The notes under the pieces are model-generated. The model worked only from the letters and a program-made list of their open reading frames with translations. It was not told where the DNA came from and did not search any database. From a virus: 37,229 nucleotides of DNA. Position 1 is the stretch's first letter. Every line of letters starts with the position of its first letter. The stretch spans positions 1 to 37,229 of the IMG/VR virus record IMGVR_UViG_3300037584_000579. One strand, written 5' to 3'. This document shows positions 1 to 37,229 of this stretch, one piece after another. The translations under genes were made by a program, and so were the position numbers.

Positions 1-114
1 AGGGTATCCACCTTCTTCTTTTATTTCCTTTGCTATTTCTAAAAGTATAGTATCTAGCTTGTCGCATTCGTCTTCAAATACATTGTCAAATATTATGTCA
101 TTTGTATTTATCAA
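1..114 (-). CDS. Partial small acidic protein, N-terminal 38 residues
   Basis: The leftward frame is open from a TTG codon at 114 to the window edge and continues outside it. The start is chosen because a clear AAAGGAG lies seven bases upstream of the TTG, and because the TTG overlaps the TGA stop of the upstream gene (TTGA), a coupling style used throughout this genome. The visible residues are acidic and helical-looking (an FEDECDKLD stretch, then EIAKEIKEEGG). I do not recognise a family. It is the downstream member of the leftward operon. Confidence 0.6.
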   Translation of the reverse strand, partial: MINTNDIIFDNVFEDECDKLDTILLEIAKEIKEEGGYP

Positions 115-317
115 GCGTCTGCTCCTTTCTCATTAACTACTAAGCTAAGTAAGTCTCTGTCTTTCTTAGACATAGACTCAGCTCTCTTCAAGCTCTCCTT
201 AAACTTAGGTAGTTCTTCTGTTTGATTAGCTACGACAAACATTAAGTTCATTAAAGCAAATTCTAAATGCTCTAGTCTAAACTCAATCTTATCTAGCTTT
301 GTCAGTATCTCTTTCAT
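111..317 (-). CDS. Small coiled-coil-like hypothetical protein
   Basis: A 68-residue protein of unknown function. The sequence is rich in Leu, Glu and Lys with a heptad-like N-terminal half (ILTKLDKIEFRLEHLEFAL), suggesting a short helical or coiled-coil oligomerising protein. The ATG start is preceded by AGGAGG a few bases upstream. It lies between two other small genes of the leftward operon and overlaps the next gene by 4 bases. No catalytic motif, signal peptide or membrane segment is visible. Confidence 0.7.
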   Translation of the reverse strand: MKEILTKLDKIEFRLEHLEFALMNLMFVVANQTEELPKFKESLKRAESMSKKDRDLLSLVVNEKGADA

Positions 318-324
318 GCTCCTC

Positions 325-546
325 CTAGTAAGGTTTAATAAATACAGAGTCTACATTTACAACCTCTGTCTTTTTATTTAGTCTTCTATTTAGATTAGAT
401 GAGTACACATCTGCTTCTTCTTTAGACTCGAAGAATCTATGTGGATACTTCTCAGTAATAGAATTGGTAAATGCACCACCTCTAATAATCCACCATGTAA
501 TACCATCAATCTCTTCTTTGATAGTCCACTTCTTAGGTAACTTCAC
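325..546 (-). CDS. Hypothetical 73-residue protein
   Basis: A small protein with GTG start, supported by AAAGGAG just upstream. It has two Trp-rich beta-like stretches (ITWWIIRGGAF) and a middle FFESKEEADVY segment of a kind common in small phage proteins with an alpha/beta fold. I do not recognise the family. It lies one base downstream of the nuclease gene, so the ribosome binding site is embedded in the end of that gene and translation is probably coupled. Confidence 0.7.
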   Translation of the reverse strand: MKLPKKWTIKEEIDGITWWIIRGGAFTNSITEKYPHRFFESKEEADVYSSNLNRRLNKKTEVVNVDSVFIKPY

Positions 547-547
547 T

Positions 548-1429
548 CTACTCTCCTTTTGTTTGGTTATATGTACATACTTCTCTTACAGGACAATACG
601 ATTCACACTTCATACCACCCCATGTTTCTTCATCTGTACACTTCTCTGGTAACTCTTTCTTTTCTAATGCAGATAGAAGAGCCTCCCTTTTCATAACATA
701 TCTTTCTATTAGATGTTCATTGTCTATGTATGGAACTTCTATCATGTATATCTTACCTGTAATCCCACGCTCTCTAGCTATCTGTAATCCAGCATCTCTA
801 ACTGTTGCTTGTATAAACATCTGATCTACTTCGTACCCATTTGTTTCTAGCAAGTATCTATAGAAATTTAACTGCCATCCCCAATCTTCTAAGTCTGCCT
901 TACTCTCATCTCTGTAGAACTCTTTAACTCTCTTTGGTGTACCTGCCTTACCCCATCTACCACTTCTCTTATACACCTCTGTAGGGTGCTTAGTGTAGTA
1001 ATGTGCTATCCCTAAACACTTTGCTATTTTATACGAACCAGAAAACTTGTAGTCTACAAGCGTCTTTGTCTCTGAATCATATAAGTCTACTGTACCTGTT
1101 ATACCATGTGCTTCTAGTGTTATCTCTGACTTCAGTCTATCTAGTAGACCTGCTGACTCTTCTAACTTTAGATGATGTAGAGTACCTGCTAGTGCAAATG
1201 CATTATCTTCAGGTCGTATACAATACTCAGCAGTTCTTTCTAGATACGATTGACAAGTACCATTTAATAACTCAGTAGTAGATGGCTTTCTATCAGAAGG
1301 TCTCTGCTGTGACATATGTAGAAGTGTTGGAAGAGATACTCCCAATCTAGATATATCTGCATGACCTTTCTTGATTTCTGTTATAGGAATGATAGCACCG
1401 CTACTATCTACAAACCCTCTCAACGGCAT
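548..1429 (-). CDS. PD-(D/E)XK nuclease, RecB/Cas4-like, with C-terminal Cys cluster
   Basis: A 293-residue predicted exonuclease of the PD-(D/E)XK superfamily, expected to cut or trim DNA ends during phage replication or recombination. Visible motifs are GTLHH near residue 82, GTVD with Asp115, DYK at 126-128 (the acidic/Lys catalytic motif), and WQLNFYRYLLE, the usual Q-x-x-Y helix. Four cysteines at the C-terminus (CX10CX3CX5C, residues about 264-285) resemble the iron-sulphur cluster of Cas4/AddB-type nucleases. The start at 1429 (MPLRG) is preferred over an in-frame ATG at 1477 because only the former has a good site (AAGGGAG, seven bases away). It overlaps the preceding gene by 10 bases, so it belongs to the leftward operon containing the amidoligases. 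Confidence 0.8.
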   Translation of the reverse strand: MPLRGFVDSSGAIIPITEIKKGHADISRLGVSLPTLLHMSQQRPSDRKPSTTELLNGTCQSYLERTAEYCIRPEDNAFALAGTLHHLKLEESAGLLDRLKSEITLEAHGITGTVDLYDSETKTLVDYKFSGSYKIAKCLGIAHYYTKHPTEVYKRSGRWGKAGTPKRVKEFYRDESKADLEDWGWQLNFYRYLLETNGYEVDQMFIQATVRDAGLQIARERGITGKIYMIEVPYIDNEHLIERYVMKREALLSALEKKELPEKCTDEETWGGMKCESYCPVREVCTYNQTKGE

Positions 1430-1674
1430 GATTTTTCTCCCTTTTCGTGGCTCGAATTTAGACTTGTATCGTTGCATGATTCAAGAGTTTTATTGCTATC
1501 ATCATAAATAATTCTTTCCAAGTATATCCCTGTTTCATTTTCAACTGCACTCAGTTCTTTTTCTACAATCCCTTCAGCGTTTAAGCCTTTGTGATAGTAG
1601 TTATCTTCGTCTACATAGACTGCTAGTTCTACTATTACTGTTTTGTAGTTGTCGTTATGATTTGTACTACTCAT
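1420..1674 (-). CDS. Hypothetical 84-residue acidic protein
   Basis: A small protein of unknown function. The N-terminal half has a beta-strand look (TVIVELAVYVDEDNYYHK), followed by an acidic helix and a polar tail. The ATG overlaps the end of the upstream amidoligase gene and is preceded by GGAGGAAG about ten bases away. Its 3' end overlaps the nuclease start by 10 bases. This puts it in a translationally coupled string between ligase and nuclease. No known domain is recognised. Confidence 0.6.
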   Translation of the reverse strand: MSSTNHNDNYKTVIVELAVYVDEDNYYHKGLNAEGIVEKELSAVENETGIYLERIIYDDSNKTLESCNDTSLNSSHEKGEKSCR

Positions 1675-2833
1675 TTACTCTTCCTCCCTTGAACTTACTA
1701 GTTCTCTTGTTAATATAATCACATAGCTCTACTCCAAAAGTACTCACCATGTGAGTAATAGGTGGTTTCTTAATCCACTTATCGTACTCATCTCCTGTGT
1801 ATCTTTCTAGGTCTATAGCCATATCTATTATGCGATTTAGTATCTGTATCCAATTAAGTATCTTGGTTTTGTTTATAGTTCCAGAGTGTAGACGGAACTC
1901 TAGAGAGCCATGATAGTATCTAGAATGTATATTAAGACCACAGTATCTAGCGTCGTTATACTTATCTGTACTAGGGTGAGAATCCATGTAATCATAATAC
2001 ATTTCTATTAACTCGCTCTCCTCTGTAATATTCCTAAGCTGTTTCTTAGGAATAGGAAAGTCTTTACACCAATTAGAACTCTGTCTAGAGTTAGGCATCA
2101 TACCTTTTAGTATCTCTTCAAAGTACCTGTATACTATTCCTACATGAGCTACTTGTCTAGCAGTTAGGTCTAATGAGTTGAAGTGTACATGTAGTCCACA
2201 ACTTCTATTAACTATTGCACCTATATTATTAGACCATGACATTAGATTATCTATACTTCCTAATAGCAGGTCTCCACTAGCAGGGTAGCTTACCATCTCT
2301 ACAGCTTCATATCCTTCTTCGCTGTTAATAGAACCATCACTTGTACTAGTCCAAAAGTTAGGTGTATCTAAAGCATCGTTATATGGGAATAGACATTCTA
2401 CTTCTACCCCTACAAGTCTACGAACAGGAAACTCAAAGGACTCTGCTTTTCTAGAACAAGCAGGTGGTTCTCTGTCATCTAAATTGTATAACATATCATC
2501 TATATCGTTAGGTACACAACTAGAACAGTAGGGATTGTCATTTCTCCAATACACCTCATCTCTATCTACAGGCTCTTCACAATCATAACAGTTCTCAAAA
2601 GATTCCCAATAGCAATGCTCACAGTAGGGGTCTTGATATGCAAAGTAAACCATATCAGTAGGCACACTTTCACTACAACTGTGACATGAGTAGAAGTTGT
2701 CATCATGACATGGTTGACAGTATCTGCTCCCATGACTTACTATAATATCTGCTCTATCTACAGAAATACCACACTCACCACACTCTGTTTGTTCAGGTGT
2801 CTCTACCACTTTTTCTCTCTCTTCAACTGGCAT
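1667..2833 (-). CDS. Amidoligase_2 family COOH-NH2 ligase with N-terminal zinc knuckles
   Basis: A 388-residue predicted ATP-dependent ligase that would join a carboxylate to an amine (GCS/glutamine-synthetase-like fold). Residues 18-106 contain three tandem CxxC...CxxC pairs (CGEC/CQPC, CHSC/CEHC, CYDC/CSSC), i.e. LIM- or zinc-ribbon-like modules. The ligase domain follows: GVEVE at 142-146, DGS at 167-169, CGLHVHF at 212-218, then GLNIHSRYYHGSLEFRLHSG at 299-318. These acidic and His motifs are the hallmark of Amidoligase_2 proteins, where they are thought to bind Mg-ATP and substrate. The ATG has AGGAG upstream. It lies two bases after a 108-residue unknown and close to a glutamine amidotransferase and a second amidoligase. 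The substrate cannot be read from sequence. Binding of peptide or nucleic acid by the zinc modules is inference. Confidence 0.85.
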   Translation of the reverse strand: MPVEEREKVVETPEQTECGECGISVDRADIIVSHGSRYCQPCHDDNFYSCHSCSESVPTDMVYFAYQDPYCEHCYWESFENCYDCEEPVDRDEVYWRNDNPYCSSCVPNDIDDMLYNLDDREPPACSRKAESFEFPVRRLVGVEVECLFPYNDALDTPNFWTSTSDGSINSEEGYEAVEMVSYPASGDLLLGSIDNLMSWSNNIGAIVNRSCGLHVHFNSLDLTARQVAHVGIVYRYFEEILKGMMPNSRQSSNWCKDFPIPKKQLRNITEESELIEMYYDYMDSHPSTDKYNDARYCGLNIHSRYYHGSLEFRLHSGTINKTKILNWIQILNRIIDMAIDLERYTGDEYDKWIKKPPITHMVSTFGVELCDYINKRTSKFKGGRVNE

Positions 2834-2834
2834 A

Positions 2835-3161
2835 CTAGACTCCTATGTTAGTAGCTTCTATAATACCAACTACAAAAGCGTTTATAACCTTCAACCAATT
2901 CATCTTCTTAAGAGTATCGTATATATCTTCTTCTAATGTATCAGAGTCTCTATCTATCTTTGCATCAATAGAACCCATTACATCTATCTGCTTGAGTAGA
3001 AAGTCTAGGTACTCCTCATAAGAGGAACCTACTAGAAAAGGATTCTTCTTAGCTCTATTATACAAAGTCTCTATCACAAACTTCTTAGACTTTAACTTGA
3101 TAGGGTTAGGAAATCCTACTAGTATAACCTTCTTCTTAGAATGAGAACCACGATCTATCAT
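2835..3161 (-). CDS. Hypothetical 108-residue protein inside the amidoligase cluster
   Basis: Unknown function. The protein has a basic N-terminus (HSKKKVILVGFPNPIKLKSKK), a helical middle with an acidic DRDSDTLEEDIYDTL stretch, and a hydrophobic C-terminus (VINAFVVGIIEATNIGV). A strong GGGAGGTG precedes the ATG. It overlaps the 3' end of the glutamine amidotransferase gene by 26 bases and is followed after one base by the first amidoligase, so it is almost certainly made together with them. It could be a partner or a substrate of the ligases, but nothing in the sequence proves this. Confidence 0.7.
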   Translation of the reverse strand: MIDRGSHSKKKVILVGFPNPIKLKSKKFVIETLYNRAKKNPFLVGSSYEEYLDFLLKQIDVMGSIDAKIDRDSDTLEEDIYDTLKKMNWLKVINAFVVGIIEATNIGV

Positions 3162-4146
3162 CTTTCACCTCCCTTTTATCTTCATTGCTATAAGAGTCTT
3201 TATCTACAAAGTACTCACAGTCAAAGCACACTCTCTTGTTATCTGCATCTGTCCATAACTCCTCTTGGTCTATCCACTCATAACAATACTCACACATATC
3301 CTTTCTACTGTCGCAGGTAGCAGGTAGAGCCATAGTAGCAGGACTTGAACCTCTAGTATACTCATCTCTCCAAGACCAACCTCCGTACATAGAAGTCTTG
3401 TAGTTGTATTGAGACAAGGTCTCAAACTGCACTTGCTCTCTGTTGGGCTTACTATTGAAGCTATCTACATCATAGGTATAGATATAGTCCTCTGCTACAT
3501 TCTTGATTGGTAGAACTAGACCAGCTCTAAGCATAGACTCTCTCATAATCTCTTTAGTAGAAGCCCAAAACAATACTCTAGCCTTCTTCCAATAAGCTAC
3601 TACCATAGGTCTACCAGACTCTCTAGCTAGGTGTACCTTTCTATTACTATCCTTTACCCATGTTAGAGCAAAGTCACCTTCTATATTCTCGAAGGCTTCA
3701 TGCATCTTGTTTCTATTAAGAGACTGAAACAATACCTGCGAGTCTACCTCGGGTACACCTTTACCCATAGACTTAGCTACTTCATTGTAGTTGTAGATGA
3801 CACCATTGTGTACACCTACTACATCTCCTACTGTAAACGGATGTGCATTAGTTACCTTTACCTTACCATGTGTAGCTAGTCTAACGTGACCCATTACAAT
3901 GGTAGTTTCTCTTGTTATTCGTGATAGAATATTAGCATCAAAGTCATGCATATCTACCAAGCTAGATGAATCTACAAGCGTCTTGTAGGTATGTCTACTA
4001 TCTGAATCAATAATAGAAAAACCTGTACTATCCGTACCACGGATAGAAGACTCATCTGTTAGCTCGGTGAACACATCTCTAAGAATCCTCATCTGATTGT
4101 TAGATTGTCTACCACTAGTCTTAGCGAATCCAAAGATTCCACACAT
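3136..4146 (-). CDS. Class II glutamine amidotransferase (Ntn-hydrolase) with C-terminal zinc knuckle
   Basis: A 336-residue protein with a GlmS/PurF-type glutaminase domain. It begins MCGIFGF, so removal of Met1 would expose catalytic Cys2. Further motifs are RGTDSTGFS, GHVRLATHG, NAHPF, HNGVI, EVDSQ and EGDFALTW, in the usual order over residues 1-165. No sugar isomerase or phosphoribosyltransferase domain follows. Instead there is a shorter C-terminal region ending in a CEYC...CFDC zinc knuckle (about residues 285-310) like those of the adjacent ligases. It could release ammonia from glutamine for an amidation, or act as an Ntn amidase/peptidase on a ligated product. AAGGAG lies upstream of the ATG, and 17 bases separate it from the second amidoligase. 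Confidence 0.88.
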   Translation of the reverse strand: MCGIFGFAKTSGRQSNNQMRILRDVFTELTDESSIRGTDSTGFSIIDSDSRHTYKTLVDSSSLVDMHDFDANILSRITRETTIVMGHVRLATHGKVKVTNAHPFTVGDVVGVHNGVIYNYNEVAKSMGKGVPEVDSQVLFQSLNRNKMHEAFENIEGDFALTWVKDSNRKVHLARESGRPMVVAYWKKARVLFWASTKEIMRESMLRAGLVLPIKNVAEDYIYTYDVDSFNSKPNREQVQFETLSQYNYKTSMYGGWSWRDEYTRGSSPATMALPATCDSRKDMCEYCYEWIDQEELWTDADNKRVCFDCEYFVDKDSYSNEDKREVKDDRSWFSF

Positions 4147-4163
4147 ACTATTTTCTCCTTTTG

Positions 4164-5984
4164 TTAGTTGTTATCTATTCTCCTGTCTATATACTCAGCA
4201 CCGAATACACCTGTTATATCTTTAAGTATATCCATAGTTGGTATTTTGTCAGAAATAATTCTGCTACAAAGCACAGGGTCTCTTTGTAATTTTGTAGCCG
4301 TTGTCATAATTCTATTGAGAAATTGTATCCACTCTTGAATAGGTCTAGAGTATATACTACCCTCATGGTATCTAAATTCTATTGTGCCTAAGTAGAACCT
4401 AGCGTGTATATTAGTACCAAAGTACCTAGCATCATTGTACTTATTATCAGTAAGGTTAGTATTAGCACCTTTGTAGTATTCGTTTACTAGATGACTTAGG
4501 CTTCTCATTCTAGATATTTTTCTAGGACTCATAGGTATTTCTTTACAATATGTATTATCTGTTCTATTACTAGGTAACCCTCTATAGATATAACCTTGCA
4601 ACCTAGACATAATCATTAGTAAAGATTGTATCTCTGTAAAGTTAAAGTCTAGTGCGTTCATATGTATATGTATACCACAGCTCTCATCTGTATAGTTATC
4701 ATCTTCTCTATGTGTCTGCTCTAGACTATCTAGTGCTTCTACTACTGTATCACCTATAATAGGCTTATGAGTTACAAACTCTACACCTCCAGAACTTAGA
4801 GAGCCATCTTCTATTACCTCAAAGTAGTCAGGCTCACCTACTGCACTTACATAGTCCTCAGAGTCATCGTAGCAAGTTATAACCTCACTTTCTATACCTA
4901 TGTATCTATTGTACTCACTCTTAGTTGCTAGTTTCATAGGTAGCCTTCTGTATCTAAAAGGACTAGCTAGATAAGACTGCAACTTTAGATCGGCACAAGA
5001 GGTGCAATATCTACGACCTAAAACATTATGATAACCTTCATGATTTCTAGCAAAGTCCATTAATAGCATTCTTCTATCAGCAGAACTTTCTGCATGTCTA
5101 AGCTTGTCAAAGTCTATTACATCAGAACATCTACAATGTTCACAAGATATAATTAGGCTCTCCCAACAAGGCTTACAACACCTAGTAATATCTAAGTCTA
5201 GGTATGTACTTTTAGTGTTTTTATCTTGTACGCTAAGTATACCTACTAAGTCAGTTAACTTGTAATCCGTATGACAAGCATCACATTTTTCTACTGTAGT
5301 ATTGTAACAAGTGTTGCAGTACTTATCTTCATTGTGTACATATGTATCAGTTACTATGTCGCTACACTTAGTACAAGCATGGTAGAGTCTGTTGCTTCTA
5401 GTATTCTTTCTAATAGCTACAGCTAATATTTGTTGCCATTCACCTTGTAGATAGAATCTATTAACAGTAGGTTCACTTACATAAGTATTATCTACAAATG
5501 TCAAATCTTGTATCTTTTTATGTAAAGGTCTAACCTCACTAGTAATTCTATATTCAGCAGTAGACAAAAGATATTCCATCATGTCTAGACTATCTTCATA
5601 TCTACTATGTAGTATATTGCTATAATAGACTGACTTATAGTTTATTTCATCTTCTACGTTATACTCAAATGTTAGATTGTACAATCGCCTATCTGAATAT
5701 AATAGATCGGTAGCTCTACATAATATTCTATTACTACCTTTTTTAGTTTCTATTAGAACACCTAGTACATACTTAGAGTTAGGATTGTCCCAATCTTCTA
5801 TCTTAGCTACGTCTAGTATCTTAGCTACTCTAGATGCTATAGTCTTAAAATGGTAAGACTGTAGAGTTCTGTCATTAGCATAGACATCGTAGTCGTAGAG
5901 AACATCTATCTCTTTGAAACTACTAGCACTAGTATACCTAGCATTAGTTGTATCTAGTAGATAGACGTCATTTGAATATAACAT
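4164..5984 (-). CDS. Second Amidoligase_2 COOH-NH2 ligase, long form with zinc knuckles
   Basis: A 606-residue paralogue of the 388-residue ligase. An unrecognised N-terminal region of about 200 residues comes first, then three zinc-knuckle pairs (CTKC/CNTC, CDAC/CKPC, CEHC/CTSC; residues 204-330). The amidoligase domain has YIGIESE at 361-367, EDGS at 392-395, CGIHIHM at 436-442 and GTNIHARFYLGTIEFRYHEG at 523-542. A shared KYNDARY motif before the last block and WIQxLNRI after it show common descent with the shorter ligase. The start has AAGGAGG six bases upstream and overlaps a 48-residue upstream frame by 17 bases. CTA dominates its leucine codons, unlike the structural genes. The roles of the N-terminal region and the substrate are unknown. 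Confidence 0.85.
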   Translation of the reverse strand: MLYSNDVYLLDTTNARYTSASSFKEIDVLYDYDVYANDRTLQSYHFKTIASRVAKILDVAKIEDWDNPNSKYVLGVLIETKKGSNRILCRATDLLYSDRRLYNLTFEYNVEDEINYKSVYYSNILHSRYEDSLDMMEYLLSTAEYRITSEVRPLHKKIQDLTFVDNTYVSEPTVNRFYLQGEWQQILAVAIRKNTRSNRLYHACTKCSDIVTDTYVHNEDKYCNTCYNTTVEKCDACHTDYKLTDLVGILSVQDKNTKSTYLDLDITRCCKPCWESLIISCEHCRCSDVIDFDKLRHAESSADRRMLLMDFARNHEGYHNVLGRRYCTSCADLKLQSYLASPFRYRRLPMKLATKSEYNRYIGIESEVITCYDDSEDYVSAVGEPDYFEVIEDGSLSSGGVEFVTHKPIIGDTVVEALDSLEQTHREDDNYTDESCGIHIHMNALDFNFTEIQSLLMIMSRLQGYIYRGLPSNRTDNTYCKEIPMSPRKISRMRSLSHLVNEYYKGANTNLTDNKYNDARYFGTNIHARFYLGTIEFRYHEGSIYSRPIQEWIQFLNRIMTTATKLQRDPVLCSRIISDKIPTMDILKDITGVFGAEYIDRRIDNN

Positions 5985-6114
5985 CTCTTACCTCCTTGAG
6001 TATTGCTACTATATAATCTCTGTACATAATAACAACACCACTAGAAAGAATAGTCAGTAGACTGACATGACTCTCTCCACAGGAACCAAGTAGATGGTGT
6101 AGTATCTCTCTCAT
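5968..6114 (-). CDS. Small hydrophobic peptide (48 aa) upstream of the long amidoligase
   Basis: A 48-residue frame begins at an ATG with AAGGAG five bases upstream, right after the stop of the DenV-like gene, and ends inside the start of the long amidoligase gene (17-base overlap). The peptide begins MREILHHLLG, has a hydrophobic centre (VSLLTILSSGVVIM), and ends in a charged helix (ILKEVRDVIFK). One membrane segment is possible but weak. It may be a leader/coupling peptide, a small membrane protein, or a candidate ligase substrate. Only its position and ribosome binding site support it. Confidence 0.5.
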   Translation of the reverse strand: MREILHHLLGSCGESHVSLLTILSSGVVIMYRDYIVAILKEVRDVIFK

Positions 6115-6133
6115 ACATTCTCCTTGTTAGTTA

Positions 6134-6556
6134 TTAGATAGGCCAATAATACTCCATGTCTATTGGCTCTTCCCATTTGTACCTAGAGTAGTAATACTCT
6201 AAGTCTTTACGTAGTAGATTGCTTCTATGAGAAGCGTGTACTCTATCATCGCCCAACCAAGTGGGCATCTCTATAGAATTTGGTAGACCTACAAGTTCCA
6301 TCGTATTGTTGTAACCTCTAAGTATCCACTCTTCTATCATCTTGTTCTTGTAGAGTAGCAACGCTTCTACATAACCATCCCACATTAGAACGGCAGGATG
6401 TCTTCTCCAACCCTTGTACTTCTTACCTTGTAGAGTTGGATTATCTACTAATACATTGTATATTTGTAATGCTTCTACTCTCTGCTTACCTAGTCTACGA
6501 TAGTCTAGCATACTAGCAGAGATAGAGAAATCTTCGTGTGGTAGAAATGTTTGCAT
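6134..6556 (-). CDS. DenV-like / MSMEG_6728 family protein (predicted pyrimidine-dimer glycosylase fold)
   Basis: A 140-residue protein matching from memory the MSMEG_6728 family, related to pyrimidine dimer DNA glycosylases such as T4 DenV. Diagnostic stretches are MQTFLPHEDF at the start, LDYRRLGKQRVEALQIY (17-33), RRHPAVLMWDGY near residues 51-62, and SHRSNLLRKD near 109-118, with a C-terminal YYWP. Length is normal for the family. A repair role at UV or abasic lesions is plausible for a sunlit-water phage, but activity in this branch of the family is not something I can assert. The stop of a 40-residue gene abuts its ATG (TAGATG). Confidence 0.8.
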   Translation of the reverse strand: MQTFLPHEDFSISASMLDYRRLGKQRVEALQIYNVLVDNPTLQGKKYKGWRRHPAVLMWDGYVEALLLYKNKMIEEWILRGYNNTMELVGLPNSIEMPTWLGDDRVHASHRSNLLRKDLEYYYSRYKWEEPIDMEYYWPI

Positions 6557-6679
6557 CTACAACCATATCCTTAGTAGTTGTAACAATATGTAGATAGGTG
6601 CTAATATAGCTAGAACCTCTCCTACATCTTCTATTCTTTCTACTATCTCTTCCATTATCTTGTCGAATCTATCTACCAT
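6557..6679 (-). CDS. Small membrane peptide, 40 aa
   Basis: A short frame with AGGAG five bases before its ATG. It overlaps the 3' end of the upstream 152-residue gene by 7 bases and ends directly before the DenV-like ATG. The first 20 residues are an amphipathic acidic helix (FDKIMEEIVERIEDVGE), followed by a hydrophobic segment (VLAILAPIYILLQLLRIWL) long enough to span a membrane. Topology and function are unknown. It may simply couple translation between neighbours. Confidence 0.55.
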   Translation of the reverse strand: MVDRFDKIMEEIVERIEDVGEVLAILAPIYILLQLLRIWL

Positions 6680-7131
6680 GTCTTCTCCTCTCTTAGTATT
6701 GGTCTAACAATTCTAGGGTCTAGAAGTCTACCTTTTCTCTTATGGTAGGTATTGTCTACTACCATTCTTCTACGAGTACTAGCCATTCTCTTAGCTTGGC
6801 GTTCTAGTGCCTCTGCTACTTCTTTTCTCTTGAGTGTAGTAGCTAGGGTAATTCTCTTGTAACTAGTTCTAGCATACTCATCATGTACATTGACTACCTT
6901 GTTCTCTTGAAACGCTTTCTGTCTGAACATTTCTATAAGCTCCCAAGTCTGTAACATAGACTTAGACATATTAGTTAGTACAATGGGATTATCTAGTGAT
7001 GAGTCATCTATATGAAGAGAATATCTACTACTGTTTTTAGAGATACGAATATCTACTGTGCCACTACTACTATATCTATATAGATCGAGTGGAGTAGGTG
7101 ATTCCATATCTACTATTATATCATCTATCAT
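6673..7131 (-). CDS. Hypothetical basic protein, 152 aa
   Basis: Unknown function. The N-terminal half is polar and Ser-rich with beta-like segments (VDIRISKNSSRYSLHIDD). The C-terminal half is strongly basic and helical (TLKRKEVAEALERQAKRMA, then RRRMVVDN and a KRKGRLLDPR tail), which suggests nucleic acid binding. The start ATG has AGAGG upstream. It is the first gene after a 134-base leader that carries repeated TAGTAGAA words and a hairpin. No family is recognised. Confidence 0.7.
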   Translation of the reverse strand: MIDDIIVDMESPTPLDLYRYSSSGTVDIRISKNSSRYSLHIDDSSLDNPIVLTNMSKSMLQTWELIEMFRQKAFQENKVVNVHDEYARTSYKRITLATTLKRKEVAEALERQAKRMASTRRRMVVDNTYHKRKGRLLDPRIVRPILREEKTW

Positions 7132-7170
7132 AATTGCCTCTACGACTTTTGTTATCTATAAAATTCGCAT

Positions 7171-7271
7171 CTACTATTTTTGCTTCTACTAGATACGAAG
7201 TCTAGAGATAAGTTTAAGCAGAAGGGCCTAGCGTTCTACTAAGCCCGTTCTACTATTTAGCCGTTCTATTT
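7171..7271 (-). repeat. Repeated TAGTAGAAC words in a leftward leader
   Basis: On the + strand GTTCTACTA occurs at 7233-7241 and 7247-7255, with a variant at 7263-7271. CTACTA occurs again at 7171-7176 and 7186-7191. On the leftward transcript these read TAGTAGAAC, in the leader of the basic 152-residue gene. They could be protein or RNA regulatory sites, or a by-product of the CTA/TAG-rich composition of this arm. Confidence 0.4.
7224..7246 (-). other. Possible RNA hairpin in leader
   Basis: GGGCCTAG at 7224-7231 pairs with CTAAGCCC at 7239-7246, with one internal mismatch and a 7-base loop. No U-tract follows on either strand, so it is not a canonical terminator. It lies between the stop of the 90-residue gene and the start of the basic protein, where a processing or stability element would fit. 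Confidence 0.35.
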
Positions 7272-7538
7272 AGAGCAATTAAGAGAGACTTTAGTTATCT
7301 CTTGTCCTGTTGGTAGGTTACTGTTCCATTCTACAAGGTTCCTATCTATTACTTCCTGCCCTTGCTCCCACCAGTCCTTAACCTCTTGGGGTGCATGGTC
7401 TAGTTTGCCGATTCTACTAGAAGCTGAAACAATGCCATTTGCAATGGCTGTATTAGTCATCTTATCTACTGTCTCTTTATCTAGTCCAGATGCTTCTAGA
7501 CCTTTCCTAAAAGCTATGTTGTTTATTTTCTTACTCAT
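7266..7538 (-). CDS. Hypothetical 90-residue protein
   Basis: Unknown function. The N-terminal half is helical (FRKGLEASGLDKETVDKMT), the middle is Ser/Gly-rich, and the C-terminal half contains DWWEQGQEVIDRNLVEW. There is no transmembrane segment or metal motif. The ribosome binding site is weak (an AGG about 15 bases upstream of the ATG). A candidate leftward promoter at 7568-7597 would make it the first gene of its transcript. Confidence 0.65.
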   Translation of the reverse strand: MSKKINNIAFRKGLEASGLDKETVDKMTNTAIANGIVSASSRIGKLDHAPQEVKDWWEQGQEVIDRNLVEWNSNLPTGQEITKVSLNCSK

Positions 7539-7558
7539 TGTTATCTATTATCCTTTTA

Positions 7559-7578
7559 TCTACTAAAAATATAGTAGA
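7559..7578. promoter_or_regulatory. Inverted repeat overlapping a -10 element (candidate operator)
   Basis: TCTACTA (7559-7565) and TAGTAGA (7572-7578) are perfect 7-base arms around a 6-base spacer. They sit on top of the candidate leftward TATATT at 7568-7573, where a bound repressor would block the promoter of the 90-residue gene. Confidence 0.4.
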
Positions 7579-7597
7579 TTTGTTTGTTTGATTTAAA
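7568..7597 (-). promoter_or_regulatory. Candidate leftward sigma70-type promoter
   Basis: Read leftward, a TTTAAA -35-like element (7592-7597) is separated by 18 bases from TATATT (7568-7573). The -10 and the 18-base spacing match the three stronger promoters in this window; the -35 is weak. It would drive the 90-residue gene and perhaps the whole leftward cluster. Confidence 0.4.
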
Positions 7598-7633
7598 ACG
7601 TATTTTCATGGCCTTAATGTACAGCAGTCAGCC

Positions 7634-7656
7634 AAAAAAACAAATATTGTATTTGT
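7634..7656 (-). terminator. Stem with T-run, possible leftward terminator
   Basis: Perfect 7-base arms ACAAATA (7640-7646) and TATTTGT (7650-7656) around TTG. On the leftward strand the stem is followed by a run of six further T (complement of 7634-7639). The stem is AT-rich and therefore weak, so an operator is an alternative. It would end transcripts from the 77-residue gene. Confidence 0.35.
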
Positions 7657-7732
7657 AGTTTATTATTCGTAACTTCAGGACTTTTTGCCTATTAGATAAG
7701 AATGAGACTCAATCTCAATAAGAATAAGTGGT

Positions 7733-7865
7733 GACGTATAGGTAAGGTAGCTGACGTAAACGTAAGGTAAGTAACGTAATAGTAAGTTGTATTACCTTAA
7801 CGTAAAGAATCTAACTAAAAAGTCAGTTTTCTAACGTAAACGGAATTTTACTTTCGCTAACGTAA
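7733..7865 (+). repeat. Array of TAACGTAA-type repeats (iteron-like)
   Basis: ACGTA-centred repeats begin at 7734, 7754, 7760, 7774, 7800, 7834 and 7860, all in the same orientation. Four are exact TAACGTAA (7772-7779, 7798-7805, 7832-7839, 7858-7865); the others are GACGTA(A) or partial. Spacings are 20, 6, 14, 26, 34 and 26 bases. The 9-mer CTAACGTAA also occurs inverted at 8591-8599, in the leader behind the leftward promoter. Direct repeats of this kind typically bind an initiator or repressor. Confidence 0.6.
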
Positions 7866-7907
7866 GGGGGGGCTATGCCGCAAATAAGAGGCACACACAA
7901 ATTGGTG

Positions 7908-7924
7908 CTATTTTTTAAAAATAG
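7908..7924. repeat. All-AT palindrome
   Basis: CTATTTTTTAAAAATAG is self-complementary apart from its central base. It lies just past the stop of the 77-residue gene. It lacks GC pairs, so a rho-independent terminator is unlikely; DNA bending or melting near an origin is possible. Confidence 0.35.
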
Positions 7925-7934
7925 GTAGTTTAAG

Positions 7935-8168
7935 TTAGCTACAAGGGTATAGATTTCCTGTATATTCCGGTGTATCTAGTATTTCTAACTCATCTGCGTT
8001 TTGTAGTCTGCTTACTATTTCTGCTAAATCATAGCGTACTTTGCTAGATGCATCTATAGTGTCTGTAATACTGAGGTTCTTTGCTAGTTTGATAGCTTCG
8101 TTAATATTCTTGAAGCTTGATTCTTCTCGCCAATGGTTATCCATGGCCTTTTCCATTGTAGTTTTCAT
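7935..8168 (-). CDS. Hypothetical 77-residue protein
   Basis: Unknown function. Acidic and mostly helical (INEAIKLAKNLSITDTIDA, then DLAEIVSRLQNADELEIL), with a short C-terminal tail ending YPCS. The ATG has an AAAGGG/GAG-like region 4-12 bases upstream. A 169-base spacer separates it from the next upstream gene. That spacer holds a TATATT on the leftward strand but no convincing -35, so whether it has its own promoter is unclear. Confidence 0.6.
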   Translation of the reverse strand: MKTTMEKAMDNHWREESSFKNINEAIKLAKNLSITDTIDASSKVRYDLAEIVSRLQNADELEILDTPEYTGNLYPCS

Positions 8169-8337
8169 TTTCTCAACCCTTTTGTTACCTAAATTTACTT
8201 ATGAAAAGTTGCCTAATGCAAGAGTTTTCAAAATATATTGTAAAAATTCTGTAGAGGTAAGGAGTTAAAGTAGTGTTATTTAGCGATATTTTGCCTATAT
8301 ACGGCATTTTCTTGCAAAACTGGTATATATACTAGGC

Positions 8338-8574
8338 TTAGTCCATTTTGATAGATTTTTCCCCTGTTTTCGTATCCACTAAATAGTACAAATAATCTAA
8401 TATCTCGTCTTTTGCTTCACTTCCCCTGACTCCAGCTACTTTTGTTACTTTTTCTACCTCATATCCTTTATCTAGGACATCTGCTATCTCTTCCCACTTA
8501 GCTTCTTTAAATAACTTATCTAGGTCTAAGTCATCTTGTGGTAGTAATAGTAGTGATGTTAGTAATATTCCCAC
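8338..8574 (-). CDS. Hypothetical 78-residue protein, first leftward gene
   Basis: Unknown function. GTG start. After a Leu-rich N-terminus (GILLTSLLLLPQDDLDLDK) comes an acidic helical body with EIADVLDKGYEVEKVTKVAGV and a DEILDYLYYLV segment. The start lacks a good ribosome binding site (only AAAGAAAGAAA). It is the first gene behind the leftward half of the divergent promoter, with a leader of about 78 bases that carries an inverted repeat and a tandem 9-mer. This position suits a small regulator, but no HTH is evident. Confidence 0.6.
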   Translation of the reverse strand: MGILLTSLLLLPQDDLDLDKLFKEAKWEEIADVLDKGYEVEKVTKVAGVRGSEAKDEILDYLYYLVDTKTGEKSIKMD

Positions 8575-8587
8575 TTTCTTTCTTTTA

Positions 8588-8605
8588 ATATTACGTTAGT
8601 AATAT
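8588..8605. promoter_or_regulatory. Inverted repeat containing a CTAACGTAA site (candidate operator)
   Basis: ATATTAC (8588-8594) and GTAATAT (8599-8605) form perfect arms around GTTA. The site includes the 9-mer CTAACGTAA on the leftward strand (8591-8599), the same word found in the repeat array at 7831-7839 and 7857-7865. It lies in the leader of the first leftward gene, downstream of its promoter. Confidence 0.45.
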
Positions 8606-8618
8606 ATTTTCTTTCTTT

Positions 8619-8636
8619 ACTAAGTAAACTAAGTAA
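8619..8636. repeat. Tandem 9-mer in the leftward leader
   Basis: ACTAAGTAA is repeated twice without a gap (8619-8627, 8628-8636). It lies just downstream of the predicted leftward transcription start, where a bound protein could block elongation. A chance origin in AT-rich sequence is possible. Confidence 0.35.
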
Positions 8637-8658
8637 CTCCCGGGCTTAAGTCCCTAAT

Positions 8659-8688
8659 AATATACTAATCAAAGTACACAAAAAGCAA
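8659..8688 (-). promoter_or_regulatory. Leftward promoter of the divergent pair
   Basis: Read leftward, TTCTTGCTT gives a -35 of TTGCTT (8683-8688), then 18 bases, then TATATT (8659-8664). Spacing and -10 are identical to the two rightward promoters at 8715-8744 and 13002-13031, and all three share TTCTTG at the -35. It should drive the leftward arm. Confidence 0.65.
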
Positions 8689-8714
8689 GAACTATTTTAA
8701 AATAAATTAATTTC

Positions 8715-8744
8715 TTGACATATTTATACTTATGTTTATATATT
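8715..8744 (+). promoter_or_regulatory. Rightward promoter of the divergent pair
   Basis: A perfect TTGACA (8715-8720), an 18-base spacer and TATATT (8739-8744). The -35 boxes of the two divergent promoters are 26 bases apart across an A+T-only stretch that could serve as a shared UP element. The predicted start near 8751 leaves only about six bases before the ATG at 8757. Confidence 0.75.
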
Positions 8745-8756
8745 CAGGCACGGTAT

Positions 8757-8984
8757 ATGAATAAATTACTTAACATAGCAAGAACACATTGTGCAAACTG
8801 GGATGCAGGCAAATGCGTCGGTTGTGTCTTTACTAGGACAGAGAAAGGTTTATCATTTAGGTTATCTGAAAGGTTAAGTGGTCAGAAGTGTTCAGTTGAA
8901 AAAGGATGTGAATACTTTGAAAATATTGTTATACCGGGAATGCAAGACAAAATAACAATAACTAAACTATTGGAGAGCAAATGA
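8757..8984 (+). CDS. Small Cys-rich protein, first rightward gene
   Basis: A 75-residue protein with Cys at 12, 20, 23, 45 and 51 (CX7CX2C ... CX5C), consistent with a small metal-binding fold. I do not recognise a family. The ATG at 8757 is chosen because upstream in-frame codons lie inside the promoter's -35 and -10. There is no clear ribosome binding site and the leader would be only about six bases, so translation may be near-leaderless. It ends overlapping the next gene as ATGA. Confidence 0.65.
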   Translation: MNKLLNIARTHCANWDAGKCVGCVFTRTEKGLSFRLSERLSGQKCSVEKGCEYFENIVIPGMQDKITITKLLESK

Positions 8985-9265
8985 TAATCGGTGGACACCA
9001 TTACAAAGTAAAACTTGTTGATGAGATGAAAGTAGAGGGAGGTATTGTACTAGGTATGCACAATACGAAAGAATGCGTAATTAACATTGACAAAGAGCAA
9101 ACACTTTCAAGAAAGAAAGAAACATTGATACATGAAACAATACATGCTATACTTACCAATGCTGGCTTTGCAGAGCAAGATGAGCATTATATTGACACAT
9201 TGGCTAACGGACTATTTCAATTAGGTGTAGGAGACTTATTGTGGAAGAAAAGAGAGGATAAGTAA
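8981..9265 (+). CDS. Small HExxH zinc metalloprotease-like protein
   Basis: A 94-residue protein with a single HETIH motif (51-55) in the context ETLIHETIHAIL, followed by DEHYIDTLANGLFQL, where a third ligand (Glu/His around 66-69) could lie. This is the layout of the short phage proteins related to ImmA/IrrE or SprT-type metallopeptidases. The fold likely binds zinc; the target is unknown. Repressor cleavage is known for ImmA, but that role is not shown here. It is coupled by ATGA overlap to the Cys-rich gene and by TAATG to the next small gene. Confidence 0.65.
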   Translation: MIIGGHHYKVKLVDEMKVEGGIVLGMHNTKECVINIDKEQTLSRKKETLIHETIHAILTNAGFAEQDEHYIDTLANGLFQLGVGDLLWKKREDK

Positions 9266-9375
9266 TGAAGGTAGCATTAGTAACATTAGCAATGATTTCT
9301 GGAAAGCTATGGTTTTTCTTAGAAGGATTATTTATCATATGCCTAGTAAAGGTGCTTAAGGGAGTAATGAAGTGA
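9265..9375 (+). CDS. Small single-span membrane peptide, 36 aa
   Basis: The frame starts at an ATG overlapping the preceding stop (TAATG) and ends in TGA overlapping the GTG of the metallophosphoesterase (GTGA). The peptide has a hydrophobic segment (KLWFFLEGLFIICLVKVL) that could cross the membrane once, with Lys on both sides. Function is unknown. Stop/start overlaps on both sides favour a translated gene over random open frame. Confidence 0.5.
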   Translation: MKVALVTLAMISGKLWFFLEGLFIICLVKVLKGVMK

Positions 9376-10130
9376 AAAGAGCTATAGTTACTCCCGACAA
9401 GCACTTTCCATTTGAAGACAAGAAAGCAATCAAAGTATTGTGTAAGGCTATTGAGCTTGTTAAGCCAGAGATATATATTGATTTAGGGGACACGGGTGAA
9501 TGGGAGTCTGTGTCCCATTGGCAATGGAAGAAAAAGAAAAGACCTCCATTAGAATACCAGCTACCTTTTGTTTATAAAGAAATAGAAGAAGTAAATAAAG
9601 GAATGGATATTATAGATGCTTCTTTAGATAAGGCTGGAACTAAACAACGTCACTTTATTGAGGGGAACCATGATGATTGGCTTAATAGATTTGTTGAGGA
9701 AAATCCATACTTGGCTGATGATATGCTTGTTAAGAATGCACTTAAACTTGCTGAGCGTGGATACAAGTACCACAAGATTGGCAAGATGCTTAAGATTGGT
9801 AAAATCAATTTCTATCACGGACATCATTTCGCTGGGGTTAATCATACTCGTAACCACTTGCTTCGCCTTGGTGGTAATGTTATGTATGGACATCATCATG
9901 ATATACAACAATCATCCATTACTCATATTGACGGGGTTAAATCAGCATGGTCAATAGGATGCTTAAAAGACATGAGTGCTGAAGCTAATGAGTGGTTAGG
10001 TAACAGACAGCATAATTGGCAACATGCATTTGCTATTGTAGACTTTCATAAGAACAGAAACTTCAATGTAACTGTTCATCAGATAGTAAATGGGGTAAGT
10101 ACAGTTGATGGTAAAGTTATCAAGGCTTAG
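9372..10130 (+). CDS. Calcineurin-like metallophosphoesterase
   Basis: A 252-residue protein with the complete metallophosphoesterase signature: D-x-H at 9-11, GD at 39-40, GNHD at 98-101, GHH at 150-152 and GHHH at 173-176, which bind a dinuclear metal centre. Substrates of such phage enzymes range from nucleic acid ends to cyclic nucleotides and phosphoproteins; the sequence does not say which. It starts with GTG overlapping the stop of the membrane peptide and is immediately upstream of the small terminase, so it is expressed with packaging genes. Confidence 0.85.
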   Translation: MKRAIVTPDKHFPFEDKKAIKVLCKAIELVKPEIYIDLGDTGEWESVSHWQWKKKKRPPLEYQLPFVYKEIEEVNKGMDIIDASLDKAGTKQRHFIEGNHDDWLNRFVEENPYLADDMLVKNALKLAERGYKYHKIGKMLKIGKINFYHGHHFAGVNHTRNHLLRLGGNVMYGHHHDIQQSSITHIDGVKSAWSIGCLKDMSAEANEWLGNRQHNWQHAFAIVDFHKNRNFNVTVHQIVNGVSTVDGKVIKA

Positions 10131-10885
10131 TGAAAATAAGAAAGATAAAGAGCAAAGACTATTATCTATTTGATAATGAGACTGAGTTTCAAGAATGGTA
10201 TCCAAAACAAGTATTGCATCATGACTGGAGAACTGCAAAGTCAGAAGAATGGGTGCTATGTGATGATGGCCAAGTATGTCAGGTTTTAAAAAGAGGTGCT
10301 TTGAAAAGAGGCAATGTGTATGTTGACTACATTAGAACTGTTATAGGTTCCTTTGTTTGCAACAAATCAACAAAGATGAAAGGAGCAATGAGAAAGAACA
10401 TGTATTCTTTCGGTGCTCAAGACAAAACAGCTTATGAGGTAGTAAAGGAAAGGAAGTCGCCTACAAGAAAAGAGTTTTTATTTGCTAAGTATGTAGCAAA
10501 GGGTGAAGATACGGTAGATGCATTTATGAAAGCATTTCCTGCTAAAAGCAGAAAACATGCTAAGAAGAATGCAGGCTTACTTATGAGTACAAAAAGGATA
10601 AAAGGTTTGATACGAGAAGAAATAGAAAAAGTAATGAATGAGGCTGAGATAACGCCTCTTTATATACTTGAGAAGATGAAAGACATTATTGAGTCAGAAG
10701 CATCTAGGGATAGTGATAAAGTATCTTTGTTAAAAGAACTTGTTGCTATAGCTGGTATGAGGGATACAGAAAAGAAATCTGAATCTGTTACTTTGTTTCA
10801 AGGTTTTTCAAGTGAACAGCTTGATGCAATAAGTGGCAATAACACACAAAAGCTTGCAGAAGCTAAAAAGGAAATAGAAAGTTGA
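10130..10885 (+). CDS. Terminase small subunit-like protein with extra N-terminal domain
   Basis: A 251-residue protein. The second half (from about residue 110) reads like a Terminase_2-type small subunit: TRKEFLFAKYVAKGEDTVD, then a KSRKHAKKNAGLLMS helix and LIREEIEKVMNEAEITPLYI, the HTH and oligomerisation arrangement that recognises packaging sites. The first 110 residues (with YLFDNETEFQEWYPKQV) are an added domain I do not recognise. GTG start coupled as TAGTG to the phosphoesterase. Its place two genes before the large terminase supports the call. Confidence 0.75.
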   Translation: MKIRKIKSKDYYLFDNETEFQEWYPKQVLHHDWRTAKSEEWVLCDDGQVCQVLKRGALKRGNVYVDYIRTVIGSFVCNKSTKMKGAMRKNMYSFGAQDKTAYEVVKERKSPTRKEFLFAKYVAKGEDTVDAFMKAFPAKSRKHAKKNAGLLMSTKRIKGLIREEIEKVMNEAEITPLYILEKMKDIIESEASRDSDKVSLLKELVAIAGMRDTEKKSESVTLFQGFSSEQLDAISGNNTQKLAEAKKEIES

Positions 10886-11073
10886 ATCTATACGAGATAT
10901 GCATTCAAGTCTTAGAGCATGCCAACAATTCTAATAGGAATTTGGATAACGACATGGATGTTCAATTAATAGCAACTGAAATATATGAGTTGTTTTATGA
11001 ACACCAAATGTATCCAATTGATGATTTACAAGAATATTGGAACTTTAAAGAAGACTTAGATGAAGACGAATAA
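10882..11073 (+). CDS. Hypothetical 63-residue acidic protein
   Basis: Unknown function. It starts with TTG overlapping the TGA of the small terminase (TTGA). It is acidic and helical (DMDVQLIATEIYELFYEHQ), ending KEDLDEDE. It overlaps the following cyclotransferase-like gene by 14 bases. No motif is recognised; its position suggests expression together with the terminase. Confidence 0.6.
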   Translation: MNLYEICIQVLEHANNSNRNLDNDMDVQLIATEIYELFYEHQMYPIDDLQEYWNFKEDLDEDE

Positions 11074-11431
11074 GTTAGCAGTATACGGAACACTAAGAAA
11101 TGGAAAACGAGACACATATAGTGTTAATGGATTTTCTTTAGTTTTCCCGGGGCATAGGCATTTTCCTGCCGCTTTGCATGATAGGAATGCAAAAGGTATG
11201 GTTGTTGAGGTTATGGATGTAGACAAAGCAGACATAGCAGGATATGATATATATGAAAGCATAGACACAGGTCTTTACGAAAGAAGAATTGTTAAGGTTC
11301 ATAAGAAAGATGATGTGATAGACGCTTGGATGTATACTATTGGCCCTGCTCTTATGCAAGGGACAGGTGTGTTTGAAAGAGTTCCTAAACAAGATTGGTT
11401 ATCAGAAGAGTGCCTAAACCTAAGAAAGTAA
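11060..11431 (+). CDS. Gamma-glutamylcyclotransferase-like (AIG2/GGCT fold) protein
   Basis: A 123-residue protein with the family's opening VYGTLRNG (8-15), which forms the substrate-binding loop, and the GYDIYESIDTGLYERRIV block (61-78). Glu66 aligns with the conserved acid of this fold and YER at 73-75 with the conserved YxR. Such enzymes release pyroglutamate from gamma-glutamyl amines or peptides. It sits between the small and large terminase genes, overlapping both neighbours. The AIG2 family is a known neighbour of Amidoligase_2 ligases in fungi, which makes its presence in the same phage as two such ligases notable. Confidence 0.8.
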   Translation: MKTNKLAVYGTLRNGKRDTYSVNGFSLVFPGHRHFPAALHDRNAKGMVVEVMDVDKADIAGYDIYESIDTGLYERRIVKVHKKDDVIDAWMYTIGPALMQGTGVFERVPKQDWLSEECLNLRK

Positions 11432-12993
11432 ACATAAACAAAAACAATGTGTCTGACAAAGAGAGAGTTCTTGAGTTAGCAAGAAAAGATATTATATCCT
11501 TTGGTCAGTTGTTCTTACCAGATGACTTTATGAAGTCAACTCCTGCCGCATATCACTATGAATTAAATAACTTACTATTAGATGAGACTAAGAAAAGAAA
11601 CTGCATCATACTTCCTAGAGGGCATAGTAAGTCTACATTGGCTAAGACAGCATTACTGTACCATCTTTACTTTAATCCAGAGGGAAAGAAAGAATTTATT
11701 GCTTGGGTTGCTGAGGAACAGTCTCAGGCTATTGACCATATCAAATACTTACAAAACCACATAGAAACAAATCCTGCACTTAACTATTACTTTGGTAGTA
11801 TACAGGGGAGTAAGTGGACTGAGAAAGAGTTTACAACTAGCAAAGGTGATAGAATTATAGCCAAGGGTACATCACAAAGACTTCGTGGTCGTTCTCAGCT
11901 AGGGTTAAGATATACAAAGATTATACTTGATGACTTTGAATCAGAGTTAAATACAAAAACACCAGACAGAAGAAGAGAGATTAAAGAGTGGGTTATGTCA
12001 ACAGTCGAACCTGCACTTGAAAACTCAAAAGGCAATGAAGGTTCAATCTGGTTGATTGGTACAATAGTGCACTATGATTCATTCTTGCAAAGTATATATG
12101 ATGGATATGTAGAAGCAGAAAGAGATAAGAGAAGTTATGCATGGGATGTTATGTATCACAAGGCCATAGATACAGATGGTACAGTTCTTTGGCCTAGCTA
12201 CTTTTCAAAAGAAAAGCTTTTAGATATAAGAAGAAGGTTTGAAGATGTCGGCTTAGCACATAAGTTTGCACAAGAGTATCTAAATGAAGCTAGGGACTTA
12301 GAGAATGCAAAGTTTAAAACAGATAGGCTTGAATACTATGACCATGAGTTTGAAAGCAGAGATGGATATGCATACCTTGTAAACACAAAAGATGCTATAC
12401 CTGTAAATATTTACATGGGTGTTGACTTAGCTTATGAAGCTACAGAATCTAGTGACTATCAGATTATTATGGTAATAGGTATAGATAGTGATAGAAACAT
12501 ATATGTCATTGATTACATGAGAGAACATATACCTTTGTATGATATGCCAGAACAAATACTAGAATACGCTAGAGAGTTTTCTCCTGTAAAAAGAGTTAAC
12601 GTTGAGCATGTTGGTGCTCAGGGTATAATTAAGGACGCTGTCAATAGCTTATCTGGTAAAGAAAGAAAGGTTGCTCCGGGCATAGCATTAGGTGTTAGAC
12701 CTCCTAGTGGTATAAAAAAAGAAGATAGGTTAGAGTCATTGCTAGCACCAATAGTAAACAGAAGAAAGATGTTTATAAAAAGAAGTCACAATAGCTTAGT
12801 TGATGAAATGTTTCAGTTTCCAAAAGGAAAGAACGATGACATACTTGATGGCTTGTGGTATGCTATAAATAAAGCTAGGCCTCCTGTTAGTAAGAAGTTT
12901 GATGCATTGGATTTTTTAGAAAACAAAACAGTTAAAACTGTGTCAAAAACAACCAAAAGAGTTATCTCTTGGGTAACTGGACAAAAAATATAA
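11395..12993 (+). CDS. terL: Terminase large subunit
   Basis: The DNA-packaging motor ATPase and headful/cos nuclease, 532 residues. The ATPase has Walker A PRGHSKST (74-81), Walker B IILDDFE (176-182) and a coupling motif GTIVHYDS (222-229). The RNase H-like nuclease has GVDLAYE (Asp344), VEHVG (Glu404) and NDDILDGL (Asp481/482). The frame opens with TTG at 11395; a GTG at 11410 is an alternative. Either start overlaps the cyclotransferase gene by 22-37 bases. A promoter follows its stop, so portal and capsid genes get a fresh transcript. Confidence 0.95.
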   Translation: MVIRRVPKPKKVNINKNNVSDKERVLELARKDIISFGQLFLPDDFMKSTPAAYHYELNNLLLDETKKRNCIILPRGHSKSTLAKTALLYHLYFNPEGKKEFIAWVAEEQSQAIDHIKYLQNHIETNPALNYYFGSIQGSKWTEKEFTTSKGDRIIAKGTSQRLRGRSQLGLRYTKIILDDFESELNTKTPDRRREIKEWVMSTVEPALENSKGNEGSIWLIGTIVHYDSFLQSIYDGYVEAERDKRSYAWDVMYHKAIDTDGTVLWPSYFSKEKLLDIRRRFEDVGLAHKFAQEYLNEARDLENAKFKTDRLEYYDHEFESRDGYAYLVNTKDAIPVNIYMGVDLAYEATESSDYQIIMVIGIDSDRNIYVIDYMREHIPLYDMPEQILEYAREFSPVKRVNVEHVGAQGIIKDAVNSLSGKERKVAPGIALGVRPPSGIKKEDRLESLLAPIVNRRKMFIKRSHNSLVDEMFQFPKGKNDDILDGLWYAINKARPPVSKKFDALDFLENKTVKTVSKTTKRVISWVTGQKI

Positions 12994-13001
12994 AAAAGTT
13001 C

Positions 13002-13031
13002 TTGCATTGTATATATTTATCTTTGTATATT
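13002..13031 (+). promoter_or_regulatory. Rightward promoter before the portal gene
   Basis: TTCTTGCAT supplies a -35 of TTGCAT (13002-13007), with an 18-base spacer and TATATT (13026-13031) followed by CA, as in the promoter at 8715-8744. It lies in the only sizeable gap between TerL and portal. The predicted start is near 13038. Confidence 0.65.
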
Positions 13032-13125
13032 CAACACCAAAAAGGTAGGTGTATCTATTTCTAGTATACGAGAGTTAGAAAAGAACGAAGTACAGAAGTC
13101 GGAAGTAAACAGACAGCTATGGAGA

Positions 13126-15024
13126 ATGTGGAGAGATGCTAGGTCTGAATGGGATGTAGAAGCTAGAGACTCTGTAGACTTTTTTCTAGGTAATCATTAT
13201 TCACAAGAAGAATCAGACGCTTTAAGAGCAGTTGGTCAAGGTGATTTTGTTATTGACCGTGTATATGCGGCAATAGAAAAACTAAAATCATTGTTGACTT
13301 CTAGGTCTCCTAAGTATAGTGCGGTAGGTAGAGAAGACTCAGACAGTAGAATATCTAATGTTTGGAGAACTATACTTGAGTATATATGGGATATATCAGA
13401 TGGAGATACTCAATTCAAGCAAGCTGTTCATGATTATGCTACTGCAGGTATGGGTTACTTGTATGCATATATTGACCCTGAAGCTGATTACGGAAGAGGT
13501 GAAGTTAAGTATACTTATGTAGACCCATTTAGAGTTTATGTAGACCCTGCCTCAAGACATCGTTACGCAGACGATGCATCTGGTATTATATTATCTACCA
13601 TCCTAACTGAAGACCAACTTGTAAACATGTATCCACAAGTTGAACCTTTTTTACAAGACCTAGAAACATATTACGATGAAGAAGATTATCCTGAGTCAGG
13701 AAGAAAGAACTCTTCTCAATCTTTTACTCCAGATGTTACATATGAATCAGAATACAACAGGGTTAATAAGTATAGAATACTAGAAAGATTCATGAAAGTA
13801 AAAGTGCCTTTTTATAGGGTATTTAACAAACAAGATGGTTCAGAAGTTATACTAGATGTTGATAAGTATAATCAGTTTATTGAATCAGAGAATGCTCAGT
13901 TGTTAATACAAGCTGAGATGATAGAGATAGTGGAGGTAACTCAAACAAGAATTAAAGTTTGTGCAACTGCAGGTAATATTCTTTTGTACGAACAGATATT
14001 GAATACAGACATATATCCGATTATACCTGTTCCTAATATTTGGACAGGTACACCTTATCCAAAGTCAGATATATCAAAAGTAAAAGATTCACAAAGACTT
14101 TTAAATAAGCTTTTCTCTCTCACTCTCTCACACGCTCAAGCCTCTGCTGGACTAAAGCTTATGGTTCCAGAGGGGAGCGTAGATGATTTGGGGCAGTTGG
14201 AGCAGGATTGGGCTAGGCCTAATGCTGTCATACCTTATAACCCTGAGTTCGGTGCACCTCATTTCCCTGCCCCACAATCATTGTCAGGAGAGTTTTATAA
14301 TTTAATGAGTAGAATAGAGCACTATATAGATTTAAGTTTTGGTATCCCAGAGTTGATGCAGGGTTTTAGAGAATCAGCTCCAGAAACAGTTCGTGGTACT
14401 GCAATGCTTGCTGAAATGGGCGAGACTCGTGGCAAGTCTAAGTTAAGGGATATTGAAGGAAGTTTGACAAGGTTAGGTAAAAGTTTATACAACCTAGCCA
14501 AGGGTCATTACACTTACTCCAAGACGTTTAGAATCGTACAGCCAAACAATGATATTACTCAGTTTACGGTAAATATGTACGATGACAAAAGTCAGGAAAT
14601 TAATGCCATCACAAATAACATCACGGTGGGGCATTATGATGTGAGAATCATATCCGGTTCAACTCTACCCTCAAATAGAATGGCTGAGTATCAGCTTTAC
14701 CTTGAGGCGTTTAGAATGAATCTGGTAGATGATGTCGAGGTTTTAAAGAAAACTGAAATCTTTGACAAAGAAGGTGTCTTACAGCGAAAGGGCCAAATGG
14801 CTCAGATGCAATCTTATATCAAACAACTCGAAGGCCAAGTTAAGAAACTTAGTGGAGACCTCCAGACTGCAGAGCGTGAAACGCTTAATTCAAGAAAGAG
14901 AGCTGAAACTGAGAAGTTCAAGAGCAGGCTTAATGAAATCAAGAATGATACCAAGTTTAAAACTAAGGTTCAAGTTGACAATCTAAAAAGAATTGTTGAT
15001 TCAGAAACACAGGCTGTAAGCTAA
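13126..15024 (+). CDS. Portal protein (P22-like)
   Basis: The dodecameric head vertex channel. From the first ATG it is 632 residues. Portal-like features include an early FFLGNHY, IDRVYAAIEKLKSLLTSRSP, VDPFRVYVDPASRH and DASGII, and the conserved DLSFGIPELMQG helix region; the last 70 residues are a charged coiled coil. The reading frame is open upstream of this ATG back to the TerL stop. Residues encoded from about 13057 (SSIRELEKNEVQKSEVNRQL) look like genuine portal N-terminus, preceded by AGGTAGGTG, but no ATG, GTG or TTG lies there. The start is therefore uncertain and a non-canonical codon (ATT at 13057) is possible. Confidence 0.9.
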   Translation: MWRDARSEWDVEARDSVDFFLGNHYSQEESDALRAVGQGDFVIDRVYAAIEKLKSLLTSRSPKYSAVGREDSDSRISNVWRTILEYIWDISDGDTQFKQAVHDYATAGMGYLYAYIDPEADYGRGEVKYTYVDPFRVYVDPASRHRYADDASGIILSTILTEDQLVNMYPQVEPFLQDLETYYDEEDYPESGRKNSSQSFTPDVTYESEYNRVNKYRILERFMKVKVPFYRVFNKQDGSEVILDVDKYNQFIESENAQLLIQAEMIEIVEVTQTRIKVCATAGNILLYEQILNTDIYPIIPVPNIWTGTPYPKSDISKVKDSQRLLNKLFSLTLSHAQASAGLKLMVPEGSVDDLGQLEQDWARPNAVIPYNPEFGAPHFPAPQSLSGEFYNLMSRIEHYIDLSFGIPELMQGFRESAPETVRGTAMLAEMGETRGKSKLRDIEGSLTRLGKSLYNLAKGHYTYSKTFRIVQPNNDITQFTVNMYDDKSQEINAITNNITVGHYDVRIISGSTLPSNRMAEYQLYLEAFRMNLVDDVEVLKKTEIFDKEGVLQRKGQMAQMQSYIKQLEGQVKKLSGDLQTAERETLNSRKRAETEKFKSRLNEIKNDTKFKTKVQVDNLKRIVDSETQAVS

Positions 15025-15083
15025 TGAAAACAGAAGTAGTGGGAACAATTCCCGGTTCTGCTTTTACAGACATCTTTAATTAG
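15024..15083 (+). CDS. Possible 19-residue coupled peptide
   Basis: A minimal frame begins at an ATG overlapping the portal stop (TAATG) and encodes MKTEVVGTIPGSAFTDIFN. The overlap is the same as at many real gene junctions here, but the length is too small for any other support. It may only be a re-initiation artefact. Confidence 0.2.
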   Translation: MKTEVVGTIPGSAFTDIFN

Positions 15084-15115
15084 GTGATGCTAACTAAAAG
15101 AAATCGAGGAATATA

Positions 15116-15871
15116 ATGGATAACACTATGCACGAAAATACCACAATAGAAGGCGTGGAAGGCGAAGTTTTAGAACAAGTTGTTGAGCCAGAACAGGTAG
15201 GAGGAGAAGCTCCAGCACCTGCAGGAGAAGAAGTTGTAGATGAAGCTAAGAAGTTTCAATCAATGTATGACAAGAAATCTGCTGATTATGATAAGCTTAA
15301 TAATGAAATCGAGGAGCTTCGTAAGTATCAACAGTTGGGAAAAGTTTTACAAGACAGACCCGATGTTGTTGAGGCTATGAGAAACACACTTAGTGGTAAT
15401 ACGGCTAGTAAGCAAGAAGAACCAAAGGTTACAGAAGATTCTTTTGACCCTTGGGAGGCTTATTACAAGCCGGGTTCTCCCTCTTATGAGATGAGGGTGA
15501 AACAAGAAAAGGCTGTTGCTCAGCAAGCTGTTCAAGAACAGATGGCAGGGTTTCAGCAACAAATGGCAATTAACAACCTTAAGCAAGACCTAGCTACTAA
15601 GCATGGCATTACAGACCCGAATATGGCTGATGACTTTATACAGTTTGCTACTACTCCTAGGGAAGAACTTCCTTTGGATATGTTAGTAGATGTATACAGA
15701 AGACATAAAGGTGGAGAAGAAAAAGTTTCGCCAAACTTAGAAGCTGTTCAAAAGACTAAGACTATTCCAACTACGGCTGGTGTAGTTCAAGGTTCTGCTC
15801 CTGAACAACCTAATGAATTAGAAGATGTTTGGAAGGGCGTTATGAACATTTCAAATAGAAAACAAATATAA
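15116..15871 (+). CDS. Capsid scaffold protein
   Basis: A 251-residue, acidic, low-complexity and helical protein between portal and major capsid genes, the standard scaffold position. An acidic N-terminus rich in Glu/Val/Pro leads to a coiled-coil stretch (KKSADYDKLNNEIEELRKYQ), a Gln-rich helix (AVAQQAVQEQMAGFQQQMA) and a short C-terminus that would contact capsid subunits. The ATG has GAGG six bases upstream. No protease gene is evident beside it. Assignment rests on position and composition. Confidence 0.75.
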   Translation: MDNTMHENTTIEGVEGEVLEQVVEPEQVGGEAPAPAGEEVVDEAKKFQSMYDKKSADYDKLNNEIEELRKYQQLGKVLQDRPDVVEAMRNTLSGNTASKQEEPKVTEDSFDPWEAYYKPGSPSYEMRVKQEKAVAQQAVQEQMAGFQQQMAINNLKQDLATKHGITDPNMADDFIQFATTPREELPLDMLVDVYRRHKGGEEKVSPNLEAVQKTKTIPTTAGVVQGSAPEQPNELEDVWKGVMNISNRKQI

Positions 15872-15884
15872 CAAGGAGTCCTAA

Positions 15885-17183
15885 ATGGCAACTTACAAAC
15901 AAGGAATTGTGAATGTTGGCGACCCGGGTACAGCCGCTTCAGGCTTTCACACTCGGAGACTGTTCAATTTCTCAGACCGTGTAGCGGAGTTGGCTCCAGA
16001 TGAATCACCTTTTTTCGTGTATCTCTCTAAGGTAGCTAAAGTTCCTACGGATGACCCTCAATTCCGATTTTTAGAAGACAGAACTAAAATTCAAATGACC
16101 GATCGTTCTTTCTTAATTAACGGGGATGTTACTATCCCAGCGGCAGGATTATCAGCTGTCTATAATATAGACGGAGCAACAGTTGATTGGTTGCTTAAAG
16201 GTATGGTGGTTGCAGTTGGTCAAGAAACAGCGGCTAACGCACCTAATACTGTAATACTTAGAGTTGAGTCTAAGCCTGAAAGCGGTCAGTTAACAATGAA
16301 AACAATAGCTGGCTCAGATGGAGGAGTAAACATTAATGATGCTAAATGTACTGTTATTGGTACATCCTTTACTGAAGGTTCTGGAGGGCCAGATGTTTTT
16401 TCTCAAGAGCTTGATAATGACTTTGGGTTTACTCAAATCTTTAAAACAGCTTGTGAAATGTCTAATACAGCAAGAGCAACTCGCTATCGTGGATACGCAG
16501 ATGATTTCCAAAGAATTTGGAATCTTAAACTTCGTGAGCACAAAGTAGATATTGAGCGTGCTATGTTATTTGGACAACGTGCAAGCGTTGGAGGTGCTCA
16601 GTATACTGAGGGTATAGCAGGTCACATTATTGCTAATGGAACACCTAGCACAGAAAATCTTGATTTGACATACTCAGAAGGAGCACCTTATTTTAGGTCT
16701 GCTACAACATCTGAACTAACATACGACAGAATACTATCTGATTTTGAAGTAGTATATGACCCTGCTCGTGGTGGTTCTGATTCAAAATTAGCTCTTGCTA
16801 GTTTACCTGTAATTACATATTTTAACAAAATGGATTCTTCTTTTATAGACCAATCCGTTACAGGTCAGTTAAGATATAATATGGAAAAAGCAACTGGTTC
16901 TTTTGGTCATACTGTATTGCAAGTTGAGACTATTCACGGTACAATGAATCTAGTTAAGGAGCCTCTGTTTAGGGGGTTTGCTTCTGGTTTCTTATGTATG
17001 GTTGATATGGATAACGTAGCTTATAGACCATTAGTAGGTAACGGAGTTAATCGTGACACTCAAATCATGACTAATGTTCAGTCTGCTGATGAAGACCTTC
17101 GTAAAGATATGATTCTAACAGAGGCTGGATTGGAAGTTTCTCTTCCTGAAAGTCACTACTTAATCAACTTAGAAGGAGTTTAA
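15885..17183 (+). CDS. Major capsid protein (HK97 fold, SU10-like)
   Basis: A 432-residue protein with a strong AAGGAG ribosome binding site, directly after the scaffold. The opening RVAELAPDESPFFVYLSKV resembles the SU10/DUF5309-type capsid proteins of podoviruses. A central helix-rich part (HKVDIERAMLFGQRASVGG) with repeated Gly/Thr loops and a closing LRKDMILTEAGLEVSLPESH segment, the typical spine and C-terminal turn, support this. It forms the icosahedral shell. The exact family is from memory; the role as capsid is secure from order and size. Confidence 0.88.
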   Translation: MATYKQGIVNVGDPGTAASGFHTRRLFNFSDRVAELAPDESPFFVYLSKVAKVPTDDPQFRFLEDRTKIQMTDRSFLINGDVTIPAAGLSAVYNIDGATVDWLLKGMVVAVGQETAANAPNTVILRVESKPESGQLTMKTIAGSDGGVNINDAKCTVIGTSFTEGSGGPDVFSQELDNDFGFTQIFKTACEMSNTARATRYRGYADDFQRIWNLKLREHKVDIERAMLFGQRASVGGAQYTEGIAGHIIANGTPSTENLDLTYSEGAPYFRSATTSELTYDRILSDFEVVYDPARGGSDSKLALASLPVITYFNKMDSSFIDQSVTGQLRYNMEKATGSFGHTVLQVETIHGTMNLVKEPLFRGFASGFLCMVDMDNVAYRPLVGNGVNRDTQIMTNVQSADEDLRKDMILTEAGLEVSLPESHYLINLEGV

Positions 17184-17185
17184 TA

Positions 17186-17641
17186 ATGGCTAGAGCAAGT
17201 TACTTAGAACAAAACAGCGAAGCTACTTTTGGTCACAAAAAGAAAGTGGTTAAGCTTGGAGCCACATACCAGCTTTTAGAAAAAGATAGTGGTAAGATAT
17301 TTATGCTTAATTCAGCTACTGAATTTGTTACTACATTACCTGCTATTAAAGATGCTGGTGCTGGTTGGTACTGCAAAATAGTTGTTGATGCCGCACCTGC
17401 TTCTGCTTCTTATACAGTTGTAGAAAAAGCGGCTGATGACACCGATGTAATTATTGTAAATGGTATTAATGAGCTAGAAGTTGACACAAGCGACGATGGC
17501 CCATATAGTGCTGGTTGCACAACTATAACCTTTGCAGATGGCGTAGCTGTCCAAGGAGACTTTATAGATATTTGGTGCGATGGTGAAAACTATTATGTTT
17601 CAGGTCAAACCAAAGCAGACGGTGGAATAAGCGTAGCATAA
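17186..17641 (+). CDS. Head decoration/stabilising protein
   Basis: A 151-residue, beta-rich protein two bases after the capsid gene. The pattern GKIFMLNSATEFVTTLPAI...GAGWYCKIVV and the closing GDFIDIWCDGENYYVSGQT are seen in many small phage proteins encoded behind capsid genes, which cover the capsid surface and have an immunoglobulin or beta-tulip-like fold. No ribosome binding site stands out beyond GAAGGAG within the capsid gene end. The call is by position and fold style. Confidence 0.7.
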   Translation: MARASYLEQNSEATFGHKKKVVKLGATYQLLEKDSGKIFMLNSATEFVTTLPAIKDAGAGWYCKIVVDAAPASASYTVVEKAADDTDVIIVNGINELEVDTSDDGPYSAGCTTITFADGVAVQGDFIDIWCDGENYYVSGQTKADGGISVA

Positions 17642-17677
17642 ACTGAATAAATAAAGTTAAGCAGTAATTAGAACTGT

Positions 17678-17705
17678 GGGGGTTATCGTATAAAGGATAG
17701 CCCCC
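17678..17705 (+). other. Strong RNA hairpin after the capsid genes
   Basis: GGGGGTTATC (17678-17687) pairs with GATAGCCCCC (17696-17705), one G-T wobble, 8-base loop. No U-run follows (GAATCTAAAAAGG comes next). It may protect or punctuate the highly expressed capsid mRNA rather than terminate fully. Confidence 0.6.
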
Positions 17706-17724
17706 GAATCTAAAAAGGAATAAT

Positions 17725-17970
17725 ATGAATTGTGTACATTGTAAAAACCCAAATCCTGAAAGATGGTTCTACTGCAGAGCTTGTGGTAAGAAAGCATCTG
17801 AAGCTATATTTACAACTAACTTATATATGATGAGTGAAGCTGGGAAGAGAAGTGACATAGAATTTTCTGAAGTTAGTATGGATAGTCATATAGACCAGAT
17901 GAAGAAAGAAAAAACAAAGAAGTTAAACAACGTGTGGAAAGAAAGAGTAAGACAGGCAGGTGTTAATTAA
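17725..17970 (+). CDS. Zinc-ribbon protein, 81 aa
   Basis: A double-psi zinc ribbon at the N-terminus (CVHC at residues 3-6 and CRAC at 17-20, with the typical RWFYC spacing) followed by a charged helical tail (DQMKKEKTKKLNNVWKERV). Start with AAGGA upstream. It sits between capsid and adaptor genes and is coupled to the next gene by TAATG. The role is unknown; a small assembly or host-interaction factor is possible. Confidence 0.65.
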   Translation: MNCVHCKNPNPERWFYCRACGKKASEAIFTTNLYMMSEAGKRSDIEFSEVSMDSHIDQMKKEKTKKLNNVWKERVRQAGVN

Positions 17971-19283
17971 TGGCAACGTTTGAAGCACAAGTAGAAGGAT
18001 TAACAAGTTTATCAATAGATGGCAGTAGTGCCCCTACTCAAGCTGAGTTAACTCAGTTTTTAACTGATGGTGCGGCTGAGGTTATCAATGCGATGCCAAG
18101 GTCTTTGAAGTTTCTTTGTGCAACTGAGGATACATTTACAAGTACAGCAGTTGGTAGTGAAGCAGAAACCTTAGAGTCTAGTTCTGTTATATCAGTTACT
18201 AGAAACGATGGTACTATAGACCAGCCATGCAGAGAGATTCCTGCATTGCTTAGAGGTAGGGCATCAGATAGTGACGATATGATAGCGGCTACAGCTACAG
18301 ACCCTGTGTACTATGTTTATAATGGTAAGCTAAATGCTTTGCCTGCTTCAGGTAGCTGTAAATATTTAGAGGTTAATAACCCAGCAGTAGCTTTTGGAGA
18401 TTCTTCTATAAGTAATTTTCCAGATGAATATGAATATTTAGTCCCATTGTATGCTTCTGTAAAAGCATTAAGTAATAAGTTAAATACATTAATTAAATCA
18501 GATTTAAGTATATCTGCATCAGCACCAAGTGCACCTAGTTTAGCTACTGTTTCATATTCAGATGCTACAAATGCAGATGCAAGTGCTGTTGCAGTTGGCT
18601 CGGTTACCGTATCTTCTGTAACAAAAGCTGATATGGGTGGAAATGTACCTTCTTATACTGCACCTGTTGTAGGTGGAGCAACTGAAGAGATTACGGCTAC
18701 TATTACTGCAGGTACTTCTGGAACAGATGCTGACCAAATAGATGTTACTGATTGGTGGGAAGTTTTAGGTGATATGATTGAAACAGATGAAGATACAGAG
18801 CTTGCTCAGTTGCAGTTAGGAAAACTTAATTCTTACGTAGATGCTTATAGGTCTGCTTTGCAAAACCAATTAAATATATTTAACAAAGATAATGCTAGGT
18901 ATCAAGCAAATGTTCAAGCTGAATTAGCAAAAAAACAAGCTGATTTACAGGTAGCCTTAAGACAGGCTCAGATAGATGCGGCTGATGCACAGCAAGAATC
19001 TGCTCAGTCTACAGATGTGGCTAAGTTTAATAAAGCTCAAGACCAAGCATTAGCATTGCAAAACAAAGCTAATGGATTGCAAGCGACTATCCAAAATAAC
19101 GATGATTTAGTACAAAAATTTTTAGCTGAATTAAATAAGTATAGTGCTCAAGTAAACTCAGAAGTGCAAGCTTATGGACAAAATTTAGCAAACAATGCCC
19201 AATCTTATCAAAATTATCTTCAGCAACAAGCTAAGTTGCAAGCTGATTACGATAAAGGCATACAACTTATGAGAGGTGGGTAA
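17970..19283 (+). CDS. Structural protein with adaptor-like N-terminus and long coiled coil
   Basis: A 437-residue protein. Residues 20-60 (TQFLTDGAAEVINAMPRSL) resemble the N-terminal helices of podoviral head-tail adaptors. The middle is Ser/Thr/Ala-rich low-complexity sequence, and residues 280-430 form an extended Gln/Ala-rich coiled coil ending in MRGG. Such proteins occur between capsid and tail genes in marine phages. It may be a head-tail connector or a fibrous tail component. It is coupled by TAATG on both sides. Confidence 0.6.
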   Translation: MATFEAQVEGLTSLSIDGSSAPTQAELTQFLTDGAAEVINAMPRSLKFLCATEDTFTSTAVGSEAETLESSSVISVTRNDGTIDQPCREIPALLRGRASDSDDMIAATATDPVYYVYNGKLNALPASGSCKYLEVNNPAVAFGDSSISNFPDEYEYLVPLYASVKALSNKLNTLIKSDLSISASAPSAPSLATVSYSDATNADASAVAVGSVTVSSVTKADMGGNVPSYTAPVVGGATEEITATITAGTSGTDADQIDVTDWWEVLGDMIETDEDTELAQLQLGKLNSYVDAYRSALQNQLNIFNKDNARYQANVQAELAKKQADLQVALRQAQIDAADAQQESAQSTDVAKFNKAQDQALALQNKANGLQATIQNNDDLVQKFLAELNKYSAQVNSEVQAYGQNLANNAQSYQNYLQQQAKLQADYDKGIQLMRGG

Positions 19284-19468
19284 TGTCTAAGACAGTAGTA
19301 TCATTAAACTCTTCTCCTTCTTTTACTGCGGTGTCGTTAAATACTTCACCATCTTTAACATTAGTTACTTTACCAACTTCTATTACTTGGCTTAGGTCTG
19401 GTTTTTGGGAAAGTTTTAATATACATAACTGGGAAGATACTATTGCAGTATGGAATGAGGCTGAGTAA
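19283..19468 (+). CDS. Small structural-region protein, 61 aa
   Basis: Begins with a twice-repeated motif (VVSLNSSPSFTAVSLNTSPSLTLVTLP), then WLRSGFWESFNIHNWEDTIAVWNEAE. TAATG overlaps mark both ends. The Trp-rich end recalls the 43-residue protein encoded at 20545. Probably a minor virion or fibre-attachment protein; no family recognised. Confidence 0.6.
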   Translation: MSKTVVSLNSSPSFTAVSLNTSPSLTLVTLPTSITWLRSGFWESFNIHNWEDTIAVWNEAE

Positions 19469-19776
19469 TGGCAGTAAACAGGCTAAATGTAAAAAAGATT
19501 ATTAGTAGGGTAAGGCAGGTTTTTCCTGACGCACCTGAAACTTATATTATAAATTTAATTAACGAATGTTTAGTAGACCTTGGAAAGTATTCAACTAAGG
19601 TTGAGTATGCAAAGACAACTACGGTAGCAGACCAGCAATGGTATACATTAAGCGATGCTAACTCTGGTATTGATGTCAACAAAGTATTTAGAGTTGATTT
19701 TATGGATTCTAGTGGAGAGTATGTCAAGATACCAAGGTTATTAGATGGTGAAATATTAACGATGGACATAGACTGA
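19468..19776 (+). CDS. Head-tail adaptor, N-terminal part
   Basis: A 102-residue protein starting with KKIISRVRQVFPDAPETYIINLINECLVDL, the helical opening of gp4/gp11-type adaptors (predicted; split here to VKKIISRVRQVFPDAPE and YIINLINECL for reading), then beta sequence WYTLSD and VFRVDF. It stops in TGA overlapping the ATG of the next gene, whose sequence looks like the missing second half of the same adaptor. Either the adaptor is made as two chains or the reading frame is joined by frameshift. Confidence 0.65.
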   Translation: MAVNRLNVKKIISRVRQVFPDAPETYIINLINECLVDLGKYSTKVEYAKTTTVADQQWYTLSDANSGIDVNKVFRVDFMDSSGEYVKIPRLLDGEILTMDID

Positions 19777-20207
19777 TGGCAAGTACTTATACTCATCCAG
19801 AACATAAGATTGCATATTTTGTAAAAGGCAATCATTTAGCTATAGTAACAACAAGAGGAGAAACATCTGGAACAACTCATTCTCTTGAAGGTCAGTACAA
19901 ACCAATAGATGAAGCAGTAACAAATGGAGTTCTTATACATTACTATGCTGAGCCAGATTCTGTATCAGCTATTACAGATATTCCAGATGTAGACAACGTG
20001 TTTCATCCTGCTATCATAGACTTTGTAAAAGCAAAGCTATATGAAGATAAAGCAGGAAAGTCAAATGACCCAAACATATCTTCAGTAAGTATGAATTTAG
20101 CTAGTGTTCATCAAAGAAATTTTTTGGAATCCGTTAAGAAAAACGGTGCTAGGAAAAGAGAAAAGGTAGGTGGCACTAGGATGATATTACCACCAGACCT
20201 AACTTAA
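19776..20207 (+). CDS. Head-tail adaptor, C-terminal part
   Basis: A 143-residue protein starting at the TGATG junction. It opens with beta-like FVKGNHLAIVTTRGET, continues with GVLIHYYAEPDSV and DIPDVDNVFHPAIIDFVKAKLYEDKAG, and ends in a basic tail. That order (aromatic YY strand, IP-x-x-(Y/F)H-x-x-(L/I), then a helix) is what is expected of the C-terminal half of an adaptor in which the upstream gene supplies the N-terminal half. It follows the coiled-coil structural gene and precedes the spike base gene. Confidence 0.6.
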   Translation: MASTYTHPEHKIAYFVKGNHLAIVTTRGETSGTTHSLEGQYKPIDEAVTNGVLIHYYAEPDSVSAITDIPDVDNVFHPAIIDFVKAKLYEDKAGKSNDPNISSVSMNLASVHQRNFLESVKKNGARKREKVGGTRMILPPDLT

Positions 20208-20263
20208 ATCAACATGCCCATGAGAAAAGTCAAGCTCGGTAAGGCATAAGAAGGAGAAACAAG

Positions 20264-20545
20264 ATGGCTAGTTCTATTAATAAATATTCAGTAGTAGAAT
20301 CTCTCAATCAGATGATTTACGAGAGTGCAACTGCGGTAACTGCTGTTCATGCAGGTTCAGATCAAACTTTATCAGGCTCTCATACAGCTTTATATGTAGG
20401 TGTTGGTGGTGATGTAGTTCTTACTTTACAATCTGGTAGCGATGCAACTTTTACAAATTTAGCAAGTGGTCAAATACTACCTGTTAAGTTTACTGCAATC
20501 AAAGCAACAAATACGACAGCAACTAATATGCTGGCATTGAAATAA
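20264..20545 (+). CDS. Spike base protein-like, 93 aa
   Basis: A compact beta protein with LYVGVGGDVVLTLQSGSDATF followed by NLASGQILPVKFTAIKATNTT and TNMLALK. This matches the RCAP_Rcc01079-type spike base family found at the base of tail spikes or fibres. It has AAGGAG upstream and is directly upstream of the fibre gene with one tiny gene in between, consistent with a fibre-anchoring role. Confidence 0.72.
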   Translation: MASSINKYSVVESLNQMIYESATAVTAVHAGSDQTLSGSHTALYVGVGGDVVLTLQSGSDATFTNLASGQILPVKFTAIKATNTTATNMLALK

Positions 20546-20676
20546 TGTTAGGCGGTATTAGGACTACTATAGTTAACTTTGCTCAGATGATAGCCGATAT
20601 AGGCTGGGCTGGAGCAGAGGCTATACAGTTAAAATGGCAAGATGCAACAACTAATTGGGAAGATTACACAGGATAA
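20545..20676 (+). CDS. Small tail-region protein, 43 aa
   Basis: Begins at ATG overlapping the previous stop (TAATG). The hydrophobic N-terminus (MLGGIRTTIVNFAQMIADIG) is followed by LKWQDATTNWEDYTG. The Trp-rich end, W-x-x-(A/E)...NWED, resembles that of the 61-residue protein at 19283. It may be a fibre adaptor. The stop lies three bases before the fibre gene. Confidence 0.55.
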   Translation: MLGGIRTTIVNFAQMIADIGWAGAEAIQLKWQDATTNWEDYTG

Positions 20677-20679
20677 ATT

Positions 20680-23370
20680 ATGGCAACTTTAGCAGGCAAT
20701 AGTATAGCGAGTAGTTACACCTCGCTTTTAAAATTAGATGGTAACACAGATTCAACTGCGGCTGGTAACGGTAGCAATGCAATACAGGTAAAAACTGGAG
20801 ATAACGATGCAACTCCATTATTTTTAAATACAGATAGATTAGGAATAGGCGGTCAGCCTTCAGAGGTTTTAGATGTAACAGGAAACATAAGAACATCTAC
20901 CCAATTAAAACTTGATCCAACGATAGGAAGTGGCTCTGTAACAACACTTGCTTTTATGAGAAGTGGTGCAGATAAATGGAGATTTATACAACCACATGAT
21001 GATAGTTATTTAAAGTTATTTAATGATGGTGCAAGTGCTACTCAGATGTATTTTGCATCAAATAATAATGTTGGTATAGGTGGAACGCCCTCAAATCAAT
21101 TAACAATAGTTGGTGATAATGCAGTAAAAAATATACACATTTATACTAATTCAGATTCGGCTGTTACTTCTGATACAGGAGCAAGGATATTTACTACAGG
21201 CGATGGCGGAAGTGGTATTTATGGAGAGAATGGTCATTTAGTTATACAAGGTAGACCAGCAGGAAGAGATATAATATTTCTTACAAATTCTGATGCGAGT
21301 GAAAAAATGAGATTGACATCTGGAGGCAATGTTGGTATTGGTCACGATTTATCATCTCATGCTCAAAGATTAGTTGTTAAGAAAAATGCTTCAGCTACAA
21401 CATTAACTGCTGGTGCAATGCTTAACTTAGTAAATGAACAAGGTGCTGGGAATACAGCATCTATAAGATTTAGTGGTTCACAGCAAAATGCTTTTTTAGG
21501 ATTTTTTGATGGTAGCTCGACTGCTACTCAAAGAATTGCTATTGGAGTTGGTGCTGGAGGCACAGGAGATGGTCATTTTAATGTTACTGGCGATGGTAAA
21601 GTCGGTATTGGAACTGACAGTCCAGAAGAAAAAATTCACAGCACAGGAGCAATAGTATCTACAGGCGTAAATGACACAGGAGCAACTGCTGGTACAGAAA
21701 GAGCATTTATTGATTTAGTAAGTAATAAAGCAAGGATTGGACATTTTAGAGGAACAACAAGTGCTGGTTCAGGTGGATTGCAATTATATACAGATAGTGT
21801 TGAAAGAGCAAGGATTAATGCTTCTGGCTTATTAAATCTCGGTAACTCTCCATCTGTATCAAAAAATAGTCATGTAGGTAGTACAGCTAATGGAATAACA
21901 ATATCTGGATCAGTTGCACCTACTTTGAGTTTATGGGATAGTGATGATGCTAATAATGCTGGTCACTTTTTTCAAATAGGAACAAAAACAAGTTTATGGA
22001 GTTATAACGGAGATTTAGAATTTTTAACAGGCACATCTGCAACAGTTAGAATGAAACTTGATGCCAACTCCAGAATCTCACTTTCTAATAATGATAGTGG
22101 TACATCGAATACAGTCTTTGGATACCAAGCTGGTAATCAAATTGACTCTGGGGATAATTTTAATGTTTTTATAGGTCATCAAGTTGCAGATGCAGATATG
22201 ACGAATGCAACTCAAAATGTAGGAATAGGATACCAAGCTCTTAGTTCATTGACGACAGGAGACTCAAATACAGCAGTAGGTTCTGGTTCTCTACATAGTT
22301 TAAACACAGGAAATTTTAATGTTGCTATAGGACATCTCGCAGGAGATGCTATAAATTCAGCACAATATAATACTGCTGTAGGTTATCAATCTTTAAGTGC
22401 AAATTGTGGTGACTCTAATACTTGCATAGGATATAATTCTGGTGTTGTATTAACAGGTTCGGCAAATGTTTCAATAGGTACAGATGCTGGGAATGGTATT
22501 ACCTCTGGTACAAATAATGTAGTAATTGGTAAAGGTGCGGATACATCTGCTGTTGATTCAACAAATCAAATAGCAATAGGTCAAGGTGCAACAGGAGTAG
22601 CAGACAATTCAGTAGTTCTTGGTAATAGTTCTGTATCTAATTTTTATTTAGCACCGGGAAATACATCTGGTCAAACCATAAATTTTAATGATGCTGGTAC
22701 TGGTGGATTTATACAGTATGACCATGGCGATGACCAAATGAAACTTGCTTCTAATAATACTATTGCTATGCGGATATTTGATTCAGTTATTTTAATTGGA
22801 AGGTCATCTGCTGGTTCAACAGGTAATGGTCATAGTATAAGAACCGCAGATTCAGCAATTTTTAGCAGAGACTCTGCTGGTGAAACAATGCAAATATGTA
22901 GAAATGCAAGTGATGGACAATTTATTCAGTTTAGATCAGATGGTACTATTGTAGGAGATATTAAAAATACTGGTGGAACTGTGAGCCTTACTGGTTTCTC
23001 AGGTTGCCATGAAAGTAGCAGTTCTGATACTTTAGAGGTAGGAACAGTGGTAAGCACAATAGACGAAGAGCATAGCGAAAATCACGCAAAAGTAAAAATT
23101 TCTAATTCAGTTGGAGATAAAAGAGTTTACGGAGTTGTATCTGATTTAAAAGGTTTAAACGGAAACAATGTTACAATTGCATCAGTTGGAATATCATCAA
23201 TTAAAGTTACTGGCTCTTGCGAAGGTGGAGATTTATTAGAAAGCAATGGAGATGGAACTGCTAAAGTGCAAAGTGATGACATCATAAGAAGTAAAACAAT
23301 CGGGAAAGTAACAATGAGCAACTCAACTGAAGAGGTAAAGTTAGTCAGTTGTGTTTTGTATTGTGGATAA
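20680..23370 (+). CDS. Tail fibre with YadA-like beta-roll head repeats
   Basis: An 896-residue receptor-binding fibre candidate. The N-terminus (SLLKLDGNTDSTAAG) probably anchors it. Several GIG-containing modules follow (RLGIGGQP, NVGIGGTP, KVGIGTDSPEEKIH). Residues about 470-660 carry a run of repeats such as VFGYQAGNQI, VGIGYQALSSL, TAVGSGSLHSL and VAIGHLAGDAI, typical of the left-handed parallel beta-roll of trimeric adhesin heads. The C-terminal domain (GDLLESNGDGTAKVQSDD...IGKV) is a frequent fibre tip in marine phages. I see no intramolecular S74 chaperone motif. Confidence 0.85.
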   Translation: MATLAGNSIASSYTSLLKLDGNTDSTAAGNGSNAIQVKTGDNDATPLFLNTDRLGIGGQPSEVLDVTGNIRTSTQLKLDPTIGSGSVTTLAFMRSGADKWRFIQPHDDSYLKLFNDGASATQMYFASNNNVGIGGTPSNQLTIVGDNAVKNIHIYTNSDSAVTSDTGARIFTTGDGGSGIYGENGHLVIQGRPAGRDIIFLTNSDASEKMRLTSGGNVGIGHDLSSHAQRLVVKKNASATTLTAGAMLNLVNEQGAGNTASIRFSGSQQNAFLGFFDGSSTATQRIAIGVGAGGTGDGHFNVTGDGKVGIGTDSPEEKIHSTGAIVSTGVNDTGATAGTERAFIDLVSNKARIGHFRGTTSAGSGGLQLYTDSVERARINASGLLNLGNSPSVSKNSHVGSTANGITISGSVAPTLSLWDSDDANNAGHFFQIGTKTSLWSYNGDLEFLTGTSATVRMKLDANSRISLSNNDSGTSNTVFGYQAGNQIDSGDNFNVFIGHQVADADMTNATQNVGIGYQALSSLTTGDSNTAVGSGSLHSLNTGNFNVAIGHLAGDAINSAQYNTAVGYQSLSANCGDSNTCIGYNSGVVLTGSANVSIGTDAGNGITSGTNNVVIGKGADTSAVDSTNQIAIGQGATGVADNSVVLGNSSVSNFYLAPGNTSGQTINFNDAGTGGFIQYDHGDDQMKLASNNTIAMRIFDSVILIGRSSAGSTGNGHSIRTADSAIFSRDSAGETMQICRNASDGQFIQFRSDGTIVGDIKNTGGTVSLTGFSGCHESSSSDTLEVGTVVSTIDEEHSENHAKVKISNSVGDKRVYGVVSDLKGLNGNNVTIASVGISSIKVTGSCEGGDLLESNGDGTAKVQSDDIIRSKTIGKVTMSNSTEEVKLVSCVLYCG

Positions 23371-23394
23371 TAATTAACAAACAAGGAGTCTCAA

Positions 23395-23721
23395 ATGAAT
23401 TGGGCAAAATACGCTGATAAAAAAGGTAAAACAGCCGATTTTAAAAGCAAAGAAAGAGTAGTGCAAGAAGCCATTAGCGAAGTAAAAGATGATGAAGGCA
23501 AAGTTGTACGTCAAGCAGTAGAGGAAAAAAAAGAATCATACATTGTTTTAGTGCAAAAGAGATGGGATGCTGAAAGTGGTGAAGCATTACCAGATCAAGA
23601 AAGGCAGTATTCTTTATCAGAATTAGAATCTGAAAAAGCAAGATATGATGCTGAAATGGCAAGAGCAAAAGAGCAATCTGATGGACTAGCCTCTGCAATC
23701 GCTGATTTCAAAAAACTTTAA
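23395..23721 (+). CDS. Fibre-associated helical protein, 108 aa
   Basis: A charged protein following the fibre gene by 24 bases, with a strong AAGGAG site. It has a short beta stretch (SYIVLVQKRWDAESGE) and a C-terminal coiled coil (LSELESEKARYDAEMARAK). Small proteins of this style next to fibre genes are often assembly chaperones or attachment proteins. No family is recognised, so this is positional inference. Confidence 0.6.
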   Translation: MNWAKYADKKGKTADFKSKERVVQEAISEVKDDEGKVVRQAVEEKKESYIVLVQKRWDAESGEALPDQERQYSLSELESEKARYDAEMARAKEQSDGLASAIADFKKL

Positions 23722-23744
23722 TTAATAACAAGTAGGAGTTACAC

Positions 23745-23990
23745 GTGGCAAAAAAAGAAAAAGAAATGCCTAAAGAAAACGTAATCACTCTTTTTGACAA
23801 AGAGTATAAAGAATCAGAGCTATCTGATGAGCAGAAAGTAATGATTAATCACGTAGCTGATTTAGAAAGAAAGATTCAATCTTCTGAATTTAATCTTCAG
23901 CAGTTACGATTTGGTAAACAGGCTTTTGTAGATGCTTTACAAGCTAGTGTAGATAAGGAAGATGAACAAGACGATAAGAAAGAAGAGTAA
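23745..23990 (+). CDS. Small coiled-coil protein, 81 aa
   Basis: Starts with GTG behind TAGGAG. A basic N-terminus (AKKEKEMPKENVITLF) is followed by a helix ADLERKIQSSEFNLQQLRFGK and an acidic tail DKEDEQDDKKEE. Unknown function. It resembles the small helical proteins often found between fibre and lysis genes in marine phages. The stop lies two bases before the next gene. Confidence 0.6.
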   Translation: MAKKEKEMPKENVITLFDKEYKESELSDEQKVMINHVADLERKIQSSEFNLQQLRFGKQAFVDALQASVDKEDEQDDKKEE

Positions 23991-23992
23991 CG

Positions 23993-24256
23993 GTGATTTC
24001 GTGGTTGAATATAAACAAGAAGATAGCGTTAGCACATCTTACGATATTCCTGTTCGGTATATCTATGTTGACTAATTGTTCAACAGGTTGGTCTGTGGGG
24101 GGATATGAGTTATCCCCTCAAGACACTACTAATCTGACTATATTTACTGAGATAGTAGATCAAGATTCTACTATTCATTGGTATCATGGGAGCATTAGAA
24201 GCGAATCAAACTGGTGTTATCGTCATGAAGAGTGGGAAGATATAAGGATTAAATGA
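23993..24256 (+). CDS. Secreted or lipoprotein-like protein, 87 aa
   Basis: Starts with GTG. An N-terminal signal-like segment (KKIALAHLTIFLFGISMLTNC) has a Cys at 29 preceded by LTN, an imperfect lipobox (Asn at -1 is unusual). The rest is a short periplasmic-size domain with Trp and Tyr (STIHWYHGSIRSESNW). A role as an outer spanin partner of the neighbouring membrane proteins is possible but it lacks the usual proline-rich character. Overlaps the next gene as ATGA. Confidence 0.55.
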   Translation: MISWLNINKKIALAHLTIFLFGISMLTNCSTGWSVGGYELSPQDTTNLTIFTEIVDQDSTIHWYHGSIRSESNWCYRHEEWEDIRIK

Positions 24257-24576
24257 GTGAAAAGCCAGATACCGCTAGAAGTTATAGGACTGCTATTCTT
24301 GATGATAATGCCATTGTCAGTATTAATCTTAAATGGTTGGGTCAGATTGCAGTCCTTATCGGTATGTTGGTATATGGTTATTGGCAAATTGAAACTAGGA
24401 TTGCAAAGCTTGAAGATAATGTCCTTGTTGCAAATGAACAGATTGGGGATTTACTTAGTAAACATATCATGGAAGAAAGGGCTGAGCGAGAAGAGTTGGC
24501 AGAAAAAGTAGCCTTCTATGAAAAAGAATTTAACATCAACCCACTTAGTTGGGGTAAAAAGAAACGAGGTAAGTAG
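24253..24576 (+). CDS. Membrane protein with coiled coil, lysis-region candidate
   Basis: A 107-residue protein with one transmembrane segment at about 27-45 (WLGQIAVLIGMLVYGYW), then a coiled coil (IETRIAKLEDNVLVANEQI) and a basic tail. The arrangement of a short N-terminal cytoplasmic part, one span and an external coiled coil suits an inner-membrane spanin or a holin-like accessory. Sits in a run of four single-span proteins before the endolysin. Confidence 0.6.
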   Translation: MSEKPDTARSYRTAILDDNAIVSINLKWLGQIAVLIGMLVYGYWQIETRIAKLEDNVLVANEQIGDLLSKHIMEERAEREELAEKVAFYEKEFNINPLSWGKKKRGK

Positions 24577-24893
24577 TGGATTTTATGGCGATATATGGCG
24601 AAGCTGGAATGATAGGGGTAGTTGGGGCAATGTTTGTTTACCTAGTTGTATCAATGTCTAACAAATCAGCAAAGCAACAAGAAACGCTAGAAAATTTAAA
24701 AGTAGAGAACAAAGGACAATCTGAAACATTAGAGAATATGGAAGGTATGATTATAAAACTTATTAATAGATGGAATCAATCTGATGATAAATTAGATAGA
24801 AAGTTTGATGCTCTTACTAAAGAAGTAAATGATTTAGATAATCAAGTTTCAGAAATTAAAGGTTCTCTTAGTAGAATAAATGGAAAACATTAA
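24576..24893 (+). CDS. Holin-like membrane protein, BhlA-style
   Basis: A 105-residue protein with GTG start (TAGTG junction). A single transmembrane helix at about 9-27 (EAGMIGVVGAMFVYLVVSM) is followed by a long charged coiled coil (SDDKLDRKFDALTKEVNDL). This layout recalls BhlA-type holins. Together with its neighbours it probably permeabilises or signals the inner membrane to release endolysin. Which of the four membrane proteins is the holin cannot be decided. Confidence 0.55.
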   Translation: MDFMAIYGEAGMIGVVGAMFVYLVVSMSNKSAKQQETLENLKVENKGQSETLENMEGMIIKLINRWNQSDDKLDRKFDALTKEVNDLDNQVSEIKGSLSRINGKH

Positions 24894-25036
24894 TGGATAG
24901 TTTAAAAGTTTCAGCTTTATCGTTTGCTAACTATGGCATTCATCTAGCTAATATTAATTTAATACTGCAATTAGTTGTAGGTATTATGACTATTATATAT
25001 TTAGGATATAAAATAAAAAACATAAGGAGTAAATAG
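24893..25036 (+). CDS. Small single-span membrane protein, 47 aa
   Basis: Begins at a TAATG junction. A soluble N-terminal part (LKVSALSFANYGIHLANIN) is followed by a transmembrane helix (LILQLVVGIMTIIYLGY) and a basic end KIKNIRSK. The size and topology match short phage holins of marine phages. The AAGGAGT in its last codons serves as ribosome binding site for the next gene. Confidence 0.6.
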   Translation: MDSLKVSALSFANYGIHLANINLILQLVVGIMTIIYLGYKIKNIRSK

Positions 25037-25038
25037 TT

Positions 25039-25215
25039 ATGTTAATGAAAATGATTGCAGATGAATTGCTATCTGATAATACAAAAGATGAAATTATTGA
25101 TGAGCTTAATAAGTCTATTGATATTCCAATAATTAGTGAAAAAACAGAGAAGGCTATCCTTGAGGCCCTATGGAAGATTATCAAGGGTATCTTAATGAAG
25201 AAATTAGGCGTATAG
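25039..25215 (+). CDS. Small helical protein, 58 aa
   Basis: Acidic helix (ADELLSDNTKDEIIDELNK) followed by an amphipathic basic helix (AILEALWKIIKGILMKKLGV). AAGGAG lies upstream of the ATG, and the TAG stop overlaps the GTG of the next gene. It could associate with the membrane through its C-terminal helix. Function unknown; it separates the membrane cluster from the basic-protein cassette. Confidence 0.6.
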   Translation: MLMKMIADELLSDNTKDEIIDELNKSIDIPIISEKTEKAILEALWKIIKGILMKKLGV

Positions 25216-25541
25216 TGCCAAGAGCAAAAAGAAAACCTAAGTCTCCAGCTTGGACAAGAAAAGCAGGAAAGAATCCTAAGGGTGGATTGAATGCTAAGGG
25301 TAGGGCTAGTTACAAAGGTGGAACCTTGAAAGCTCCTGTGAAGTCTGGAGATAATCCTAGAAGAGCTAGTTTTCTTGCTAGGATGGGTGGTATGCCCGGC
25401 CCTGAAAGAAAGAATGGTAAGCCCACAAGGTTACTACTTTCCTTAAGAGCATGGGGTGCTAGTTCAAAAGCAGATGCTAAAAGAAAAGCTAAAGCTATTA
25501 GTGCAAGAAACAAAGCTAAGAAAAAAAGAAAAAGGAGTTAG
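25215..25541 (+). CDS. Very basic DUF6321-like protein, 108 aa
   Basis: Starts at GTG in a TAGTG junction; the longer frame back to 25170 lies inside the preceding gene and is less likely. The sequence SPAWTRKAGKNPKGGLNAKG, then APVKSGDNPRRASFLARMGG and LLLSLRAWGASSKADAKRKA is characteristic of the DUF6321 group of phage proteins. Strongly basic with a Lys/Arg-rich end, suggesting DNA binding, perhaps inside the capsid. First of five basic proteins in a row. Confidence 0.7.
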   Translation: MPRAKRKPKSPAWTRKAGKNPKGGLNAKGRASYKGGTLKAPVKSGDNPRRASFLARMGGMPGPERKNGKPTRLLLSLRAWGASSKADAKRKAKAISARNKAKKKRKRS

Positions 25542-25542
25542 T

Positions 25543-25797
25543 ATGCCAATGGGTAAAGGAACCTACGGTTCTAAAAGAGGAAGGCCAAAAACAAAAGCTA
25601 AGTCAAAGTCAATGAAAGCACCAAAGAGCGTAAAGGGTGTTTCTATGACTGGGCTTACTACGAGACAAGCAAATGCTATGAAAAAACATTCAGTTCATCA
25701 TACCGCAAAACATTTAAGAATGATGGCTACAGCAATGAAAAAAGGAAAAAGTTTTGGAGCTTCTCATAAAATGGCTCAGAAAAAAGTTGGAAAGTAA
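25543..25797 (+). CDS. Basic protein opening MPMGKGTYGSK, 84 aa
   Basis: Start chosen at the ATG at 25543, which has AAAGGAG upstream; the frame extends to 25456 only inside the previous gene. After the MPMGKGTYGSKRGRP opening, which recurs in marine phage small proteins, come Lys/Ser-rich low complexity and a helical AMKKHSVHHTAKHLRMMATA segment. Positively charged throughout. Probably a nucleic-acid-binding virion or packaging accessory; the exact role is unknown. Confidence 0.65.
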   Translation: MPMGKGTYGSKRGRPKTKAKSKSMKAPKSVKGVSMTGLTTRQANAMKKHSVHHTAKHLRMMATAMKKGKSFGASHKMAQKKVGK

Positions 25798-25919
25798 TGG
25801 CTAGGCGTGTTAGTTGGAAATGGGGTGGAAAAACTTATTCTGGAACATTAATAAGAGAAACTAAAACTCATAAATTTGCTAGAACTAAAAATGGAAAAGT
25901 TAAAAAGATTAAGAAATAA
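25797..25919 (+). CDS. Tiny basic protein, 40 aa
   Basis: TAATG junctions at both ends. Sequence MARRVSWKWGGKTYSGTL followed by a Lys/Thr-rich tail (KVKKIKK). A small beta hairpin is likely; no family is recognised. Its conservation in the overlap chain supports translation. Confidence 0.6.
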   Translation: MARRVSWKWGGKTYSGTLIRETKTHKFARTKNGKVKKIKK

Positions 25920-26149
25920 TGGCTAGAAAATTTAAGAAAGTTCCTAAAACAAAAAGAGGTGTTCCTAAAAAATATGTTAAAGGTTCTAAAAACAAAAAGA
26001 AATCAGAGTCTGAGATACTTAGAACTAGAAAGCTCTATAAATCTGGTAGGTTGACACCTGCTATGATGGATAAAATATCAAAGCAAAGGAGTAAAAGTGG
26101 CAAGAAAACCAGCAAAAAGAAAAGCAAAGCCAAAAAGCGGAGGAAGTAA
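25919..26149 (+). CDS. Lys-rich basic protein, 76 aa
   Basis: Starts at a TAATG junction. Lys makes up roughly a third of the residues. A short helix motif TRKLYKSGRLTPAMMDKIS is followed by a long KKTSKKKSKAKKRRK tail. It overlaps the next gene by 53 bases in another frame, where that gene also begins in Lys-rich sequence. Histone-like or DNA-condensing function is inferred from composition only. Confidence 0.6.
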   Translation: MARKFKKVPKTKRGVPKKYVKGSKNKKKSESEILRTRKLYKSGRLTPAMMDKISKQRSKSGKKTSKKKSKAKKRRK

Positions 26150-26405
26150 AGCTTCCGTTGTAAGTAAGTATTCTAAAAGTTCAGGTATATCAAAGTCCAC
26201 ATTAAACAAAGTTTACTCTAGAGGACTTGGTGCTTTTTATTCTAGTGGTTCTAGACCCGGAGTTAGTGCTCATCAATGGGCGGCAGGCAGGGTTAGAAGC
26301 TTTGCTACAGGTAAGGGTGGAGCTAGAAAAGCAGACTCAGATTTAATACGTGGTGGTAAGAAAAAAGTTACCAAAAGAAAAGCTACTAGAAGAAAAAAGA
26401 AGTAG
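26097..26405 (+). CDS. DUF5824-like basic protein, 102 aa
   Basis: GTG start supported by AAAGGAG. The core SKSTLNKVYSRGLGAFYSSG, then SRPGVSAHQWAAGRVRSFATG and KADSDL matches the DUF5824 pattern (VYxRGLxAxxxSxRPGxxxHQWAxxRVxSF) known from phages of marine bacteria. Basic tails flank it. In cyanophage relatives such proteins are virion-associated or of unknown role. It ends the basic cassette, 8 bases before the endolysin. Confidence 0.72.
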   Translation: MARKPAKRKAKPKSGGSKASVVSKYSKSSGISKSTLNKVYSRGLGAFYSSGSRPGVSAHQWAAGRVRSFATGKGGARKADSDLIRGGKKKVTKRKATRRKKK

Positions 26406-26412
26406 GTATCTT

Positions 26413-26793
26413 ATGTATAAGTTTGGAAGAAAAAGTAAGAAAAGATTGAAAGGTGTAGACCATAGGCTTATCAAAGTATTAGATGAGTTAATCAAAGTAA
26501 TGGATGTTACTATCATAGAAGGTTTGCGAAGTGAAGAAAGACAAAAAGAGTTATTGGAAAAGGGAGCCACGAAAGTAAAGTATTCAAGGCACATGGAGGG
26601 TAAGGCGGTAGATTTAGCTCCCTATCCAATAGACTGGGAAAACAGAGACGGATTTCATTACATGGGTGGAATGATAAGAGGTATAGCTCATCAGCTAGGT
26701 TTAAAAATTCGTTGGGGCGGCGACTGGAATAGTGATGGGGATGTAAAAGATAATGGCTTTGACGACTTAGTTCACATAGAAATAAGAGACTAA
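26413..26793 (+). CDS. M15 family endolysin (L-alanyl-D-glutamate/D-Ala peptidase)
   Basis: A 126-residue zinc peptidase that cuts peptidoglycan stem peptides. GLRS at 37-40, SRHMEGKAVD (58-67, with His60 and Asp67 as zinc ligands), WGGDW (101-105) and HIEI (His121, third ligand) match T5-type endolysins. The frame extends to 26350, but the ATG at 26413 (MYKFGRKSK) is the better start because it begins after the stop of the previous gene. No signal peptide, so a holin is needed; candidates lie 1.5 kb upstream. Confidence 0.88.
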   Translation: MYKFGRKSKKRLKGVDHRLIKVLDELIKVMDVTIIEGLRSEERQKELLEKGATKVKYSRHMEGKAVDLAPYPIDWENRDGFHYMGGMIRGIAHQLGLKIRWGGDWNSDGDVKDNGFDDLVHIEIRD

Positions 26794-29706
26794 ATGGCAA
26801 AAAAATTCTTTACATTAAATAGCTTTGGAAGGGGTATTAACAACGTAAAAAACCCTAGAGACTTAGCTGTTGGTGAGTCTGCAGAGTGTATAAACTGGAA
26901 TGTTTCTAAAAATGGAGAGTTAATACCACGCTCAGAATGGCACACAGCAACTGATGGTTCAGCATTGACACTAAGTCAGAATACAGTTCCTGTACATACG
27001 GCATCTTTAAATCCCGGATATGGATTACATTACTTTGAAGCAGATGACCCTGTTGGTGTTAGGGGTGCTACTGTACGTTCTCTTGGAAGTTCTGGTGGAA
27101 ATGTAGATGGAACAGACCCTACTGGTAATAAATATGCCTTAGCTTTCCACAGTAGTAATAAGATATTTATAAATGATATTGATTTTTGGGTTACAAACAA
27201 TGTAGTTCCAAGTTCTACTGGATTACCTATTAAAATAGTAATTAGTGGTGCAAGCAACTCTGCAAACAACGGAACTTTTACTGTTCAGTCTTTACTGAGT
27301 CTGACTAACGGTGCTAGTTTTGATGTTGATTTTTTTACTCATACCTGCAACGTAACTAATGGAGATGCCACAGTTACTCATAGTGGGGGAACAAATGCTA
27401 CAAATAATTTAGCAGTTGGAAAACGGATTACAGGTGTAGGAGTTCCTTCAGGGGCAACGATTGCAAGTATTACAGATGCTACAACATTTGAAATGAGTAC
27501 TAATGCTACTGCAACATCGACAGGAAAGCAACTTACTTTTAGCCATATATTCACAACTACTGCAGGTTTATCCGGAGTAGTTCTTGACCTAAAAGAAACT
27601 TCACTTGTAGACGAATCTGTTGCTGATAATACAGATATAATATTTAAAAGAACAGGGTTTGTTGGAGATTTCTTTTTAGCTTTGGGAAATACTGATGATG
27701 GAAAGGTAGATATTTATGTTGACAGTAACGATGATTTTACTACAGATGCTGTAACACTTTTAAATGAGGCTGATGGTAATGAAAAACCAGAGTTTGTTTA
27801 CTATTATGCAAACAACTCATTAAGGGTAGCTGATGGAAACCATAGAAACGAATCGACTCCTAAATGGTATGGTCACATAGAAAGAGACCAATTTTTATTA
27901 ACAAGTGGAGTTATTGGAACAGTAGTAGAGTCTAACACATACGAAGAATTAAATACATTGGCAAGGCCTACTGCATGCAAAAGAACTGGTAGTGCATCCT
28001 TAAATGGAACTACTGAGTATAATGTAGCTGGAGGAGCAGGTTGGGGTTTGTGCGTAGAAAAAAGCACAGAAGATGGAGAATGGGAAGGTAAAGATTATGA
28101 GTTTGGTGGTACTTTTATATATGACGGCAATCAAGAATCTTTAATCCAAGAGTTTTCAGGTGGCTCATTTACGCACGACGATGGAAAGAAGTTTAATATA
28201 AATGTTTACGCAAATACAATAGGAACAAGCTCAAGTAGTGATTACTCAAAAAGATTAAGTGGTGGTAGAATATACATAAGAGAGGCAGGTAGTAATGATG
28301 AATGGATTTTATTTGTTGATATAAGTGTTAAAGATGGAGCTAGAGTTCATTTAGGAGATGAATATTATCCTTGGAAAGCGGATGGAGATGGAGAATTTAG
28401 AATATCTAATACCGTAACTCATGGAGATTTTGATTTAAAATCTTCTAGGCCTAACATAGAAGACTATGTTTTATTAAATGGTTTTTCTCCGTCAACTAAG
28501 CAGATAGCCTTTGGTCAAACAGGGTCTGGTTATAAAACAGCAGTAGTTGCTGGCTCAAGAGCTTTTGTTGCAAATGTAAAGTATGATGAGGGAGGCGTTG
28601 GTTCTACTTCAGAAAGCACATCATTTGAGCATTTTGGAGACCGTATAATGTTTAGTGAGATAGACAAATATGATACGTTTCCAGCTCATAACAAATTAGA
28701 TGTTACTAAGGGAGATGGGGAAGACTATAGTTGCTTGGCTTTTTACGCAGATAGATTGCTCGCTTTTAAACAAAGAACTCTTCAGATATTAAACATAGCT
28801 TCAGTATCACCTGCTGGTTGGTTTCTGGAACAAACGGTTCCGTATGCAGGTGTACAGTTTCCTTACTCTGTTTGCAACACAGAATACGGAATACTGTGGG
28901 CAAATAATAATGGTGCATATTTATTTGATGGCTCTTCTGTTGCTAACCTAACTGAAGGAAAGATAGCAGACACAGGTCAAACACTTATATCTGGAGTAGG
29001 ATGGTCAAATTTTTCTAACGCTGTTGTAGGGTATATACCAGAAACAAAACAAGCTATATTTATAGACAAAGCTTTAGATGCTGAAGATGCTTTTTATTAC
29101 GACTTTAGATATAAGAGCTGGTACTTTGGTAAAGATGCGGCTCCAAATACAAATAATGCTAGTTTTACTTTAGGTAATACTTACGATGCACATATATCTA
29201 ACATGGTAAATGACAGTCAGGGACAGCTTATAGTTGCTTATGACACAGATGATGTAAATTTAAATGGAGTTGGAACAGGTAAAGTAATATTAACTCATCA
29301 TCAAACTGCTGAGCAACCACATACTTACTATAGGTTGCAAACTCCAGATTTAGATTTTGGAGAACCGGGTTTAAGTAAGAAAGTTTACAATATGTATATA
29401 AATTATAGGCATAGCGGTAGCACAGCTATCAACGATTCTGAGATTGAGTATATGGTTAACAACAACGGAACTTGGGTCGTTCTAAATGCAACAGGTTCTA
29501 CTATACCTCAAACACATGCGTCTCAAACATATTACAATACTATTAAGATACCTGTTGTAGGTCAGGGAGGTGGTGCTGACAATCCAATTAATCCATTTCA
29601 AAGCATAGCATTTAGATTTAATTTTGATAGCTTAGCTGAAGATTCTAAGTTTGCTTTAAATGATATAGTAATAGAATATAGAACTCTTAGAAAGAGGGCG
29701 GCATAG
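26794..29706 (+). CDS. Tail nozzle/stabilisation-like protein, 970 aa
   Basis: The opening FTLNSFGRGINNVKNPRDLA and AECINWNVSKNGELIPRSEW is the signature of podoviral nozzle and stabilisation proteins (T7 gp12 and P22 gp10-like, beta-propeller). Later YADRLLAFKQRTLQILNIAS, GILWANNNGAYLFDG and FYYDFRYKSWYFG are propeller-blade motifs of the same group. Unusual insert: residues about 170-265 form a beta sandwich-like Thr/Ser-rich block. Start ATG follows the endolysin stop immediately (TAAATG). A tail-tip adhesin is the alternative, but the motif layout favours the nozzle. Confidence 0.75.
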   Translation: MAKKFFTLNSFGRGINNVKNPRDLAVGESAECINWNVSKNGELIPRSEWHTATDGSALTLSQNTVPVHTASLNPGYGLHYFEADDPVGVRGATVRSLGSSGGNVDGTDPTGNKYALAFHSSNKIFINDIDFWVTNNVVPSSTGLPIKIVISGASNSANNGTFTVQSLLSLTNGASFDVDFFTHTCNVTNGDATVTHSGGTNATNNLAVGKRITGVGVPSGATIASITDATTFEMSTNATATSTGKQLTFSHIFTTTAGLSGVVLDLKETSLVDESVADNTDIIFKRTGFVGDFFLALGNTDDGKVDIYVDSNDDFTTDAVTLLNEADGNEKPEFVYYYANNSLRVADGNHRNESTPKWYGHIERDQFLLTSGVIGTVVESNTYEELNTLARPTACKRTGSASLNGTTEYNVAGGAGWGLCVEKSTEDGEWEGKDYEFGGTFIYDGNQESLIQEFSGGSFTHDDGKKFNINVYANTIGTSSSSDYSKRLSGGRIYIREAGSNDEWILFVDISVKDGARVHLGDEYYPWKADGDGEFRISNTVTHGDFDLKSSRPNIEDYVLLNGFSPSTKQIAFGQTGSGYKTAVVAGSRAFVANVKYDEGGVGSTSESTSFEHFGDRIMFSEIDKYDTFPAHNKLDVTKGDGEDYSCLAFYADRLLAFKQRTLQILNIASVSPAGWFLEQTVPYAGVQFPYSVCNTEYGILWANNNGAYLFDGSSVANLTEGKIADTGQTLISGVGWSNFSNAVVGYIPETKQAIFIDKALDAEDAFYYDFRYKSWYFGKDAAPNTNNASFTLGNTYDAHISNMVNDSQGQLIVAYDTDDVNLNGVGTGKVILTHHQTAEQPHTYYRLQTPDLDFGEPGLSKKVYNMYINYRHSGSTAINDSEIEYMVNNNGTWVVLNATGSTIPQTHASQTYYNTIKIPVVGQGGGADNPINPFQSIAFRFNFDSLAEDSKFALNDIVIEYRTLRKRAA

Positions 29707-30377
29707 TGCAGAGAGATATAAGAAGATTAACAAATTCAAAAGGTGGTTCTTTAGATACATCTGCACCTGTAACTAGAGGCACACCAGAAGGTACAACTAC
29801 CTTTACATTAAGTCCTAATAGACAGTTGGCAATGGTGAGAAAACAGAGAGGCAAGCTTTATAAAACATTTTTATCTGACAATGGAGACCAGTTTGTAGAG
29901 AGAACTTTAACTACTAGAAGATTAAAATATACCCAGTCTTTTATTGACTATAGAACTTTCATACATAACTTTAACAAAGATTTAGATACAGATGAAACTA
30001 ATTTACCTTGGGTTGACGACACAGATTTAACAGTAGTAAGAAATCAAGTTGGGTTTTTAAGTCCATTTAAGATGATATGTCATAAGATACTATTTAAAGT
30101 GCCAATAGTACAAGACAATGCTGACAATATACTTTTTAAAATTAAAAAAATACCTAATGGTTCTGAGTCACCAAGTGAGGTGTGTCAATTTTCATATGAT
30201 ACAACTACAGTTGACAGTACCGTTATAACAATTAATCAAACTGACTGGAACAATTCACCAGTCATAAATCCAAATGAAGTGGCAATAATATCAATAACTG
30301 CATCTGATACAGGAATAACTACTACTGCAGTAGAGTTTTTTGTTACATCAGTTTGGAAAACAGAAGTTACAATTTAA
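29706..30377 (+). CDS. Beta-rich virion protein, 223 aa
   Basis: GTG start in a TAGTG junction after the nozzle gene. A flexible N-terminus (KGGSLDTSAPVTRGTPEG) is followed by beta-strand pattern with FKMICHKILFKVPIVQ and a C-terminal FFVTSVWKTEVTI. I do not recognise it. Location between nozzle and ejection proteins suggests a tail or connector component. Confidence 0.55.
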   Translation: MQRDIRRLTNSKGGSLDTSAPVTRGTPEGTTTFTLSPNRQLAMVRKQRGKLYKTFLSDNGDQFVERTLTTRRLKYTQSFIDYRTFIHNFNKDLDTDETNLPWVDDTDLTVVRNQVGFLSPFKMICHKILFKVPIVQDNADNILFKIKKIPNGSESPSEVCQFSYDTTTVDSTVITINQTDWNNSPVINPNEVAIISITASDTGITTTAVEFFVTSVWKTEVTI

Positions 30378-30386
30378 GGGAATATT

Positions 30387-31502
30387 ATGAAATACAATAC
30401 ACTTAGAGATTATATGGGAGGCGGTCGTAATATGCCCATGTCCTACCAAAGAGGAGGTAGGGGAGCCAGAGCTATAATAGGTGGTGCTGGTCTCAGCAGA
30501 GGCTATAGAGACTTGCAAGATAAGCTTGCAGATATGCAAACAAAAGCAACTAGTGCAAGAGATAGAATTTTAGGTTTTGGCAAGGCAGGAGCAGGTTTAT
30601 TAAGTTTAGCGGCTCCGTATATATTAAATGCTGTTTTGCCTCCCGGAGTAGGTTTAATTGGAACTTCTTTAGCAAAAGGAGCTTTAGCTGGAATTGGTAA
30701 ATTTGCAGGAGAAAAACTAGGAGATGCCACAGCAGAAGATGTAGAAGCTGGAGAAAGCACAGGTTTTGGAACTAAGGCAAAACAAGATATAGAAGACTAT
30801 AGAGAAAGCTTAGGGGAAGGGTCTGCTGGTAGAGCCTTAGGAACTTTTGCTAGTACAGCTTTGATGGCTGGCTTAGGGGAGTACGGTAAAAGAGCCTTGT
30901 CTGGAAAAGCCGCAACTGGGTCACTAGGTCTTACAGATGCTCCTAGCTTAGATACTGGGGCAATACCAAGTGAAGCACCTAAGTTATTTGGTGGAGAAGG
31001 GTTAATGGGTGGTGTAAATTTAGAAGCACCATCAATAGATACCTCTGGCTTTATGCCATCTAATATAGAAACTAGGTTTGCAATAGACCAACTAGACCCA
31101 AATGAAATATTAGGAAATTTAGGTTACTCAACAAACACTCCAGATTCTGCAAGACAATATTTTATGGAGGACATGCTAGGCTATGGAATGCCTAATCAAA
31201 GTATGGACTTAGCTGGTTTAATGGCAGGAGGTATGATGCCTAAGTATGCTAAAGGCGGTCAGTTAAAACAAGTACCTGAAGGTAATAGAGGTTTGGCAAA
31301 GTTACCTGAGGCAGTTAGAAATAAAATGGGATACATGATGCAAGGTGGTATGATGGATGACTATATGGGTGGAGGAATGATGGATATGTATATGTATGGT
31401 GGCATGGCTAAGAAGAAAAAGAAGTCTGGATATATGGGTGGTGGAATGACTATGGGAAGAGGATTGATAGACATGATGCCTTTTAAAAGGAGAATAGTAT
31501 AA
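30387..31502 (+). CDS. Internal virion protein with Met/Gly-rich tail, 371 aa
   Basis: Residues 1-30 are Gly/Arg-rich, about 65-110 contain hydrophobic Gly/Ala sequence (LLSLAAPYILNAVLPPGVGL) that could insert in a membrane, and the C-terminal 90 residues are extraordinarily rich in Met and Gly (MMQGGMMDDYMGGGMMDMYM). The KYAKGGQLKQVPEG piece recurs as a linker before MLxxGEYV motifs in marine phage internal proteins. Likely ejected with DNA. GGGAA lies upstream of the ATG. Coupled by TAATG to the next gene. Confidence 0.6.
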   Translation: MKYNTLRDYMGGGRNMPMSYQRGGRGARAIIGGAGLSRGYRDLQDKLADMQTKATSARDRILGFGKAGAGLLSLAAPYILNAVLPPGVGLIGTSLAKGALAGIGKFAGEKLGDATAEDVEAGESTGFGTKAKQDIEDYRESLGEGSAGRALGTFASTALMAGLGEYGKRALSGKAATGSLGLTDAPSLDTGAIPSEAPKLFGGEGLMGGVNLEAPSIDTSGFMPSNIETRFAIDQLDPNEILGNLGYSTNTPDSARQYFMEDMLGYGMPNQSMDLAGLMAGGMMPKYAKGGQLKQVPEGNRGLAKLPEAVRNKMGYMMQGGMMDDYMGGGMMDMYMYGGMAKKKKKSGYMGGGMTMGRGLIDMMPFKRRIV

Positions 31503-32581
31503 TGGCACAATCAGATAATATAGGCCCAGTTATGCTTAAAAGCGGAGAGTATGTTGTTCGTAAAGAAGCTGTAGATAAACTAGGAAAGAATACAATGGAC
31601 ATGATAAACAACGCAGATAGATTAGGATATGTGGGAGGTGGTTTAGTACCACAAGGTCAACATGGTCACTCTGCAATAGATGAACTATTAGCACTTAATA
31701 CTTTAAATGTGCAAAGAAATACTGATATGACTAGGCAATCTGCTATGATGAACAAAGGTGGAATTAAACCTATCATGAGTAAAGACGATAGTAACTACAG
31801 CATAGGAGTTGTAGATGAGCTAGCAAAAGCTTTATCTGGTTTTGAAGACATGGCTCCACTAATGCAGATTAGAAATGCAGGGAATAGAAAGCAAGCTTTA
31901 TCTGATGCACAAGAAGCTGGGATGATAATGAGCAATGAAGATGCTTTAAATGCTTTAATGCAAGTAGCAAATAGTTATTATCGAGACAGAGCAGATTCTA
32001 GCAATATGAAAGGAGTGCAAGGGTTTTCAAACGGTGGATATGGTAGCCAGAGTACCGAAGACTATCAACAGCAATATGGTAAATTTATAGAAGACGATGT
32101 AGAAAGAAGAAAATTTGAAGACCTGTATGGAGCTCCAGATGTAAGTGAGTTTTTAGAAGATAGAGATAGATTCGGAGCTGATGCTAGAAATCAATTAATG
32201 AAGCTACAGCAACAGACTGCTGGTTCCTTATTTAAAGGAGATAGCTTAGCTAGTAGGGGAATAGTAAGAGATTATGAAAGTAGAACTGAGAAATCTTTAG
32301 CAGATACACTAAGAACAAATCAAGAAGATGCTTTAAGGTACTTAGCAGATGCTGAAAGAAATCAAATGGATTTTACACAAGATAATCCTTATGGAACGAA
32401 TGAACAATACGGCCCTCCGGGTTCCCCTAACACAATGGGTACAACAATGGGTCAAACAATGAAAGGCTCAGATGGTTTAAACTATAGTTGGAATGGTAAT
32501 ATATGGGAGCTAGTACCGGGTCAACCAGACCCAAATGATGTATACGGAGACCAAAGCGACTCTGATGTAGGAGGCCCTTGA
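31502..32581 (+). CDS. Internal virion protein with GEYVV motif, 359 aa
   Basis: Begins at a TAATG junction. The opening IGPVMLKSGEYVVRKEAVDK and the nearby NTMDMINNADRLG match a motif seen in phage tape-measure or internal virion proteins (SDGEYV...). In some phages this motif is in the same polypeptide as the KGG linker found in the upstream protein, so the two may act together. The remainder is polar and Gln/Asp-rich with a helical ending and a Pro/Gly tail. Confidence 0.55.
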   Translation: MAQSDNIGPVMLKSGEYVVRKEAVDKLGKNTMDMINNADRLGYVGGGLVPQGQHGHSAIDELLALNTLNVQRNTDMTRQSAMMNKGGIKPIMSKDDSNYSIGVVDELAKALSGFEDMAPLMQIRNAGNRKQALSDAQEAGMIMSNEDALNALMQVANSYYRDRADSSNMKGVQGFSNGGYGSQSTEDYQQQYGKFIEDDVERRKFEDLYGAPDVSEFLEDRDRFGADARNQLMKLQQQTAGSLFKGDSLASRGIVRDYESRTEKSLADTLRTNQEDALRYLADAERNQMDFTQDNPYGTNEQYGPPGSPNTMGTTMGQTMKGSDGLNYSWNGNIWELVPGQPDPNDVYGDQSDSDVGGP

Positions 32582-32622
32582 TTGTATAGAGTTGTTAAAA
32601 AATTAAACACAAGGATTAAATA

Positions 32623-34128
32623 ATGGCAAGAGTAGTATTACAACAAGCACCTACAGGTTTAGATACCTTCTTAGAAGAAATATCAAAGTACGCTAGTCCT
32701 GAATATCAGCTAAGAAAAAAAGAATCAGAAAGAGCAGATGCTAGACTAGAGCTATCTAGAAGGCAACAGCAACAAGTTGAAGAAAGATATGAAGACTCAC
32801 TTAGACAGCAAAAGTTTAGCAATGACCTAGCATCAAAGCAAGAAGATAGACTTCAAAAAGCCGCAACTATAAACGAAGAAAACAACTTAAGAAATAGGGC
32901 TGATAAAACTTTTACAAACGCAACATCTGGTTTTGGAGTACAAGAACTTATTGATACTCCAACTGAGGCTTTTCTTGCGGATATAACAGACCCAAAAGAA
33001 AGAATGCTGGTTGAAAGAAGAGTTAATTCTTTAAAGACCAAAGCAGGTGCTCAGCGTACTAGCATAATGAAGTTTAAAGATGACTACAATAAAAGAAATC
33101 CTGACAATGAAATATCAGATAATACAGCTATGGTATTGTTTGGCAACCCTGAAGAACATGCTAGGCACTTAAGTAGAGTATACCTTGATAGAGATGCTGG
33201 AAAAATGAATGATATTCAAAAAGATCAAGTAGATTTTTTTACAAAAGAAATTGGAAGAATGTCAAAGGCTCTAACAGACTTAGAGACTAAAGAAGCTTCT
33301 CTTCCCGGAGTTGATTACAGTACTCAGAAAGAAGAGTTACAACTTGGTTTAGATAATGCATATTCAAAAATAGAAAAAATTCTTAACATAAGTAGTCAAG
33401 GAGATAGTAGTGTAGATGCTTATGGTGGCAATTCTGTAAATCCTTATTCTAGAGTAGATGCTAAGATAGAAGAATTTAAGCAAAACCCAGCAGAAGTTTT
33501 AGCAAGAACTTTTAACACTCAAAATGTCAATGAAGATGACTATGACATTTTATTTGCAGATGACAATGAGATAGGAGAAAATGTCCTAGCTCAAATTCAG
33601 GCAAATCAAAACGCAACAGATGATAGCGAAGTTGCTATTGATGGTGATTTTCCAGATGACTCTTCTGCTTATAGTCCAGCTATAGTTCCAGAAAATTTAT
33701 CACAAGAAGATAGAGAAGAACTTGATGTTCCTGCTTTTCTTTCTGGTTTAGGAATGGCTCAAGCTAAAACACCTTCTAGAAGTAGAAAATCAAAAGACTT
33801 TGATGTTCCAAGAAACCTTAGAGATGCCAGAGCTGGTTCAGAGTTTTTAAAAGATAAAATAAAGAAACTTAGAAAGGACATAAAAACTTCAGAAACAGCA
33901 CCAAATCCTCAGACAAGAAAGAATTTTAAAGAAGGATTGCCTAAAAAAATAGAAGAATTAAAAAAATTGTTTAGCTCTATTTACGACGAATCTACAGACA
34001 CATTTTATGATGATAATAGTGAAGACATAAGAAGAAAAAGAGAAAGGTTTCCTGTATTAAAAGACAAGCCTTTGTCTTACAGAGAGCTTTTAGGAGATGA
34101 CTTAATTAAATTTATCAGCTCTTTATAA
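32623..34128 (+). CDS. Coiled-coil internal virion protein, 501 aa
   Basis: Starts behind AAGGAT. N-terminal 30 residues are followed by a charged coiled coil (EYQLRKKESERADARLELSR and RRQQQQVEERYEDSLRQQK), then an acidic middle with EEDREELDVP-like segments and a basic coiled end. No enzymatic motif. Third of four large proteins after the nozzle, in the position of ejection proteins of podoviruses (T7 gp14-gp16-like order, not sequence). Confidence 0.6.
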   Translation: MARVVLQQAPTGLDTFLEEISKYASPEYQLRKKESERADARLELSRRQQQQVEERYEDSLRQQKFSNDLASKQEDRLQKAATINEENNLRNRADKTFTNATSGFGVQELIDTPTEAFLADITDPKERMLVERRVNSLKTKAGAQRTSIMKFKDDYNKRNPDNEISDNTAMVLFGNPEEHARHLSRVYLDRDAGKMNDIQKDQVDFFTKEIGRMSKALTDLETKEASLPGVDYSTQKEELQLGLDNAYSKIEKILNISSQGDSSVDAYGGNSVNPYSRVDAKIEEFKQNPAEVLARTFNTQNVNEDDYDILFADDNEIGENVLAQIQANQNATDDSEVAIDGDFPDDSSAYSPAIVPENLSQEDREELDVPAFLSGLGMAQAKTPSRSRKSKDFDVPRNLRDARAGSEFLKDKIKKLRKDIKTSETAPNPQTRKNFKEGLPKKIEELKKLFSSIYDESTDTFYDDNSEDIRRKRERFPVLKDKPLSYRELLGDDLIKFISSL

Positions 34129-37100
34129 TGGCACAATTCGACCCAAACATGAGCAAAGAACAGCTTGTTAATGACTTTAGAGCTGTTGATTCAAAGTATA
34201 ATTCTATGAGTGATGACTTAGCCTATAAGGTTATTACTAGAAAATTTCCTCAATATAAACTAAGCTCAGAAATGCCTGCTTACAACCCTAAGGATGAAAG
34301 CGGTATCATAGACACATTAGGAAATATATGGAAAGATGGGTACAATAAGTCCTTGCAGGGAATGGTGTATGAGATAACTCAAGGTAAGGAGAAGTATGAC
34401 TTAGGTAACTATCATCCGGGTCTTGTGTCTGACATAGCCGCAGGTGTAGCCTCGTTCTTCCAGCCTCTTGATTTTGCTACTACAGTTTTTGGAGGAGGTC
34501 TTGGAGGTGCGGCCGCTAAAGTTACGGCTACTAAGTACGTAACTAAAAAATTAATACAGAATGGAGTTAAGCCTCAAGTTGCTAGTAGAGCGGCTAGAAT
34601 GGCTGTTAAATCAAATGCTCTAGCAAAAACAGCTACCTCTTCTGCAGGTGGAGCAGGGGCATTAGGCTTGTACTCTGGAGCTGGAGAAGCACTAAATGAA
34701 TATATATCAGATGGCACAGTAACACCCGGCAAGGTAGTAAAAGCTGGAGCTAAAGGTGCAGTTCTAGGTGGTATGACAGGAGCTACAAATGCTTTTTTAA
34801 CTCAAAAAGGAGTAGGTGTACTTGGTAGAACATTAGCAGAAACTGGTGAGTTTGCAGTAGTAGCACCTGCATTAGAAGGAAGAACTCCTACTACAGAAGA
34901 TTGGATTCATGCAGGAGGTATGATACTAGGTATTAAGGGTGTAAACAAAGTAGCTACTACAGGTTTTAAAAAACTTAATGAGTTTAGAAAAGATGCAACA
35001 AAGCAAGAGATAACATACGAAACAGCACCTAAAGAATTAAACTTAGATGTAGAAGCAGGAAATGTTGCTAGGGATAGTTATGCTAGAGAATTATATAACA
35101 ATATATACACAGATAGAAAAGGCAAAAGAGAAGTAAAGATACAAAGCTTTAATAGAGACAAGGGAGAGTATCAATTAAAATTTTTAGATACAAATGAAAT
35201 ATCATTAGTAGATAGAGATGTTTTTTCAACATATTACAGAAGAAAAGAAAATGTTAACATATCTCCAAAAGAACTAAAAGATAAAAGAAAATCTGAAATA
35301 AGAAGTTTAGAAAACGAACTCAACCATTCGACTGAGCAAAAAGAACTTAATAGAGGATTAAATAGAGCATCTAAAGGAGAGCAGTCAATACCTAAAAGAC
35401 TTGATGAAAATACTAATTCAGAGATTGTAAACTTAAGAGATAAATTAATAGTTGAAAAATACACTAAGAAAGCATTAGATGACATGGAAAAGAAAGGTGT
35501 GCCTATGCAGAAAGCTAGGTATAGTATATTCCTAGATCAAATGCTACCAGCACCAGCAAATAAATTATTAGACATACTTAGACCTGCAAGAAATCAAGGT
35601 ACTGTAAGTCCTGTTAGGAGGATGTATGTTGCTAAGGTAGATCAGTTTGTAGTAGATCAAAGACGAACTTTATCAGAAACCTATGACCTAATGAGCAATT
35701 TTGGTTTTAATTCTACAAAGCCAACAAGAGAACAAGCTCAAAGACTTTCTCAAGCTATGGGTGTATCAGAAGCCAATGCTAAAAGTAAATACTGGGAACT
35801 ACTATCAGATGCTGTAGAACAAGGAGTAGACATACAAGAAACAAGGTCTTATAGACAAATGTCAGACTTCCTATTTAATAGAGCCAGAGAATCTGGTGTA
35901 GATGTAGGCTATCTTCAAAACTATATACCTAGGATATTAAAGCAAGGTGTTGCTGAAAAAATATTTGCAGACATATACAAAATATCTGAATTTGTTTCTA
36001 GAGAAACTGCTAGAAGTGGAGAGGATATGTTGGTAAAGAATTTAAAAGACGATTATATAGACTTAATTATACAGGCTATGAACAACCCAGAAAGTTTTGC
36101 TAAGAATAGAAAGGGTGAGGCTAATTTTTTAAACAGGGTTATTAGAAATGCAGTACCATCTTTATCTAAAGAAACTAGAGAAGCTTATGATTCTATAATA
36201 GAAGGGGTAAAGAGTAGAGACAAGCTTGAAGAGCTTAGTCCATTTAAAGCTATGGCTCTCATGGGTAGGTTAACATATGGTGAAGTCTTTAAACTAGATG
36301 GGAACTTAGAAAAAGCTAGAACATACGAATTGCCTAAAAGTTTTTATGAAAGAGATATTAGAAAGCTTCTTGGTATATATTCTTCTAATGTAGCTAGGCG
36401 TTCAGCAGAAAGAAAAAATTTTGGAAGAGAGGGTAATATATACGAAAATCTTCTTAATAATGCTAGTGCAGATGATGTTCCTATTATGAGAGAGCTACAT
36501 AATCATGTTATGGGTACTATAGGATATAATAGAAGATACAACTTAAACCCGGGTATTAAAGACTTTATGCAAAAGGTTATGGAGTGGGAAACTTCTACTA
36601 AGATTGCATTAGGTACAGCAACAGCTATGAACCTATCTCAGTTTGCAATATCTTCTGCTCTATCTGCAGGGTATTGGAGGTTTACAAAAGGTACTTATAA
36701 GTACATGACGGATAAAAAATTTAGACAACAGGTAGATGCTTCTGGTGGTAACTTATACAAATATATAAATGAGATGATGGGCATATCCCAGCAAAGTGAT
36801 ATATCTAAAAAAGTAGTAGGTAGATTAACTGATATATCTCAGTTTAATAGAATAAACTCTATTAATAATATATTAGCGGCCGCATCTGCAAGAGTATTAA
36901 TAGATGACTTAGTAGCTATAACATCTGGAAAAAGAGGCATAGGCCTAGGAAGGATGGGTTCTAAAAAATGGGCTAAGTCTACTTTAAATAAAATGGGGAT
37001 AGACCATAACCAAATAAAGAAAGGCAAACTACCAAACTCTACAGTAATAAATGCTATGGGTAGATTTGCTGTTAAGACTCAGTTGCAGAAAGATATACTT

Positions 37101-37229
37101 GCTGACCCTCTTGTTTTAAATAGACCTATACTAAAACCTTTTCTACAGTTTAAATCATTTGGTCTTAGGCAGTATAACTTCATATCAGATACATTAAAAT
37201 TTGACTTAGCACATGGGAACTTTATGCCA
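34128..37229 (+). CDS. Giant internal/ejection protein, partial (first 1034 aa)
   Basis: The frame opens at an ATG overlapping the preceding stop (TAATG) and stays open to the right edge, so the gene is cut by the window. N-terminal 100 residues end in EKYDLGNYHPG; residues 100-130 and 170-240 are hydrophobic Gly/Ala-rich segments (AAGVASFFQPLDFATTVFGG). Then comes a LEGRTPTTEDW motif, long polar helical regions and, near the visible end, LGTATAMNLSQFAISSALSAG. This overall plan is that of the large polyvalent-type proteins carried inside podovirus heads and injected into the host. No lytic transglycosylase or polymerase motif is seen. Confidence 0.75.
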   Translation, partial: MAQFDPNMSKEQLVNDFRAVDSKYNSMSDDLAYKVITRKFPQYKLSSEMPAYNPKDESGIIDTLGNIWKDGYNKSLQGMVYEITQGKEKYDLGNYHPGLVSDIAAGVASFFQPLDFATTVFGGGLGGAAAKVTATKYVTKKLIQNGVKPQVASRAARMAVKSNALAKTATSSAGGAGALGLYSGAGEALNEYISDGTVTPGKVVKAGAKGAVLGGMTGATNAFLTQKGVGVLGRTLAETGEFAVVAPALEGRTPTTEDWIHAGGMILGIKGVNKVATTGFKKLNEFRKDATKQEITYETAPKELNLDVEAGNVARDSYARELYNNIYTDRKGKREVKIQSFNRDKGEYQLKFLDTNEISLVDRDVFSTYYRRKENVNISPKELKDKRKSEIRSLENELNHSTEQKELNRGLNRASKGEQSIPKRLDENTNSEIVNLRDKLIVEKYTKKALDDMEKKGVPMQKARYSIFLDQMLPAPANKLLDILRPARNQGTVSPVRRMYVAKVDQFVVDQRRTLSETYDLMSNFGFNSTKPTREQAQRLSQAMGVSEANAKSKYWELLSDAVEQGVDIQETRSYRQMSDFLFNRARESGVDVGYLQNYIPRILKQGVAEKIFADIYKISEFVSRETARSGEDMLVKNLKDDYIDLIIQAMNNPESFAKNRKGEANFLNRVIRNAVPSLSKETREAYDSIIEGVKSRDKLEELSPFKAMALMGRLTYGEVFKLDGNLEKARTYELPKSFYERDIRKLLGIYSSNVARRSAERKNFGREGNIYENLLNNASADDVPIMRELHNHVMGTIGYNRRYNLNPGIKDFMQKVMEWETSTKIALGTATAMNLSQFAISSALSAGYWRFTKGTYKYMTDKKFRQQVDASGGNLYKYINEMMGISQQSDISKKVVGRLTDISQFNRINSINNILAAASARVLIDDLVAITSGKRGIGLGRMGSKKWAKSTLNKMGIDHNQIKKGKLPNSTVINAMGRFAVKTQLQKDILADPLVLNRPILKPFLQFKSFGLRQYNFISDTLKFDLAHGNFMP

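Follow-up and report, generated by a model that had tools for sequence, protein, structure and literature searches.

What is the function of an array of short direct repeats in a gene-free slot of a marine phage genome, and which protein would read it? The array lies in a window of 37,229 nucleotides (the whole stretch analysed; positions 1 to 37,229 of IMG/VR record IMGVR_UViG_3300037584_000579), which covers part of the circularly mapping genome (~46 kb) of a marine phage that lacks cultured relatives. Contig L016 (46,159 bp) represents the same phage, is permuted relative to the window and adds the 6.2 kb missing from it. This extra part encodes a DnaB-type helicase (PF03796, 5.5e-51), a RusA/Hjc-like nuclease and a 67-aa winged-helix HTH_39 protein. 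The window itself encodes TerL (PHROG 38), a portal protein, an SU10-type capsid protein, two Amidoligase_2 proteins, a class II amidotransferase and a pyrimidine-dimer glycosylase. A polymerase did not appear in the set of proteins searched. TerL shares <30% identity with that of any cultured phage; its relatives are encoded on 333 IMG/VR stretches, and none was found as a prophage or MAG in the GTDB genomes scanned. The minus-strand genes run leftward from 8574 round to dnaB and the plus-strand (late) genes rightward from 8715. Within the former, positions 1667-2833, 3136-4146 and 4164-5984 encode the two Amidoligase_2 proteins, with zinc/LIM-like N-terminal parts, around the class II glutamine amidotransferase, and together these genes (1667-5984) are a peptide- or surface-modification cassette. 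The heptamer TCTACTA is over-represented in the window (33 copies vs 13.8 expected), with 12 copies clustered in 1.2 kb (6400-7600), often by minus-strand gene starts.

A preliminary description made from the sequence had reported seven same-orientation ACGTA repeats, four of them exact copies of TAACGTAA, and this count was borne out. The seven ACGTA all lie inside 7734-7864, and the four exact copies, the only ones on the plus strand of the window, start at 7772, 7798, 7832 and 7858. A fifth exact copy is located at 8591 on the minus strand. For the whole window 0.58 copies are expected (sd 0.77), and five copies were reached in none of the shuffles. Equally correct were the gene-free setting, with no ORF of at least 60 aa in the slot, and the G7 tract and AT palindrome (CTATTTTTTAAAAATAG at 7908-7924) beside the array. 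The term 'iteron-like' for an array of 8-mers held for the architecture (20-bp helical phasing, a single locus, family-wide occurrence) but not for the unit, which is ~20 bp rather than 8. Units start at 7732, 7752, 7772, 7798, 7812, 7832 and 7858, giving steps of 20, 20, 26, 14, 20 and 26, and TRF detected a period of 20 at 7732-7786. No phased repeat in this phage's complete genome scores higher than the array (z 7.1; runner-up 5.1). Close copies of the dyad or 20-mer motifs elsewhere in the window are limited to TAACGTAA at 8591 and a match within the TerS gene. The single 15-nt dyad to the left of the array, overlooked by the preliminary description, is an array-forming element in relatives. 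All features are listed in Table 1.

Table 1. Features of the array locus and its surroundings (positions in the window)
Feature	Position	Strand	Basis or remarks
First gene of the minus-strand early operon	7266..7538	-	Occurs in variants whose exchange does not follow the array type
Gene-free slot, bounded by the leading gene of the main minus-strand operon and by the 77-aa minus-strand ORF	7539..7934		ORF list; same slot in 36 distinct relatives
Promoter region of the early minus-strand operon	7541..7702		Promoter assignment in the window itself is inferred
Single 15-nt dyad TGAGACTCAATCTCA (7-1-7)	7703..7717		1-6 copies, mostly at ~33-44 bp spacing, in relatives
Seven degenerate direct repeats of ~20 bp forming the array, TAACGTAAACGTAAGGTANC-like	7732..7865	+	Repeat counts, TRF, lag-20 test
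G7 tract	7866..7872		All relatives have a G:C homopolymer tract here, as a C-run in 8/36
Tail block TATnnCGCAAATAAGrCTyACACACAATyTnnGGCTATTTTTT plus AT palindrome	7873..7924		Conserved in relatives
77-aa ORF adjoining the array	7935..8168	-	Family-wide, 42-97% aa identity
Ultra-conserved non-coding element in the divergent gap, upstream of the 78-aa minus-strand ORF	8583..8645		Near-identical in ~27 relatives with any array type

Extraction of the slot from all relatives yielded 36 distinct versions. The order from left to right is common to these 36 loci: the promoter region comes first, then 0-6 dyads TGAGACTCAATCTCA or a CRP-like site, then direct repeats with a 20-bp period, and finally a G:C tract and a conserved 45-bp block closed by a T-run, which is conserved in the relatives at 6-8 residues. 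This layout is retained at one locus though the proteins diverge to ~45-60% identity. Over all array types, autocorrelation at lag 20 has a z of 25.9, with lag 20 being the best in 26 of the 36 distinct arrays, and an AAC core is repeated exactly 20 bp upstream in 25/35 arrays (background 0.67). Based on the repeats, 35 arrays were divided into the ACGTA type (6), the TCGAA type (21) and others (8), a few of the latter consisting of nearly all dyads plus one terminal unit. Across the relatives, the numbers of dyads and 20-mers trade off. The preliminary description had named missing conservation in relatives as part of its refutation. Conservation of the exact TAACGTAA repeat is confined to the closest subset (the 6/35 of the ACGTA type). 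The 8-mer is not the conserved unit: phasing and layout are conserved, the sequence is not, and counting an 8-mer alone picks the wrong unit.

In this compound cis-acting site, which is common to a family of marine tailed phages without cultured members, no module varies more than the array. The array also varies within a population, because one complete-length contig of 46.4 kb, which closes through the array, joins two different array alleles at its ends. Contig 3300030101_002855 (63,940 bp; L025/L050 and L176/L178) carries both TerL and the array of this family twice, in different versions, and is probably a chimeric or concatenated assembly. In the slots L186, L189 and L200, some dyads are Fur-box-like (e.g. 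TTGAGAATCATTATCAA in L186), which points to a Fur-type host regulator as a candidate.

In relatives without dyads, the left part of the slot was compared with the general consensus sequences of CRP sites and of -35/-10 boxes. The perfect CRP-like site TGTGAN6TCACA is present at eight loci (7/36 distinct arrays and one further locus) against 0.012 expected. On the plus strand, a -35 box follows 16 nt past this site, TTGCTT or TTGACT in seven and a weak box in L046, with a -10 box, mostly TATAGG, 17 nt after it. On the minus strand, TTGACT is found 16 nt past the site in six; L192 has a weaker box, and L046 is truncated at this point. The pattern on one strand was dropped as a family-only trait since many viral contigs have it. 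In a viral-contig scan, the symmetric layout on both strands was the only one that stood out and, among the matches listed, it occurred in members of this phage family only. From this two-strand spacing it follows that those relatives have a divergent promoter region in the left part of the slot, with one predicted arm for the early minus-strand operon and the other into the array. The promoter region of relatives has either a conserved TTCGTAAaTTCAGG box with dyads, the first dyad being at a near-fixed distance from the TTCGTAA box, or the CRP-like site with symmetric divergent promoters. The window lacks the CRP-like site and has one TGAGAC dyad TGAGACTCAATCTCA in its place; promoters in the window itself are putative.

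Next, the protein that reads the array was considered. A search for a phage-encoded initiator or repressor, as proposed in the preliminary description, was not rewarded: no initiator was recognised, and the repeat sequence does not covary with any phage protein. The window phage and G003, which has a TCGAA-type array and no dyads, share a helicase of 99%, a 137-aa protein of 97%, an HTH_39 protein of 97%, a TerS of 98% and a TerL of 99% identity, so that nearly identical helicase, terminase and HTH proteins accompany different array types. G009 has the same ACGTA array as the window phage together with far more diverged proteins. As the array is swapped without protein change, the reader would be a host protein, or a phage protein reading only the shared degenerate core. 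A phage initiator or TerS as the cognate protein was rejected based on these 97-99% identities across array types. The first operon gene was rejected as the cognate regulator as well, with L007 and L009 having the same gene and different arrays, and L005 and L009 the same array and different genes. Its variants are poorly similar, have a common C-terminal S[LIV]N[CIV]NK-like end and are exchanged by recombination between close relatives. No initiator in cis (Rep or O-like) was retrieved among the PHROG/Pfam matches, and PHROG, Pfam and fold searches with the gene next to dnaB were all empty. A role of p137 as helicase loader was not retained (model pLDDT of 77, no fold match), and the structure model of p77 is poor (pLDDT 69).

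Based on the above, we read the array as an iteron-like origin/control element beside early promoters, with a probability of roughly 40% and with the origin role being putative. Iteron origins combine helically phased direct repeats with an adjoining AT-rich region (PMC5043065), and lambda has transcriptional activation in addition (PMC7466680). In the proposed mechanism, a protein, either host-encoded or a conserved phage protein reading only the degenerate AAC core, would bind the 20-bp-phased sites on one face of the helix, next to the G:C tract and the AT-rich tail block. The neighbouring divergent promoter would drive the early operon leftwards, and in relatives also transcription rightwards into the array, and might help DNA opening. 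The bound protein could then nucleate melting and loading of the phage DnaB-type helicase, coupled to early transcription. At least three direct repeats of 17-22 bp in helical phase are indeed present. A cognate initiator in cis and DnaA boxes by the iterons were looked for and not found, and the locus is therefore not assigned to a known origin family.

A skew switch near the array had been anticipated; the GC-skew switch lies at 8575-8756, 0.7-0.9 kb off, at the boundary of gene orientation. In 31 relatives, genes 7935-8168 and 8338-8574 have a minus-type skew (-0.09 and -0.24), and the right side has +0.19. Since the switch follows gene orientation and lies away from the array, GC skew was discarded as origin evidence. 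The least stable DNA nearby is found at 8645-8744 and 7521-7580. The stability of the array itself is not unusual and its flanks are not the least stable DNA of the genome, 8645-8744 being less stable; the AT palindrome and T-run (7908-7924) lie by the array, and segment 7521-7580 is ~150 bp off. Between 7.5 and 8.8 kb, no match to the DnaA-box consensus TTWTNCACA was found.

The initial choice between a replication origin and a regulator array was the right short list, with origin function neither shown nor excluded. The main rival of the iteron-like reading is accordingly an operator or enhancer array, in which dyads and 20-mers bind host or phage transcription regulators of the early minus-strand promoter and its divergent partner, and replication starts elsewhere. 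It fits the promoter data equally well and is a possibility to be taken seriously, if still a doubtful one. The slot is directly upstream of the long minus-strand operon, the dyad-less relatives have perfect CRP-like sites with -35 boxes at a constant 16 nt (one of them weak on the plus strand; on the minus strand where readable), and the near-fixed first dyad and the trade-off between dyads and 20-mers point the same way. Type switching without protein change is also what would be expected for host-regulator sites. However, the 20-mers lie beyond the plus-strand promoter, 60-150 bp from the early promoter, ordinary operators need no strict 20-bp phase, G:C tract or tail block, and the window has no further close motif copies besides the two mentioned above. 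Overlapping and compatible with the operator reading is the view that the ultra-conserved element at 8583-8645 is the true origin and the array only regulatory, which we consider unlikely. This candidate origin or operator is composed of CTTTCTTTT-ATATTACGTTAGTAATAT-TTCTTTCTTT-TACTAAGTAAACTAAGTA, with the minus-strand TAACGTAA (8591-8598) inside its palindrome ATATTACGTTAGTAATAT. Its near-identity regardless of array type, its position at the skew and orientation switch and its place among the least stable DNA of the window all speak for this view, but the element is also compatible with a 5'-leader operator or a hairpin belonging to the 78-aa gene and with the divergent promoter, and a check of the most distant relatives did not find it.

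Two other readings involve the G:C tract and the T-run. A short plus-strand non-coding RNA or replication primer, starting at the divergent promoter, crossing the array and ending at the T-run (7911-7916) in the manner of ColE1 RNA II or an R-loop, would explain why the plus-strand promoter of relatives (TTGCTT-N17-TATAGG) reads into the array and why a conserved T-run of 6-8 ends the block. It is nevertheless quite improbable. The C-run variants include some that keep the plus-strand promoter, so an RNA G-tract is not required, and these variants disfavour an R-loop or G-quadruplex primer; moreover, no hairpin is consistently found ahead of the T-run and plus-strand folding is near chance (mean z -1.1). 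A structured non-coding RNA was rejected on this value and on the lack of any matching Rfam family for the array region, the minus-strand z of -2.5 being attributed to the palindromes. Highly improbable is a packaging site, with the G:C tract as a cohesive end (cos) or the array as a pac site whose repeats are bound by the small terminase. The GC-rich tract of ~5-12 bp in a 36% GC genome with repeats adjoining, the TerS-like gene ~2.3 kb downstream and three contigs terminating within the tract would suit it. Against this, most long contigs pass through the tract with ends spread over ~0.9 kb or elsewhere, closure of the 46.4-kb contig runs through the array, where two alleles co-exist, and TerS is 98% identical between phages of different array types. 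Fixed genome ends at a cos site do not agree with contigs that are circularly permuted and have scattered ends. An attP site was rejected with no integrase among the proteins searched.

A broader idea, which is rather unlikely as a whole, is that the repeat modules (ACGTA, TCGAA, TGAGAC dyads, CRP-like sites) are swapped under selection for spacing, G:C tract and tail block, and that different host DNA-binding proteins instead of a phage initiator switch on early transcription and replication. If modules are swapped without change of phage protein, host factors would decide where or when the phage starts. This would link the host regulator repertoire to phage host range and give a handle for naming the host. 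The slot is in any case a concrete, testable control site for a marine phage family without cultured members.

Compared to known systems, the CRP-like loci resemble CRP-dependent class I divergent promoters in that several relatives have TGTGAN6TCACA at 16 nt from the -35 box of either strand; the window phage differs by its TGAGACTCAATCTCA dyad. Like the plasmid iteron origins of P1, F, RK2, pSC101 and R6K, the array has helically phased ~20-bp direct repeats at one locus, with a putative AT-rich element beside them (PMC5043065). Unlike these, the phage locus has no Rep gene or DnaA box found, its repeats are highly degenerate and exchanged between close relatives, and a strand-neutral G:C tract and a conserved tail block are added. 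With the ori of lambda and lambdoid phages (O iterons) it would share multiple initiator-type sites by an AT-rich stretch, nearby transcription and phage-linked helicase loading (PMC5043065, PMC7466680). In contrast to lambda, the array is not within an initiator gene and no O-like or P-like protein was recognised; the phage has its own DnaB-type helicase, and its sites are direct repeats, with the dyads forming a separate sub-array.
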